A DNA stretch of 44,758 nucleotides, from assembly GCA_027484965.1 (NCBI GenBank), contig JAIXRY010000006.1:194101-238858 (forward strand). Direction: 5' to 3'. The notes under the pieces are model-generated. The model was not told the DNA's origin. It saw nothing but the letters and a program-made list of their open reading frames with translations, and ran no database searches. This stretch comes from a bacterium. GTDB lineage: Bacteria > Patescibacteriota > Minisyncoccia > Phycocordibacterales > UBA9973. The position numbers and the translations under genes were made by a program. Shown here one piece after another: positions 1 to 44,758 of the stretch (position 1 is the first letter of the stretch; every line of letters begins with the position of its first letter).

Positions 1-839
1 CCAAGACCAAATTGTTTTGCGTCTTTTACCGAAGATATAATACCAAGAGGTCCAGATACTTCCGTTTGAACTTTCTTTGTTCTAAAAGGACTAGCTACTA
101 TATCGACAAAAGCTTTTATTGTTTGATTGAAAAGTATTACAGACTGCCTTGCACCCATCACGATTGATTTACCAATAGGATCTTTCTGTAGAGAAACTCT
201 ATCGAGAGAGACACCCACAAGAGGAACATTCTTGTCGATAATTGGTTCAAGAATTACAGAAACTTCATTTCCTTTTCTATCTAAAACAACATTTATTTTT
301 TGACTCTTGTGAGCACGAATGAAGGCTTGAACATCTTCTGTTGATTCTGGATTTAGAGTATCATTACCGACGAACATCTTATTAATAGTATCACCTGGAA
401 CTATTCCTGCTTTCTGTGCTGGAAAATCAGCTCTAACAGCAGTCACCAATATTTTCGCATTAGGATCGTTTTTCCCAGCTGAAGCAAGAAGTCCTACAGA
501 AAAAGATATTGAAAAAAGTATAGCAGCAAGAAGGATATTGAAAAATACACCAGCAATAAGAACTAGTGATTTCTTCCACCATGTCTGATTTGCAAAACTT
601 CTATTATTAACAACTCCATCTTCTTCTCCATTTTCTCCAGGCATTTTTACATATCCACCAAAAGGAAAAAGATTGAAGCAATAGAGAGTCTCGCCTATTT
701 GTTTTTTCCAAAGAGTTGGCCCAAAACCAAAAGCGAATTCATCTACTTGAATTTTGAAAAGTTTAGCAACTAGAAAATGTCCCAATTCATGGAACATAAC
801 CAATACAAAGATAATAAGTATAAATATAAGAGTACTCAT
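1..839 (-). CDS. rseP: RseP-like site-2 protease (M50), C-terminus beyond window
   Basis: Intramembrane zinc metalloprotease that cleaves membrane-embedded substrates such as anti-sigma factors. About 279 residues are visible; the 3' end lies outside the window. The start is fixed by MSTLIFIL, followed at once by a hydrophobic helix carrying the zinc site HELGH near residue 17. An FGFGP stretch and the FPFGGYVKMPGE segment are typical of the family. A second membrane helix follows (residues about 100-125), then one PDZ domain with GIVPGD. The start codon is two bases from the frr stop, so the gene is translated in the leftward cluster behind frr. The second zinc-ligand motif (NxxPxxxLDG) should lie beyond the edge. 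Family assignment is firm; its substrate here is unknown. Confidence 0.93.
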   Translation of the reverse strand, partial: MSTLIFILIIFVLVMFHELGHFLVAKLFKIQVDEFAFGFGPTLWKKQIGETLYCFNLFPFGGYVKMPGENGEEDGVVNNRSFANQTWWKKSLVLIAGVFFNILLAAILFSISFSVGLLASAGKNDPNAKILVTAVRADFPAQKAGIVPGDTINKMFVGNDTLNPESTEDVQAFIRAHKSQKINVVLDRKGNEVSVILEPIIDKNVPLVGVSLDRVSLQKDPIGKSIVMGARQSVILFNQTIKAFVDIVASPFRTKKVQTEVSGPLGIISSVKDAKQFGL

Positions 840-841
840 AT

Positions 842-1393
842 TTATTGATTAAGGACTTCGTCTTCTTTTTTCTTAAAAATTCCTTCTAGAGAATTGTTAA
901 CCTCATCAACACATTTTTGAATATCTTCTACAAGTCTATAACGCTCGTCTTCACTGATATCACCGTCTTTTTCAGCTTTCTTTACGTCGTCCATAATACC
1001 TTCGCGGATTTTTCTTGCACTAATACGAGCTTCTTCTAATTTTTCTTTTAGAATCTTTACAAGTCTTTGACGATTTTCTGTTGTAAGCACTGGGAAATGG
1101 GCGCGGAGTCCAGCATCATCCACAGATACAGAAAGACCTAGATTCGCAGCAGCAATAGCTCTTTCGATGTCTTTTATTTGATTTTTGTCCCATGGAGCAA
1201 TACGGAGTGTACGAGCATCCTCAACATTAACTGAAGCAACATTTTTGATTGGCATCTTACTTCCATAAGACTCAACAAAAACACTATCAAGCAATAGTGG
1301 AGTTGCTCTGCCTGTGTGAACCTGACTAAATTCTTTTTCGAGCCAAGACATTGCACCTTGTAATAATTCTTTTGTTTCTGAAATCGTTATCAT
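842..1393 (-). CDS. frr: Ribosome recycling factor
   Basis: Splits the post-termination ribosome together with EF-G. The 183 residues match the usual RRF length of about 185. Typical segments are visible: the N-terminal coiled arm with HTGRATPLLLD, the PIKNVASV strand region, the LRIAPWDK loop and the C-terminal helical arm with RKIREG. I chose MITISETKEL rather than an ATG 12 codons upstream because the longer form adds a hydrophobic stretch foreign to RRF. A TATACT box on the minus strand (1402-1407) also ends 8 bases before the chosen ATG, which would leave the longer start untranscribed from that promoter. It lies between the delta'-like gene and rseP. Confidence 0.96.
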   Translation of the reverse strand: MITISETKELLQGAMSWLEKEFSQVHTGRATPLLLDSVFVESYGSKMPIKNVASVNVEDARTLRIAPWDKNQIKDIERAIAAANLGLSVSVDDAGLRAHFPVLTTENRQRLVKILKEKLEEARISARKIREGIMDDVKKAEKDGDISEDERYRLVEDIQKCVDEVNNSLEGIFKKKEDEVLNQ

Positions 1394-1401
1394 ATGTAAA
1401 A

Positions 1402-1407
1402 AGTATA
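1402..1407 (-). promoter_or_regulatory. -10 box of frr, leaderless start
   Basis: TATACT on the minus strand, with 8 bases between its end and the frr ATG. Transcription would begin about two bases before the start codon. It lies in the 36-base gap after the delta'-like gene, so frr probably has its own promoter inside the cluster. Confidence 0.55.
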
Positions 1408-1429
1408 CTAGAAAACCCTGATTATGCAA

Positions 1430-2053
1430 TTATATCTTTGGTAATGTGTAAGCTAAAAATTCTAAAATAATTTTAGGAGAAGACCCTCGTGTATTTACAA
1501 GAGGTCTTAGGAAATTATAATTCTCCAAAATACTCTTGTCTAAAGAATTTGAATCTCTGAGTATTTGCATAAATGAATCATACATACCACCGACAAGAGA
1601 CCTTGTAGAATCATTATCTTCATTATTCTTCAAGAATTTTTCAACAAAAGAAATTCTCTCTGGCAAAGTCATACTAAGGAATTTTTCTTCATCTTTTATA
1701 TTTTTCTCTTCTGTAGTATTTTCAATAGTTTGAAATCTCGATAATAGAGTACTGAATAATTCTTTTTTATTAGGTATAACCAATACGAAAATATAATTAT
1801 CTTTTGGTTCTTCAAAAAGTTTTAAGAGGGCATTTTGTGCTTCTGATTGTATTGTAGATACAGACAGTATATACACATTGTTTTCTGTTGACTCTTTCTC
1901 TGATGAAGTTATCTTAAGTGTGCGCGCATCATCAATACCAAAAGTACCGAAAGTCTGTATAGAAAAAGAATATTCTCCCAAATTTTTAAAATATGAAAGA
2001 AGGGAAGTCATATCTCCTTCATATATATATGAACCAGGAATAATGTTTTGCAT
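1430..2053 (-). CDS. Truncated clamp-loader delta'-like AAA+ protein
   Basis: Probable DNA polymerase III clamp-loader accessory subunit of the delta/delta' type. The diagnostic stretch is SEAQNALLKLFEEP (residues about 88-101), followed by a beta strand and a LLSRFQTI segment, which correspond to the conserved ALLKxLEEP and SRCQ regions of delta' and DnaX. The protein has 207 residues against more than 300 in typical HolB. It has no Walker A motif and no zinc-binding cysteines, so it cannot bind ATP in the normal way. It starts two bases after the mreB-paralogue stop, so the two are coupled. The fold assignment is good; the exact subunit is inferred. Confidence 0.72.
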   Translation of the reverse strand: MQNIIPGSYIYEGDMTSLLSYFKNLGEYSFSIQTFGTFGIDDARTLKITSSEKESTENNVYILSVSTIQSEAQNALLKLFEEPKDNYIFVLVIPNKKELFSTLLSRFQTIENTTEEKNIKDEEKFLSMTLPERISFVEKFLKNNEDNDSTRSLVGGMYDSFMQILRDSNSLDKSILENYNFLRPLVNTRGSSPKIILEFLAYTLPKI

Positions 2054-2055
2054 AT

Positions 2056-3069
2056 TTATGCTTTAGAATTAATAGCTTTCTTGTATGTATCTAAATGCTC
2101 GAGAGCTTCACCTGTACCCTCTGCAACACAATACAATGCCCTTTCTGAGAGTTTTGCTTTAACACCTGTTCTTCTATATACAAGTTCTGGGAAATTGCGA
2201 AGCTGTGAAGTCCCACCTGTCATAATAATACCGTGATCAATAATATCTGAAGCGAGTTCTGGAGGAATTTCTGAAAGAACATCTTTGATTGCGTTAATCA
2301 TGGTGCGAAGTTCGTTATCTATTGCATTTGTAATTTCATTCATTGAGATAGTAATAGTCTTAGGAAGACCTTCTATATAATCTCTTCCTTTTACATCTCT
2401 TGTTTCATCAACATCACTTGGCAGTGCTGAACCAATAGTTATTTTTATTTCTTCGGCGGTTTTATCTCCAATGGCAAGATTATAAGTCTTCTTCATGTAG
2501 TCAGTAATAGATTGGTCGAGTTTGTTTCCAGCACATTTTACAGAAGTACAAGCAACAATACCACCAAGAGAAATAACAGCCACATCTGTAGTGCCACCTC
2601 CAATATCTACAACCATATATCCTTTTGATTCGTGAATAGGAATACCAGCTCCAATAGCGGCAAGAATTGGCTCTTTTACAACATAAGCATTACGAGCACC
2701 TGCGCGAATAGCAGCTTCGATAACAGCACGGCGTTCGGTACCAGTCACACCAGCAGGTACAGATATAAGAACATCTGGCTTAACAATGCTCCATTTTTTG
2801 AGAGCTTTAGTTATAAAATACCTGAGCATTGCTTCGGTAACACGATAGTCTGCAATAACACCATCTTTCATTGGGCGATAAGCCATTATTGTGTCTGGAG
2901 TCTTACCTATCATATCTTTAGCCTCATTACCAATAGCAAGAATTCTGTTATCTTGAAGAGATACAGCTACAACAGAAGGTTCATTTACTACAATTCCCTT
3001 TCCCGGCACAAAAACGAGAGTATTTGCAGTACCCAAATCAATTCCAATTTTTTTAGAGAAAAAGCTCAT
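2056..3069 (-). CDS. mreB: MreB/Mbl-type actin homologue, paralogue 1
   Basis: Bacterial actin that forms membrane-associated filaments guiding lateral wall synthesis. The protein has 337 residues. Actin-fold ATPase motifs are in order: phosphate-1 GIDLGTANTLVFV at the N-terminus, the phosphate-2 region VVDIGGGTTDVAVIS near residue 160, and the adenosine motif GIIMTGGTSQLRN near residue 290. MSFFSKK is preferred over an ATG three codons upstream because it matches the short amphipathic MreB N-terminus. A TATAAT lies 12 bases upstream. It heads the cluster with the delta'-like gene, frr and rseP. A second MreB, in an mreBC pair, is encoded at 32.2-33.2 kb, so the two may have different roles. 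Confidence 0.95.
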   Translation of the reverse strand: MSFFSKKIGIDLGTANTLVFVPGKGIVVNEPSVVAVSLQDNRILAIGNEAKDMIGKTPDTIMAYRPMKDGVIADYRVTEAMLRYFITKALKKWSIVKPDVLISVPAGVTGTERRAVIEAAIRAGARNAYVVKEPILAAIGAGIPIHESKGYMVVDIGGGTTDVAVISLGGIVACTSVKCAGNKLDQSITDYMKKTYNLAIGDKTAEEIKITIGSALPSDVDETRDVKGRDYIEGLPKTITISMNEITNAIDNELRTMINAIKDVLSEIPPELASDIIDHGIIMTGGTSQLRNFPELVYRRTGVKAKLSERALYCVAEGTGEALEHLDTYKKAINSKA

Positions 3070-3102
3070 AAATATCAAAGTATTATAACATATTATTTAT
3101 AT

Positions 3103-3124
3103 AAAAAAGAGCCCTTAGGCTCTT
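3103..3124 (-). terminator. Intrinsic terminator overlapping the 2H gene stop
   Basis: Seven-base-pair stem (AAGAGCC/GGCTCTT) followed on the minus strand by a run of T. The stop codon of the 2H phosphoesterase gene lies inside the hairpin loop and stem. Confidence 0.75.
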
Positions 3125-3747
3125 AGATTAAATCTTTTAACTCGTCTATATTTACCTTTTTGATAAACAAAAAGAGAAAAATGGTCAAAACTTTGTGAAT
3201 AAACACTTAATTGAAAATTATTTTTAATATACTTAAAAAGTGTTTCGAACTTTGTCTCATCAAACTCTTTTGCAAGAGTTATATGAGGTTGTACTATTGG
3301 CTCATGTTTATTAAGAATAATTTCTGGGAAATTTTCCTTAACCAATTTACACAAAGAAATAGAAACTTCTTTCATCTTTTCAGATTCCACATTCCAAAAA
3401 ATTAATTTTCCTTTAAAAGAATTAATTCCTCTAATTGAAAAAACTGTTTTATTTTGTGTTTTTGCAAATTCTTCCAAAAGTTCTACAAGCTTTTCTTCTT
3501 TAGAAAAACTTATTTTCTTCTTTAGAAAAATTTTAAGCCAAAAATTTTTAATAATTTCTTTTAAAGGTAAAAAGAGGTGAAAAGATGCCTTTAATTTAAT
3601 GTGTGGTGGGATTTTTTTATGCACGTCTTTTACACCCCATAGATTAAAATTCTCTTCTAACTTTTTGGTTAATTCTTGTACGGGATTATTTGAATAATCT
3701 ACAAGATAATCATCGTACTCATACAATATTAAATATTTTCTTTTCAT
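3115..3747 (-). CDS. 2H phosphoesterase / 2'-5' RNA ligase-like protein
   Basis: Probable member of the 2H phosphoesterase superfamily, which acts on 2',3'-cyclic phosphates or 2'-5' RNA linkages. Two His-containing motifs sit where expected: PPHIKLKASF (residues about 46-55) and QPHITLAKEF (about 152-161). The second is a canonical HxT; the first has Lys in place of Ser/Thr, so catalysis may be altered. The 210-residue form from MKRKYLIL is preferred because it begins directly with the first beta strand. The gene is transcribed alone, with a terminator over its stop codon, and diverges from the orphan gene at 3840. Substrate unknown. Confidence 0.65.
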   Translation of the reverse strand: MKRKYLILYEYDDYLVDYSNNPVQELTKKLEENFNLWGVKDVHKKIPPHIKLKASFHLFLPLKEIIKNFWLKIFLKKKISFSKEEKLVELLEEFAKTQNKTVFSIRGINSFKGKLIFWNVESEKMKEVSISLCKLVKENFPEIILNKHEPIVQPHITLAKEFDETKFETLFKYIKNNFQLSVYSQSFDHFSLFVYQKGKYRRVKRFNLRA

Positions 3748-3839
3748 TTTATTCTTTTTTAAAAAGTTTACAGTAATTCGGGTTTTTTGCAATCTATTTA
3801 CAAAAAACCCATAAAATCGTATTCTTTATAAAAAATAAT

Positions 3840-4301
3840 ATGAAGAAAATAATGCTTGATTTACTTTATTTTTGGAGAAAATTAGTAAAAGACATAGTAG
3901 TGTCAAAAAAGGGAGAAGTATATGGAGTAGTAAAAATAAGAAAACAGAATTTTGAGGTAAATATTATACCCATGGGAACCGATATACATAGACCCACAAA
4001 AAAGTCTTTAAGAGGTCCTACTATTTCAGAATTAAACATTATCATAAAATATTTTTGGTGTATTTTTTATAAAGAAAAATTAATTTTTTTCTCACAACCA
4101 ACAAATTTTAGATATAATTTTTTTATCATAAGAACAACACCTGCGCCAAATTTATCTATTAAAAAAGAAATTGAAGAATCTTCTGAGTTAGAATTGGACA
4201 AAAAATATTCTTTAGAAAATTTTATTGAGATAAAAAGAAAAATATTTAAAGAAAAAACACTGACTCCAAAAACGTATGAAGTTTTAATTGAACCTCTTTA
4301 G
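3840..4301 (+). CDS. Hypothetical protein, 153 residues
   Basis: Not recognised. A Lys-rich, probably soluble protein with a central aromatic segment (IIKYFWCIFYKEKLIFFSQP). No signal peptide, no clear membrane helix and no catalytic motif are visible. It diverges from the 2H gene and has its own terminator directly after the stop, so it looks like a single-gene unit. Its very high A+T and AAA-rich codon use resemble the other orphans in the window rather than the neighbouring rel gene. Confidence 0.6.
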   Translation: MKKIMLDLLYFWRKLVKDIVVSKKGEVYGVVKIRKQNFEVNIIPMGTDIHRPTKKSLRGPTISELNIIIKYFWCIFYKEKLIFFSQPTNFRYNFFIIRTTPAPNLSIKKEIEESSELELDKKYSLENFIEIKRKIFKEKTLTPKTYEVLIEPL

Positions 4302-4326
4302 CCTCCTTTTTGGAGGCTTTTCTTTT
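4300..4326 (+). terminator. Intrinsic terminator
   Basis: Hairpin GCCTCC/GGAGGC with a T-rich loop and tail (TTTTCTTTTCTTT), directly after the stop of the 153-residue orphan and upstream of rel. Confidence 0.85.
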
Positions 4327-4345
4327 CTTTTTAAGACTTTTATCG

Positions 4346-4351
4346 CATACT
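4346..4351 (+). promoter_or_regulatory. -10 box of rel, leaderless start
   Basis: CATACT ends 6 bases before the rel ATG, which would place the first transcribed base at the A of the start codon. No Shine-Dalgarno sequence is present. Confidence 0.5.
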
Positions 4352-4357
4352 AGAATA

Positions 4358-5833
4358 ATGGTAGAAAATTGCAACATACAAGATATTTTTAATCTGGCTC
4401 GTCATATAAATAATGACGATAAAGAACTAATCACAAAAGCATACGACTTTGCAGAAAAAGCCCATGACGGACAAATACGTGGTTCTGGTGAGCCGTATTT
4501 CACACACGTATTTGCAGTAGCAAAAAACCTCGCGGAATTTAATATGGATGCTCGAACTATCGCCGCAGGTCTTATGCACGACGTCCTCGAAGACACAGAT
4601 ATTACAGAAGAAGAAATGGAGAAAGAATTCGGTAAAGAAATTGTCTTTCTAGTAAATGGGGTCACAAAACTTGGTAAATTAAAATACCAAGGCCGTGAAC
4701 GTCACGTAGAAAGTATGCGCAAATTCTTTATTGCTATGGCGGAAGACATAAGAGTACTTATGATAAAGCTTGCCGACCGTCTACACAATGTATCAACACT
4801 CGAAGGTGTTCGCCCTGAAAAAAGAGAGCGTATAGCAAAAGAAACTCTAGAAGTGCACGCGGCTCTTGCTGGCCGTCTTGGTATGGGTAAACTCAAAGGT
4901 CTTCTTGAAGACTACTCATTTAAATATGCACTTCCAAAAGAATGGAGTGAGACTGACAAATTGGTAAAAGAAAATGTTGGTGACGCTCAAAAAAGTCTAG
5001 AATCAGTAAGGAAAGATCTGGATGAAGCGCTTAAAACTTTCAATATACAAGAATATAAACTCGATCAAAGAGTCAAACATCATTACAGTCTGTACCAAAA
5101 ACTAAAGAAGTATAAAGGCGACAAAACAAAAGTATATGACATTGTTGCACTTCGTGTTCAAGTCTCAAATATTGCTGACTGTTATCAAGTGTTTGGTATT
5201 GTTCATGGACTATGGAAGCCAATACCTGGACGTATAAAAGACTATATAGCTCTACCAAAACCAAACGGATACCAATCACTCCACACAACAGTGGCTACAG
5301 AGTACGGTGTAGCTGAAATACAAATAAGAACATTTGGCATGCACCAAGAAGCAGACTTTGGTATTGCGTCTCACTTGATGTACAAAGAAAATGGCGGAAG
5401 TGGCCAACAACTCCGTACTCCAAAAAAATTGGAGTGGATAAACGACTTGAAAGAACTACAAAAAATTGTTTCTGAACCAGGAAGTTTCTTAGAAGAACTA
5501 CGAATGGATTTTTTTAAAAATAGAATATTTATTTTTACTCCAAAAGGAGATGTTATAGATCTTCCAGAAGATTCTTGTCCTATTGATGTTGCGTATACTA
5601 TCCACTCAGGTCTTGGAAATATGACTACAGGAGCAAAAGTAAATGGAAAACTTTCACCTCTCGATATAAAACTCAAAAATGGAGATTTAGTAGAAATTAT
5701 GACTGGAAAAAACGGTAAACCTGCAAGTAAATGGCTTGATTATGTTAAAACAACAATGGCAAAAAAACACATAAAATTATACCTTGCAGAACACGGTGGA
5801 TTTATTGATAGATTTAAGTATAAAAATAATTAA
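4358..5833 (+). CDS. rel: Bifunctional (p)ppGpp synthetase/hydrolase, Rel type
   Basis: Makes and degrades the alarmone (p)ppGpp in the stringent response. The 491 residues contain an N-terminal HD hydrolase domain (THVFAVA near residue 50 and MHDVLEDT near 75), then a synthetase domain with VYDIVALRV, GRIKDYIALPKPNGYQSLHTT and the EIQIRT strand. A TGS domain follows from about residue 390 (IFIFTPKGDVIDLP). The C-terminal zinc-finger and ACT domains of long RSH enzymes are absent, so ribosome sensing may differ. Both catalytic signatures look intact. The start MVENCN is chosen because a -10 box lies six bases before it and the longer reading overlaps the preceding terminator. Confidence 0.94.
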   Translation: MVENCNIQDIFNLARHINNDDKELITKAYDFAEKAHDGQIRGSGEPYFTHVFAVAKNLAEFNMDARTIAAGLMHDVLEDTDITEEEMEKEFGKEIVFLVNGVTKLGKLKYQGRERHVESMRKFFIAMAEDIRVLMIKLADRLHNVSTLEGVRPEKRERIAKETLEVHAALAGRLGMGKLKGLLEDYSFKYALPKEWSETDKLVKENVGDAQKSLESVRKDLDEALKTFNIQEYKLDQRVKHHYSLYQKLKKYKGDKTKVYDIVALRVQVSNIADCYQVFGIVHGLWKPIPGRIKDYIALPKPNGYQSLHTTVATEYGVAEIQIRTFGMHQEADFGIASHLMYKENGGSGQQLRTPKKLEWINDLKELQKIVSEPGSFLEELRMDFFKNRIFIFTPKGDVIDLPEDSCPIDVAYTIHSGLGNMTTGAKVNGKLSPLDIKLKNGDLVEIMTGKNGKPASKWLDYVKTTMAKKHIKLYLAEHGGFIDRFKYKNN

Positions 5834-5867
5834 ATTTGATATTTTTTTAAAAGACATTATTTTTTAA

Positions 5868-5896
5868 TTGACTAAAACAATGCTTTTACATAAAAT
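5868..5896 (+). promoter_or_regulatory. Strong sigma70-type promoter of a small RNA
   Basis: TTGACT, a 17-base spacer, then TAAAAT: one of the best consensus promoters in the window. It points into an 80-base interval that holds no start codon and ends in a terminator, between the converging rel and parB genes. Confidence 0.7.
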
Positions 5897-5902
5897 TTAA
5901 AA

Positions 5903-5983
5903 GGAGTCACCTAAGCTAGAATATAAAGCTGTTGGCAGAGATCAGAGCACCCCATACTCACAGAGTTGGGGTGATTCTTTTTT
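5903..5983 (+). ncRNA. Putative small RNA, about 80 nt
   Basis: A transcript from the promoter at 5868-5896 would run from about 5903 to the T tract at 5976-5983. It contains no ATG-led reading frame and ends in a hairpin with a seven-pair stem (CACCCCA/TGGGGTG), a single bulged base and four more pairs (ACTC/GAGT). The upstream part begins AAGGAGTCACC. I could not match it to SRP RNA, 6S RNA, tmRNA or RNase P RNA. The promoter-to-terminator layout supports a stand-alone RNA; its role is unknown. Confidence 0.55.
5948..5983 (+). terminator. Terminator of the small RNA (and of rel read-through)
   Basis: Stem CACCCCA/TGGGGTG plus an inner ACTC/GAGT stem closed by a three-base loop, followed by TTCTTTTTT. 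Confidence 0.85.
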
Positions 5984-5991
5984 AATACTAA

Positions 5992-6028
5992 AAAATACAG
6001 CGCAACCCTTCTGATTGCACTGTATTTT
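5992..6028. terminator. Bidirectional terminator between rel and parB
   Basis: Nine-pair stem AAAATACAG/CTGTATTTT continued by GCAA/TTGC after one mismatch. T-rich flanks on both strands, so it mainly ends parB transcription on the minus strand. Confidence 0.75.
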
Positions 6029-6038
6029 AATTTATTTA

Positions 6039-7088
6039 TTATAATGAGAAATTTTTTAAATTATACAAATCTGGATCTTCTTCAGCTTCTTTTACTTCTT
6101 CTTTTGATCTATCATCCAAAAAAGACATTTCCCCTTCTAAATCTTTTTCAATATCTTGATGTTCTTCACTAAGAGATTCTTTTTGTTCTTCTATTTGTCT
6201 TTGTTTCTCTTCTCTCATTTCAATATAATTATTCATCATATCGTCAGGTCTCTTAATCCCATTCTCGTTTGATTTCAAAGAATCAAGGATTGTCTTAAGA
6301 TCATCATTTGAGAAAAAGTCGATTGTGATCTTCCCTCCTACATCACCCTTTTGGATATGAACACGAGTACCGAGAGTCTCTTGAAGCATTTCTTCTATCT
6401 CTGTCATTTCAGGGTCAGGCATATATTCTTTCTTGCGAACCTTATCATAAGCAATCTTACGAGCAATACGCTCAGCTTCACGAACAGTAATTTTGCGAAT
6501 TACAATCTCTTTGAAAAGAACCATTTGTTCTTCTGGACGGCCAGAGAGCATAAGTATAGGACGAGTATGCCCTTCAGAAATTTTTCCAGCAGAAAGTCCA
6601 TTTAAAATTTCTTCTGGAAGAGCAAGAAGTCTAAGAGTGTTTGAAACATATTCACGACTCTTGCCCATTTTCGCTCCTATTTGACTGTGAGTGAATTTGA
6701 ATTCTTCAGCAAGTTTATGAAAAGCTCTTGCACGTTCTACAGCATTCAGATCTTCGCGTTGAAGGTTCTCAATAATAGCAAGCTCAAGCTTTGCCATATT
6801 ATCATCTCCAATACGTATCACCACAGGTACTTGTGTAAGTCCTGCAAGCTTTGAGGCACGGAGGCGACGTTCTCCAGCAATAAGTTCATACTCTGTAGTC
6901 ATTCCTCCATCATCTAAATCTTTCTCTACACGAGAAACTGTGAGGGGCTGAAGTATTCCATATGTACGAATTGAGTCAGCAAGATCTTTTAATTTTGCTT
7001 CTTCGAATTCACGACGAGGTTGAAATGGATTTGGTTTGATGCGATCTACATCTATCCAGAAAATTGAGTTTGAATACAGTTGTGACAT
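6039..7088 (-). CDS. parB: Chromosome-partitioning protein ParB/Spo0J
   Basis: CTPase and centromere-binding protein that loads on parS sites for chromosome segregation. The protein has 349 residues. The N-terminal ParB/Srx domain includes NPFQPRREF and the CTP-binding signature GERRLRASKLAGL. The central helix-turn-helix reads FTHSQIGAKMGKSREYVSNTLRLL, followed by GHTRPILML. The C-terminus is long, acidic and Glu-rich. No parA and no obvious 16-base parS palindrome are seen nearby. A minus-strand TATACT (7095-7100) ends six bases before the ATG, so translation is probably leaderless. It converges with rel across the small-RNA locus. Confidence 0.94.
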   Translation of the reverse strand: MSQLYSNSIFWIDVDRIKPNPFQPRREFEEAKLKDLADSIRTYGILQPLTVSRVEKDLDDGGMTTEYELIAGERRLRASKLAGLTQVPVVIRIGDDNMAKLELAIIENLQREDLNAVERARAFHKLAEEFKFTHSQIGAKMGKSREYVSNTLRLLALPEEILNGLSAGKISEGHTRPILMLSGRPEEQMVLFKEIVIRKITVREAERIARKIAYDKVRKKEYMPDPEMTEIEEMLQETLGTRVHIQKGDVGGKITIDFFSNDDLKTILDSLKSNENGIKRPDDMMNNYIEMREEKQRQIEEQKESLSEEHQDIEKDLEGEMSFLDDRSKEEVKEAEEDPDLYNLKNFSL

Positions 7089-7094
7089 AGGAAT

Positions 7095-7100
7095 AGTATA
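7095..7100 (-). promoter_or_regulatory. -10 box of parB, leaderless start
   Basis: TATACT on the minus strand with a six-base gap to the ATG; the first transcribed base would be the A of the start codon. Confidence 0.55.
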
Positions 7101-7163
7101 GCGTATTTTCTCTTCTTAAAAAATGTTGAATTTGTGGGGATTTTTGGTATACTGTGAAAGTTA

Positions 7164-7246
7164 GCCGGAGTGGCGGAATGGTAGACGCACTCGACTCAAA
7201 ATCGAGTATTCGCAAGGATGTGGAGGTTCGAGTCCTCTCTCCGGCA
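7164..7246 (+). tRNA. tRNA-Leu (CAA)
   Basis: Acceptor stem GCCGGAG/CTCCGGC, anticodon stem CTCGA/TCGAG with loop CTCAAAA (anticodon CAA), a long variable arm as in class II tRNAs, and the T-loop TTCGAGT. The CCA end is not fully encoded. An extended -10 (TGGTATACT) lies just upstream. The methyltransferase start codon follows six bases after the tRNA. Confidence 0.95.
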
Positions 7247-7252
7247 CAATTT

Positions 7253-7795
7253 ATGAACTTCCTATTTTGGGACACTAAGAACAAAAAAATAAAAAGAGCT
7301 CAAAAAGTTTTTGAAGAATTAGAATTAAAAATTAAAACTTCAGAGTCTATTTTGAATATTGGCTGTGGAAAAGGATATTTGGAAAATATAATTTTAAATA
7401 AATACAACCCAAAGATTACTGGCGTTGATGTTGAAAATTTCAAAGAGTATCCAAGTAATTTATTAATTGGAGATATAGAAGATATAGATTTTCAAGACAA
7501 TAAGTTTGATTTAATTATTTTCTCACTGTCGCTACATCACACAAATAATCCAGAGAAATCTCTCATAAGAGCAAAAAATCTTTTGAAAGATGACGGACTA
7601 CTATTTATATTAGAAATTGCCCCACAAAATAATTTCTTGAAGAATATCTTATTTAGAGCAAGAATATTGTGCCCTACAAGAAAACATATTTGGACAAAAG
7701 AATATTTAATATCCCTAATTCAAAAAGCAGGTTTAATTATTACAAAGATAAAAGATACCCCATTACAACGTGTTATGATTTTTATAAAAAAATAA
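7253..7795 (+). CDS. Class I SAM-dependent methyltransferase
   Basis: Small Rossmann-fold methyltransferase of the type-11 kind, 180 residues. Motif I is ILNIGCGKGYLE (residues about 36-47). An acidic residue ends strand 2 (GVDVENF), motif II is GDIEDIDF, and FDLIIFSLSLHH followed by LLKDDGLLFI gives the usual post-motif pattern. The substrate cannot be told. An upstream ATG in the same frame would fall within the tRNA-Leu gene, so MNFLFWDTK is taken as the start. With only six bases after the tRNA, the mRNA is probably released by tRNA 3'-end processing. Codon use is AT-rich. Confidence 0.8.
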   Translation: MNFLFWDTKNKKIKRAQKVFEELELKIKTSESILNIGCGKGYLENIILNKYNPKITGVDVENFKEYPSNLLIGDIEDIDFQDNKFDLIIFSLSLHHTNNPEKSLIRAKNLLKDDGLLFILEIAPQNNFLKNILFRARILCPTRKHIWTKEYLISLIQKAGLIITKIKDTPLQRVMIFIKK

Positions 7796-7836
7796 AAACC
7801 CGCAATCAAATTATTGAAATACGAGTTTAATTGTTT

Positions 7837-8397
7837 TTAATAAGCAAAAATAATTTCTGGTAAATCCGTAGGATAACTAGAAATTATAAACCACGAAAGA
7901 CAGATAGGAATAGAACCTATTAATATTAATCCTAACTGTACAAATAATAATTCTAAAGTCAGTCGAGCTGTTGGTTTTGAATATCCAAATAGAAAATATC
8001 TAAAGCTTTTTGGAGAAACAAACTTTGATCTGAGTCTGCTAGAATTAAAAATTGTTTTTGGATAATATTTTAAAATTTGGTGTTTTCCAAATCTATTACA
8101 ATTCAACATTAACAATTCTATTTCTTCAAAACTTTTATTCTCATTTTCAAGAATTAACTCTTTAAGCTGATAAGCATAAAATACAGTTATTGTTTCATGA
8201 TACTTCATATAACAAAGTTCAGCAGGATAGATTGATCCTCTGCGTATTAAACCACATTTTATTTTTTGTAATGCTGTATAAAAATTATTTTCATAATATA
8301 TATACCACAAAGCAATTATTAAATGTGTCTGATGATTCCATTCTGAGCCAGATAAATTAAATAGTTCGAAGTCACTAACTAATTTTTTTGTATTCAT
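7837..8397 (-). CDS. Hypothetical protein with HxxH-like motif and hydrophobic C-terminus
   Basis: Unrecognised family of 186 residues. The N-terminal two thirds carry WNHQTHLIIALWYIY (about residues 20-34), an arginine pair in GLIRRG and YHETITVFYAYQL, the pattern of a small helical protein with conserved His residues. After SKFVSPK (about 128-134) the last 50 residues turn hydrophobic, with one or two possible membrane helices (LLFVQLGLILIGSIPICLSWFII). The leader is A-rich without a Shine-Dalgarno sequence. It diverges from miaA over a 50-base gap. Function not assigned. Confidence 0.6.
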   Translation of the reverse strand: MNTKKLVSDFELFNLSGSEWNHQTHLIIALWYIYYENNFYTALQKIKCGLIRRGSIYPAELCYMKYHETITVFYAYQLKELILENENKSFEEIELLMLNCNRFGKHQILKYYPKTIFNSSRLRSKFVSPKSFRYFLFGYSKPTARLTLELLFVQLGLILIGSIPICLSWFIISSYPTDLPEIIFAY

Positions 8398-8434
8398 TTT
8401 ATTTTAATTTTTTGTCACTATATCAATAATATAG

Positions 8435-8440
8435 TATACT
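8435..8440 (+). promoter_or_regulatory. -10 box of miaA, leaderless start
   Basis: TTGTCA, a 17-base spacer and TATACT; the box ends seven bases before the miaA ATG. Confidence 0.6.
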
Positions 8441-8447
8441 GTCAAAC

Positions 8448-9365
8448 ATGGATTTTCTTCCGAAAATTATCACTATAGTAGGACCAACGGCTTCAGGTAA
8501 GACTGGTTTTTCTATATGGCTCGCAAAAGAATTAGAAAAATCAGATCTCCGCGCAGAAATAATTTCAGCAGATTCTCGCCAAGTATATATTGGCCTTGAT
8601 ATTGGTACAGGCAAAGTAACTAAAGAAGAGATGTGTGGTATTCCCCATCACATGCTTGATGTGTGTGATCCAAAAGACATCTACAGCGTCGCAGAATTTG
8701 TCGCAAATGCAGAAAAGTGTATTAAAGAAATTATTGACCGTGGAAATATTCCAATCATTGTTGGAGGGACGGGTTTCTATATCGACACACTCGTTCGCGG
8801 AATTTCACTTCCGAACGTTCCAAAAAATGAAGAATTAAGAAAAGAATTAGAATCAAAATCAAAAGAAGAATTGTTTGAAATGCTTTTGAAATTGGATGAC
8901 AATCGTGCACAAGATATCGACAAAGACAACAAGGTGCGTCTTATTCGTGCAATAGAGATCGCAAATACTCTCGGTAATGTTCCTGAAATAAGAGCAAATA
9001 CAAAATACAATTCCCTTTTTATAGGAATAAATCCTGGAGATGAAATACTACAAAAAAATATTCACACTCGCCTATTACAAAGACTTGATGATGGAATGGT
9101 AACTGAAGCAGAAAATCTCCACACAACAGGACTATCATATGAGCGCATGAGAGAACTTGGACTAGAATATAGTTTTCTTGCGGATTATTTAGAGGAAAAA
9201 ACAAATTACGAAGAATTCGTATCACTTTTAAATACTGCAATATGGCAATATGCCCGCCGCCAAAAAACTTGGTTCAAGAGGAATCAGGAAATAAGTTGGA
9301 TTAATCCAAAGAATGAGAAAGAGATTGAGGAAATAAAGAATAAAGTTTTAGAATTTTTAAAATAA
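8448..9365 (+). CDS. miaA: tRNA dimethylallyltransferase MiaA
   Basis: Transfers a dimethylallyl group to N6 of A37 in tRNAs that read UNN codons. The 305 residues match the family. Walker A is GPTASGKTG (residues about 12-20), followed by the substrate motif ISADSRQVYIGLDIGTGK, then IPHHMLDV, IIVGGTGFYID and the C-terminal TAIWQYARRQKTWFKRN that contacts the tRNA. Two of its likely substrates, tRNA-Leu(CAA) and tRNA-Trp(CCA), are encoded on either side, although such clustering may be chance. The start has a leaderless promoter. Confidence 0.96.
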   Translation: MDFLPKIITIVGPTASGKTGFSIWLAKELEKSDLRAEIISADSRQVYIGLDIGTGKVTKEEMCGIPHHMLDVCDPKDIYSVAEFVANAEKCIKEIIDRGNIPIIVGGTGFYIDTLVRGISLPNVPKNEELRKELESKSKEELFEMLLKLDDNRAQDIDKDNKVRLIRAIEIANTLGNVPEIRANTKYNSLFIGINPGDEILQKNIHTRLLQRLDDGMVTEAENLHTTGLSYERMRELGLEYSFLADYLEEKTNYEEFVSLLNTAIWQYARRQKTWFKRNQEISWINPKNEKEIEEIKNKVLEFLK

Positions 9366-9393
9366 AGAAATTTGTGGTATATTTTCCAAACAC

Positions 9394-9464
9394 GGGCGAT
9401 TAGTTTAGTGGTAGAACGAAGGTCTCCAAAACCTTTGGTGAGGGTTCGATTCCTTCATCGCCCG
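9394..9464 (+). tRNA. tRNA-Trp (CCA)
   Basis: Acceptor GGGCGAT/ATCGCCC, anticodon stem AAGGT/ACCTT with loop CTCCAAA (anticodon CCA), T-arm with loop TTCGATT, discriminator G. CCA end not encoded. An extended -10 (TGGTATATT) lies just upstream. UGG is therefore the Trp codon read here. Confidence 0.93.
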
Positions 9465-9471
9465 CAGTCAA

Positions 9472-9496
9472 AAAGACAGCTTCGGCTGTTTTTTTG
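9472..9496 (+). terminator. Terminator after tRNA-Trp
   Basis: Stem ACAGC/GCTGT with a TTCG tetraloop followed by seven T. Confidence 0.85.
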
Positions 9497-9536
9497 TTGG
9501 GCGATAACGAGCAAGCTGCTTTGCTCGTGTGGAGAA

Positions 9537-9578
9537 ACGTCTACAGGTATCCATATATTGCCTTTATGGATTATCGAA
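9537..9578 (+). repeat. Conserved hairpin element, copy 1
   Basis: CGTCTACAGGT is followed by a seven-pair stem (ATCCATA/TATGGAT), a nine-base loop containing TTGCCTT, and ATCGAA. The same arrangement recurs at 23303-23346 with base changes that keep the stem paired. Both copies lie on the plus strand downstream of a tRNA gene. Flanking hairpins (CGAGCAA/TTGCTCG at 9508-9527 and a 15-pair stem at 9582-9617) make the whole interval strongly structured. No known RNA family or recombination site was recognised. Confidence 0.6.
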
Positions 9579-9595
9579 AAGCTTTTCATTATTAT

Positions 9596-9624
9596 TTGTA
9601 ATCAAATAATTGAAAAGGTATACT
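9596..9624 (+). promoter_or_regulatory. Probable promoter of the pyrophosphatase-like gene
   Basis: TTGTAA, 17 bases, TATACT. The -35 overlaps the loop of a strong hairpin at 9582-9617. A short AAGGAA/TTCCTT hairpin lies in the presumed leader. Confidence 0.45.
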
Positions 9625-9658
9625 GTTCCAGTAAGGAAAGATTCCTTCATTTAAATTT

Positions 9659-10027
9659 ATGGAAAACAAAATTACTAAAAACACACTAGAAATAGCTAGA
9701 GAATTCTTAGGAAAAAAAGTTTCTGTTGTTTTTGATAGACCTTTAGGTAGTAAGCACCCAAAACACGGTTTTGTTTATGAAGTAAATTATGGATATATTC
9801 CAAATGTATTTGCGTCAGATGGTGAAGAATTAGATGTTTATTACTTAGGCACAGATGAATCTTTAGAGGGCGCAGAAGGTATCGTTATTGCAATTATTCA
9901 CAGAGAAAATGATGACGATGATAAACTTGTGGTAACACAAGAAGGAAAACAAATGACTGATGAAGAAATTTTAACTTCTGTAAATTTTCAAGAAAAATAT
10001 TTTAAATCAAAAGTAATACGAATTTAA
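9659..10027 (+). CDS. Short inorganic pyrophosphatase-like protein
   Basis: Resembles the compact (about 120-residue) proteins annotated as inorganic pyrophosphatase, which would hydrolyse PPi to phosphate. Visible signatures are FDRPLGSKHPKHGFVYEVNYGYIPN and DGEELDVYYLG, which align with the NYGYI and DGDPxDV metal-binding regions of family I enzymes. The part of full-length family I enzymes beyond the core barrel (normally about 175 residues) is missing, so activity is not certain. It has its own likely promoter and a terminator shared with the converging SIMPL gene. The A-rich start region lacks a Shine-Dalgarno sequence. Confidence 0.75.
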   Translation: MENKITKNTLEIAREFLGKKVSVVFDRPLGSKHPKHGFVYEVNYGYIPNVFASDGEELDVYYLGTDESLEGAEGIVIAIIHRENDDDDKLVVTQEGKQMTDEEILTSVNFQEKYFKSKVIRI

Positions 10028-10053
10028 AAAACCTCACACATGTGAGGTTTTTT
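10026..10053. terminator. Bidirectional terminator
   Basis: Stem CCTCACA/TGTGAGG with a two-base loop, flanked by A and T runs; ends the pyrophosphatase-like gene and the SIMPL gene. Confidence 0.85.
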
Positions 10054-10065
10054 AAATTCTGTACT

Positions 10066-10740
10066 TTATTTCAAAAGAAAACGTAGAGTAGAAACTAGAC
10101 GAATCTTTTTGTATTCAGGAGAACCTGGGTCCTTATCTGTTATATCAAACACTCCTTGATTTCCTCTTGTAACACTTCCTACAGTTGATCCTGCATTAAG
10201 TGCAAATTGAGATGCTGTATCGCGAGCATTTTTAATAGCTTCAGCAAGCATGTCTGGCTTAATACTGTTCAAATCTGAAAATTCAAATGATATAGAATTT
10301 TGATTTAAAACAACACCTCTTTTTACCAAAAGCAGTGTTTCATTTGAAGCTTGTTTTGCTAGGTCAACCTTTTTTGTATAAACAGAAATTTGGTTTGTAG
10401 AGTTGTATCTAAATGCTGCGTCCTTGTATGTATCTTGGTAGATATTCACCGGAGCGATATTTATCTCAGAATCTTCAAAACCTTTTTCTTTTAAGAAAGC
10501 TTTAATAGCGACAATATTCTTTTCTATATCAGAATAAAGAGAATCAATATTATTTGACTTAACTTCAAAGTTCAAAGACCATATAGCAGTGTCTGCTTTT
10601 ACAATCTTTTCTGACAAACCTTTTACTTCAACATAAGACCCTTGTTTAGAAAAATCTTTTGCCGCAAAGAAGAATCCAACAGAGAATAATGCGAAAGCAA
10701 TTCCTATAATCAATAACCCGTTACTTTTTATTTTATCCAT
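10066..10740 (-). CDS. SIMPL-domain (DUF541) membrane-anchored protein
   Basis: Member of the SIMPL/DUF541 family (related to Omp28/BP26), whose biochemical role is poorly defined. Of 224 residues, 8-27 form one N-terminal membrane anchor (LLIIGIAFALFSVGFFFAA). The rest is the extracytoplasmic SIMPL domain, with VEVKGLSEKIVKADTAIWSLNFEVKS-type strands, the NIYQDTYKD region and an AIKNARDTASQFAL helix near residue 170. It is a single gene between two terminators of almost the same sequence. Confidence 0.8.
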   Translation of the reverse strand: MDKIKSNGLLIIGIAFALFSVGFFFAAKDFSKQGSYVEVKGLSEKIVKADTAIWSLNFEVKSNNIDSLYSDIEKNIVAIKAFLKEKGFEDSEINIAPVNIYQDTYKDAAFRYNSTNQISVYTKKVDLAKQASNETLLLVKRGVVLNQNSISFEFSDLNSIKPDMLAEAIKNARDTASQFALNAGSTVGSVTRGNQGVFDITDKDPGSPEYKKIRLVSTLRFLLK

Positions 10741-10792
10741 AATATTTAGTCTAACACTATTAGTAATATAAGACTATTTTACAATACAAATT

Positions 10793-10820
10793 AAAAAACC
10801 TCACGTGTGTGAGGTTTTTT
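10793..10820. terminator. Terminator of rpmG
   Basis: Stem CCTCAC/GTGAGG with loop GTGT, flanked by A6 and T6; nearly the same as the one at 10026-10053. Confidence 0.85.
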
Positions 10821-10831
10821 AATTTTAGAGT

Positions 10832-10987
10832 CTATTTTTTAGCTTCTTTGAAAACAACGTGCTTGCGAAGTTTCTTTGAATACTTTTTAAGTTCAATTTT
10901 GCGAGTAACACTTTTCTTATTTTTGCGTGTCCAATAAACCTCGCCGGTTTCTTTGTGTGCTATTTTTATAAGTTTATCCTGTGACAT
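10832..10987 (-). CDS. rpmG: Ribosomal protein L33, cysteine-free form
   Basis: Small 50S protein of 51 residues near the tRNA exit site. The sequence begins MSQDKLIKIAHKETGEVYW, continues with the basic TRKNKK segment and ends in YSKKLRKHVVFKEAKK, the usual L33 pattern. The two CxxC zinc pairs of the C+ form are absent, so it does not bind zinc. A TATACT lies ten bases before the ATG on the minus strand. Confidence 0.88.
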   Translation of the reverse strand: MSQDKLIKIAHKETGEVYWTRKNKKSVTRKIELKKYSKKLRKHVVFKEAKK

Positions 10988-11058
10988 AAGTTCTTAGAGT
11001 ATACTACAAAACCATTTTTTTGCAAGGATTTATTATAAAATACTTATTTAATAAAGAA

Positions 11059-11078
11059 AAATACCCTTACGGGTATTT
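11059..11078. terminator. Terminator-like hairpin, copy A
   Basis: AAATACCC/GGGTATTT with loop TTAC. The same hairpin recurs at 11185-11208 directly after tRNA-Tyr. The two copies bracket a tRNA 3'-end fragment, so the segment looks duplicated. Confidence 0.6.
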
Positions 11079-11157
11079 AGACAGACATAAAACAGGATTC
11101 ACCTCTCGCACTGCTGTGCTCGAAATCTTCACTCACTCATCGTGAGTTGCGACCCGC

Positions 11158-11176
11158 GGTTCAAATCCAACCCGGC
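11158..11176 (+). pseudogene. tRNA 3'-end fragment (tRNA-Tyr-like, inverted)
   Basis: Nineteen bases covering a T-loop and 3' acceptor strand match the minus-strand tRNA-Tyr (11214-11232 in inverse orientation) with one mismatch. The 5' side of the T-stem does not pair and no acceptor 5' strand is found upstream, so this is not a working tRNA. Two short palindromes precede it (GCAC/GTGC and ACTCA/TGAGT). Confidence 0.55.
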
Positions 11177-11184
11177 ATTAAAAC

Positions 11185-11208
11185 AAAAATACCCTTACGG
11201 GTATTTTT
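11185..11208 (-). terminator. Terminator of tRNA-Tyr, copy B
   Basis: AAAAATACCC/GGGTATTTTT with loop TTAC, immediately downstream of the tRNA-Tyr 3' end on the minus strand. Confidence 0.8.
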
Positions 11209-11210
11209 TG

Positions 11211-11293
11211 TGCGCCGGGTTGGATTCGAACCAACGAAGGCCGAAGCCGACAGATTTACAGTCTGTTGTGATAGACCACTCCACCACCGACGC
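11211..11293 (-). tRNA. tRNA-Tyr (GTA)
   Basis: Read on the minus strand: acceptor GCGTCGG/CCGGCGC, anticodon stem ACAGA/TCTGT with loop CTGTAAA (anticodon GTA), a long variable arm, a perfect T-stem GTTGG/CCAAC and discriminator A. A tgt gene (queuosine pathway) at 30.2 kb could modify the G34 of this tRNA. Confidence 0.95.
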
Positions 11294-11513
11294 ATTACTT
11301 ATTTGTATAAGTTTTTATACTATACACTTTTTCTAAATATTTTTCAATCCACAAACAAAGAAGCCCGCCCTCAATCTATCAGCATAAAAAAGATAGTGAG
11401 AACGGGGCTTTGACGCTTGTTAGCTTGCGCTGTTGTAAGATAAATACAATGTAGTAAAAGTGAAGGATCTCAACTTTTAAGATGTAAATAATATCATTAC
11501 TGTTTAAGCGTAG

Positions 11514-11576
11514 ATTTTACAATAATACACACTCAACGATTATCGTTACGTGATAATGTATTATTTTTTGTAAAAT
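11514..11576. repeat. 16-bp inverted repeat with nested palindrome
   Basis: Arms ATTTTACA+ATAATACA and TGTATTAT+(TTTT)+TGTAAAAT pair over 16 positions with one four-base bulge. The loop carries TTATC/GATAA and an AACGAT-T-ATCGTT palindrome. It could be a cruciform, protein-binding site or RNA hairpin. Confidence 0.6.
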
Positions 11577-11775
11577 GACTTTCTAAATTGTCTGCATATG
11601 AATTTCTTATTTTGGTTTTTATAAACGCCCTATTGGGACTTGCTTTCGCTAAAACAAAAACATTAAAACCAACTAGTGAAAAGACACTTCAGACTAAATA
11701 CTGGTCAAAGAACTTGGATTAAATATACAACTATCATCTTCAAAAAGCAATATCGAGAAAAAAGGTCTAAAATGG

Positions 11776-11781
11776 TAGACT
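11776..11781 (+). promoter_or_regulatory. -10 box of priA, near-leaderless
   Basis: Extended -10 TGG-TAGACT ending nine bases before the priA ATG. Confidence 0.45.
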
Positions 11782-11790
11782 ATATATATT

Positions 11791-13683
11791 ATGAACATTG
11801 TTTCAGTCATTCCTATCACGAAAAATAATGCACCAGAAACTCTCACTTACTTCTCAGCAAAAGATGTCGAGCTCGGCATGCTCGTATATATACCACTCCG
11901 CAGACAAACAGTTCTCGGAATAGTTACAGAAATAAAAAAAGTTGAAACAGAAAAAAGCAGTATAAAATCTTCTCACTTCAACCTGCGAAAAATAGAAAAA
12001 ATAATTGGACCGAGCCCATTCAAAAAAGAACTAATCAATACAGCAAAAATGTTGGCGCCATACTATGCGACCAATATGGGAAGCATTCTAACAAAAATTA
12101 TTCCAAATGATTTTATAGAAAAAATAGAGAGCTTAAAGAAAAATGAAGATGTGGTAGTTAAGAAAACAAAAAGCGAAATATTTACTTATCAAGCTCCAAA
12201 AGAAGAACGTGAGGGATATTACAAAACTCTTGTAAGAGAATCTTTTGCAAAAAAAGAATCAGTCTTTTTTGTTGTTCCCTCTATACATCAAACAGAAATG
12301 TGGTTTGAGATATTCAAAAAAGGTATAGAGAGACATATATATGTATATTCAAGTAGTATTTCAAAAAAAGAAAAGATAAAAATGTGGGACGATATTAGGA
12401 ATTCTGAATTCCCTGTTTTAGTAATAGGAACACCACAAATTATAATCTTCCAAAGAAATGATATAGGTTCAATTATTCTCGAAAGTGAGCATAATGATAC
12501 TTATAATATCCGTGAAAGACCGTATTTTGATTTTAGAGAAGTGGTAAAAACTTTTGCAAAAGAACTCCATACTCCACTAATACTCGGCGGAAGAATACTC
12601 CGAATTACCACACTCGCGGAAGGAGAAAAAGCAAAGTACCAATCAATAGGCTCAAAAAACTTTAGATTTCCGGAACTCGCCAATCTAAAACTAACTCCAT
12701 TAAAAAATGATTTGGATAAGTTTACTCTTTTTTCGAGACCTCTTGAGAAAGTGATTCGAGAAATACATGAGACGAAGAAACATCTCTTTATTTTTGTCGC
12801 TCGCAAAGGTATAGCGCCAATCACTCTTTGTGGTGACTGTAAAAAAACAGTCTCATGCAAAGAATGTAAAACCCCTCTTGTTCTCTACAACAAAAAAGGT
12901 AAAAGAACATATCACTGTAATGGGTGCGGATTCCAAACAGAAGCTGATATGTTTTGTGAGAATTGTTCTAGTTGGAATCTTATTCCTCTTGGTATCGGAA
13001 GCGAAAAAGTATTGGAAGAAGTAAGATCTCTCAATCAATCAACTCAAATATTTTTTGTGGATTCACAGAATACACCCACAGAACGCGACGTAAAAAAACA
13101 AATAAAAGGATTTGAAGAAAGTGAACATGGAATACTTATTGCTACAGAGAAAGCATTTGAATATTTACCAGAGAAAATAGACAAGATAGCAATTGCTTCT
13201 ATTGATACATTCTTTGCACTTCCAGATTTTAGAATTAATGAAAAGATAATCAATCTCATTCTCAAACTCCAAGAACATACAGATATACCACTACTCATTC
13301 AGACTAATCATCCCGAAGAGCCACTGTTCGATCATTTTGAAAGAGGAAGTCTTCTTGAGTGGTACAAAGAAGAGATTGGAGATAGAAAGCTTCTTAATTA
13401 TCCACCATACGGAGTGCTTCTTACAATAGAATCAAGAGGCAACAAAGTTCAAACACAAAAACAAAGAAATGAATTGGACGAAATACTCCATATATATAGA
13501 CCAAGCATTATTACCAAGAAAATAGGAGTAAAAGATGAATACATAACCCACGCTCTTATGAAATTAAAACTTGAAGAATGGCCAGAATACAGTATTAAAG
13601 AAGATATTTCAGATATTCAGAAATTAATAAGCAATTTACCTCCTTATTTTACAGTCTATATAAATAGAGAATATTTACCCTAA
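11791..13683 (+). CDS. priA: PriA-like primosomal protein with degenerate helicase motifs
   Basis: Homologue of PriA, which restarts stalled forks by recognising branched DNA and loading the replicative helicase. The 630 residues keep the N-terminal 3'-DNA-binding domain (MNIVSVIPITKNNAPETLTYF), the eight-cysteine zinc region (CGDCKKTVSCKECK, then CNGC and CENC) and the YPPYG C-terminal region. The helicase core is damaged: no Walker A GxGKT before FFVVPS, ESEHND in place of DEEHD, GGRILRI in place of GSATP, and no GRAGR arginine finger after LPDFRINEK. It therefore probably works as a DNA-binding scaffold without ATPase activity. It is not a pseudogene, as the frame is intact throughout. Confidence 0.88.
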   Translation: MNIVSVIPITKNNAPETLTYFSAKDVELGMLVYIPLRRQTVLGIVTEIKKVETEKSSIKSSHFNLRKIEKIIGPSPFKKELINTAKMLAPYYATNMGSILTKIIPNDFIEKIESLKKNEDVVVKKTKSEIFTYQAPKEEREGYYKTLVRESFAKKESVFFVVPSIHQTEMWFEIFKKGIERHIYVYSSSISKKEKIKMWDDIRNSEFPVLVIGTPQIIIFQRNDIGSIILESEHNDTYNIRERPYFDFREVVKTFAKELHTPLILGGRILRITTLAEGEKAKYQSIGSKNFRFPELANLKLTPLKNDLDKFTLFSRPLEKVIREIHETKKHLFIFVARKGIAPITLCGDCKKTVSCKECKTPLVLYNKKGKRTYHCNGCGFQTEADMFCENCSSWNLIPLGIGSEKVLEEVRSLNQSTQIFFVDSQNTPTERDVKKQIKGFEESEHGILIATEKAFEYLPEKIDKIAIASIDTFFALPDFRINEKIINLILKLQEHTDIPLLIQTNHPEEPLFDHFERGSLLEWYKEEIGDRKLLNYPPYGVLLTIESRGNKVQTQKQRNELDEILHIYRPSIITKKIGVKDEYITHALMKLKLEEWPEYSIKEDISDIQKLISNLPPYFTVYINREYLP

Positions 13684-13730
13684 AATACTCTTGCGGTATC
13701 CCTATTTCCGTGATACACTGTTCCCTATCT

Positions 13731-13958
13731 ATGGCAATCAATGTAGAAATCACAAAGAATAATAACGAAAACACAATGAGTCTCATCCGTCGTTTTACAC
13801 GTCGTATGCAAGAAACAGGTGTAGTTCAAAAAGTAAAAGGCAATCGCTACGCTGATCGTCCTTTATCAAAACTTGGACAAAAGAAAGCAAAACTCAAATA
13901 CCTAGCAAAAAGAAAAATTTCTGAAAAGATGAAAAAGCTCGGTAAGATAGCTTCTTAA
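13731..13958 (+). CDS. rpsU: Ribosomal protein S21
   Basis: Small basic 30S protein, 75 residues, close to the usual 70. Signature features are the N-terminal beta stretch (MAINVEITKNNNEN), the SLIRRFTRRMQETGVV helix, and the Lys/Arg-rich C-terminal helix. The start at MAIN is preferred over an in-frame ATG seven codons upstream, which adds MIHCSLS. It lies just upstream of ybeY, consistent with a translation-related unit. Confidence 0.9.
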   Translation: MAINVEITKNNNENTMSLIRRFTRRMQETGVVQKVKGNRYADRPLSKLGQKKAKLKYLAKRKISEKMKKLGKIAS

Positions 13959-13973
13959 TACAAACAATCGTAT

Positions 13974-14381
13974 ATGAGAGAAGAAACTGTCTCAATACAA
14001 AACCAAACAAAAGGCACACTTCCAACCGTGCCTTTTGTTTTGATGAAAGAAAAAATTCTAGGACCAACATACGAAATTTCTATTGCTTTTGTCTCTCCCA
14101 AAAAAGCAGCAGAGTTAAATACTCTCTACAGACAAAAAGATTACACTCCTGATATTCTATCTTTTCCACTCACAGAAAATTCTGGTGAAATGATTTTGTG
14201 TGCATCTCAAGTAAAGAAAAATGCAATCAAACACGACTTCGATTACCAAAATTACTTGTCATTTTTAGTTATCCACGGAATGCTTCATTTGAAAGGATAC
14301 GAACATGGTAGTAAAATGGAAAGCGAGGAGGAAAAGTATAAAAAGATTTTTAAAATTTCCTCATTATCTCACACCAATTAA
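13974..14381 (+). CDS. ybeY: Endoribonuclease / rRNA maturation factor YbeY
   Basis: Metal-dependent RNase involved in 16S rRNA 3'-end maturation and ribosome quality control. The hallmark H3xH5xH zinc motif appears as HGMLHLKGYEH (residues about 101-111), and the upstream TPDILSFPL matches the conserved TDVLSFP. It is 135 residues long, slightly shorter than average. It follows rpsU by 15 bases and precedes ftsA by six, so rpsU, ybeY and ftsA are probably co-transcribed. Confidence 0.94.
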   Translation: MREETVSIQNQTKGTLPTVPFVLMKEKILGPTYEISIAFVSPKKAAELNTLYRQKDYTPDILSFPLTENSGEMILCASQVKKNAIKHDFDYQNYLSFLVIHGMLHLKGYEHGSKMESEEEKYKKIFKISSLSHTN

Positions 14382-14387
14382 CTAATC

Positions 14388-15557
14388 ATGAAAGGAGTCA
14401 TTGTAGGTATTGATGTCGGCACGTACGCTGTTCGTGTTGTTGTCGTACAAAAAGAAAAAGATACTGGCCGAATTAAGGTCATTGGTACTGGACATGCAGA
14501 GTCCCGTGGTCTTCGTCATGGTTATATTACAAACAAAGCTCAAGCAACAGCGTGTGTTAAAGAAGCACTCAATCATGCAAGTAGTCAAACGGGCTTTAAA
14601 ATAAAGCGTGCTTATGTTTCTATTGGAGGTATCAGTCTTTCTTCTGAATACGCAACAGGCGGATCAATAGTAACTCGCGCCGACAAAGAAGTGACAACAC
14701 TCGATATCCAAAACGCTCTCAATGAAAGTGAATCAACTCTCGAACTCCCAAACAAAAAAATTCTTCACCGTATCCCTGTATCTTTTAAGCTTGATGGAAA
14801 AGAAGTTTTAGGTCGCCCAGAAGGAATGAAGGGTATTAAGCTTGAAGTACGAAGTCTATTCATAACTTGCCTATCTCAACACTTAGAAGACTTGATAAGT
14901 GTTGTTACCGACACAGGTGTCGAAGTACTCGATGCTATAGCAGGACCAATAGCTCTTGCAGAAACGATTCTCTCAGACAAACAAAAGAATGTTGGTTCAG
15001 CTATTGTTGATATTGGAGCAGAAACAGTCTCTATTATCGCTTATGAAAATGATGTTCCGATAACACTCCATGTGTTTTCTATGGGTTCAATGTACATCAC
15101 AAAAGATATCGCTCTTGGATTCAAGATTCCATTCGACGAAGCAGAGAGAATCAAAACAGGTTCACTAATCGCTGACTATCCAAAAAAGAAAATGGAAGAA
15201 ATAATTCACGCACGCTTAGAAGAAATATTCGACCTCGTAGATGGTCATCTTAAAAAAATAAAAAGAAGTGGACTACTTCCAGGAGGAATAATTATTACTG
15301 GAGGAGGTTCACCCTATCCATTCATCGAAGACTTAGGAAAAGAAATTTTGCGTCTTCCAACAAAAATGGCTAATCAAGATATTTGGAGAAATGAAGATAT
15401 CAGATTAAAAGATGCTTCATGGCTCGTTGCTCTTGGATTGACTATTACAAACACTACAGACTCCTTTGAATCTTTCGATGAGAAGACTGGAGTCTCTGGA
15501 TTTTTTGATCAAATCAAAAAAATGTGGAAATCAGTCATAGAACAGATTTTACCTTAG
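14388..15557 (+). CDS. ftsA: Cell-division protein FtsA
   Basis: Actin-like ATPase that tethers FtsZ to the membrane. The 389 residues include the phosphate-1 motif VGIDVGTYAVRVVV, the 1C/SHS2 region (RAYVSIGGISLSSEYATGG), the phosphate-2 motif AIVDIGAETVSII near residue 205 and the adenosine motif GIIITGGGSPYP near 304. The C-terminus ends in an amphipathic stretch (GFFDQIKKMWKSVIEQIL) suited to membrane binding. It is next to ftsZ in the classical order; ftsQ and the mur genes are not in the window. Confidence 0.95.
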   Translation: MKGVIVGIDVGTYAVRVVVVQKEKDTGRIKVIGTGHAESRGLRHGYITNKAQATACVKEALNHASSQTGFKIKRAYVSIGGISLSSEYATGGSIVTRADKEVTTLDIQNALNESESTLELPNKKILHRIPVSFKLDGKEVLGRPEGMKGIKLEVRSLFITCLSQHLEDLISVVTDTGVEVLDAIAGPIALAETILSDKQKNVGSAIVDIGAETVSIIAYENDVPITLHVFSMGSMYITKDIALGFKIPFDEAERIKTGSLIADYPKKKMEEIIHARLEEIFDLVDGHLKKIKRSGLLPGGIIITGGGSPYPFIEDLGKEILRLPTKMANQDIWRNEDIRLKDASWLVALGLTITNTTDSFESFDEKTGVSGFFDQIKKMWKSVIEQILP

Positions 15558-15598
15558 AATACATTGAAATAATGTCAATGATTGCCTTTTTATTTTTA

Positions 15599-15644
15599 TT
15601 TCTGGTATTATAGGCTCATTACCAGAGGGAAATTCAAATTTCCC
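15599..15644 (+). promoter_or_regulatory. ftsZ promoter with flanking inverted repeat and leader hairpin
   Basis: Extended -10 TGG-TATTAT within the 15-base block TTTCTGGTATTATAG. The same block occurs before rpsB and lepA. An inverted repeat CTGGTA/TACCAG (15602-15607 and 15620-15625) brackets the -10. The predicted leader holds a perfect GGGAAATT/AATTTCCC hairpin (15627-15644) that ends 13 bases before the ftsZ ATG. Confidence 0.55.
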
Positions 15645-15657
15645 AAAACTATACCCT

Positions 15658-16860
15658 ATGCCGAAATTACACCCAGATATTGAAACATTTGCTCGAATTA
15701 AAGTTATTGGAGTTGGTGGATCAGGAAAAAATGCTTTGAATCACATGATCTCTTCTAAAATTAAAGGAGTTGATTTTATCGTGATGAATACTGACACTCA
15801 AGATCTTCACAACTCTCTTGCAGAGAAAAAGATTCATATCGGTAAAAACCTCACAAAAGGCCTCGGTGCTGGAATGAATCCTGATGTAGGAAAACGTGCA
15901 GCAGAAGAAACAAAATCAGAAATCCAAGATGTAATCAAAGGTTCTGACATGATCTTCATTGCTTGTGGTATGGGTGGTGGAACAGGGACAGGTGCTGCTC
16001 CAATCGTTGCTCGCGCAGCAAAAGAACAAGGTATCCTCACTATCGGTGTAGTTACAAAACCTTTCTCATTCGAAGGAAATCAAAGAACTCGTCTCGCTGA
16101 AGCAGGTATCGACGAACTCTCTCAAGAAGTAGACGCTATCATCATAATCCCTAACGACCGCCTCCTCGCTGTAGCATCAAAAGACACTAGTTTCAAACAA
16201 GCGTTCGCAATGTCCGATGAAGTGCTAAGACAAGCCGTAGAAGGCATCTCAGACCTCATTACAACCCCTGGAGATATCAATGTGGACTTTGCCGATATTA
16301 GAGCTGTCCTATCTGATGCAGGGTCAGCACTTATGGGAGTAGGATTTGGTGCAGGTGAAGACCGCGCACGCAAAGCAGCTCTTGAAGCTATTAACTCACC
16401 TCTTCTTGATCTTTCAATAAACGGTGCAAAAGGAGTTCTCTTTGCAATCTCAGGAGGTGAAGATCTTGGAATTCTCGAAGTTCATGAAGCTGCAAACATT
16501 ATTACTGAATCTGTAGATAAAGACGCAAAAGTTATTTATGGAATGGTAAAAGACGAACGCTTAAAAAAAGGAGAAATGAAGATTACAGTTATCGCAACTG
16601 GATTCCCTACTGACGGTCCAAAAAAATCTCTCTTCTCTCGTGAACCTGTTCGTGGCGAAGCACAAGTTCTTCCACTAAAAACTCGCGAAGAAGTAGCTCA
16701 GCCTCCGCAAGACGTACAACCAATAAAAAAAGAAATTCACAACACTTCAACTGTTGATTTTGTAAAAAAACAAGAAGAACCTGAATCATCTAGTGATACA
16801 ATAGACGAAGAAGATGATTGGAGCGCAGTACCAGCATTTCTCAGACGTCCAAAGAAATAA
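15658..16860 (+). CDS. ftsZ: Cell-division GTPase FtsZ
   Basis: Tubulin-like GTPase that forms the division ring. The 400 residues carry the N-terminal IKVIGVGGSGKNALNHM, the tubulin signature GGGTGTGAAP (residues about 105-114), the T7 loop NVDFADIRAVL and a variable acidic linker. The C-terminal FtsA-binding peptide is WSAVPAFLRRPKK. It is preceded by ftsA and has its own promoter and leader hairpin. A strong terminator follows, separating it from trxB. Confidence 0.97.
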   Translation: MPKLHPDIETFARIKVIGVGGSGKNALNHMISSKIKGVDFIVMNTDTQDLHNSLAEKKIHIGKNLTKGLGAGMNPDVGKRAAEETKSEIQDVIKGSDMIFIACGMGGGTGTGAAPIVARAAKEQGILTIGVVTKPFSFEGNQRTRLAEAGIDELSQEVDAIIIIPNDRLLAVASKDTSFKQAFAMSDEVLRQAVEGISDLITTPGDINVDFADIRAVLSDAGSALMGVGFGAGEDRARKAALEAINSPLLDLSINGAKGVLFAISGGEDLGILEVHEAANIITESVDKDAKVIYGMVKDERLKKGEMKITVIATGFPTDGPKKSLFSREPVRGEAQVLPLKTREEVAQPPQDVQPIKKEIHNTSTVDFVKKQEEPESSSDTIDEEDDWSAVPAFLRRPKK

Positions 16861-16862
16861 TT

Positions 16863-16892
16863 AAAAAACCACCATTTCTGGTGGTTTTTTAA
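16863..16892 (+). terminator. Terminator of ftsZ
   Basis: Twelve-pair stem AAAAAACCACCA/TGGTGGTTTTTT with a TTTC loop. Confidence 0.9.
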
Positions 16893-16908
16893 TTCTCATT
16901 ATTTTTAG

Positions 16909-16914
16909 TATACT
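16909..16914 (+). promoter_or_regulatory. -10 box of trxB, leaderless start
   Basis: TATACT ending eight bases before the trxB ATG, directly after the ftsZ terminator. Confidence 0.55.
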
Positions 16915-16922
16915 GTAAGTCT

Positions 16923-17846
16923 ATGACATACGATTTAATCATTATAGGTGGAGGACCAGCAGGCTCAGGAGCGGCAGTATATGCAGCTCGTAAAAAACTT
17001 AAGACTCTCTTTATTACAAAAGAATTCGGAGGACAATCTGTCGTATCAGATGGTATTGAAAACTGGATTGGAACAATCAAGATTCCAGGTGCAGATCTTG
17101 CAAAAAGTCTCGAAGCTCATGTGGAAGCATACAAAGGAGATGTAGTAGAAGTGAAAAAGGGATTGGAAGTTGTAAAAGTTTCAAAAGATAGCGATATGAT
17201 AACTATCACAGACAGTAAAGGTGAAACTTACGAATCTCGCGCTCTACTTATCACCACAGGAAGTGCTCGTAGAAAGCTCGAAGCAATGAATGCAGATATA
17301 TTCGAACACAAAGGTCTTACATATTGTGCAACATGTGATGGACCGCTATTCTCTGATCAGAATGTCGCTGTTATTGGCGGAGGAAATGCAGCATTCGAAT
17401 CTGCAGCTCAACTTCTCGCCTACTGCTCTCATGTGACTCTTATACACAGAAGTGACAAATTTAGAGCGGACGAAGTGACAGTAGAAAAACTAAAACAACA
17501 TCCAAACTTCTCTATCATCACAGAAGCAAAAATAAAAGAAATACATGGAGATATGTTCGTATCAGGGCTCACTTATGAAGATAAGGATGGTAATGATCAA
17601 AAGCTTGATGTAGGAGGAATATTCGTGGAGATCGGCCAAATCCCAAATACAGAACTACTCAAAGATGTTGCTGAAATAGATGAATACGGAAAGATTAAAA
17701 TTGATCCATGGACATGTAAGACAAGTACAAAAGGAATCTGGGCTGCTGGAGATTGTACAAATATAAAATACCACCAGAACAATATTGCAACAGGTGAGGC
17801 TGTAAAAGCCTTGGAGGATATATATTCAACACTCAATACTCAGTAA
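16923..17846 (+). CDS. trxB: Thioredoxin reductase
   Basis: FAD- and NAD(P)H-dependent flavoenzyme that reduces thioredoxin-like proteins. The 307 residues show the FAD-binding GGGPAGSGAAVYAARK, the redox-active CATCDG (residues about 136-141), the nucleotide-binding GGGNAAFESA, and the second FAD motif GIWAAGDC near the C-terminus. The conserved HRS after strand LI and a phenylalanine following suggest the pyridine-nucleotide site, but NADPH over NADH cannot be decided by eye. No thioredoxin is next to it; the glutaredoxin-like gene at 41.5 kb is one possible partner. Confidence 0.94.
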   Translation: MTYDLIIIGGGPAGSGAAVYAARKKLKTLFITKEFGGQSVVSDGIENWIGTIKIPGADLAKSLEAHVEAYKGDVVEVKKGLEVVKVSKDSDMITITDSKGETYESRALLITTGSARRKLEAMNADIFEHKGLTYCATCDGPLFSDQNVAVIGGGNAAFESAAQLLAYCSHVTLIHRSDKFRADEVTVEKLKQHPNFSIITEAKIKEIHGDMFVSGLTYEDKDGNDQKLDVGGIFVEIGQIPNTELLKDVAEIDEYGKIKIDPWTCKTSTKGIWAAGDCTNIKYHQNNIATGEAVKALEDIYSTLNTQ

Positions 17847-17861
17847 AAAAATAAATTGATA

Positions 17862-17889
17862 AAAGCGGGACCCGAAGGGTCCCGCTTTA
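17862..17889 (+). terminator. Terminator of trxB (cassette copy 1)
   Basis: Stem AAAGCGGGACCC/GGGTCCCGCTTT with loop GAA. Part of an 81-base terminator-promoter block repeated at 18682. Confidence 0.9.
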
Positions 17890-17942
17890 CTTTTCCCTAT
17901 TTTAATGTAGAATATGAAAAAATTTAAAATAAAATAATTATG
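17862..17942 (+). repeat. Terminator-promoter cassette, copy 1
   Basis: The 81 bases from the terminator through -35 TTTACT and -10 TAGAAT to the ATG are repeated at 18682-18762 without a single indel and with about ten substitutions. The substitutions in the terminator stem are compensatory (C-G to T-A). Each copy launches an orphan gene. Confidence 0.8.
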
Positions 17943-18620
17943 ATCCCCTACCACAAAATCAGTTCGCGTCTTATTAAGCCGTATAACTTGTACACTTATG
18001 ATCCGAGCGTAAAGGTCTATTTCTTTGGTCGTTTTGGAGAAGATGAAAAGTCTTTTGATTTCCTTCATTACCTTATTAGATGGTGTTGCGAGAAAAACAA
18101 AGGAGAGTGGCCTGACAAAATTACACCTCAAATACTCGAACATATGTCTAAAGATGCCGAGTATTTAATTACTATTGAAGAAATTAAAATTTTCACAGAT
18201 GGTTATTTAATTAAAGATAATGATGATAATTATGAACTTACTCACGAATTCATAGTTTCATCATTTATGTGCTGTTCTGATGGTAATTTTTTACCATTAC
18301 AAACCGGTCATATTGATTTCAGAGGTGAAGAAAAAATTGCCACTTTCTTACGAGAGCAACTATTCATAGAAGAATCACAAGCTGTAACCTTTTTAACAAA
18401 ACTTGCTATCGATAATGGAAAAACACTTGGAACTCTAATAGATAGAGAGATTAGTTTAAGAAGCGTTATACAAATCGCCATGGAAAATGATTTAATTTTT
18501 GAGTTATGTATTAACTGGGCAGAAGAGCATAATTTACTTTCTGTTCAATTTGAAAAAGATACAATAATATGTAATGCACTTATGCTTTATGCTTATGCTG
18601 CATCACCGCGACTAAATTAA
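17940..18620 (+). CDS. Hypothetical protein, 226 residues
   Basis: Not recognised. A soluble, mixed-charge protein with Cys residues at the CC pairs (WCCEK, MCCSD), an aromatic N-terminus (NLYTYDPSVKVYFFGRFG) and a mainly helical C-terminal half (EEKIATFLREQLFIEESQAVTFLTKLAIDNGK). No signal peptide or membrane helix. Transcribed from cassette copy 1, with an A-rich leader of 26 bases after the -10 and its own terminator, so it is a self-contained expression unit. First gene of the accessory stretch. Confidence 0.65.
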   Translation: MIPYHKISSRLIKPYNLYTYDPSVKVYFFGRFGEDEKSFDFLHYLIRWCCEKNKGEWPDKITPQILEHMSKDAEYLITIEEIKIFTDGYLIKDNDDNYELTHEFIVSSFMCCSDGNFLPLQTGHIDFRGEEKIATFLREQLFIEESQAVTFLTKLAIDNGKTLGTLIDREISLRSVIQIAMENDLIFELCINWAEEHNLLSVQFEKDTIICNALMLYAYAASPRLN

Positions 18621-18631
18621 ATACATCACAA

Positions 18632-18662
18632 AAAGCTTCTAAAAAATAGGAGCTTTTTTTAT
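18632..18662 (+). terminator. Terminator of the 226-residue orphan
   Basis: AAAAGCTTCTA/TAGGAGCTTTT stem (one G-T pair) with an A-rich loop and a T7 tail. Confidence 0.8.
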
Positions 18663-18681
18663 TTGGTAAAATTTATATAGT

Positions 18682-18762
18682 AAAGTGGGACCCTTCGGGT
18701 CCCACTTTACTTTTCCCTATTTTAATGTAGAATAGTAACAAATTTAAAACCAAATAATTATG
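18682..18762 (+). repeat. Terminator-promoter cassette, copy 2
   Basis: Same length and layout as the copy at 17862-17942. The terminator stem reads AAAGTGGGACCC/GGGTCCCACTTT with loop TTC; -35 TTTACT, a 16-base spacer and TAGAAT follow. A terminator for the preceding orphan already exists at 18632, so this hairpin is redundant and probably came along with the promoter. Confidence 0.8.
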
Positions 18763-19251
18763 TATATTTTAACAAACATCAAGACAAAAACTTCTGTAAT
18801 ACAAGATGACAGAAGAGTAGCAAAACCACATGAACAATACTTAAGCAATCTCATATCAAAAGACGAGATAATTGCCACAGTAGTTGGAAGAAACAAAAAA
18901 GCAAAAATATTTCAACAAACAATCGAGATTCACATGTACCCTCTTTGGACAAATCCAAATATGCGTGGACAACATTTAATCGTATCATTTACAGATGCAG
19001 GGACTGGCATATTTAAAGTTGAAACAAACTTAAAAACATCAATCAGTCCTGAATTTATGGAAAAACAGTGGGGAAAAGATCCTTTGAGTTTCTTCAATTA
19101 TATTCATGAAATTGAAGCCAATTACTCTGAAGATGATCGCATCGAACATTCTTTATGGTTAAAACCATTGCTATTTTACAAAAAATGTGGAGGTAAAATT
19201 ATTCGTAATTGGAATGATGTAAAGGAATTATGGCCCGAACTTTTTAAGTAA
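18760..19251 (+). CDS. Hypothetical protein, 163 residues
   Basis: Not recognised. Predicted soluble, with alternating strand-rich segments (MYILTNIKTKTSVIQDD, TIEIHMYPLWTN, GQHLIVSFTDAGTGIFKVETN) and a Trp-rich C-terminus (NWNDVKELWPELFK). No similarity to the 226-residue orphan is visible, although both are driven by copies of the same cassette. A GC-paired terminator follows, so it is another single-gene unit. Confidence 0.62.
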   Translation: MYILTNIKTKTSVIQDDRRVAKPHEQYLSNLISKDEIIATVVGRNKKAKIFQQTIEIHMYPLWTNPNMRGQHLIVSFTDAGTGIFKVETNLKTSISPEFMEKQWGKDPLSFFNYIHEIEANYSEDDRIEHSLWLKPLLFYKKCGGKIIRNWNDVKELWPELFK

Positions 19252-19253
19252 AA

Positions 19254-19284
19254 ATAAGCCCCTTTTCATAGGGGTTTTCTTTTT
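19254..19284 (+). terminator. Terminator of the 163-residue orphan
   Basis: AGCCCC/GGGGTT stem with loop TTTTCATA and a TTTTCTTTTT tail. Confidence 0.75.
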
Positions 19285-19358
19285 GCATTTTTTTTCAGAT
19301 ATGTTAGAATGCTTGGACAAGTAAATATCTATAGTTTACTAGAAATGTTTACTTGTAC

Positions 19359-19430
19359 GGCCCTATCGTCTATCGGTTAGGACATCACGTTTTCAATGTG
19401 AGAAGCAGGGTTCGATTCCCTGTAGGGTCA
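19359..19430 (+). tRNA. tRNA-Glu (TTC)
   Basis: Acceptor GGCCCTA/TAGGGTC, anticodon stem TCACG/TGTGA with loop TTTTCAA (anticodon TTC), T-arm CAGGG/CCCTG around TTCGATT. CCA is not fully encoded. It interrupts the run of orphan genes. Confidence 0.93.
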
Positions 19431-19483
19431 CCTTTTAGAGAGCGCTCGAGAAGCATTGAATAAGGTCTATATTATTAAAATGT

Positions 19484-19489
19484 TATAAT
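19484..19489 (+). promoter_or_regulatory. -10 box of the Abi-alpha/SRPBCC gene
   Basis: Perfect TATAAT ending six bases before the ATG, so the mRNA would start at the A of the start codon. Confidence 0.55.
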
Positions 19490-19495
19490 AAAATC

Positions 19496-20674
19496 ATGGC
19501 TGATGAAAATCAACAATCAACTACAGTAAACCATGAACACTCAATTATTCCTTTTGAGTGGGCAATAAAAAAAGTTTTAGGACCGACCTTTGACAATCTT
19601 GGTCTTGATATTCGTGCTGGGTATGAAAAAACAAAAGAGAAGATATTTAAATCAGCAGAAAAGAAACTTAAACCAAATCAAAATATTGGTAAAGCAAATC
19701 TACGAATAGCATGGGATATTGTTACACAAGCGAGTTTTACAGAAAGTGAAATTGGAGCAGAATATTTTGGAGGAATTCTTGCTGCGTCAAAAACAGAAGA
19801 CGGACAAGATGATACTGGTATTTATTATTTAAATATTACAAAATCACTTTCATCAAAACAATTATACTTACATTATCTTTTATACAAATCTCTAAATAAT
19901 CTTTTTGTGCGTACAGAATCATTACATAGTTTAAATGTTGGTATGGGTTCAGAAATAAGTGGTAAAAGAATTTATTTTTTTACTCTAGAACTTTTAGATC
20001 TTGGTGTTAATGTGGATACTGATTTTACCGCCCTCTCAAACAAAGGCTTAATTGGTGATTTTTGGGAAGTGATAACAAAAAAAGTAAATCATCCTCTTAC
20101 AAATAAAGAAGTTGAAATTCCTTATGCAGTATTTACACCTACAACATTGGGAATTCAAATGCTTGCTATTGCACAAAATAAATTGCAAGAATACCGAGAA
20201 TTTAGTAAATCTGATTTTGGTACAATCCTAGATATTAAAATTCCTGAATTTTGTGCCTTTTCTGTTGAAGAATTATTAAAAATTTCTATGACTTCTAATG
20301 TTCAAACAATTGAGATAGATAAACCTATTGCAGAAGTTTTTGAATTTACAATAAATCCTGATAACACTCCAAAATGGATTGAGAGTATAAAAGAAGAAAA
20401 AGTAAATTCGTCTCCAATAACTGTAGGTACTGAATATTCAAACACTAAGAATGGTAGCGATTGGACTATTTATACTTGTACTGAATTTGAAAAAGATAGA
20501 AAGTTCATGCTTCAACAGAAAAACAGTCTGTACCATGTAGAATATATTTATGAAAAAATTTCTGATACTCAAACAAAATTAACTTATCATGAATGGATGG
20601 AAAATGATGCAGTACTAGTTGAGCCTTTTGAAATGAAAATACTTGAAAAACTCAAACAGGTAATGGAGGTGTAA
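19496..20674 (+). CDS. Abi-alpha-like (DUF4393) / SRPBCC fusion protein
   Basis: A 392-residue two-part protein. Residues about 14-250 resemble the Abi-alpha (DUF4393) family linked to phage abortive infection: a helical lead-in (AIKKVLGPTFDNLG), the ASFTESEIGAEYFGGILAASKTEDG block, SLSSKQLYLHYLLY, and a TTLGIQML segment near the end. Residues about 270-390 are a clear SRPBCC (START/Bet v1-like) ligand-binding domain (IEIDKPIAEVFEFTINPDNTPKWI, VGTEYSN, TKLTYHEW). A binding domain fused to an Abi-like effector would fit sensing of a small molecule, but that is inference. The first half is a moderate match by eye, the second a strong one. Confidence 0.6.
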   Translation: MADENQQSTTVNHEHSIIPFEWAIKKVLGPTFDNLGLDIRAGYEKTKEKIFKSAEKKLKPNQNIGKANLRIAWDIVTQASFTESEIGAEYFGGILAASKTEDGQDDTGIYYLNITKSLSSKQLYLHYLLYKSLNNLFVRTESLHSLNVGMGSEISGKRIYFFTLELLDLGVNVDTDFTALSNKGLIGDFWEVITKKVNHPLTNKEVEIPYAVFTPTTLGIQMLAIAQNKLQEYREFSKSDFGTILDIKIPEFCAFSVEELLKISMTSNVQTIEIDKPIAEVFEFTINPDNTPKWIESIKEEKVNSSPITVGTEYSNTKNGSDWTIYTCTEFEKDRKFMLQQKNSLYHVEYIYEKISDTQTKLTYHEWMENDAVLVEPFEMKILEKLKQVMEV

Positions 20675-20749
20675 TTTTACGGTCGCACGAAAAGGGTCGT
20701 TTTAGTTTACTAAAATTCACTAAACCGACATTACAGGACAAGGAACACT

Positions 20750-20777
20750 TTGGTTCTATCTGCTGAACGCTCACAAT
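20750..20777 (+). repeat. 28-base direct repeat, copy 1
   Basis: Matches 21529-21556 in the same orientation with one mismatch (CTGCTGAACG against CTGTTGAACG). Both copies run straight into a strong terminator-like hairpin. Confidence 0.75.
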
Positions 20778-20815
20778 ACAAAAAAGCGCTCACATGAGCG
20801 CTTTTTTGTATTGTG
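20772..20815. terminator. Perfect 21-bp palindrome, terminator of the Abi-like gene
   Basis: Left arm 20772-20792 and right arm 20795-20815 are exact reverse complements around a two-base loop. The core is AGCGCTCA/TGAGCGCT flanked by A6/T6. Can terminate either strand, but is unusually long and perfect for a terminator. Confidence 0.75.
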
Positions 20816-20924
20816 ACCTAATTATACACTTTGCATAAGTATAAAGCATAAAAATTCTCAAAATTGAGAGGTTTTATGCATTCATTTAAAAAATTATTAC
20901 ACACATCAATATAGTTCTTAGATA

Positions 20925-20966
20925 AAAATAAAAACTGGTCACAAATTTATATATTCGTGACCAGTT
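20925..20966 (-). terminator. Terminator of the W-L repeat gene
   Basis: Ten-pair stem AACTGGTCAC/GTGACCAGTT with a 14-base AT loop, followed on the minus strand by TTTATTTTTA. Confidence 0.7.
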
Positions 20967-21001
20967 AAAAACTGAGGTATGTAGAGATAAATTAAACAAG
21001 T

Positions 21002-21403
21002 TTAAGATTTTACTAAATCGAGCAATTCATTGGGTACTTTAAGCCATTTAACACCAGGGGCTGATTCCAACCATTTATGACCATCTTCGCTTTGAAGCCA
21101 TTTAACACCATGTCCTGTGTGAAGCCAATGTTTACCACTTTCATTTTCCGTTAACCATTTTTCTAAGTTAGAACAAGTAAGTAAACTCAAACCATTATGT
21201 AAGAAACAACTTATTCTTGTGTCTTTTTCAAAAAGCCATTTGTGGCCATCTGGTGACTCTATCCAATTTCTACCCATTTGACTAGTAAGCCATTGGATTG
21301 AAATATCTTTCTGTAAAAACTTTCTTCCATTTTCCGTACTCAAAAAAACTTTTCCTTGAGTAGAGCCTAGAAAAAATATTTGATCTTCTGATAATTTTTC
21401 CAT
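21002..21403 (-). CDS. Tandem nine-residue W-L repeat protein
   Basis: A 133-residue protein built almost entirely from a nine-residue repeat of the form W-L-x-x-x-x-G-x-x. Units include WLTSQMGRN, WIESPDGHK, WLFEKDTRI, WLHTGHGVK, WLQSEDGHK and WLESAPGVK. The first units have F in place of W (FLGSTQGKV, FLSTENGRK), and one interruption lies around residues 66-80. No signal peptide or membrane helix. Such regularity suggests a solenoid or a stack of short helices, perhaps for protein binding. Function unknown. A TTTACA/TATGAT promoter and an A-rich leader precede it. Confidence 0.7.
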   Translation of the reverse strand: MEKLSEDQIFFLGSTQGKVFLSTENGRKFLQKDISIQWLTSQMGRNWIESPDGHKWLFEKDTRISCFLHNGLSLLTCSNLEKWLTENESGKHWLHTGHGVKWLQSEDGHKWLESAPGVKWLKVPNELLDLVKS

Positions 21404-21528
21404 ATTTTTTAAATTTTATTTAATCATACTACATATACAACATTTGTAAACCTTCTCCTGTATACACAAAAAGATTAATTGTAGCAGAGTAGAATTATCA
21501 GAAATGAGGTTACATAACAATAAACTAT

Positions 21529-21556
21529 TTGGTTCTATCTGTTGAACGCTCACAAT
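21529..21556 (+). repeat. 28-base direct repeat, copy 2
   Basis: Second copy of the unit at 20750-20777, located between two minus-strand genes, and again directly upstream of a hairpin. Confidence 0.75.
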
Positions 21557-21567
21557 TTTACAAATAA

Positions 21568-21594
21568 AAAAAGCTTGAATTAATCAAGCTTTTT
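21568..21594. terminator. Terminator-like hairpin (11 bp)
   Basis: AAAAAGCTTGA/TCAAGCTTTTT with loop ATTAA. On the minus strand it lies just beyond the stop of the 147-residue orphan and can end its transcript. Confidence 0.75.
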
Positions 21595-21615
21595 GTGTTC
21601 ACTAAAGAACACTCA

Positions 21616-22059
21616 CTAAATAACAACAAACAACCAAGTTTCGTCTGATTCGTGAAAATAGTTTTTCAAAGTACCAGTAGGTTTTTCGAAGTAATTTGCT
21701 ACCCCTTTCTTTGAAAGTATCAACGAAACTTTCTCAAGAACTTTTTTCATCTCAATGGAATATCTACCATTTTCATCTGCACCCATACCTGCGAATCGTG
21801 CAACTACATCACTTCCTAGAGTGTGCCAATCAGCATCATGCTCTAGCATTCCAAGAGCGTCTCTCCAACGGCTTTTGCCGTCATACTTGTCTTCCAATGT
21901 CACTAATGGCATTTCGTATTCTTCAAAGCCAATACTGTCTATCACAAAAGATGTGATATTTTTTTTCTTGTAGTGAGCGATAATTTGCATGTAATATGCA
22001 AAAATTCTTTGTGCTACTAAATCAATTCTTTGTTCTGGGTTTAATTTTGAAGTTGTCAT
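21616..22059 (-). CDS. Hypothetical protein, 147 residues
   Basis: Not recognised. A soluble, mostly helical protein beginning MTTSKLNPEQRIDLVAQRIFAYYMQIIAHYKKK, with a Trp/His-rich centre (WRDALGMLEHDADWHTLGSDVVARF) and a C-terminal tail ending ETWLFVVI. No catalytic motif stands out. It has a good promoter about 100 bases upstream and a 16-pair hairpin in its leader, so expression may be controlled at RNA level or by a repressor. Fourth orphan protein gene of the accessory stretch. Confidence 0.62.
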   Translation of the reverse strand: MTTSKLNPEQRIDLVAQRIFAYYMQIIAHYKKKNITSFVIDSIGFEEYEMPLVTLEDKYDGKSRWRDALGMLEHDADWHTLGSDVVARFAGMGADENGRYSIEMKKVLEKVSLILSKKGVANYFEKPTGTLKNYFHESDETWLFVVI

Positions 22060-22071
22060 TTTTATTTTTTA

Positions 22072-22127
22072 TTTAAATTGGTTATCACAAATCCCAAAAT
22101 AACAGAACCTCTGATAACCAATTTAAA
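22072..22127. promoter_or_regulatory. 16-bp inverted repeat in the leader of the 147-residue orphan
   Basis: Perfect arms (22072-22087 and 22112-22127; TTTAAATTGGTTATCA and its complement) around a 24-base loop. The repeat lies 12 bases before the minus-strand start codon and downstream of the predicted transcription start, so it would fold in the 5' UTR. It could instead be an operator. On the plus strand it is followed by seven T. Confidence 0.6.
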
Positions 22128-22159
22128 CCATTTTTTTAAAGAGCTTGTTTACTTAATAT

Positions 22160-22188
22160 ATAATAACATATTTATATATAAAAGTCAA
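22160..22188 (-). promoter_or_regulatory. Promoter of the 147-residue orphan
   Basis: On the minus strand: TTGACT, 17 bases, TATTAT, giving a leader of about 95 bases that contains the 16-pair hairpin. Confidence 0.65.
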
Positions 22189-22308
22189 TACCCTATTTTT
22201 ATCTATTTTTTATTATACCTACTAATATATACTCAGCAAATATATTCTAAAATTTTATGAGAATATGGTTTTTTACATAAAAAAATATTTTTGCTATAGT
22301 GTTTTGAC

Positions 22309-23166
22309 ATGTTCAAGAAAATACTCATAGGAATAGTGATTCTCTTCGCCATTATCGGCTTCTTCTTTACCGCAGTATTCTTCGCAATGCAATTTGGATT
22401 ACTCAATGTCCGGGGATCAAGTATCGAGAGAAATAAATTCTTCACCTCACTTGTACAAGCAGACACAACAAAAGAAGTGAGTTGTATTACTAAAAATTCA
22501 GATGGGATAACAGTACCAACTTGTGATTGGAATAATACAGAAGAATGGAAGACGCTTAGTGCGGGTCTTATAAAAGACAAAGATGTTATAGATAGAGTCT
22601 CTAAAGAAACAGGAGTATCTTCTCGTATGATTGTAGCCTCTGTTGCACCTGAACAACTGAGGTATTTCACAAGTAATCGCGAGAGTTTCAAAAAATACTT
22701 TGAACCATTGAAGATATTGAGTTCCCTTTCAAAATTTTCTCTTGGAGTGTCTGGAATAAAACAAGAAACAGCAGTTCAAATAGAAAATAATCTAAAAAAT
22801 TCTTTTTCACCTTTTTATCTTGGAAAAGAATTTGAAAATATAATTACCTATCCAGACAACCAAGACAGAGATACTGTACTATATAATCGTCTCACAGACC
22901 CAAAAGATCACTACTATAGCTATCTCTATACAGCACTGTTTATAAAACAAATACAATCTCAATGGAAAAATGCTGGGTACGATGTAGACGCGCGCCCTGA
23001 CGTGATTGTAACGCTATTTAATATTGGATTTAAACAATCTATACCAAAACCTAACCCTGAAATGGGAGGAGCAAACATTACTCTAGGTAGTCAGACATAT
23101 TCTTTTGGAGAACTTGGAACAATATTCTATAATTCTGGTGAATTAACTGAAGTATTTCCTAAATAA
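22309..23166 (+). CDS. Membrane-anchored lytic-transglycosylase-like protein
   Basis: A 285-residue protein with an N-terminal membrane anchor (residues 5-30, ILIGIVILFAIIGFFFTAVFFAMQF) and an extracytoplasmic domain. The ordered motifs VSKETGVSSRMIVASVAPEQ, LGVSGIKQETA and WKNAGYDVDARPDVIVTLFNIGF match the layout of lysozyme-like muramidase or lytic-transglycosylase proteins, with the Glu of APEQ as possible catalytic acid. It would act on peptidoglycan outside the cell. The family match is by pattern only. The gene stands alone, upstream of tRNA-Val. Confidence 0.6.
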   Translation: MFKKILIGIVILFAIIGFFFTAVFFAMQFGLLNVRGSSIERNKFFTSLVQADTTKEVSCITKNSDGITVPTCDWNNTEEWKTLSAGLIKDKDVIDRVSKETGVSSRMIVASVAPEQLRYFTSNRESFKKYFEPLKILSSLSKFSLGVSGIKQETAVQIENNLKNSFSPFYLGKEFENIITYPDNQDRDTVLYNRLTDPKDHYYSYLYTALFIKQIQSQWKNAGYDVDARPDVIVTLFNIGFKQSIPKPNPEMGGANITLGSQTYSFGELGTIFYNSGELTEVFPK

Positions 23167-23192
23167 ATAAAATATAGTATAAAAATACTATT

Positions 23193-23264
23193 GCACTATT
23201 AGCTCAGTGGTAGAGCGTTCCATTGACATTGGAAAGGCCAGAAGTTCGATTCTTCTATGGTGCA
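23193..23264 (+). tRNA. tRNA-Val (GAC)
   Basis: Acceptor GCACTAT/ATGGTGC, anticodon stem TTCCA/TGGAA with loop TTGACAT (anticodon GAC), T-arm AGAAG/CTTCT around TTCGATT. The CCA end is not encoded. The second covarying hairpin element follows 38 bases later. Confidence 0.93.
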
Positions 23265-23302
23265 CACATTATATATTTACAAAGTAGTAGTATCGAGTAG
23301 GG

Positions 23303-23346
23303 CCGTCTACAGGTGTCCATCTTATTACCTTGATGGACATAGCGAA
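23303..23346 (+). repeat. Conserved hairpin element, copy 2
   Basis: CGTCTACAGGT and an eight-pair stem (TGTCCATC/GATGGACA) enclose TTATTACCTT, followed by TAGCGAA. Compared with the copy at 9537-9578, two stem positions have changed in both partners (A-T to G-C and A-T to C-G). That is the mark of selection for structure. Confidence 0.6.
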
Positions 23347-23420
23347 CACTTTATATTTTTCAATTTTTAAGAAGAAAAATATTTAGCGATTCGTGACCAA
23401 TTCTTCTATAGTGACCACAA

Positions 23421-23444
23421 AAAATAAAACACCCGAAGGTGTTT
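23421..23444 (-). terminator. Terminator overlapping the gmk stop codon
   Basis: AAACACC/GGTGTTT stem with a CGAA loop; on the minus strand it is followed by TATTTTTT. Confidence 0.8.
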
Positions 23445-24012
23445 AAATGGTCTCTCTTAAGAACGTAAAAGTATGGACGTTTCTAATTAATTCTCTCACA
23501 GCAACATCAAGCTTGTCATTAACAATCTTAACGCTTTGGATTATCTCACCCATATTTTCCTCTTGACGAATCTTATTAAACCTTTCTGGGTCAACAGTAT
23601 TGTCCCTTTTTTGAAGTCTATCATAAGCTTCCTCAATACTTGGATAAGCGACATTCACCACATAAGTGTTACGACCATACATAGCAGCAATGGTTTGAGC
23701 ACCCATCACATCTACAACCAAAACTGGAATTTTACCTTCTTCTAAAATTCTTTCAAGTTCAGAAATTGGTACACCATAAAATTTTCCAGGATATACTTCT
23801 TCATTTTCTATAAAGTATTTTTCTGTAATTTTATTTTTAAAATCTTCAACAGATAAGAAAAAATAGTCTTTACCATCGACTTCATTTTCTCTTATTGAGC
23901 GAGTTGTAGCGGTTATTGGCTTTTCAAATTTTTCACTACTTTGTAATAAAAATTTGGATAGCGTTGTTTTTCCTACACCGGACGGACCGGTAATAATTAT
24001 TATTTTTCCCAT
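23443..24012 (-). CDS. gmk: Guanylate kinase
   Basis: Phosphorylates GMP to GDP. The 189 residues start with MGKIIIITGPSGVGKTTL (P-loop). They contain the GMP-binding TTRSIRENEVDGKDYFFLS (residues about 37-55), NEEVYPGKFYGVP and the PVLVVDVMGAQ segment that corresponds to DIDVQG. The lid arginines lie in YDRLQKRD. An in-frame ATG six codons earlier is less likely because the P-loop strand should begin almost at once. It diverges from tsaD over an 81-base region with promoters on both strands, and the terminator overlaps its stop. Confidence 0.92.
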   Translation of the reverse strand: MGKIIIITGPSGVGKTTLSKFLLQSSEKFEKPITATTRSIRENEVDGKDYFFLSVEDFKNKITEKYFIENEEVYPGKFYGVPISELERILEEGKIPVLVVDVMGAQTIAAMYGRNTYVVNVAYPSIEEAYDRLQKRDNTVDPERFNKIRQEENMGEIIQSVKIVNDKLDVAVRELIRNVHTFTFLRETI

Positions 24013-24093
24013 GTGCGTATAAATTTTCAAAAGTATACCACAAAAACAAATCTAGTCAAAATACTTATTTTTTGTTATACTGCCCTTACAAAT

Positions 24094-25284
24094 ATGAACA
24101 TATTGAGTATTGAAACGTCTTGTGACGAAACAGCTATTTCTATAATGAAAGTTTCTGGAGGTATAAAAAAACCTTCTTTTTCAATACTTGCGAACAATGT
24201 TTCATCTCAAATAGATATTCATAAAGAATTCGGTGGAGTCTTCCCCGCTGTCGCAAAACGTGAGCATACAAAAGCAATTTTTCCTCTCACAATAAAAACA
24301 CTAAAGGAAGCAAAAATTTATTCTGAAAACAAAAAAATAATTCCTTTAGACAAAAAAGTTTGTAAAAAAATTCGTGAAATATGTTCTCACGAACAAGAAC
24401 TCGCAGAATCTCTCATAGAAATCCTGCCTACAATCAAAAAACCAAAAATAGATTATATCGCTATAACAACAGGTCCAGGACTCGAGCCTGCACTTTGGGT
24501 TGGAATTAACTTTGCAAAAGCAATAGCGCTCGCATTCGATATTCCTCTCATTCCAACAAATCACATGGAAGGTCATGTATTGTCGTCATTATTCAAAGAG
24601 AAAAAAGTTGCCAAAGGCTTTGGAGTTCAAACACTCAACAAAGTATCTTTCCCTGCACTCGCAGTACTCATTTCTGGAGGACACACAGAGCTCGTAATAA
24701 TGCGCGACTTTTTAAAATATAAAAAGATTGGTCAAACAAGAGACGATGCTATAGGTGAAGCGTTCGACAAAGTGGCACGTATTTTAGATATTCCATATCC
24801 TGGAGGGCCTGAAATTTCGAAACTTGCAAAAGAACATAGAAAATCTGGATTAAACGATGAAATAAATTTCCCTCGCCCAATGATACATTCACAAGATTTT
24901 GATTTTTCATTTTCTGGATTAAAAACCGCTGTGCTTTATTACAGTCAAAAAGTAGATAAAACAAAAGATGAAATAAAAAAGGCTATTGCGAGAGCGTTCG
25001 AAGATGCGGCAACAGATGTAATAGTACACAAGACATACAAAGCTGTCGTTAAATATAAAATAACTACAGTAGTGGTAGGTGGTGGAGTTGCAGCTAATAC
25101 TCATATAAAAGAAAAGCTTACAGAAAAATTGAAGCCATTAAAAACAAATATTCTCTTCCCTAGAAAAGACCTCTCTACAGATAATGCTCTTATGATAGGA
25201 ATCGCTGGGTATTTTCAAAGTTTGAAAAATAAAAAAGGCGCGAACTTAAACAAAGTTCGCGCCAACGGCAACTGGTCACTCTAA
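24094..25284 (+). CDS. tsaD: tRNA threonylcarbamoyladenosine synthase subunit TsaD
   Basis: Catalyses the last step of t6A37 formation on tRNAs reading ANN codons. The 396 residues are of the ASKHA fold: MNILSIETSCDETAISI at the start, a KREHTKAIFPL segment, GPGLEPALWVG, the metal ligands in NHMEGHVLSS, the ISGGHTEL motif, DDAIGEAFDKVARIL and VGGGVAAN near the C-terminus. A Lys-rich insert after residue 70 (KIYSENKKIIPLDKK) is unusual. The last 20 codons contain an 11-pair hairpin that serves as terminator for the converging kinase gene, which explains the odd tail NLNKVRANGNWSL. A TATACT lies 12 bases before the ATG. Confidence 0.93.
   Translation: MNILSIETSCDETAISIMKVSGGIKKPSFSILANNVSSQIDIHKEFGGVFPAVAKREHTKAIFPLTIKTLKEAKIYSENKKIIPLDKKVCKKIREICSHEQELAESLIEILPTIKKPKIDYIAITTGPGLEPALWVGINFAKAIALAFDIPLIPTNHMEGHVLSSLFKEKKVAKGFGVQTLNKVSFPALAVLISGGHTELVIMRDFLKYKKIGQTRDDAIGEAFDKVARILDIPYPGGPEISKLAKEHRKSGLNDEINFPRPMIHSQDFDFSFSGLKTAVLYYSQKVDKTKDEIKKAIARAFEDAATDVIVHKTYKAVVKYKITTVVVGGGVAANTHIKEKLTEKLKPLKTNILFPRKDLSTDNALMIGIAGYFQSLKNKKGANLNKVRANGNWSL
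25228..25263 (-). terminator. Kinase-gene terminator embedded in the tsaD coding end
   Basis: GGCGCGAACTT/AAGTTCGCGCC stem, followed on the minus strand by TTTTTTATTTTTC. The hairpin codes for TsaD residues on the other strand. Confidence 0.8.
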
Positions 25285-25920
25285 CTTTATAGTGTAACCA
25301 TCAAACATAGGAAACATTTTTGGAATTTCTAAAATTTGTCCAACAGACTTATAAACGAAATCTCGTTTATCACAAGAAATATCTTTTTCTGTTGTTCCTG
25401 AAAAAAAGTTATTCTCAAAAACAACATTAGCAAAGCTCATACATCCTGGAATATTTTGCTTCCAGTTTTCTTCGTTTTGCTCTGTCTTTTCCAATTCCAA
25501 GAATTGTTCCAAATTTTTAACAGTACTATCTTTAGCATTTCCTCTTTCTACAATTCTTCTATAACGAATATCGTCAGAAGATAAAGTTGTAAATAATAAA
25601 GCGAAATCATCTCCGCTTTTATTGAGATTTCTCAAAAAACTTACTTCATCAAGACATCGAATAGATTCAATAATGAGCAATCCTTGCTTGTCATTTTTAT
25701 TGATTAGTTTTTCTAACCAATATTGTCCGCCAAAATCTTTTCTGTATTTGTTTGCAGTGTCACGTAAATGTTCACGTGATACTCCCACAGAAGATAATTC
25801 ATTTTGTATTTCCTCAGAGACAGACAAATGAATACCGCCAGAAATTTTTGTTAATGTTTCAGCAAGAAGGCTCTTACCAGAGCCGTTCATACCTGTTATA
25901 CCTATAATTAAATTTTTCAT
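25276..25920 (-). CDS. P-loop nucleotide kinase-like protein
   Basis: A 214-residue P-loop NTPase of the nucleoside/CoA-kinase type. Walker A is GITGMNGSGKSLLAETL (residues about 7-23). An ESIR motif follows strand LLIIESIRCLDEV near residue 85, recalling the D/E-G/S-IR motif of archaeal UPF0200 and dephospho-CoA-kinase-like proteins. A lid-type arginine series (RYRRIVERGNAKD) lies near residue 120. The substrate cannot be told; dephospho-CoA, a nucleotide or a tRNA are possible. The A-rich leader has no Shine-Dalgarno sequence. It converges with tsaD, overlapping it by nine bases. Confidence 0.68.
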   Translation of the reverse strand: MKNLIIGITGMNGSGKSLLAETLTKISGGIHLSVSEEIQNELSSVGVSREHLRDTANKYRKDFGGQYWLEKLINKNDKQGLLIIESIRCLDEVSFLRNLNKSGDDFALLFTTLSSDDIRYRRIVERGNAKDSTVKNLEQFLELEKTEQNEENWKQNIPGCMSFANVVFENNFFSGTTEKDISCDKRDFVYKSVGQILEIPKMFPMFDGYTIKLE

Positions 25921-25965
25921 TTTTATTTTTAATTTTTTTAAATTTACCTATTTAAACACATAAAG

Positions 25966-26080
25966 TCAAGGGAGCTCGGATATACCTCGCGAAAGACACG
26001 AAAATATTTTGCTAAATATTTTCTCCTTCCGTCACCAGTCGTGACTCCAGAGGTCTTTCGCGGGGTATATCCTCGCTTGA
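25966..26080. repeat. 115-base palindromic element with inner hairpins
   Basis: Outer arms TCAAG/CTTGA and a 20-pair inverted repeat (25978-25997 with 26053-26072, one T-G wobble) enclose two more hairpins: GAAAATATTT/AAATATTTTC around TGCT, and GTCAC/GTGAC around CAGTC. No start codon or protein is evident. It could be a small non-autonomous mobile element (MITE-like) or a structured RNA between the kinase gene and valS. Confidence 0.65.
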
Positions 26081-26154
26081 TTAAGAAATACAAATTAGTA
26101 CATACATAATTTTATTTTTAAAATCACCACTAGAAAATGACCCATATTTTATGG

Positions 26155-26160
26155 TATATT
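26155..26160 (+). promoter_or_regulatory. -10 box of valS, leaderless start
   Basis: Extended -10 TGG-TATATT ending six bases before the valS ATG. Confidence 0.55.
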
Positions 26161-26166
26161 ACAAAG

Positions 26167-28380
26167 ATGGAAAATAATTCTATACCTGAAATCTTAACTA
26201 AAAGTTACAACCCAACCGAACACGAAACTCGTCTTTATAAGATGTGGGAAGAAGCTGGATATTTCAATCCTGATACAGTTAAAAATACTGGTTTAGTAAA
26301 TGAATCTAAAGATCCTTTTTCAATAGTTCTTCCCCCTCCAAATGTAACAGGAATACTTCATATGGGGCACGCAATGATGATCACCGTTGAAGATATTATT
26401 GTTCGTTACAAAAGAATGCAAGGTCATGACACATTATGGATCCCAGGAACAGACCATGCTGCTATTGCTACTCAATCAAAAGTTGAAAAAGATATACAAA
26501 AAAAAGAAGGAAAAAGTAGATATGACTTAGGAAGAGAAGAACTTTTAAGACGTGTAGAACAATTTGCTCAAGAAAGTCATGACACCATTATTACCCAAAT
26601 GAAAGCGATGGGAGCTTCTTGTGATTGGTCACGAGAAGCTTTTACTCTAGATGAAAAAAGAACGGTAGCCGTAAGAACAGTGTTTAAAAACATGTATGAA
26701 GATGGACTTATTTATCGTAAAAATCGTATTGTAAATTGGGACCCAAAAGGACAAACTACAATATCTGATGATGAAATAGTTTATGAAGAAAGAGAATCTG
26801 TTTTATATACATTCAAGTATAGTGAAGATTTTCCTATTGCAATTTCAACAACTCGTCCAGAAACAAAAATTGGAGACGTTGCTGTAGCTGTACACCCAGA
26901 AGATGAAAGGTATCAAAAATACATAGGAAAAGAATATAATCTTAACTTCTGTGACTTACCTATTTCAATAAAAATAATAGCAGACGATACAGTTTTAAAA
27001 GATTTTGGAACAGGCGCTTTAGGTGTAACTCCCGCACATTCTATAATTGACTGGGAAATTGCAGATAGACACAATCTTTCAAATCGTCCTCAAGTAATAA
27101 ATGAATATGCAAAAATAATTGCACCTGAAGGACATTTTCTACAGAATAAAAAAACAACAGAAGCTAGAGAGTTGGTTGTATCTTGGTTAAAAGAAAAAGG
27201 ACTTCTTATAGGAGAGGAAAGAGTAAAACAAAATATTGGAACAGCGGAACGTACGAGTGGTATCATTGAACCTCTTCCAAAACTTCAGTGGTTTATTGAT
27301 GTTAATAAACCAATAGAAAAAAGAGGTGGCAAATCTCTTAAAGAACTCATGAGAGAACCTATTGAAAATGACAATATCGAGATGATTCCCGATTATTTCA
27401 CAAAAACATATTTTCATTGGATAGACAATCTTAAAGACTGGTGTATTTCTAGACAAATATGGTATGGTCACCGCATTCCTGTTTGGTATAAAAAGGATTC
27501 AATTTCAGAGCTTTATGTAGGAGTAAACCCTCCAGAAAATTTAGAGTTATGGGAACAAGATCCTGACACGCTCGACACTTGGTTCTCCTCTGGACTTTGG
27601 ACATTTTCAACGCTTGGTTGGCCAGAACAGACAAGTGATTTAAAAAGATATCACCCGACAAATATTCTAGAAACGGGTTATGAAATACTATTCTTCTGGG
27701 TTGCAAGAATGATTTTAATGACCCAATACGCTATAGGAGAAATTCCTTTCAAAACTATTTATTTACATGGAACAGTTAGAGATGGACAAGGAAGAAAAAT
27801 GTCTAAATCTCTTGGAAATGGAATTGACCCTATTGATATAAAAGATAGATACGGAGCAGATGCTGGGCGTATGGCTCTTATTATTGGAACTGCTCCAGGT
27901 ACAGACAGTAAAGTATCTGAAGACAAAATCAAAGGATATAAAAATTTTGCAAACAAGATTTGGAATATTACTCGCTTTGTGCTTTCGTCAATAGAACCTG
28001 TATCTATTCCAAATGAAAGCAACTTAAATGATGACGACAAAAAAGTTCTAGGTGAGTGGAGAGAACAACTTTCATCAATAACAACACACATCGAAAAATA
28101 TCGTTTGTATATGGCTGGTGAAGAGTTATACCACTATATTTGGCATACGTTTGCTGATAAAATAATAGAAGAGAGTAAAGATATTCTCAAAGATGAAAAC
28201 AAGAGGAAATCTAGAAGTATTCTTCTTGCGACAATACTTACAGAAACAATCACCACCCTTCATCCTTTTATGCCTTTCGTTACAGAAGCTATATGGGAGA
28301 ACATCGACGGACAGATTTTATTAGACAATAAAAAGCCACTCATAATCACACAATGGCCAACTCACACATTACCACAATAG
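26167..28380 (+). CDS. valS: Valyl-tRNA synthetase, short form
   Basis: Charges tRNA-Val; a tRNA-Val is encoded at 23.2 kb. The 737 residues contain the HIGH motif as PPPNVTGILHMGHAM (about 47-61), the CP1 editing domain (STTRPETKIGDVAVAVHPED and the GTGALGVTPAH region), FSSGLWTFSTLGWPEQ, and the KMSKS loop RKMSKSLGNGIDP. The C-terminal coiled-coil arm (about 60-100 residues in most bacteria) is missing: the protein ends soon after the anticodon-binding helices. The start MENNSIPE is supported by the leaderless promoter. It overlaps prsW by 28 bases. Confidence 0.95.
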   Translation: MENNSIPEILTKSYNPTEHETRLYKMWEEAGYFNPDTVKNTGLVNESKDPFSIVLPPPNVTGILHMGHAMMITVEDIIVRYKRMQGHDTLWIPGTDHAAIATQSKVEKDIQKKEGKSRYDLGREELLRRVEQFAQESHDTIITQMKAMGASCDWSREAFTLDEKRTVAVRTVFKNMYEDGLIYRKNRIVNWDPKGQTTISDDEIVYEERESVLYTFKYSEDFPIAISTTRPETKIGDVAVAVHPEDERYQKYIGKEYNLNFCDLPISIKIIADDTVLKDFGTGALGVTPAHSIIDWEIADRHNLSNRPQVINEYAKIIAPEGHFLQNKKTTEARELVVSWLKEKGLLIGEERVKQNIGTAERTSGIIEPLPKLQWFIDVNKPIEKRGGKSLKELMREPIENDNIEMIPDYFTKTYFHWIDNLKDWCISRQIWYGHRIPVWYKKDSISELYVGVNPPENLELWEQDPDTLDTWFSSGLWTFSTLGWPEQTSDLKRYHPTNILETGYEILFFWVARMILMTQYAIGEIPFKTIYLHGTVRDGQGRKMSKSLGNGIDPIDIKDRYGADAGRMALIIGTAPGTDSKVSEDKIKGYKNFANKIWNITRFVLSSIEPVSIPNESNLNDDDKKVLGEWREQLSSITTHIEKYRLYMAGEELYHYIWHTFADKIIEESKDILKDENKRKSRSILLATILTETITTLHPFMPFVTEAIWENIDGQILLDNKKPLIITQWPTHTLPQ

Positions 28381-29069
28381 TGTACGCAAGTTTGGGAGGA
28401 ATTCTCCCTACACTATTTTGGTTATGGTTTTGGCTTAAGAATGACAAAGAGAATCCTGAGCCAGCGGGCTTAATTTTCTTGTCTTTTGTCATGGGAGCGG
28501 CGGCTGTACTAATCGCAATACCCGCACAGAAATTTGTTACAACTTTTGGACTCAATCCGAATACCCAAATGATGGTATGGGCAGGAATAGAAGAACTTCT
28601 TAAATATGGAGCAGTTGCTCTCATAGCATTCGGAAGCAGATACTTGGACGAACCAATAGACTATCCTATGTACCTCATTGCAGGAGCGCTCGGATTCGCT
28701 GCACTTGAAAATACTTTTTTCTTACTACAACCTCTCGGCGCAGGAGAAACAACGCTCAGTCTCATCACGGGCAATCTTAGATTTATAGGATCAACTCTTC
28801 TTCACGCTCTTGCATCTGGAACGCTTGGAATTTTCTTAGGGCTTTCATTTTATGAAGGATGGTTTATGAGAAGAACATATTTCTTGTGCGGACTTATTAG
28901 TGCTATTGCCTTGCATACTGTGTTCAACTTTTTTATAATGAAAGATGAGGGTAGAAGTATCTGGAGCGCGCTCGGATTTATTTGGGTTGCAGGCGTCATC
29001 GTTGTTCTTCTCCTTGAAAAATTACGCCGCATGTATAAAACACAATCTACAAATAACACTTATGCTTAA
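28353..29069 (+). CDS. prsW: PrsW-family intramembrane glutamic protease
   Basis: Multi-pass membrane protease of the CAAX/PrsW superfamily; PrsW of Bacillus cleaves an anti-sigma factor. The 238 residues form about seven membrane helices. Conserved active-site motifs are EELLKYGAVAL (residues about 85-95), FAALENTFFLLQPL (about 114-127), LLHALASGTLG with its His, and ALHTVFNF near residue 190. It starts inside the valS end and overlaps the hsp20 start by eight bases, so valS, prsW and hsp20 are one operon. Its substrate is unknown; the ECF sigma factor at 40.8 kb has no anti-sigma gene beside it. Confidence 0.88.
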   Translation: MANSHITTIVYASLGGILPTLFWLWFWLKNDKENPEPAGLIFLSFVMGAAAVLIAIPAQKFVTTFGLNPNTQMMVWAGIEELLKYGAVALIAFGSRYLDEPIDYPMYLIAGALGFAALENTFFLLQPLGAGETTLSLITGNLRFIGSTLLHALASGTLGIFLGLSFYEGWFMRRTYFLCGLISAIALHTVFNFFIMKDEGRSIWSALGFIWVAGVIVVLLLEKLRRMYKTQSTNNTYA

Positions 29070-29589
29070 AAAACGATCATTTTTTGAAAGACTTACCGGA
29101 GGTATTCGCCTCGACGATAATGACTTTACAGAAAACGTACAACCAAAAGAAAAGGAAGTTGCAACACAACAACCTGAACAAAAAAAGGCTGTAACCATTC
29201 ATCCTAATGAATCACAAAAACCTTGGGAGAATCCAACAGTAAAAGAGAAAGAACCAGAAGAAGGAGAACTCACTGTTGATGCTTACGAAACAACAACAGA
29301 AATAGTTATTCAATCAATGGTTGCTGGAGTTCGCCCAGAAGACCTTACTATAAATATTACTCGTGACACTATTACTATTCGTGGAAAGCGCGAAGAGAAC
29401 AAAGGAATCGCTGAAGATACATTCTTCGCAAAAGAACTCTACTGGGGAACATTTTCAAGAAAACTTATTCTTCCTTCAGAAGTAGAGCCAGAACGTGCTG
29501 ATGCTATAGAAAAACATGGACTCCTTATAATTAAGATTCCAAAAATTGATAAGTCTAAACAAGCAAGTATAAGAGTAAAGTCTCTATAA
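29062..29589 (+). CDS. Small heat-shock protein, Hsp20/alpha-crystallin
   Basis: ATP-independent holdase chaperone of 175 residues. After an N-terminal region of about 70 residues, low-complexity and Gln/Glu-rich, comes the alpha-crystallin domain: GELTVDAYETTTEIVIQSMVAGVRPEDLTI, ITIRGKREE, and the closing strand GLLIIKIPKI. The conserved A-x-x-x-n-GvL motif reads AIEKHGLLIIKIPK. It is translated from an ATG overlapping the prsW stop and is followed by a strong terminator. Confidence 0.92.
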   Translation: MLKKRSFFERLTGGIRLDDNDFTENVQPKEKEVATQQPEQKKAVTIHPNESQKPWENPTVKEKEPEEGELTVDAYETTTEIVIQSMVAGVRPEDLTINITRDTITIRGKREENKGIAEDTFFAKELYWGTFSRKLILPSEVEPERADAIEKHGLLIIKIPKIDKSKQASIRVKSL

Positions 29590-29592
29590 TAA

Positions 29593-29638
29593 ATAAAAAT
29601 CCCCCATTAGATGATTATCTAGAGAGGGATTTTTATTT
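29593..29638. terminator. Terminator between hsp20 and tRNA-Phe
   Basis: ATAAAAATCCC/GGGATTTTTAT arms with an inner TAGAT/ATCTA stem; it serves hsp20 on the plus strand and tRNA-Phe on the minus strand. Confidence 0.85.
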
Positions 29639-29640
29639 TG

Positions 29641-29713
29641 TGCTCGGGGGCAGACTTGAACTGCCGACATCTCCCTCTTCAGGGGAGCGCTCTACCAACT
29701 GAGCTACCCGAGC
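29641..29713 (-). tRNA. tRNA-Phe (GAA)
   Basis: On the minus strand: acceptor GCTCGGG/CCCGAGC, D-arm GCTC/GAGC, anticodon stem CTCCC/GGGAG with loop CTGAAGA (anticodon GAA), T-loop TTCAAGT, discriminator A. CCA is not encoded. Confidence 0.95.
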
Positions 29714-29863
29714 ATATGTGACAATTGTACTAAAAAATAGGGATTTTGCAATAGTTTTAATAAAAAACATCATTTTATACTAAACATATAAAAATTAGCA
29801 AAATATACTTTAAATATCAAAAAACACATATTTTAGAATAAATAAGAATAGATCTTGTTTTGG

Positions 29864-30139
29864 TTATTGAAGATCTTGCAAACTAGAATATGAATCTATA
29901 AGAGTTTGAATTCCTCCAATACTACTATCTCCACCACCATACATACCAAATATTTGCTCCATGTATGGCTTTATAAAGTAGAGTGATCCTGCACCAAGAA
30001 TAACAAAGAAGAAGATGTAGCCAAATTGAACAATTTGAGAAAGTTTTTGACCTCTTCTCATTTTCTTCAAAATAACATTATTTTCTTCTGTTAGACGATA
30101 GAGTTCTTGAAAAAATGCTTTGTCATTTGAGTTTTCCAT
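29864..30139 (-). CDS. Small single-pass membrane protein, 91 residues
   Basis: Not assigned to a known family. The N-terminal 40 residues form a charged helix (FFQELYRLTEENNVILKKMRRGQK), followed by one membrane helix (IVQFGYIFFFVILGAGSLYFI, residues about 37-58) and a Gly-rich tail. The start at MENSNDK is preferred over an ATG 11 codons upstream that overlaps the end of the tgt neighbourhood. It follows tgt by 36 bases on the same strand and may be part of that transcript. Confidence 0.68.
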   Translation of the reverse strand: MENSNDKAFFQELYRLTEENNVILKKMRRGQKLSQIVQFGYIFFFVILGAGSLYFIKPYMEQIFGMYGGGDSSIGGIQTLIDSYSSLQDLQ

Positions 30140-30175
30140 AAAAATTATTATATCATTTTTATTAAAATACACTTA

Positions 30176-31399
30176 TTATTTACTGTTAAAATCTAACATG
30201 AACTTATTTTCAAATTCATCAAAATTATTATCCAAAATTGATTGCCTCATATCAGCAACTAGTTTATTGATGAAATACAGATTATGTATAGAAGCGAGAG
30301 TTCCAGCAAGCATTTCTTTACTTCTAAAAAGATGTGCTAAATACCCTTTTGTAAAATTCTTACATGTATAACACATACAATCTTCATCAATCTTCGTATG
30401 ATCTGTTCTGTATTTTGCGTTCATCATATTAATCTTGCCTTTCTTTGTGTAGAGTCCTCCTGTTCTAGCATTTCTAGTTGGAGCAACACAATCAAAAAGA
30501 TCGACTCCATTACGCACACCTACAAAAAGATCGTAAGGTTCTCCTATTCCAAGCAAGTGTCTTGGCTTATCTTCAGGGAGAATTTCATTGACCCATTTTA
30601 CAGCCGTAGACATATCTTCTTTTGCAAAAGAACCACCTATTCCAAAACCATCAAATCCCATTTCACTAATTTGTTTAGCGCTTTCTTTGCGAAGATCTTC
30701 GTGTCTACCACCTTGAACAATACCAAAAAGAGCCTGCTTGGGTACTGTATCGTCTTTTTCTGCTTCGAGCTCTAGGTGACGATTTAAAGACCTTTTAGCC
30801 CATGAGTGAGTACGCAAGAGAGATTCTTTTTGATATTCGTAAGTCTCTGCAGGAGAAGTACATTCATCAAATGTAAAGATAATATCAGCACCTAGATTGT
30901 GCTGTATTTCCATTGATTTTTCTGGAGTAATATAGTGAAGACTTCCATCTAGATGAGACTTAAAAGAAACACCATCATTACCAATAGAAGCGAGAGGTTC
31001 TACACCCTCATCTCTTGAACGTTCAGGAATAAGGAGTGAAGGATCAGTGACTTGAACAACTTTTGATAATTCTTTACCATAAGCAGCACCAAGAGAGAAA
31101 ACTTGAAACCCTCCTGAGTCCGTCATCGAAGGACCATTCCAATTCATAAATTTTGTAAAACCTCCAAAAGATTTTACAATCTCATCTCCCGGCTCAAGAT
31201 ACAAGTGGTACGTATTTGCAAGAACTACTTGTATACCAATATCAAGAAGCATTTCAGGTGTAAGAGCTTTAACTGTTGCTTTTGTACCAACAGTCACAAA
31301 AGAAGGTGTTCGAATATCACCATGAGGAGTCTCTATAATTCCTGCGCGACCAAGATTATTATCAAGTTTTTTTATAATAGAAAAATTAAATTGCTTCAT
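30176..31399 (-). CDS. tgt: Queuine tRNA-guanine transglycosylase
   Basis: Exchanges G34 for preQ1 (or queuine) in tRNAs with GUN anticodons, of which the tRNA-Tyr in this window is one. The 407 residues form the TIM-barrel. Catalytic Asp regions are MTDSGGFQVFSLG and GVDLFDCVAPTRNARTG; the zinc site is CMCYTCKNF with the distant His in ASIHNLYF. An insert of about 30 residues after FSLG (AAYGKELSKVVQVTD...) makes it longer than typical 375-residue enzymes. MKQFNFS is taken as the start; an in-frame ATG two codons earlier overlaps the mreC stop. No preQ1 biosynthesis gene is visible. Confidence 0.93.
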   Translation of the reverse strand: MKQFNFSIIKKLDNNLGRAGIIETPHGDIRTPSFVTVGTKATVKALTPEMLLDIGIQVVLANTYHLYLEPGDEIVKSFGGFTKFMNWNGPSMTDSGGFQVFSLGAAYGKELSKVVQVTDPSLLIPERSRDEGVEPLASIGNDGVSFKSHLDGSLHYITPEKSMEIQHNLGADIIFTFDECTSPAETYEYQKESLLRTHSWAKRSLNRHLELEAEKDDTVPKQALFGIVQGGRHEDLRKESAKQISEMGFDGFGIGGSFAKEDMSTAVKWVNEILPEDKPRHLLGIGEPYDLFVGVRNGVDLFDCVAPTRNARTGGLYTKKGKINMMNAKYRTDHTKIDEDCMCYTCKNFTKGYLAHLFRSKEMLAGTLASIHNLYFINKLVADMRQSILDNNFDEFENKFMLDFNSK

Positions 31400-31404
31400 A
31401 CACA

Positions 31405-32196
31405 TTAAGAAGATAGTTCCACTTCAACAAAACGAAGTTCTTGAATATTAATTGGACTATGTGCAATTATTTTTTTGAACGAATCTCTTTGTGAAGAAAC
31501 TATTTTTCCAACAATAGCTACAGGATGAGGCATTAAAGATAATGATGTAAATATTGTCCCTTCATTAATAACCACATCTCTAGGAACAATAAAATAGAAA
31601 CCTCCTCCGCCAGTACCTTCTAAATCTATAGTCATATTTGTTTCAGGAAAAATGACAGATGATTTATATTTAGGACTTGAATAAAGGGTTACAATAGATG
31701 ATTTTTTGTAAACAGAACTAATTACACCTATTTCAATTTCTCCATTAGCAAAAACAATATTTCCAGGCAATACACCTTGATTACTACCTATATCTATAAT
31801 AAGAGTGTCGTATAAAGACTTGTTTGGTTTTACCAAAACAGTAGCAAGAATAGTATTTTTTATTTCTTCTCTTCCTAATATTTTTTTAAAATATTCATTT
31901 TCTTTTCTAAGAGAGTCTGCTTCAAGAATAAGTCCATACAGACGAGCATTTTCATCTTTCAAAATTTGATTTTGATTTGCAAGAGATGATTTGGATTTGA
32001 AATAATTTAAAAAAGAAGAAAAACCATAAATAACAGAATTCTCGGCAGACCATATTGGACTTGCAAAAAAACGAGAAATATTTTGAACTCTTGAAAATAA
32101 AATACCTAAAGAACATAAAATAACAAAAACAACACTATAAAGTATTTTTTTACTAAAAAAACTTTTTTTGTTTCTATTAATTCTTGGGTACAACAT
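31405..32196 (-). CDS. mreC: Rod-shape protein MreC
   Basis: Extracytoplasmic scaffold that links MreB to wall synthases. Of 263 residues, one N-terminal membrane helix (residues about 18-36) is followed by a coiled coil (SLANQNQILKDENARLYGLILEADSLRKENEYFKKIL) and the beta-domain with DIGSNQGVLPGNIVF and GEIEIGVISSV. It overlaps the 3' end of mreB by 20 bases, the usual mreBC order. An mreD is not found; tgt follows directly. Confidence 0.93.
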   Translation of the reverse strand: MLYPRINRNKKSFFSKKILYSVVFVILCSLGILFSRVQNISRFFASPIWSAENSVIYGFSSFLNYFKSKSSLANQNQILKDENARLYGLILEADSLRKENEYFKKILGREEIKNTILATVLVKPNKSLYDTLIIDIGSNQGVLPGNIVFANGEIEIGVISSVYKKSSIVTLYSSPKYKSSVIFPETNMTIDLEGTGGGGFYFIVPRDVVINEGTIFTSLSLMPHPVAIVGKIVSSQRDSFKKIIAHSPINIQELRFVEVELSS

Positions 32197-33223
32197 ATTC
32201 GGCGTCTATCAAAATGTCTTTATATTTTTCTAAATCTTCCAAAATAACACCTGTACCACGAGCAACAGCAGTGAGTGGATCTTCTGCAACATACACAGGA
32301 ATACCCATAGCTTCAGACAGCAATGTATCTAGACCTTGAATAAGGGCTCCACCTCCAATAAGAACAATACCTCTCTTGAGTACATCGGCCAAAATTTCAG
32401 GAGGAGTAGTTTCGAGCACTTCACGTACAGCATCGACAATATGAAGTACTGGTGGAAGAATAGCTTCTCTAACGTCGGTGTCAGTTACAATAACTTCACG
32501 AGGAAGTCCTGTGAGTAAATCACGCCCTCTAACTTCTGCTTCCATAAAATCTTTTTGGACAACAGAGCCAATAGCAATCTTTACAGCCTCAGCTGTCTTT
32601 TCTCCAACAAGTAATTTAAATTCATCACGAAGATACGTAACGATGGCATTATTTAAAGTATCTCCTGCAATCTTTACGTTTTTTGAACGTACAACCCCAC
32701 CAGAAGAAAGAACGGCAATATCAGTAGTTCCACCTCCAATATCAACAACAATAGACCCTACAGCTTCATCTACGGGCATATGAATACCAAGAGCACCAAG
32801 AACTGGCTCTTCTGCAAGAAATACTTCACGAGCACCAGCAGACTTTGCAGCATCATAAACAGCGCGAGATTCTACATTAGTAATGCCTGTAGGAAGACCA
32901 ATGAGTACACGTGGTCGAAAAAATTTCTTAGAAATTTTTTCGACCTTTCCAATCAAGTACGCAAGCATTTCTTCTGTAACTTCAAAATCAGAAATAACTC
33001 CATCTACAAGAGGGCGAACAGATTTCAAGTGAGCAGGTGTTCTACCGAGCATTTCTTTTGCTTCTTTTCCAACAGCAACTATTTGACCTGTCTTTTGATT
33101 GAGAACAACAACAGAGGGTTCGTTAATTAAAATACCATATCCTTTTACATATACGAGCGTGTTTGCAGTACCAAGGTCAATACCTATATCATGTGAAAAT
33201 AATTTTTGAAATTTCTTCAACAT
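32177..33223 (-). CDS. mreB: Rod-shape-determining actin MreB, paralogue 2
   Basis: Actin-like ATPase of 348 residues. It has GIDLGTANTLVYVKGYG at the N-terminus, the phosphate-2 region VVDIGGGTTDIAVLSSGG near residue 160 and the adenosine motif GIVLIGGGALIQGLD near 290. A basic tail ends the protein. Being directly coupled to mreC, this is the canonical rod-system MreB, while the copy at 2.1 kb sits with DNA-replication and translation genes. It starts two bases after the proS stop, so proS-mreB-mreC-tgt form one leftward operon. Confidence 0.95.
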   Translation of the reverse strand: MLKKFQKLFSHDIGIDLGTANTLVYVKGYGILINEPSVVVLNQKTGQIVAVGKEAKEMLGRTPAHLKSVRPLVDGVISDFEVTEEMLAYLIGKVEKISKKFFRPRVLIGLPTGITNVESRAVYDAAKSAGAREVFLAEEPVLGALGIHMPVDEAVGSIVVDIGGGTTDIAVLSSGGVVRSKNVKIAGDTLNNAIVTYLRDEFKLLVGEKTAEAVKIAIGSVVQKDFMEAEVRGRDLLTGLPREVIVTDTDVREAILPPVLHIVDAVREVLETTPPEILADVLKRGIVLIGGGALIQGLDTLLSEAMGIPVYVAEDPLTAVARGTGVILEDLEKYKDILIDAEYVVPKN

Positions 33224-33225
33224 AA

Positions 33226-34665
33226 TTAATAAGCTTTCGCAAAGAGAACTCTTCTTGATGAAGCTTTACCTGTTTTAATACAAATTCCTGTATCTTCTTC
33301 TGTATCAAAAGGAATACAACGAATAGTCGCACCTGTTTCTTCTTTGATTAATTTTTCAGTTTCGGCTGTACCGTCAATATGTGCAAGTACAAAATTCCCC
33401 TCTTCAATAGCAAACTTAAATTCATCATAAGAATCTACTGATTTTGTTTTTTGAATTCTTCTTTCTAGAGCTCTGTCATACAAATCTTTTTGGATATTTT
33501 CCAAAAGACTTTTTACAGAAGAAGTGAGTTCTTCTATTTTTACAAAAGATTTTTCTCCTGTATCACGACGAGCACAAACAACTTGATTGTTTGCAATATC
33601 TTTAGGACCAACTTCAATACGAAGTGGTACACCTTTTTTCTCCCAAGTAAAATATTTGTCCCCCGGTCTCAAATCTCTACTATCAACAGAAACTTTAATA
33701 TCATTTTCTATAAGTGTATTTTTAAGTCCTTCAGCAAAATTCAAAATTTCTTCTTTGTTCTCTGTGTTAAATATTGGAACAATTACTACTTGTATAGAAG
33801 CCATTTGCGGAGGAAGCACAAGCCCTTTGTCGTCACTATGACTCATAATAAGACCTCCTATAGAACGAGTAGACAGTCCCCAGCTTGTTTGGAATGGGAA
33901 AGCTGGTTGATTATTCTCATCTGTAAAAGAAATATTAAAAGCACGAGCAAAATTATCACCAAGATTGTGTGATGTGGATATTTGAAGAGCTTTTCCGTCT
34001 TGCATCATTGCTTCACATGTATATGTTGAGTGTGCTCCTGCAAATTTTTCACTTTCAGATTTCGTTCCCATAACAACAGGAATAGCCATATATTCACGGA
34101 AGAATTTTTCGTATACGGCAAGCATTTGTCTTGCAAAGTCATCTGCTTCTTCTATAGACTTGTGAACAGTATGTCCTTCTTGCCACAAGAATTCACTTGT
34201 ACGTAAGAATGGCTTTGTCTTCTTTTCATAACGTAAAACATTTGCCCATTGATTAATAAGGAGTGGTAAATCTCGGTATGAATGAATCCAAGTAGAAAAA
34301 ACTTCATACATAATAGTTTCTGAAGTAGGCCGCACAACAAGAGGTTCTTCGAGTTTTTCTCCTCCTGCATGAGTCACCATAAATACTTCTGGAGCAAATC
34401 CTTCTACGTGATCTTTTTCACGCTTAAGAAGTTTTTCTGGAATAAGTAGTGGGAAGTAAGCATTTTGAACTCCTTTCTTTTTGAATTCAATATTGAGAAC
34501 TTCTTGAACACGTTCCCAAAGAGCATATCCGTAAGGTTTGATAATCATACATCCTTTTACAGGAGCATAATCAGCAAGCTCAGCGACATTTATTATATCC
34601 AAGTACCACTCACTGTAATCAGTAGCTCTTGGAGTTATCTTTTTTTCGTATGAAGGTGTATCCAT
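33226..34665 (-). CDS. proS: Prolyl-tRNA synthetase, archaeal/eukaryotic-type
   Basis: Charges tRNA-Pro. The 479 residues are of the short, editing-free type-3 class found in archaea, eukaryotes and some bacteria: TDYSEWYLDIINVAELADYAPVKGCMIIKP at the start, class II motif 2 as RPTSETIMYEVFSTWI then RYEKKTKPFLRTSEFLWQEGHTVH, and motif 3 near SWGLSTRSIGGLIMSHSDDKGLVLPP. The C-terminal anticodon and zinc-like domains end in GKASSRRVLFAKAY. A -10 TATTAT ends eight bases before the ATG on the minus strand. Confidence 0.95.
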   Translation of the reverse strand: MDTPSYEKKITPRATDYSEWYLDIINVAELADYAPVKGCMIIKPYGYALWERVQEVLNIEFKKKGVQNAYFPLLIPEKLLKREKDHVEGFAPEVFMVTHAGGEKLEEPLVVRPTSETIMYEVFSTWIHSYRDLPLLINQWANVLRYEKKTKPFLRTSEFLWQEGHTVHKSIEEADDFARQMLAVYEKFFREYMAIPVVMGTKSESEKFAGAHSTYTCEAMMQDGKALQISTSHNLGDNFARAFNISFTDENNQPAFPFQTSWGLSTRSIGGLIMSHSDDKGLVLPPQMASIQVVIVPIFNTENKEEILNFAEGLKNTLIENDIKVSVDSRDLRPGDKYFTWEKKGVPLRIEVGPKDIANNQVVCARRDTGEKSFVKIEELTSSVKSLLENIQKDLYDRALERRIQKTKSVDSYDEFKFAIEEGNFVLAHIDGTAETEKLIKEETGATIRCIPFDTEEDTGICIKTGKASSRRVLFAKAY

Positions 34666-34673
34666 ATATCGCT

Positions 34674-34679
34674 ATAATA
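34674..34679 (-). promoter_or_regulatory. -10 box of proS, leaderless start
   Basis: TATTAT on the minus strand with an eight-base gap to the proS ATG; drives the proS-mreBC-tgt operon. Confidence 0.55.
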
Positions 34680-34769
34680 CTCCAAAAACCCTGTTTTTAC
34701 AAATTAAAACCTTCTTTTTATGTATTTATAGCAACTGCAAAAACAACAATAGTAATAAATCAAAACCCT

Positions 34770-34914
34770 TTGCAAAAACAAGATTTTCTGGTATTATAGT
34801 TATTGTGTTTCGTGCCTTCTCTACAGAGGGTGGAAATAAGCTGGAATGCTTAAAAACGAGCACAAAATGCGAATATCGAAAGTTCGCAAATTATAATTAA
34901 TCATATATTATTTT
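34770..34914 (+). promoter_or_regulatory. rpsB promoter and structured leader
   Basis: TTGCAA, 16 bases and TATTAT (34770-34797), with the 15-base block TTTCTGGTATTATAG shared with ftsZ and lepA. The leader of about 110 bases can fold into several hairpins (CTCT/AGAG, AAGC/GCTT, an outer GTGC/GCAC pair, GCGAA/TTCGC). A structured leader before rpsB-tsf suggests autogenous control by S2, but no known S2-leader consensus was checked. Confidence 0.5.
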
Positions 34915-35574
34915 ATGAATATAGAAACTCTATTTGAAAATGGAGCACACTATGGGTATTCAAAAACTCGTCGTCACCCATCGACAGCGCCTTTTATTTT
35001 TACGACAAAAAACCGTATTGATATCGTTGATCTTGAAGAAACAATGAAAATGCTTGACCAAGCAACATCATTCTTAAAGACAATGACTTCAGCAGGTAAA
35101 AAAGTTCTATTTGTTGGAGTAAAACCAGAAAGTAGAAAAATCATAACAGAAACAGGAGAAATGCTTAGTATGCCTTACGTTAACAATCGTTGGGTTGGAG
35201 GTACTCTTACTAACTTTGGAGAAATCAAACGTCGTATTGCTCGCCTAGTTGAACTTCGCGAACAAACAGCAATTGGTGGTCTTGAAAAATTTACAAAGAA
35301 AGAAAGACTTCTTATTGCTCGTGAAATTGAAAAAATGGACAAGAACTTTTCAGGACTTGTATCTATGGATAAAGTTCCAGATGTAATGGTTGTTGTTGAC
35401 CCAAAACGTGAACACATCGCCGTTACAGAAGCGCAAAAAATGGGAATTCCTGTTGTAGCACTTGCAAACACAGACTGTAATATTTTAGATATAAATTACC
35501 CTATCGTTGCAAACGACGGTTCTGTAAAAAGTATCAAAACAATTATCGAAGTTCTAGGTGCAGCTTGTAAATAA
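34915..35574 (+). CDS. rpsB: Ribosomal protein S2
   Basis: 30S subunit protein. The 219 residues include the N-terminal LFENGAHYGYSKTRRHPS, FIFTTKNRIDIVDLEET, the NNRWVGGTLTNF motif (residues about 88-99) and the C-terminal VPVVALANTDCNILDINYPI with the DxNxIDYPI signature. Slightly shorter than the E. coli protein at its C-terminus. The rpsB-tsf order is the common bacterial one. Confidence 0.96.
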   Translation: MNIETLFENGAHYGYSKTRRHPSTAPFIFTTKNRIDIVDLEETMKMLDQATSFLKTMTSAGKKVLFVGVKPESRKIITETGEMLSMPYVNNRWVGGTLTNFGEIKRRIARLVELREQTAIGGLEKFTKKERLLIAREIEKMDKNFSGLVSMDKVPDVMVVVDPKREHIAVTEAQKMGIPVVALANTDCNILDINYPIVANDGSVKSIKTIIEVLGAACK

Positions 35575-35612
35575 TTATTATCTTAATTAATTTGTTCGTT
35601 ATATAAAAACAT

Positions 35613-36395
35613 ATGAGTACAATCACAATGGATGTTATCAAAGAGCTTAGAGAAACAACAGGTGTTTCTGTAATGCAATGCAAACGCGCACTAGAAGAAG
35701 CTGGTGGAGATGTAGAAAAAGCATTGATTATTCTTCGTAAACAATCAGGTGCGGCGGCGCTTAAAAAAGCAGACAGAAGTGCGGCTGACGGACTTGTAGT
35801 TATTAAAGAAAAAGGAAATGAAGCTGTATTACTAGTACTTAATTGTGAGACAGATTTCGTTGCAAAAAATGTAGACTTCATTGCTTTGTCTGAAAATATT
35901 GCAGATTATGCAATAGAACACAGCATTGAAGAAACAAAAGAATACGCACAAGCACCTATTGCTGAAGCTATTCAAAAAATTGGAGAAAACATTCAACTTG
36001 GAAGTATCCAAAAAGTAAGCGGTGAAGTTCTTGGTAGTTATGTTCACAATGGTAAGAATGGAGCACTTGTTGTACTTTCAGCAGGAAATACAAACCTTGC
36101 GAAAGATATCGCAATGCATGTATCGGCAATGCGCCCAACATTCATCACACGTGAAGAAGTAACAGAAGCTGACACAGAAAAAGCAAAAGAAGTATTCCGT
36201 GCTGAAGTTGAAGAAAATGGAGCAGGAAAACCAGAAGAAATAAAAGAAAAGATGCTTCAAGGTAAACTCGACAGTTTCATCAAAGAACAAGTTCTTATGG
36301 AGCAATTCTTCATCAAAGACCCATCAAAAACAATAGCTCAACTTCTTAAAGAAGCAAATGCAACTATTGTATTGATTGAAAAATATTCAATCTAA
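35613..36395 (+). CDS. tsf: Elongation factor Ts
   Basis: Guanine-nucleotide exchange factor for EF-Tu. The 260 residues begin with the UBA-like domain (VIKELRETTGVSVMQCKRALEEAGGDVEKALIILRK), then the TDFVAKN motif (residues about 78-84) and the core dimer-like domains with IAMHVSAMRPTFITREEV. The final FFIKDPSKTIAQLLKE is typical. It follows rpsB by 38 bases without a terminator and is co-transcribed with it. Confidence 0.96.
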   Translation: MSTITMDVIKELRETTGVSVMQCKRALEEAGGDVEKALIILRKQSGAAALKKADRSAADGLVVIKEKGNEAVLLVLNCETDFVAKNVDFIALSENIADYAIEHSIEETKEYAQAPIAEAIQKIGENIQLGSIQKVSGEVLGSYVHNGKNGALVVLSAGNTNLAKDIAMHVSAMRPTFITREEVTEADTEKAKEVFRAEVEENGAGKPEEIKEKMLQGKLDSFIKEQVLMEQFFIKDPSKTIAQLLKEANATIVLIEKYSI

Positions 36396-36406
36396 ACAAA
36401 AAATTT

Positions 36407-36871
36407 ATGATGTTTACCTTTATTATTTTTATAGTGAGTCTAATTGGAATCATGAGTCTTCTTATGGTTCGATCTATACAGCTTGAAAAAATAGATTACA
36501 GTGAACATACGGCAAGTCCTATCTTTATTGATAAAAAGCTAGTGAGAAAGGTAGCTCGAAAAAGTTTTATTATTACAAGAAATGTATTACATATAACTTT
36601 CTTAGAGCTCACTAGATATCGCATACTTCTTGGAAGAAAGATTTCAAACTTTTTTGAAAAGAAATTTCCAAAATTCTATGCCCTATTCTCTACAAAACAC
36701 GCCATTCAAGCAGCTCAAGAAGCTAAAAGTGTTCAAACATCATTCTTTTGGAGAAGTGTTGCTGAATACAAATACAAAGTAAAAACTATGAAGCACGAAA
36801 TATTGCAAGAAGAAAAAGAAAAGAAACAATCAGAGTCTCAGACAGATGACGTAGAAATAGAAAGTCAGTAG
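36407..36871 (+). CDS. Membrane-anchored hypothetical protein, 154 residues
   Basis: Not recognised. One N-terminal membrane helix (residues 2-22, MFTFIIFIVSLIGIMSLLMV) followed by a basic, mainly helical cytoplasmic region and a Lys/Glu-rich coiled tail (MKHEILQEEKEKKQSESQ). It starts 11 bases after tsf, has no promoter of its own that I can see, and is followed by a terminator, so it is the last gene of the rpsB-tsf operon. Confidence 0.68.
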   Translation: MMFTFIIFIVSLIGIMSLLMVRSIQLEKIDYSEHTASPIFIDKKLVRKVARKSFIITRNVLHITFLELTRYRILLGRKISNFFEKKFPKFYALFSTKHAIQAAQEAKSVQTSFFWRSVAEYKYKVKTMKHEILQEEKEKKQSESQTDDVEIESQ

Positions 36872-36883
36872 AACTTTATAAAA

Positions 36884-36909
36884 GCACCACATTGTATGTG
36901 GTGTTTTTA
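36884..36909 (+). terminator. Terminator of the rpsB-tsf operon
   Basis: CACCACAT/ATGTGGTG stem with loop TGT and a T5 tail. Confidence 0.85.
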
Positions 36910-36941
36910 ATTTGGTATAATACAAAAAAACAAATACATTT

Positions 36942-37133
36942 ATGGGAGATATTTTTGATCTAGAAAAATTATTACTTAAAAAAGTAAAGCAGGGAGACCT
37001 AAAAGTATATTCTTTCAAGGAAAGCATAGAAATATACAGGAAAATAAACAAAGGGTTATCTAAGTTTCAAAAAGAACAATCAAGACGTAACAGAGTCACT
37101 ATGACAAAACAAAGGCGTGTTTTTACACATTAA
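36942..37133 (+). CDS. Small basic hypothetical protein, 63 residues
   Basis: Not recognised. Highly basic, with two likely helices (FDLEKLLLKKVKQGDL and ESIEIYRKINKGLSKFQKEQ) and a basic tail RRNRVTMTKQRRVFTH, as in nucleic-acid- or ribosome-binding peptides. An extended -10 (TGG-TATAAT, 36915-36920) lies 21 bases before the ATG, after the operon terminator, which supports a real gene. Confidence 0.55.
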   Translation: MGDIFDLEKLLLKKVKQGDLKVYSFKESIEIYRKINKGLSKFQKEQSRRNRVTMTKQRRVFTH

Positions 37134-37172
37134 AATACGTCTTTTTATTATAAAAAATACACATTGTAAACT

Positions 37173-37202
37173 CTTGCAAAAATATAAGGTTTTTGATACT
37201 AT
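37173..37202 (+). promoter_or_regulatory. Probable promoter of the tRNA-Thr region
   Basis: TTGCAA, 17 bases, TACTAT. It drives transcription through the degenerate tRNA fragment at 37252 and the intact tRNA-Thr. Confidence 0.5.
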
Positions 37203-37251
37203 ATTAAGACTATTAAGTAAAACCTTTTTTAAAGTTTTTACTTTTTGGTAC

Positions 37252-37275
37252 GCCGCTTTAGCTGTCTTGGTAGAT
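37252..37275 (+). pseudogene. Degenerate 5' half of a tRNA-Thr
   Basis: Begins GCCGCTTTAGCT and continues TTGGTAGA, matching the first 24 bases of the intact tRNA-Thr with three substitutions, exactly 75 bases upstream. Beyond the D-arm the similarity ends. Confidence 0.55.
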
Positions 37276-37326
37276 ATCAAGAATAAATAGTTTTAGCAAT
37301 AAAGTTATTTTGCCACAAGTAAATAA

Positions 37327-37402
37327 GCCGCTTTAGCTCAGTTGGTAGAGCAACGCTTTTGTAAAGCGAAGGTCCTCAGTTCAAGTCTGAGAAGCGGCTC
37401 CA
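37327..37402 (+). tRNA. tRNA-Thr (TGT), CCA encoded
   Basis: Acceptor GCCGCTT/AAGCGGC, D-arm GCTC/GAGC, anticodon arm CGCT/AGCG with loop TTTGTAA (anticodon TGT), T-arm CTCAG/CTGAG, discriminator T followed by an encoded CCA. It is the only tRNA in the window with a complete CCA in the DNA. The lowest anticodon-stem pair is an A-A mismatch. Confidence 0.93.
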
Positions 37403-37462
37403 AAAAATAAGTAAAATGGTTTTGTTTAAATCATACCTAAAGTTCTTAGTTTGAGTCTAAAA

Positions 37463-37491
37463 AATAAAATCCCTTCACAGGGATTTTATTT
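37463..37491. terminator. Bidirectional terminator
   Basis: AATAAAATCCC/GGGATTTTATT with loop TTCACA; ends tRNA-Thr transcription and the converging thioredoxin-like gene. Confidence 0.85.
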
Positions 37492-37497
37492 TTTAAT

Positions 37498-38175
37498 TTA
37501 TTTCTTTTCTTCTGCCACTTGCCCACCCAAAGTCTTTAATTCAGGAGTCAGTTTCTCAATTTGTTCTATAGTCTGAAATCCTGTATATGATTTATCATTA
37601 ATGATAATTGCAGGGAGTTTTGTATCTTCTACTTTATTAATAGAAACAAGTGCTTTTAGTGCTGAAAGGTCGAGATTGTAGTCAAAAGAATATACACGAA
37701 GGTCTGGGTATTTTGTACGGAGCTCCGTAAGGACATAACCTTGTTTTGTACACTCAACACAGTTTTCTGCTGTCGTGTAAAAATAAAGAATACCTACAGC
37801 CTTTTTACCACAACGTTCACTTATCTTCTTCATCAATAGATAATCTTTTATCTGAAGCAATGTGTAATATTTTTTTAGTTCTAATATTTCATCATTACCC
37901 TCAAAATTCTCTTGACTATATTCAATCTTCTTTGCAAGAGAAGTAAGTTCTTGTGAAAGATTTCCCGAGTTCACATCTTTACAAGAAAGCTCCGACAAGA
38001 GAGAAAATTGTGTTTCTGAAGATAAAATATCGATAGCTATCTTGCTTTGAATATTTTTCAATTGATCTACTTTCTTATTAGTAAACATATTAGAAAGTGA
38101 ATTTGCAAGCAAGAAAATACCACAAGTTATAACAAAAACAAATATATATTTTTTCCAGTTAAATGAATTATTCAT
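37498..38175 (-). CDS. Membrane-anchored thioredoxin-like protein (CVEC)
   Basis: A 225-residue protein with an N-terminal membrane anchor (residues 9-27) and an extracytoplasmic helical region. A thioredoxin-fold domain follows, with the redox pair CVEC in FYTTAENCVECTKQGYVL (near residue 138) and the cis-proline segment KLPAIIINDKSYTG. It probably takes part in disulfide exchange outside the cytoplasm. The neighbouring glycosyltransferase is 11 bases upstream on the same strand, and a DsbA-like protein lies just beyond it. Confidence 0.75.
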   Translation of the reverse strand: MNNSFNWKKYIFVFVITCGIFLLANSLSNMFTNKKVDQLKNIQSKIAIDILSSETQFSLLSELSCKDVNSGNLSQELTSLAKKIEYSQENFEGNDEILELKKYYTLLQIKDYLLMKKISERCGKKAVGILYFYTTAENCVECTKQGYVLTELRTKYPDLRVYSFDYNLDLSALKALVSINKVEDTKLPAIIINDKSYTGFQTIEQIEKLTPELKTLGGQVAEEKK

Positions 38176-38186
38176 ATTTATGTATA

Positions 38187-39473
38187 TTACCCTTTTTTAG
38201 AAGAAACTGCACGTTCTAGTGTCCAACTAGACTCTTTAGATTGAACTGCATTCCAGATGGCTTTTAGAAGCCAAAATGGAGCAATTACACTATAGACAAC
38301 AAAAAAATAGACTATATCAAAAGATATTCTTCCTTTCCCGTCAGCCATACGGCGCCCTAGAAGAAGCCCAAGAATTACCATTCCATAGAGAACAAAACTT
38401 GTAAAAATTGCTGTTTTTGTAGAAAGAAAAAAGAAATCAAAAGAAGTGCTTGTGAAATTTTTTATATGTATGTTTGGGGCACCTATTGCGTCAAAACGAA
38501 TGAGTAATTTCTGTATGACATGTACTATATTGTACACAAAAAAAACAAACAGAAAGATAACAGAACTCACAGAAATAATTCCTGAAGGTATTGTGAAGAT
38601 CGCAACATTACCATATTTTTTCCTAAAAAGAATTCTACGGTAATCAAAAGCGTTTCGAATAAATCCATAGATCCAACGAATACGTTGTCTATACAACTTT
38701 GGAATTGTATTAGGGCTATTTGTGTACACGTACGCATCAGGGCAATGATCTATTTTATAGCCATATTCCTGCATACGAAGTGCGATTTCTTGATCTTCAG
38801 TATTGTGTGCTTTCCTGTATGGTCCAAGATCATCAAATACTTTTTTACGAAAAATAGAAAAAGGGCCAGGAGTCACATGAATCCCCCCAAGAAATCCGAG
38901 CATTTTCTTGTTATAAATTGCCATATCATATTCTGCTTTTTGAGCTTTCTGAAGAATATTTTTTGGATTACTTACAATAATTGAAGGAGCAACCGCCATT
39001 GTATGTTGATCATTCGCAAAATAAGTCATAATCCGAGAAAGTGCATAAGTATCCACAAAAGAATCAGCATCAAGACAACCCACAAATTCTGTCTCTAGTC
39101 TTTCTAAGGCAAAGTTAAGTGCAGTGTGCTTACCTCCATTTTCTTTTTTAAAAACTTTTATATTAGAATACTCTGCAAAAGATTGTATGACTTCCCATGT
39201 GCGATCACGACTTCCATCATCGACAATAATAATCTTAAGCTTATCTTTTGGATAATCTAAGTCAAGCAAAGAATCAATGGTACCTGCAATTGTTTTTTCT
39301 TCATTATAACAAGGCACCACAATAGTGACTTCTTTATATTCATCAAGATCAATCTTATCAGTACGGCGAACAATATCTTTTTTTCTTTCAAGATATGTTA
39401 CAAAGAAAAAAACCTGGACATACATCGCCAAGAAAGAAAAGATATAGAATATTGTCTGTAGAATACTTTCCAT
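38187..39473 (-). CDS. Membrane family 2 glycosyltransferase
   Basis: Processive-type GT2 enzyme like those making cell-surface polysaccharides. The 428 residues start with a membrane helix, then the GT-A domain: VTIVVPCYNEEKTI, VDDGSRDRT, the DxD motif LDADS, TEDQEIALRM and the product-binding QRIRWIYG (QxxRW). About four C-terminal membrane helices follow. MESILQ is used as the start because the 40 upstream codons run through the DsbA-like promoter region and look non-coding. Sugar donor and product unknown. It shares its unit with the CVEC protein. Confidence 0.88.
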   Translation of the reverse strand: MESILQTIFYIFSFLAMYVQVFFFVTYLERKKDIVRRTDKIDLDEYKEVTIVVPCYNEEKTIAGTIDSLLDLDYPKDKLKIIIVDDGSRDRTWEVIQSFAEYSNIKVFKKENGGKHTALNFALERLETEFVGCLDADSFVDTYALSRIMTYFANDQHTMAVAPSIIVSNPKNILQKAQKAEYDMAIYNKKMLGFLGGIHVTPGPFSIFRKKVFDDLGPYRKAHNTEDQEIALRMQEYGYKIDHCPDAYVYTNSPNTIPKLYRQRIRWIYGFIRNAFDYRRILFRKKYGNVAIFTIPSGIISVSSVIFLFVFFVYNIVHVIQKLLIRFDAIGAPNIHIKNFTSTSFDFFFLSTKTAIFTSFVLYGMVILGLLLGRRMADGKGRISFDIVYFFVVYSVIAPFWLLKAIWNAVQSKESSWTLERAVSSKKG

Positions 39474-39560
39474 AGTATATAGAATATGCTTTAGATTATA
39501 GCATTTTTGAAGTTTTTTTTCAATAATTATTTTTTGTGTATCAATTAAAAAACCATATGA

Positions 39561-39566
39561 TATAAT
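39561..39566 (+). promoter_or_regulatory. -10 box of the DsbA-like gene
   Basis: Perfect TATAAT ending nine bases before the ATG. Confidence 0.5.
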
Positions 39567-39575
39567 TAAACGTAT

Positions 39576-40292
39576 ATGGAACCACAAATACAAAATGAAC
39601 CAAAGGAGGAATTAGTTACTCCAAAAAAGAAAGAATTTATTAATTTACCAGTAGCTTTAATTGTTGTCGTCATAATTATAGTTGGAGCTTTTTTAACAAA
39701 AACAAAAACTGACACAAAGGAACCAAAAAACACACTAGGAGAAGTTGTACCGGTATTAGAAACTGATTATGTTCAAGGATCAATAGATAGTCCTATTACA
39801 ATAATAGAATATTCAGATACAGATTGTCCTTACTGCCAAAAATTTCATCAAACAATGGAAAACCTCATGATTATGTATCCTGGAAAAATTAGATGGGTAT
39901 ACAGAATGTTCCCATTAGAGAGTATTCATGAAAATTCAAGACAAGAAGCTCTTGCGTCTATATGTGTTGGAAAACTTGGAGGTAATGATAAATTTTGGAT
40001 ATACACAGATAAAATGTTTACTATAGATTCTTCAGGAGATCCATTCCAATTGATAAAACTTCCAATTTTTGCAAAAGAACTTGGTATAGATGAGACGGCT
40101 TTTAACACATGTATTAAAAGCGATGAGGCTACAGAAATACTAGAGCAACAAATCCAAATGGGAATAAAAGCAAAAGTAAAAGGAACTCCACTAAGTATTG
40201 TTATTATTAACAAAACAGGAGAACAAATACCTGTTTTTGGAGCAAAATCGACAGAACAAATGAAAGAAGCAATTGATGCTATATTGAAATAA
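39576..40292 (+). CDS. DsbA-family disulfide oxidoreductase, membrane-anchored
   Basis: A 238-residue protein with a short Lys/Glu-rich cytoplasmic tail, one membrane helix (residues 25-42, LPVALIVVVIIIVGAFL) and an extracytoplasmic DsbA-type domain. The active site is CPYC in YSDTDCPYCQKFH (near residue 84) and the cis-proline segment is VKGTPLSIVI. It would oxidise or isomerise disulfides in exported proteins. No DsbB or VKOR is visible. It diverges from the glycosyltransferase and carries a strong terminator. Confidence 0.88.
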   Translation: MEPQIQNEPKEELVTPKKKEFINLPVALIVVVIIIVGAFLTKTKTDTKEPKNTLGEVVPVLETDYVQGSIDSPITIIEYSDTDCPYCQKFHQTMENLMIMYPGKIRWVYRMFPLESIHENSRQEALASICVGKLGGNDKFWIYTDKMFTIDSSGDPFQLIKLPIFAKELGIDETAFNTCIKSDEATEILEQQIQMGIKAKVKGTPLSIVIINKTGEQIPVFGAKSTEQMKEAIDAILK

Positions 40293-40327
40293 ATAAAAGA
40301 GGGACCTTTCGGGTCCCTCTTTTATTT
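40293..40327 (+). terminator. Terminator of the DsbA-like gene
   Basis: Fifteen-pair stem with core GAGGGACC/GGTCCCTC flanked by AATAAAA/TTTTATT. Its core resembles the terminators at 17862 and 18682. Confidence 0.9.
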
Positions 40328-40342
40328 TTATTATTTATGTGT

Positions 40343-40348
40343 TATAAT
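40343..40348 (+). promoter_or_regulatory. -10 box of the 40-residue peptide gene
   Basis: Perfect TATAAT ending eight bases before the ATG. Confidence 0.55.
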
Positions 40349-40356
40349 ATAATTGA

Positions 40357-40479
40357 ATGAAAATAATAAGAATTTATCTAACGATGGCAGTTTTGTTTGT
40401 TTCATATAGAATAGTATTCCCCTTACAGGATGCTTATGATTATATAGCAGACAAAGTTGATCAATTTAGGACAGTCTAG
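40357..40479 (+). CDS. 40-residue single-pass membrane peptide
   Basis: Reads MKIIRIYLTMAVLFVSYRIV, then FPLQDAYDYIADKVDQFRTV: a basic N-terminus, one hydrophobic helix (residues 6-22) and an acidic amphipathic tail. It has its own leaderless promoter and a terminator whose stem overlaps the last codons, so it is a complete, independent unit despite its size. Function unknown; possibilities are a regulatory membrane peptide or a type I toxin-like peptide, but no antitoxin RNA is visible. Confidence 0.65.
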   Translation: MKIIRIYLTMAVLFVSYRIVFPLQDAYDYIADKVDQFRTV

Positions 40480-40498
40480 TGACTGTCCTTTTATTTTT
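40469..40498 (+). terminator. Terminator of the 40-residue peptide gene
   Basis: AGGACAGTC/GACTGTCCT stem with loop TAGT, which contains the stop codon, then TTTTATTTTT. Confidence 0.85.
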
Positions 40499-40500
40499 AT

Positions 40501-40550
40501 ACAACAAAAAAAAACACTTCAAGTTAAAACTTGAAGTGTTTTTTGTTGTA
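40501..40550. terminator. Long bidirectional terminator-like hairpin
   Basis: AAAACACTTCAAG/CTTGAAGTGTTTT with loop TTAAAA, extended by ACAAC/GTTGT. It lies downstream of the minus-strand pseudogene, whose original terminator it probably was. Confidence 0.8.
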
Positions 40551-40565
40551 TATCTAAAATACGTA

Positions 40566-40799
40566 CTAGTTTGTTTTAAATGTATTTGGCAAACTCAATG
40601 TAATATTTCCAGAAGCATCTGTAGACATTATTACATAATAATAAGTTGTGTTTGATTGAAGATTTTTAATAGATACTGATTGTGAACTACCTACATAATT
40701 ACTTTGTACTGAAGTTCCACTTACATATGGTAATTATGCATTACCTGTTCCCTCGTCCATACGAACACGATTTGTATCATAGAATACTTGACCACTAGT
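40566..40799 (-). pseudogene. Remnant of a fibronectin type III-like surface protein
   Basis: On the minus strand, 78 codons read as the C-terminal end of an Fn3-like domain: TSGQVFYDTNRVRMDEGTGN, an in-frame TAA, then SQSVSIKNLQSNTTYYYVIM and STDASGNITLSLPNTFKTN before the normal stop. The L-x-x-N-T-T-Y-Y-Y pattern and the S-T-D-x-x-G-N tail are typical of such domains. The nonsense codon lies near 40734-40736, and the 5' part is missing, cut off where the sigma-factor gene begins. Its terminator survives at 40501-40550. Confidence 0.7.
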
Positions 40800-40805
40800 T
40801 TGTAT

Positions 40806-41321
40806 ATGACATCTGCTCAAAGTATAAAAAGACGCCTTATTTTTAATGAAGCTCATCACAATTTTGAACACGGATTAAATGCTCATGCTTTTTTCAAAAC
40901 ACATAATCATAAAATTGGTGAGGATTTAGTACAAGAAACCTACATGAAGACATGGAAGTATCTTGTGCAAGGTGGAAAGATAGATACAATGAAGGCTTTT
41001 TTGTATCACATTTTAAATCATCTGATTATTGATGAATACAGAAAAAAGAAATCATACTCTCTAGATTTTCTTATAGAAAAAGGTTTTGAACCTATCACAT
41101 CAAATCAATCAAAAAATTTATTTGATATATTGGATGAAAAAAATGCAATGCTTTTAATTTCAAAGCTTCCACAAACATATCGATCTATTATGCGTATGAA
41201 ATATATACAAGATTTGTCCCTTTTAGAAATGTCTCTTTTAACAGGTCAAACAAAAAATGCTACAGCAGTAAAACTGCATAGAGGATTAGAAAAACTTAAA
41301 ATTTTATATAACCATAACTAA
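40806..41321 (+). CDS. ECF-type RNA polymerase sigma factor
   Basis: Alternative sigma factor with regions 2 and 4 only, 171 residues. Region 2 has KIGEDLVQETYMKTWKYL (residues about 38-55), and region 4 has LPQTYRSIMRMKYIQDLSLLEMSLLTGQTKNATAVKLHRGLEKLK, the helix-turn-helix that reads the -35. MTSAQSIKRR is chosen as start; an ATG six codons earlier lies within the pseudogene remnant. No anti-sigma gene is adjacent, unlike most ECF loci. The gene may have arrived by the same rearrangement that truncated the Fn3 gene. Confidence 0.85.
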   Translation: MTSAQSIKRRLIFNEAHHNFEHGLNAHAFFKTHNHKIGEDLVQETYMKTWKYLVQGGKIDTMKAFLYHILNHLIIDEYRKKKSYSLDFLIEKGFEPITSNQSKNLFDILDEKNAMLLISKLPQTYRSIMRMKYIQDLSLLEMSLLTGQTKNATAVKLHRGLEKLKILYNHN

Positions 41322-41339
41322 CTCTTATTTAAATTGATG

Positions 41340-41411
41340 TGCCTCCGAGAAGAATCGAACTTCTATCTATCCCTTAGGACGGGACTGTTCTATCCATTGA
41401 ACTACAAAGGC
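41340..41411 (-). tRNA. tRNA-Arg (CCT)
   Basis: On the minus strand: acceptor GCCTTTG/CGGAGGC (two G-T pairs), D-arm GTTC/GAAC, anticodon stem GTCCC/GGGAT with loop GTCCTAA (anticodon CCT), T-arm AGAAG/CTTCT around TTCGATT, discriminator A. Confidence 0.92.
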
Positions 41412-41416
41412 ATTAT

Positions 41417-41447
41417 ATAAAATCCCATACTCGGTATGGGATTTTAT
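41417..41447. terminator. Terminator of the glutaredoxin gene
   Basis: Perfect 14-pair stem ATAAAATCCCATAC/GTATGGGATTTTAT with loop TCG. Confidence 0.85.
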
Positions 41448-41455
41448 GTGTTAAA

Positions 41456-41692
41456 TTATTTTTCGAGAGCTGCTTTAACAACTTGTTCACTAAAACCTAC
41501 AATTGGATCTTGTCCTTCTATAATAATTACAGGTACACCCATTTGACCTGTTTTTTCTACCATTTCTTTTCTCTTTTCAAGATCAGTAGCAACGTTATAT
41601 TCTGTATAAGAAATATTATTTTCCTTAAAAAAATCTTTTGCTAAATTACAGAAGTGGCATGTTGGTGTACTGTAGATACTTATATTTTTCAT
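41456..41692 (-). CDS. Glutaredoxin-like protein
   Basis: Small thioredoxin-fold redox protein of 78 residues. The active site is CHFC in IYSTPTCHFCNLAKDFFKEN (residues 12-15), with the TGQMGVPVIII cis-proline segment and a VGFSEQVVKAALEK end, as in NrdH/YruB-type glutaredoxins. These are often reduced by thioredoxin reductase, so TrxB at 16.9 kb is a plausible partner. It reads into the shared terminator next to tRNA-Arg. Confidence 0.88.
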   Translation of the reverse strand: MKNISIYSTPTCHFCNLAKDFFKENNISYTEYNVATDLEKRKEMVEKTGQMGVPVIIIEGQDPIVGFSEQVVKAALEK

Positions 41693-41771
41693 ATTATGTA
41701 TATTTGATTATTTGTTACTATACTTCTATTATACCTCCAAAAAAGATACTCTTGCAAACATTTTATTAAAA

Positions 41772-42149
41772 CTACTCTTTTTTAAAGAAATCAGAAAATC
41801 TAGAGAAAATAGTATTTTTTTCTTCAGAGATAACAGTCTTTGGATTATCAATTATCATAATAACCCCTTCTCCTGATTTTGCTATTGGGTATTGTCTTCG
41901 AATAAGATCTTCAATACCTTCGTCAGTACCTATCTTTTTTATATCTTTTTCAAGAACAATTTTTCTTTCCTGTAATTTTTTAAATTCTCCTTGAGCAATC
42001 TTTTCTTCTTTATAAGCGTTTTTATATTTTTTTATTATATCTACAACATTAAGAAGTAGAATAATACATATAACTAAAAAAATGACAAAGACTGGCTTTG
42101 TATACAGAACAGATTTCTTCTCTTTTAGATTGTTGCTTAACATGGCCAT
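41772..42149 (-). CDS. FtsB/DivIC-like septum protein
   Basis: Small bitopic division protein of 125 residues: a cytoplasmic N-terminus, one membrane helix (VFVIFLVICIILLLNVVDII), a coiled coil (YKEEKIAQGEFKKLQERKIVLEKDIKKI) and the short conserved cap IEDLIRRQYPIAKSGEGVIMII. This order matches the FtsB/DivIC family, which links FtsL and FtsQ/DivIB. The start MAMLSNN is chosen because a -10 TATACT lies ten bases upstream; the longer reading includes the promoter itself. It diverges from the 35-residue peptide. Confidence 0.78.
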   Translation of the reverse strand: MAMLSNNLKEKKSVLYTKPVFVIFLVICIILLLNVVDIIKKYKNAYKEEKIAQGEFKKLQERKIVLEKDIKKIGTDEGIEDLIRRQYPIAKSGEGVIMIIDNPKTVISEEKNTIFSRFSDFFKKE

Positions 42150-42156
42150 ATATTGG

Positions 42157-42167
42157 TATAGTATACT
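42157..42167. promoter_or_regulatory. Overlapping divergent -10 boxes
   Basis: The near-palindrome GTATAGTATAC supplies TATAGT or TATACT on the plus strand and TATACT on the minus strand within 11 bases. The two divergent start codons are only 22 bases apart, so the polymerases must compete. Confidence 0.5.
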
Positions 42168-42171
42168 CCAT

Positions 42172-42279
42172 ATGTTACTCAATCCTCAACATAGAAAGAA
42201 GGTTAAGATTATATGGGCTGTAGCGTCAGTACTTATTATTGTAAGTATGATTTTGCTTTATATTCCATCACTTTTTTAA
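42172..42279 (+). CDS. 35-residue membrane peptide
   Basis: Reads MLLNPQHRKKVKIIWAVASV followed by LIIVSMILLYIPSLF: a basic head and one membrane helix running to the C-terminus. It is expressed leaderless from the overlapping divergent promoter with the FtsB-like gene. Its size and tail-anchored form suggest a small membrane regulator or subunit. Not recognised as a named family. Confidence 0.6.
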   Translation: MLLNPQHRKKVKIIWAVASVLIIVSMILLYIPSLF

Positions 42280-42293
42280 TAATTTAAAAAAGT

Positions 42294-44108
42294 TTAGTTT
42301 TCTCCTTTTTTCATCATTTTAAGAAACACTTCGTGTGGAATATTTACTTTTCCTGATTCTTTTAATCGGGCTTTTCCTTTTTTCTGTTTTTCTAGAAGTT
42401 TCTTTTTGCGACTAATATCTCCACCCCCCACAACTTTACTTCCATGCATCAATACATCTTTACGAAAAGCAGAGAGTGTGCGGGATGATAATATTCTACC
42501 CAAAGCATAACCTTGAATTTTTGTAGTGAATTGTTGTCTTGGTAAAATGCCATACAACTTTTCCACAGCATCTTCCGCTTCTTTTGCAGCTTGTCTTTTT
42601 GAAACAACACGAGTAAATGCTGGAACAATTTCTTCGGCAACCAATATATCAATACGAGTAACTTCAGCATGGCGAAGTTCGCCTATCTCATATGAAATAG
42701 AAGCGTACCCTGATGTAATACCTTTCAACTCGTCAAAGAAATTTCTCATAAGTTCACGTAGAGGCATCATCATTCCGATTTGAGAACGATTATCACCAAA
42801 GTTTAGTGTCTCTCCTACTTCTGCTTCATGCTCAAAACAAAGCTGCATAAGTGAACCAAGATAATCAGATGGAGTAATAATTTTTACATCAACCCAAGGT
42901 TCCATAACCTCTTCTATAAGCCCGTCACTTGGGAATAAATGGGGTGAATAAACCACCTCATTTTTACCATTTTTAAGTTTTACTTCATATGTAATAGAAG
43001 GACTAGTTACAACAAGTTCAAGATCAAATTCACGACGAAGACGTTCTGTAATAATTTCTAAGTGAAGCATTCCAAGGAAGCCCACACGAAAACCGCGCCC
43101 TAGGAGACCTGACGATTCTTCTTCAAAGGAAAAGGCCGAATCAGACAATCTGAGCTTTCCTAGAGCTGTTTTTAGCTCATTAAAGTCATCCTGGCTCTCG
43201 GGATATATAGATGCCCACACTACAGGCCAAGGCTTGAAATACCCAGGAATACCAGGAAGGTTATGTTTTATATCAACAACAGTATCTCCAACAGACGCAA
43301 TACCTGGCTTCTTAATACCAGTCACAATATATCCGATTGATCCAGGACCAAGAACATCTTTTGGTTTCTCGTCAGGAGAAAAAGTCCCAACCTCAAGAGC
43401 AATGAATTTCTCGTCTGCACTCTTAAATACAAGGTTCATATTCTTTGAAACTTCCCCATCAAGCACACGCACGAAGACAATCACACCTTTGTGATTTGAA
43501 TATTTAAAATCGAAAATGAGTGCACGAAATCCACCTGAATCAATATATTTTTCAAGTGGCGCAGGAACACGTTTTATAACTTCATCGAGCAAAGAAGATA
43601 CTCCCTCGCCTGTCTTTCCAGAGACAGTAAGAATTTCATCTTCGTCACATTCAAGAAGTAGAGCTACTTCTTTTTTTACTTCACTTACACGAGCAAGAGG
43701 TGAATCAATTTTTGAAAGTACAGGAATTATTACAAGTCCTGATTCACGAGCCATAGCAAGTGTAGTGAGAGTCTGTGCCTGAACACCTTGAGTTGCATCC
43801 ACAAGAAGTATAGAACCCTCTACAGCTTTTAGAGCACGAGAAACTTCATAGGAGAAGTCAATATGTCCTGGAGTATCAATAAGATTGAGTTCGTATGTTT
43901 CCCCTTCAAAATTATGTTCCATGCGAACAGGTTGCATTTTGATCGTAATACCACGCTCACGCTCAAGCTCCATATTATCGAGAACTTGATCACGCATTTT
44001 GCGAGATTCTATTGTCTTTGTTACTTCAAGCATTCTATCAGCAAGAGTAGACTTGCCGTGATCAATATGGGCTATAATGCTGAAATTTCTAATCTTTTTA
44101 GTATCCAT
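42294..44108 (-). CDS. lepA: Elongation factor 4 (LepA)
   Basis: Ribosome-associated GTPase linked to back-translocation and 30S biogenesis. The 604 residues match the family. The G-domain motifs are AHIDHGKSTLADRML (G1), RGITIK (G2), DTPGHIDFS (G3) and SKIDSP (G4). EF-G-like domains follow, and the LepA-specific C-terminal domain ends in GSKVVGGGDISRKKKLLEKQKKGK. The start is supported by the extended -10 nine bases upstream. Confidence 0.97.
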   Translation of the reverse strand: MDTKKIRNFSIIAHIDHGKSTLADRMLEVTKTIESRKMRDQVLDNMELERERGITIKMQPVRMEHNFEGETYELNLIDTPGHIDFSYEVSRALKAVEGSILLVDATQGVQAQTLTTLAMARESGLVIIPVLSKIDSPLARVSEVKKEVALLLECDEDEILTVSGKTGEGVSSLLDEVIKRVPAPLEKYIDSGGFRALIFDFKYSNHKGVIVFVRVLDGEVSKNMNLVFKSADEKFIALEVGTFSPDEKPKDVLGPGSIGYIVTGIKKPGIASVGDTVVDIKHNLPGIPGYFKPWPVVWASIYPESQDDFNELKTALGKLRLSDSAFSFEEESSGLLGRGFRVGFLGMLHLEIITERLRREFDLELVVTSPSITYEVKLKNGKNEVVYSPHLFPSDGLIEEVMEPWVDVKIITPSDYLGSLMQLCFEHEAEVGETLNFGDNRSQIGMMMPLRELMRNFFDELKGITSGYASISYEIGELRHAEVTRIDILVAEEIVPAFTRVVSKRQAAKEAEDAVEKLYGILPRQQFTTKIQGYALGRILSSRTLSAFRKDVLMHGSKVVGGGDISRKKKLLEKQKKGKARLKESGKVNIPHEVFLKMMKKGEN

Positions 44109-44115
44109 TATAGGA

Positions 44116-44130
44116 CTATAATACCAGAAA
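44116..44130 (-). promoter_or_regulatory. lepA promoter, shared 15-base block
   Basis: On the minus strand TTTCTGGTATTATAG, identical to blocks before ftsZ and rpsB. The TATTAT ends nine bases before the lepA ATG. Confidence 0.6.
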
Positions 44131-44164
44131 AACTCTTTTTTTTAAACTTTTATTAATAAAGTTT

Positions 44165-44758
44165 TTATTCTGAAATATCTGTGTTTTCAGAAGAAGATTC
44201 ATCACTATTCACCACAGTCTCTTCTGTAATTTCTGTAGGAGAGTTTGAATCTGGAGCAGGAGCGTTTGAAACTGCGCTTTGATTTGATTCATCTAACATT
44301 TGTTGTAATTGAGCTTTTGTAATACAAAGACCATCAATACACAACTCCTTCGTCTCCACCCTGTCACTCTTAACAACCTTAACATAGAGTTCATTGATTC
44401 CATTACTTACGTTTCCTAGCACTTCTTTAAGAAGGAAAGCGAATGATCCTTGAAGTGTAGTGTCTAATGATGAAAGTTGGTTTAGTTTGATGTCTAGTTC
44501 TTTGATACCTTCTATAGCATAAGGAATGAGACCAATGTAGTTGAGGGACTTGAGGTTAGTGTTAGGGTCTGTATATACTAAGTTTGGGAAGATTTGTTCT
44601 ACGTCTTGTGCGATGAAACCTGTTTGTTGTTGGTTAGTAGTATCGTTTATCCATGTGTATGTTACAGGTTTAAGTGATGTGATTTGGTTGAGTGTTGTGT
44701 TGTTGAGGTTTGTGATGTTTGTTTTAAGTGTTCTGTCTGAACTACAAGATAGTGATGT
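44165..44758 (-). CDS. C-terminal part of a peptidase S74 (endosialidase chaperone) surface protein
   Basis: The open frame runs through the right edge; 197 codons are visible. Read from the edge, SDRTLKTNI begins an intramolecular chaperone of endosialidase (peptidase S74) domain, whose Ser-Asp is the autocleavage site. SLKPVTYTW, GFIAQDVEQIFP and LNYIGLIPYAIEGIKELD follow. After the domain comes a helical segment and an acidic Ser/Glu-rich tail (EETVVNSDESSSENTDISE). Such domains trimerise large fibrous proteins (phage tail spikes, bacterial surface fibres) and then cut themselves off. The rest of the protein, beyond the window, is probably long and repetitive. Confidence 0.82.
   Translation of the reverse strand, partial: TSLSCSSDRTLKTNITNLNNTTLNQITSLKPVTYTWINDTTNQQQTGFIAQDVEQIFPNLVYTDPNTNLKSLNYIGLIPYAIEGIKELDIKLNQLSSLDTTLQGSFAFLLKEVLGNVSNGINELYVKVVKSDRVETKELCIDGLCITKAQLQQMLDESNQSAVSNAPAPDSNSPTEITEETVVNSDESSSENTDISE

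What the first reader, a model, noticed from the sequence alone, without database searches (positions are those of the whole stretch)
9537..9578. Covarying hairpin element repeated downstream of two tRNA genes
A block of about 42 bases recurs at 23303-23346: identical CGTCTACAGGT, a hairpin, a CCTT-ended loop and a CGAA tail. Between the copies two stem pairs change on both sides (A-T to G-C, A-T to C-G), so the structure is what is conserved. Both lie on the plus strand, 73 and 38 bases after a tRNA gene. It matches no riboswitch, ribozyme or attachment site I know.
Basis: seen in the sequence. Interest (0 to 1): 0.68.

Follow-up and report, generated by a model that had tools for sequence, protein, structure and literature searches.

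The report
REP-like hairpin inside tRNA-trailer elements
The repeated 42-base hairpin is a tiny interspersed (probably mobile) DNA palindrome of the REP kind found across one order of ultra-small Parcubacteria-type bacteria, and it sits behind two tRNA genes only because it lies inside larger, undescribed elements that carry copies of the end of the tRNA gene beside them.

Summary
The two blocks (9537-9578, 23303-23346) are far more alike than chance and two stem pairs change on both sides. A covariance model finds three more copies in this 796-kb genome and dozens in its order; I collected 61 distinct copies. All share CGTCYACAGG, then a 6-7 bp stem with a loop of about 7 bases. Stem sequence is nearly free (26 variants) but pairing almost perfect: 409 Watson-Crick, 2 G-T, 2 A-C cells, so no sign of RNA wobble. 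Filled/empty site pairs show ~33-34 bp inserted without target duplication, partly into other palindromic repeats. Best reading: a new variant of CGTC-tagged REP-like palindromes, probably moved as single-stranded DNA by a transposase in trans (inferred; none found beside it). It is not tRNA-specific: about 9 of 55 copies follow a tRNA. The tRNA link comes from its carriers: modular elements behind about 15 of 35 tRNA genes here and in many Paceibacteria, each bearing inverted and/or direct copies of its own tRNA's 3' end, tandemly repeated in places, with covarying stems also lacking G-U preference. No Rfam family or paper I found describes the carriers; their mechanism is open.

The parts
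9538..9571 (+). Copy 1 of the repeat: CGTCTACAGGT + stem ATCCATA / loop TATTGCCTT / stem TATGGAT
   Evidence: (model R2, 62.3 bits, E 1.6e-13)
23304..23339 (+). Copy 2 of the repeat: CGTCTACAGG + stem TGTCCATC / loop TTATTACCTT / stem GATGGACA
   Evidence: (model R2, 63.4 bits, E 9.3e-14)
9394..9465 (+). tRNA-Trp(CCA), neighbour of the first carrier
9469..9497 (+). Terminator-like hairpin with T run after tRNA-Trp; copy 1 lies beyond it
9499..9650 (+). Class A carrier behind tRNA-Trp. GGGCGAT (9499-9505, complement of the acceptor 3' strand), hairpin hp1 9507-9528, remnant of the inverted T-arm box interrupted by copy 1, P2 hairpin 9582-9617, P3 hairpin 9626-9638, direct copy of the tRNA-Trp T-arm 3' strand GATTCCTTCAT 9640-9650
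   Evidence: model R1, 75.1 bits, E 5.3e-16
23193..23265 (+). tRNA-Val(GAC), neighbour of the second carrier
23286..23413 (+). Class D carrier behind tRNA-Val: degenerate inverted T-arm box AGTAGTATCGA 23286-23296 (9 of 11), copy 2, hairpin 23348-23396, direct copy ATTCTTCTAT-GTG of the tRNA-Val 3' end 23400-23413 (13 of 14)
   Evidence: class D alignment
11095..11176 (-). Third carrier in the window (class C, without the repeat) behind tRNA-Tyr: inverted copy of the tRNA-Tyr 3' end (18 of 19), then GCGGGTCGC-hairpin-GAAGATTTCGAG-hairpin-GAGAGGTGAATCC

Best explanation
The block is one member of a small interspersed DNA palindrome family of the REP kind: a constant tag (C)CGTCYACAGGTG, then a perfectly paired but freely varying 6-7 bp stem with a loop of about 7 bases. 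Shown: dozens of copies in one order of Parcubacteria-type (Paceibacteria) genomes; insertion without target duplication; stems kept paired without wobble preference. Inferred: it spreads as a non-autonomous element whose hairpin is recognised as single-stranded DNA, most likely by a Y1/HUH (IS200/IS605- or RAYT-like) transposase acting in trans. The two window copies are nested inside larger modular DNA palindromes that sit behind tRNA genes and carry inverted and/or direct copies of the neighbouring tRNA's 3' end; that nesting is why the block looks tRNA-linked.
For: Copies: 5 in this genome, up to 18 in one relative, 15 of 197 relatives and 17 of 397 genomes of the order; 61 distinct copies with 26 stem sequences, 36 preceded by GC and 12 by AC, loops mostly 6-8 bases. 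Covariation: all 6 pairs change on both sides, 0 of 500 shuffles as high. No wobble: 409 Watson-Crick, 2 GT, 2 AC. Insertion: filled and empty versions of a GTCATTGCGAG repeat (L258, L251, L246 against L005; L005 against L258 at a second position) and of a class D carrier (L231 against L193) differ by just the repeat, with no duplicated target beyond 0-1 base. Contexts: intergenic, apparent reading frames, tandem, inside other palindromes. Known parallel: CGTC-tagged REPs are 20-40 bp palindromes, sometimes nested in longer palindromes or genes, with no dedicated transposase (PMC3733652).
Against: No transposase gene lies next to a copy: 22 Y1 loci from seven genomes with copies carry no clear match to the model, and this genome has no Y1 transposase match at all. 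So the mobiliser is inferred and may be extinct here. The 8-base spacer between CGTC and the stem and the loop length differ from described CGTC REPs. Empty sites come from paralogous repeats or carriers, not from the same locus in two strains. Copies in the GT/AC count were picked by a motif plus near-perfect Watson-Crick pairing, which treats GT and AC alike but lowers both.
Confidence: 0.75

Rival explanations
1. The block is a cis-acting RNA (processing signal, attenuator or riboswitch-like hairpin) in tRNA 3' trailers.
For: Both window copies follow tRNA genes on the same strand, and 4 of 5 own-genome copies are in tRNA trailers. Stems covary. The 115-base trailer holding copy 1 folds better than all 200 shuffles (z -4.6).
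Against: About 85% of copies are not behind a tRNA. No G-U preference. Copy 1 lies behind a terminator-like hairpin. The block with its near flanks alone gives z of only about -1.5, so the strong z owes much to neighbouring hairpins. No Rfam match.
Confidence: 0.08
2. The block is an integral domain of the tRNA-trailer carriers (a sub-module of class D) and the scattered copies are broken-off remnants of carriers.
For: In class D carriers the block is repeatedly at the same internal place, between GGG and TCGC (c2, c4, L231, L232, L234, L239).
Against: Class D carriers without it exist (L193 as empty site). It is also in a class A carrier (c1) and precisely inserted in unrelated GTCATTGCGAG repeats, with no carrier sequence around it.
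Confidence: 0.15
3. The carriers are attachment-site relics of integrases that target tRNA genes, and the block is part of such a site.
For: Direct copies of the tRNA 3' end starting in the T-loop (up to 19-20 bases in Val-TAC, Gly, Leu, Cys) look like att cores, and tandem units exist.
Against: All carriers are short and gene-free; each also has an inverted copy of the tRNA end and covarying internal hairpins; they occur behind about 25 kinds of tRNA while this genome has only two tyrosine recombinases. A few sit behind tmRNA or at a ribosomal protein gene end. The block itself lacks tRNA sequence.
Confidence: 0.12
4. The similarity of the two blocks is chance.
For: A looser pattern search of 100 relatives was no better than the reversed-pattern control.
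Against: Shuffles reach 38 at most against 48 observed; a model built from four copies finds dozens more with the same layout.
Confidence: 0.01

Closest known systems
CGTC-tagged REPs (Di Nocera et al. 2013, PMC3733652), including dRS3 of Neisseria and RPE-4/RPE-6 of Rickettsia
   Same: Short (20-40 bp) palindrome with unpaired CGTC at one end; multi-copy; mostly intergenic, some intragenic; can sit inside longer palindromes; no adjacent dedicated transposase (for the family; 78, 81, 98 here).
   Different: Here 8 bases (TACAGGTG) separate CGTC from the stem; stem 6-7 bp without AT in its first two positions; loop about 7 rather than 4-5; tail C or CC rather than CCA; found in Paceibacteria, not among the phyla listed in that paper; stem sequence almost free.
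GTAG REPs / REPINs with RAYT transposases (PMC3116915, PMC8266576)
   Same: Hairpin with a tetranucleotide tag, non-autonomous, intergenic, thought to move via an HUH Y1 transposase (general knowledge and abstracts).
   Different: No GTAG at the expected 5' foot (the reverse strand has GTAG 3' of the hairpin); no RAYT gene flanked by copies.
tRNA-targeted genomic islands (Islander-type, PMC4383910)
   Same: The carriers leave a displaced copy of the tRNA 3' end downstream.
   Different: Carriers are about 90-190 bp, gene-free, hold an inverted copy too, and have conserved internal hairpins.

Membership tests
CGTC-tagged REP | unpaired CGTC at one end of a short palindrome | tested here: met
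   Consensus (C)CGTCYACAGGTG before the stem in the copies found by model R2 and then collected by motif; the 61-copy list was collected with that motif, so the unbiased support is the R2 hits.
CGTC-tagged REP | 20-40 bp size, multiple interspersed copies | tested here: met
   about 31-36 bases; 5 to 18 copies in several genomes
CGTC-tagged REP | stem of 8-9 bp, AT in first two positions, loop of 4-5 | tested here: not met
   stem mostly 6-7 bp starting GTCGAC, GTCCAT, GCCTAT and others; loop mostly 6-8; definition
CGTC-tagged REP | unpaired CCA-like tail | tested here: not met
   base after the stem: C 36, T 18, G 5, A 2; no CCA consensus
CGTC-tagged REP | no transposase gene flanked by copies | tested here: met
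   22 Y1 transposase loci carry no clear copy
RAYT/GTAG REP (REPtron) | RAYT gene flanked by the repeat | tested here: not met
   own genome has no PF01797 match
RAYT/GTAG REP (REPtron) | GTAG at the 5' foot of the hairpin | tested here: not met
   5' tag is CCGTCYACAGGTG
Structured non-coding RNA / riboswitch | match to a described RNA family | tested here: not met
   Rfam 15: no match above gathering score and no credible sub-threshold match at either block; carriers none either
Structured non-coding RNA / riboswitch | stems tolerate G-U on the transcribed strand | tested here: not met
   repeat: GT 2, AC 2 (in the model-fitted set 5 and 1, inconclusive); carriers' P2+P3: GT 27, AC 32, p 0.6; tRNA control GT 77, AC 3
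Structured non-coding RNA / riboswitch | transcribed as a stable RNA | not testable with these tools
   no expression data
tRNA-targeted integrative island | direct repeat of tRNA 3' end flanking an element with an integrase gene | tested here: not met
   direct repeat present in carriers but no room for a gene; only two tyrosine recombinases in the genome

The most novel reading that the evidence does not exclude
The carriers are a new kind of mobile or self-copying DNA element specialised on tRNA genes: a common palindromic core (hp1, P2, P3, or alternative cores) that sits just downstream of many different tRNA genes and, when established there, acquires both an inverted and a direct copy of that tRNA's own 3' end, multiplies in tandem, and serves as a landing site for smaller palindromes such as the block.
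Probability: 0.45. Interest if true: 0.75.

Novelty: new variant of a known kind. Interest (0 to 1): 0.5.

Why it matters
REP-like palindromes are described mainly from Proteobacteria; this gives a defined family in Paceibacteria, with filled and empty sites that make its insertion rule testable: a fixed tag, free stem sequence, perfect pairing, no target duplication. It also shows that covarying hairpins in intergenic DNA need not be RNAs: the G-T versus A-C count separates the two readings and could be applied to other orphan motifs. The carriers matter more: if confirmed, very small genomes keep a class of elements that write copies of a tRNA gene's end, in both orientations, next to many of their tRNA genes, by a mechanism I could not match to a known one.

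Tried and rejected
Rfam at gathering and relaxed thresholds on both blocks: nothing credible. Exact-ends pattern search in 100 relatives: no better than the reversed-pattern control; of its hits L004 is inside a repeated coding region, while L005 turned out to be a genuine copy. Upstream stem P1 seen by RNAfold: not conserved. tmRNA or RNase P association: one carrier each behind tmRNA in L098 and L141; the RNase P RNA in L145 is far away and unrelated. Carrier as expanded-T-loop tRNA, intron, IS110 bridge RNA, integron attC or casposon-type insertion: considered from the anatomy; none fits all of inverted copy, direct copy and variable cores, and none was shown. Y1 transposase flanked by copies: not found. 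Literature on palindromic repeats or tRNA-trailer elements in these bacteria: nothing specific found; the library is open-access only.

Full report
Observation. Their alignment score of 48 is beyond anything in 200 dinucleotide shuffles of the window (maximum 38). Two stem pairs differ by changes on both sides. Rfam 15 has nothing at either block. A search of the same genome with a pattern anchored on both ends gave only these two copies, and in 100 relatives such a pattern did no better than its reversed control.

More copies in the genome. Reading the trailers of the other tRNA genes showed two more copies, behind tRNA-Leu(TAA) (L022) and tRNA-Gly(TCC) (L008). From these four (alignment A7; 3 of 7 pairs changed on both sides) I built model R2. 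It finds a fifth own-genome copy (C7:67836-67885) and copies in 15 of 197 relatives, several of them multi-copy (18 in G098, 9 in G532), and again in 17 of 397 genomes of the order (12 in G837, 8 in G821).

What the repeat is. I collected 61 distinct copies. They share CGTC[CTG]ACAGG (this motif was used to collect them), a base C before it in nearly all, then usually one T, a stem of 6-7 bp, a loop mostly of 6-8 bases, and the second arm. There are 26 different stem sequences. Pairing is almost perfect: 409 Watson-Crick cells, 2 G-T, 2 A-C, 1 other. Copies were required to have at most one non-Watson-Crick pair, which limits both G-T and A-C but does not favour either. On the model-aligned set all 6 modelled pairs change on both sides and no shuffle of 500 does as well. 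A functional RNA hairpin should accept G-U on its transcribed strand more readily than A-C; here neither is accepted. That points to a DNA palindrome or single-stranded DNA hairpin. In the smaller model-fitted set the counts are 5 against 1, too few to decide alone.

It inserts. Joining the flanks of copies gives sequences that exist without the unit: L258, L251 and L246 against an empty GTCATTGCGAG repeat in L005; L005 (a second position in the same repeat) against an empty one in L258; and L231 against the class D carrier in L193 that lacks it. The unit removed is 33-34 bp and no target is duplicated beyond 0-1 base. In L307 it stands in the middle of a GTCATTCCCGCG...CGGGAATC palindrome, which looks like the described CGTC-1/dRS3 type (identification from memory of that consensus). 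Two copies stand in what look like open reading frames (L233, L247; the frames were read by eye from the sequence). These empty sites are paralogous, not the same locus in two strains.

Comparison with known families. Di Nocera et al. 2013 (PMC3733652) sort short prokaryotic palindromes into GTAG- and CGTC-tagged super-families. Ours shares the unpaired CGTC at one end, size, interspersion, nesting in other palindromes, intragenic copies and the lack of a neighbouring transposase. It differs in having 8 bases between tag and stem, a shorter stem not starting with AT, a longer loop and no CCA tail; and the CGTC phyla listed there do not include these bacteria. I therefore call it a new variant of a known kind and not a member of CGTC-1 to CGTC-4. 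Seven of eight copy-bearing genomes searched have Y1 transposase matches, but no copy of the repeat lies clearly within the ~1.5 kb held on each side, and this genome has no match. Movement by such an enzyme in trans is my inference.

Why it is behind tRNA genes. Many tRNA genes of this genome are followed by partial copies of their own 3' end: direct ones (for example 19 bases behind tRNA-Val(TAC), 17 behind tRNA-Gln) and inverted ones (23 behind tRNA-Lys, 22 behind tRNA-Arg(GCG)). Matching 35 tRNAs to 35 trailers, the own-trailer scores sum to 338; 20,000 random pairings gave 246.6 +/- 8.6, maximum 294. About 15 trailers stand out. The copies flank common cores. Class A, the commonest, reads: inverted acceptor box, hairpin hp1, inverted T-arm box, P2 hairpin (GAAAAGCTTTT...AAAAGG), TACTG, P3 hairpin with a GTA loop, direct T-arm copy. 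Model R1 of class A (16 of 27 pairs with changes on both sides) hits 10 of 380 genomes drawn from the phylum, all of the same order. A pattern scan of 84,980 genomes gave 94 stretches, mostly titled Nomura-, Kaiser-, Taylor-, Zambryski- or Vogelbacteria or Paceibacterota. Of 98 hits, 61 lie 35-115 bases behind a same-strand tRNA where about 2.7 would be expected by chance, and they cover about 25 kinds of tRNA. In these 61, the direct copy scores 11.8 for the own tRNA against 6.3 +/- 0.2 for shuffled partners, and the inverted copy 11.3 against 7.2 +/- 0.2.

Behaviour of the carriers. They are patchy among species of one genus. They form exact tandem units (L100, L198, L060) and 3'-truncated second units (L060, L051). 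They also occur behind tmRNA (L098, L141) and at the end of a gene that reads as ribosomal protein L11 (L094). In 112 class A copies 25 of 27 pairs change on both sides, yet in P2 and P3 G-T pairs (27) are no commoner than A-C (32, p 0.6), while tRNA acceptor stems from the same loci give 77 against 3. The class A alignment is fitted to a model that prefers G-U to A-C, so that comparison is conservative; the tRNA control required at least 6 of 7 standard pairs, which favours G-T somewhat. I read the carriers as DNA-level palindromes too. How one core comes to bear both orientations of each different tRNA's end is unexplained.

How the window copies fit. Copy 1 interrupts the inverted T-arm box of a class A carrier behind tRNA-Trp (R1 match 9568-9648); copy 2 lies in a class D carrier behind tRNA-Val at the place where L231, L232, L234 and L239 also have it. 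A third carrier without the repeat follows tRNA-Tyr (11176-11095, - strand).

Verdict. Real, structured, conserved through its pairing; most likely a small mobile DNA palindrome and not an RNA. Ordinary in kind, new as a family, and a pointer to a more unusual set of tRNA-trailer elements.

Noticed in passing
window 20686-20777 and 21465-21556 (+): Two intergenic 92-base repeats, 72% identical, ending ..TTTGGTTCTATCTGyTGAACGCTCACAAT before a terminator; a relative exists in L173 (score 74). No credible Rfam match. Not tRNA-adjacent; may be another structured element.
   Followed up: partly
window 17848-17942 and 18668-18762: Repeated terminator hairpin plus promoter-like region, 83% identical, in front of two genes.
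   Followed up: no
L042 (own genome, tRNA-Leu(TAG)): Two different class A-type carriers in tandem behind one tRNA, each preceded by a terminator-like palindrome.
   Followed up: partly
L060 and L051 (G007, G009): Second, 3'-truncated copy of the carrier directly after the direct tRNA-end copy; polarity of truncation might reveal the copying mechanism.
   Followed up: no
L094: Class A carrier at the stop codon of a gene reading as ribosomal protein L11, with a direct copy of the gene's last bases (GACGTCAAATAAG).
   Followed up: no
L233 and L247: Copies of the repeat in apparently open reading frames (translation ..GPSTG..), as described for Rickettsia palindromic elements.
   Followed up: no
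L109 and L188: Group I introns just upstream of carriers, apparently in tRNA genes that ARAGORN then misses.
   Followed up: no
L148, L150, L185: Carriers in contigs labelled Burkholderiales and Paraglaciecola; probably misbinned Paceibacteria contigs.
   Followed up: no
one search hit list: ARAGORN reports one tRNA with anticodon TTA (stop) in front of a carrier; possible suppressor tRNA or pseudogene.
   Followed up: no
L139 6743-6867: LOOT RNA (RF03000) in the same contig stretch as two carriers.
   Followed up: no
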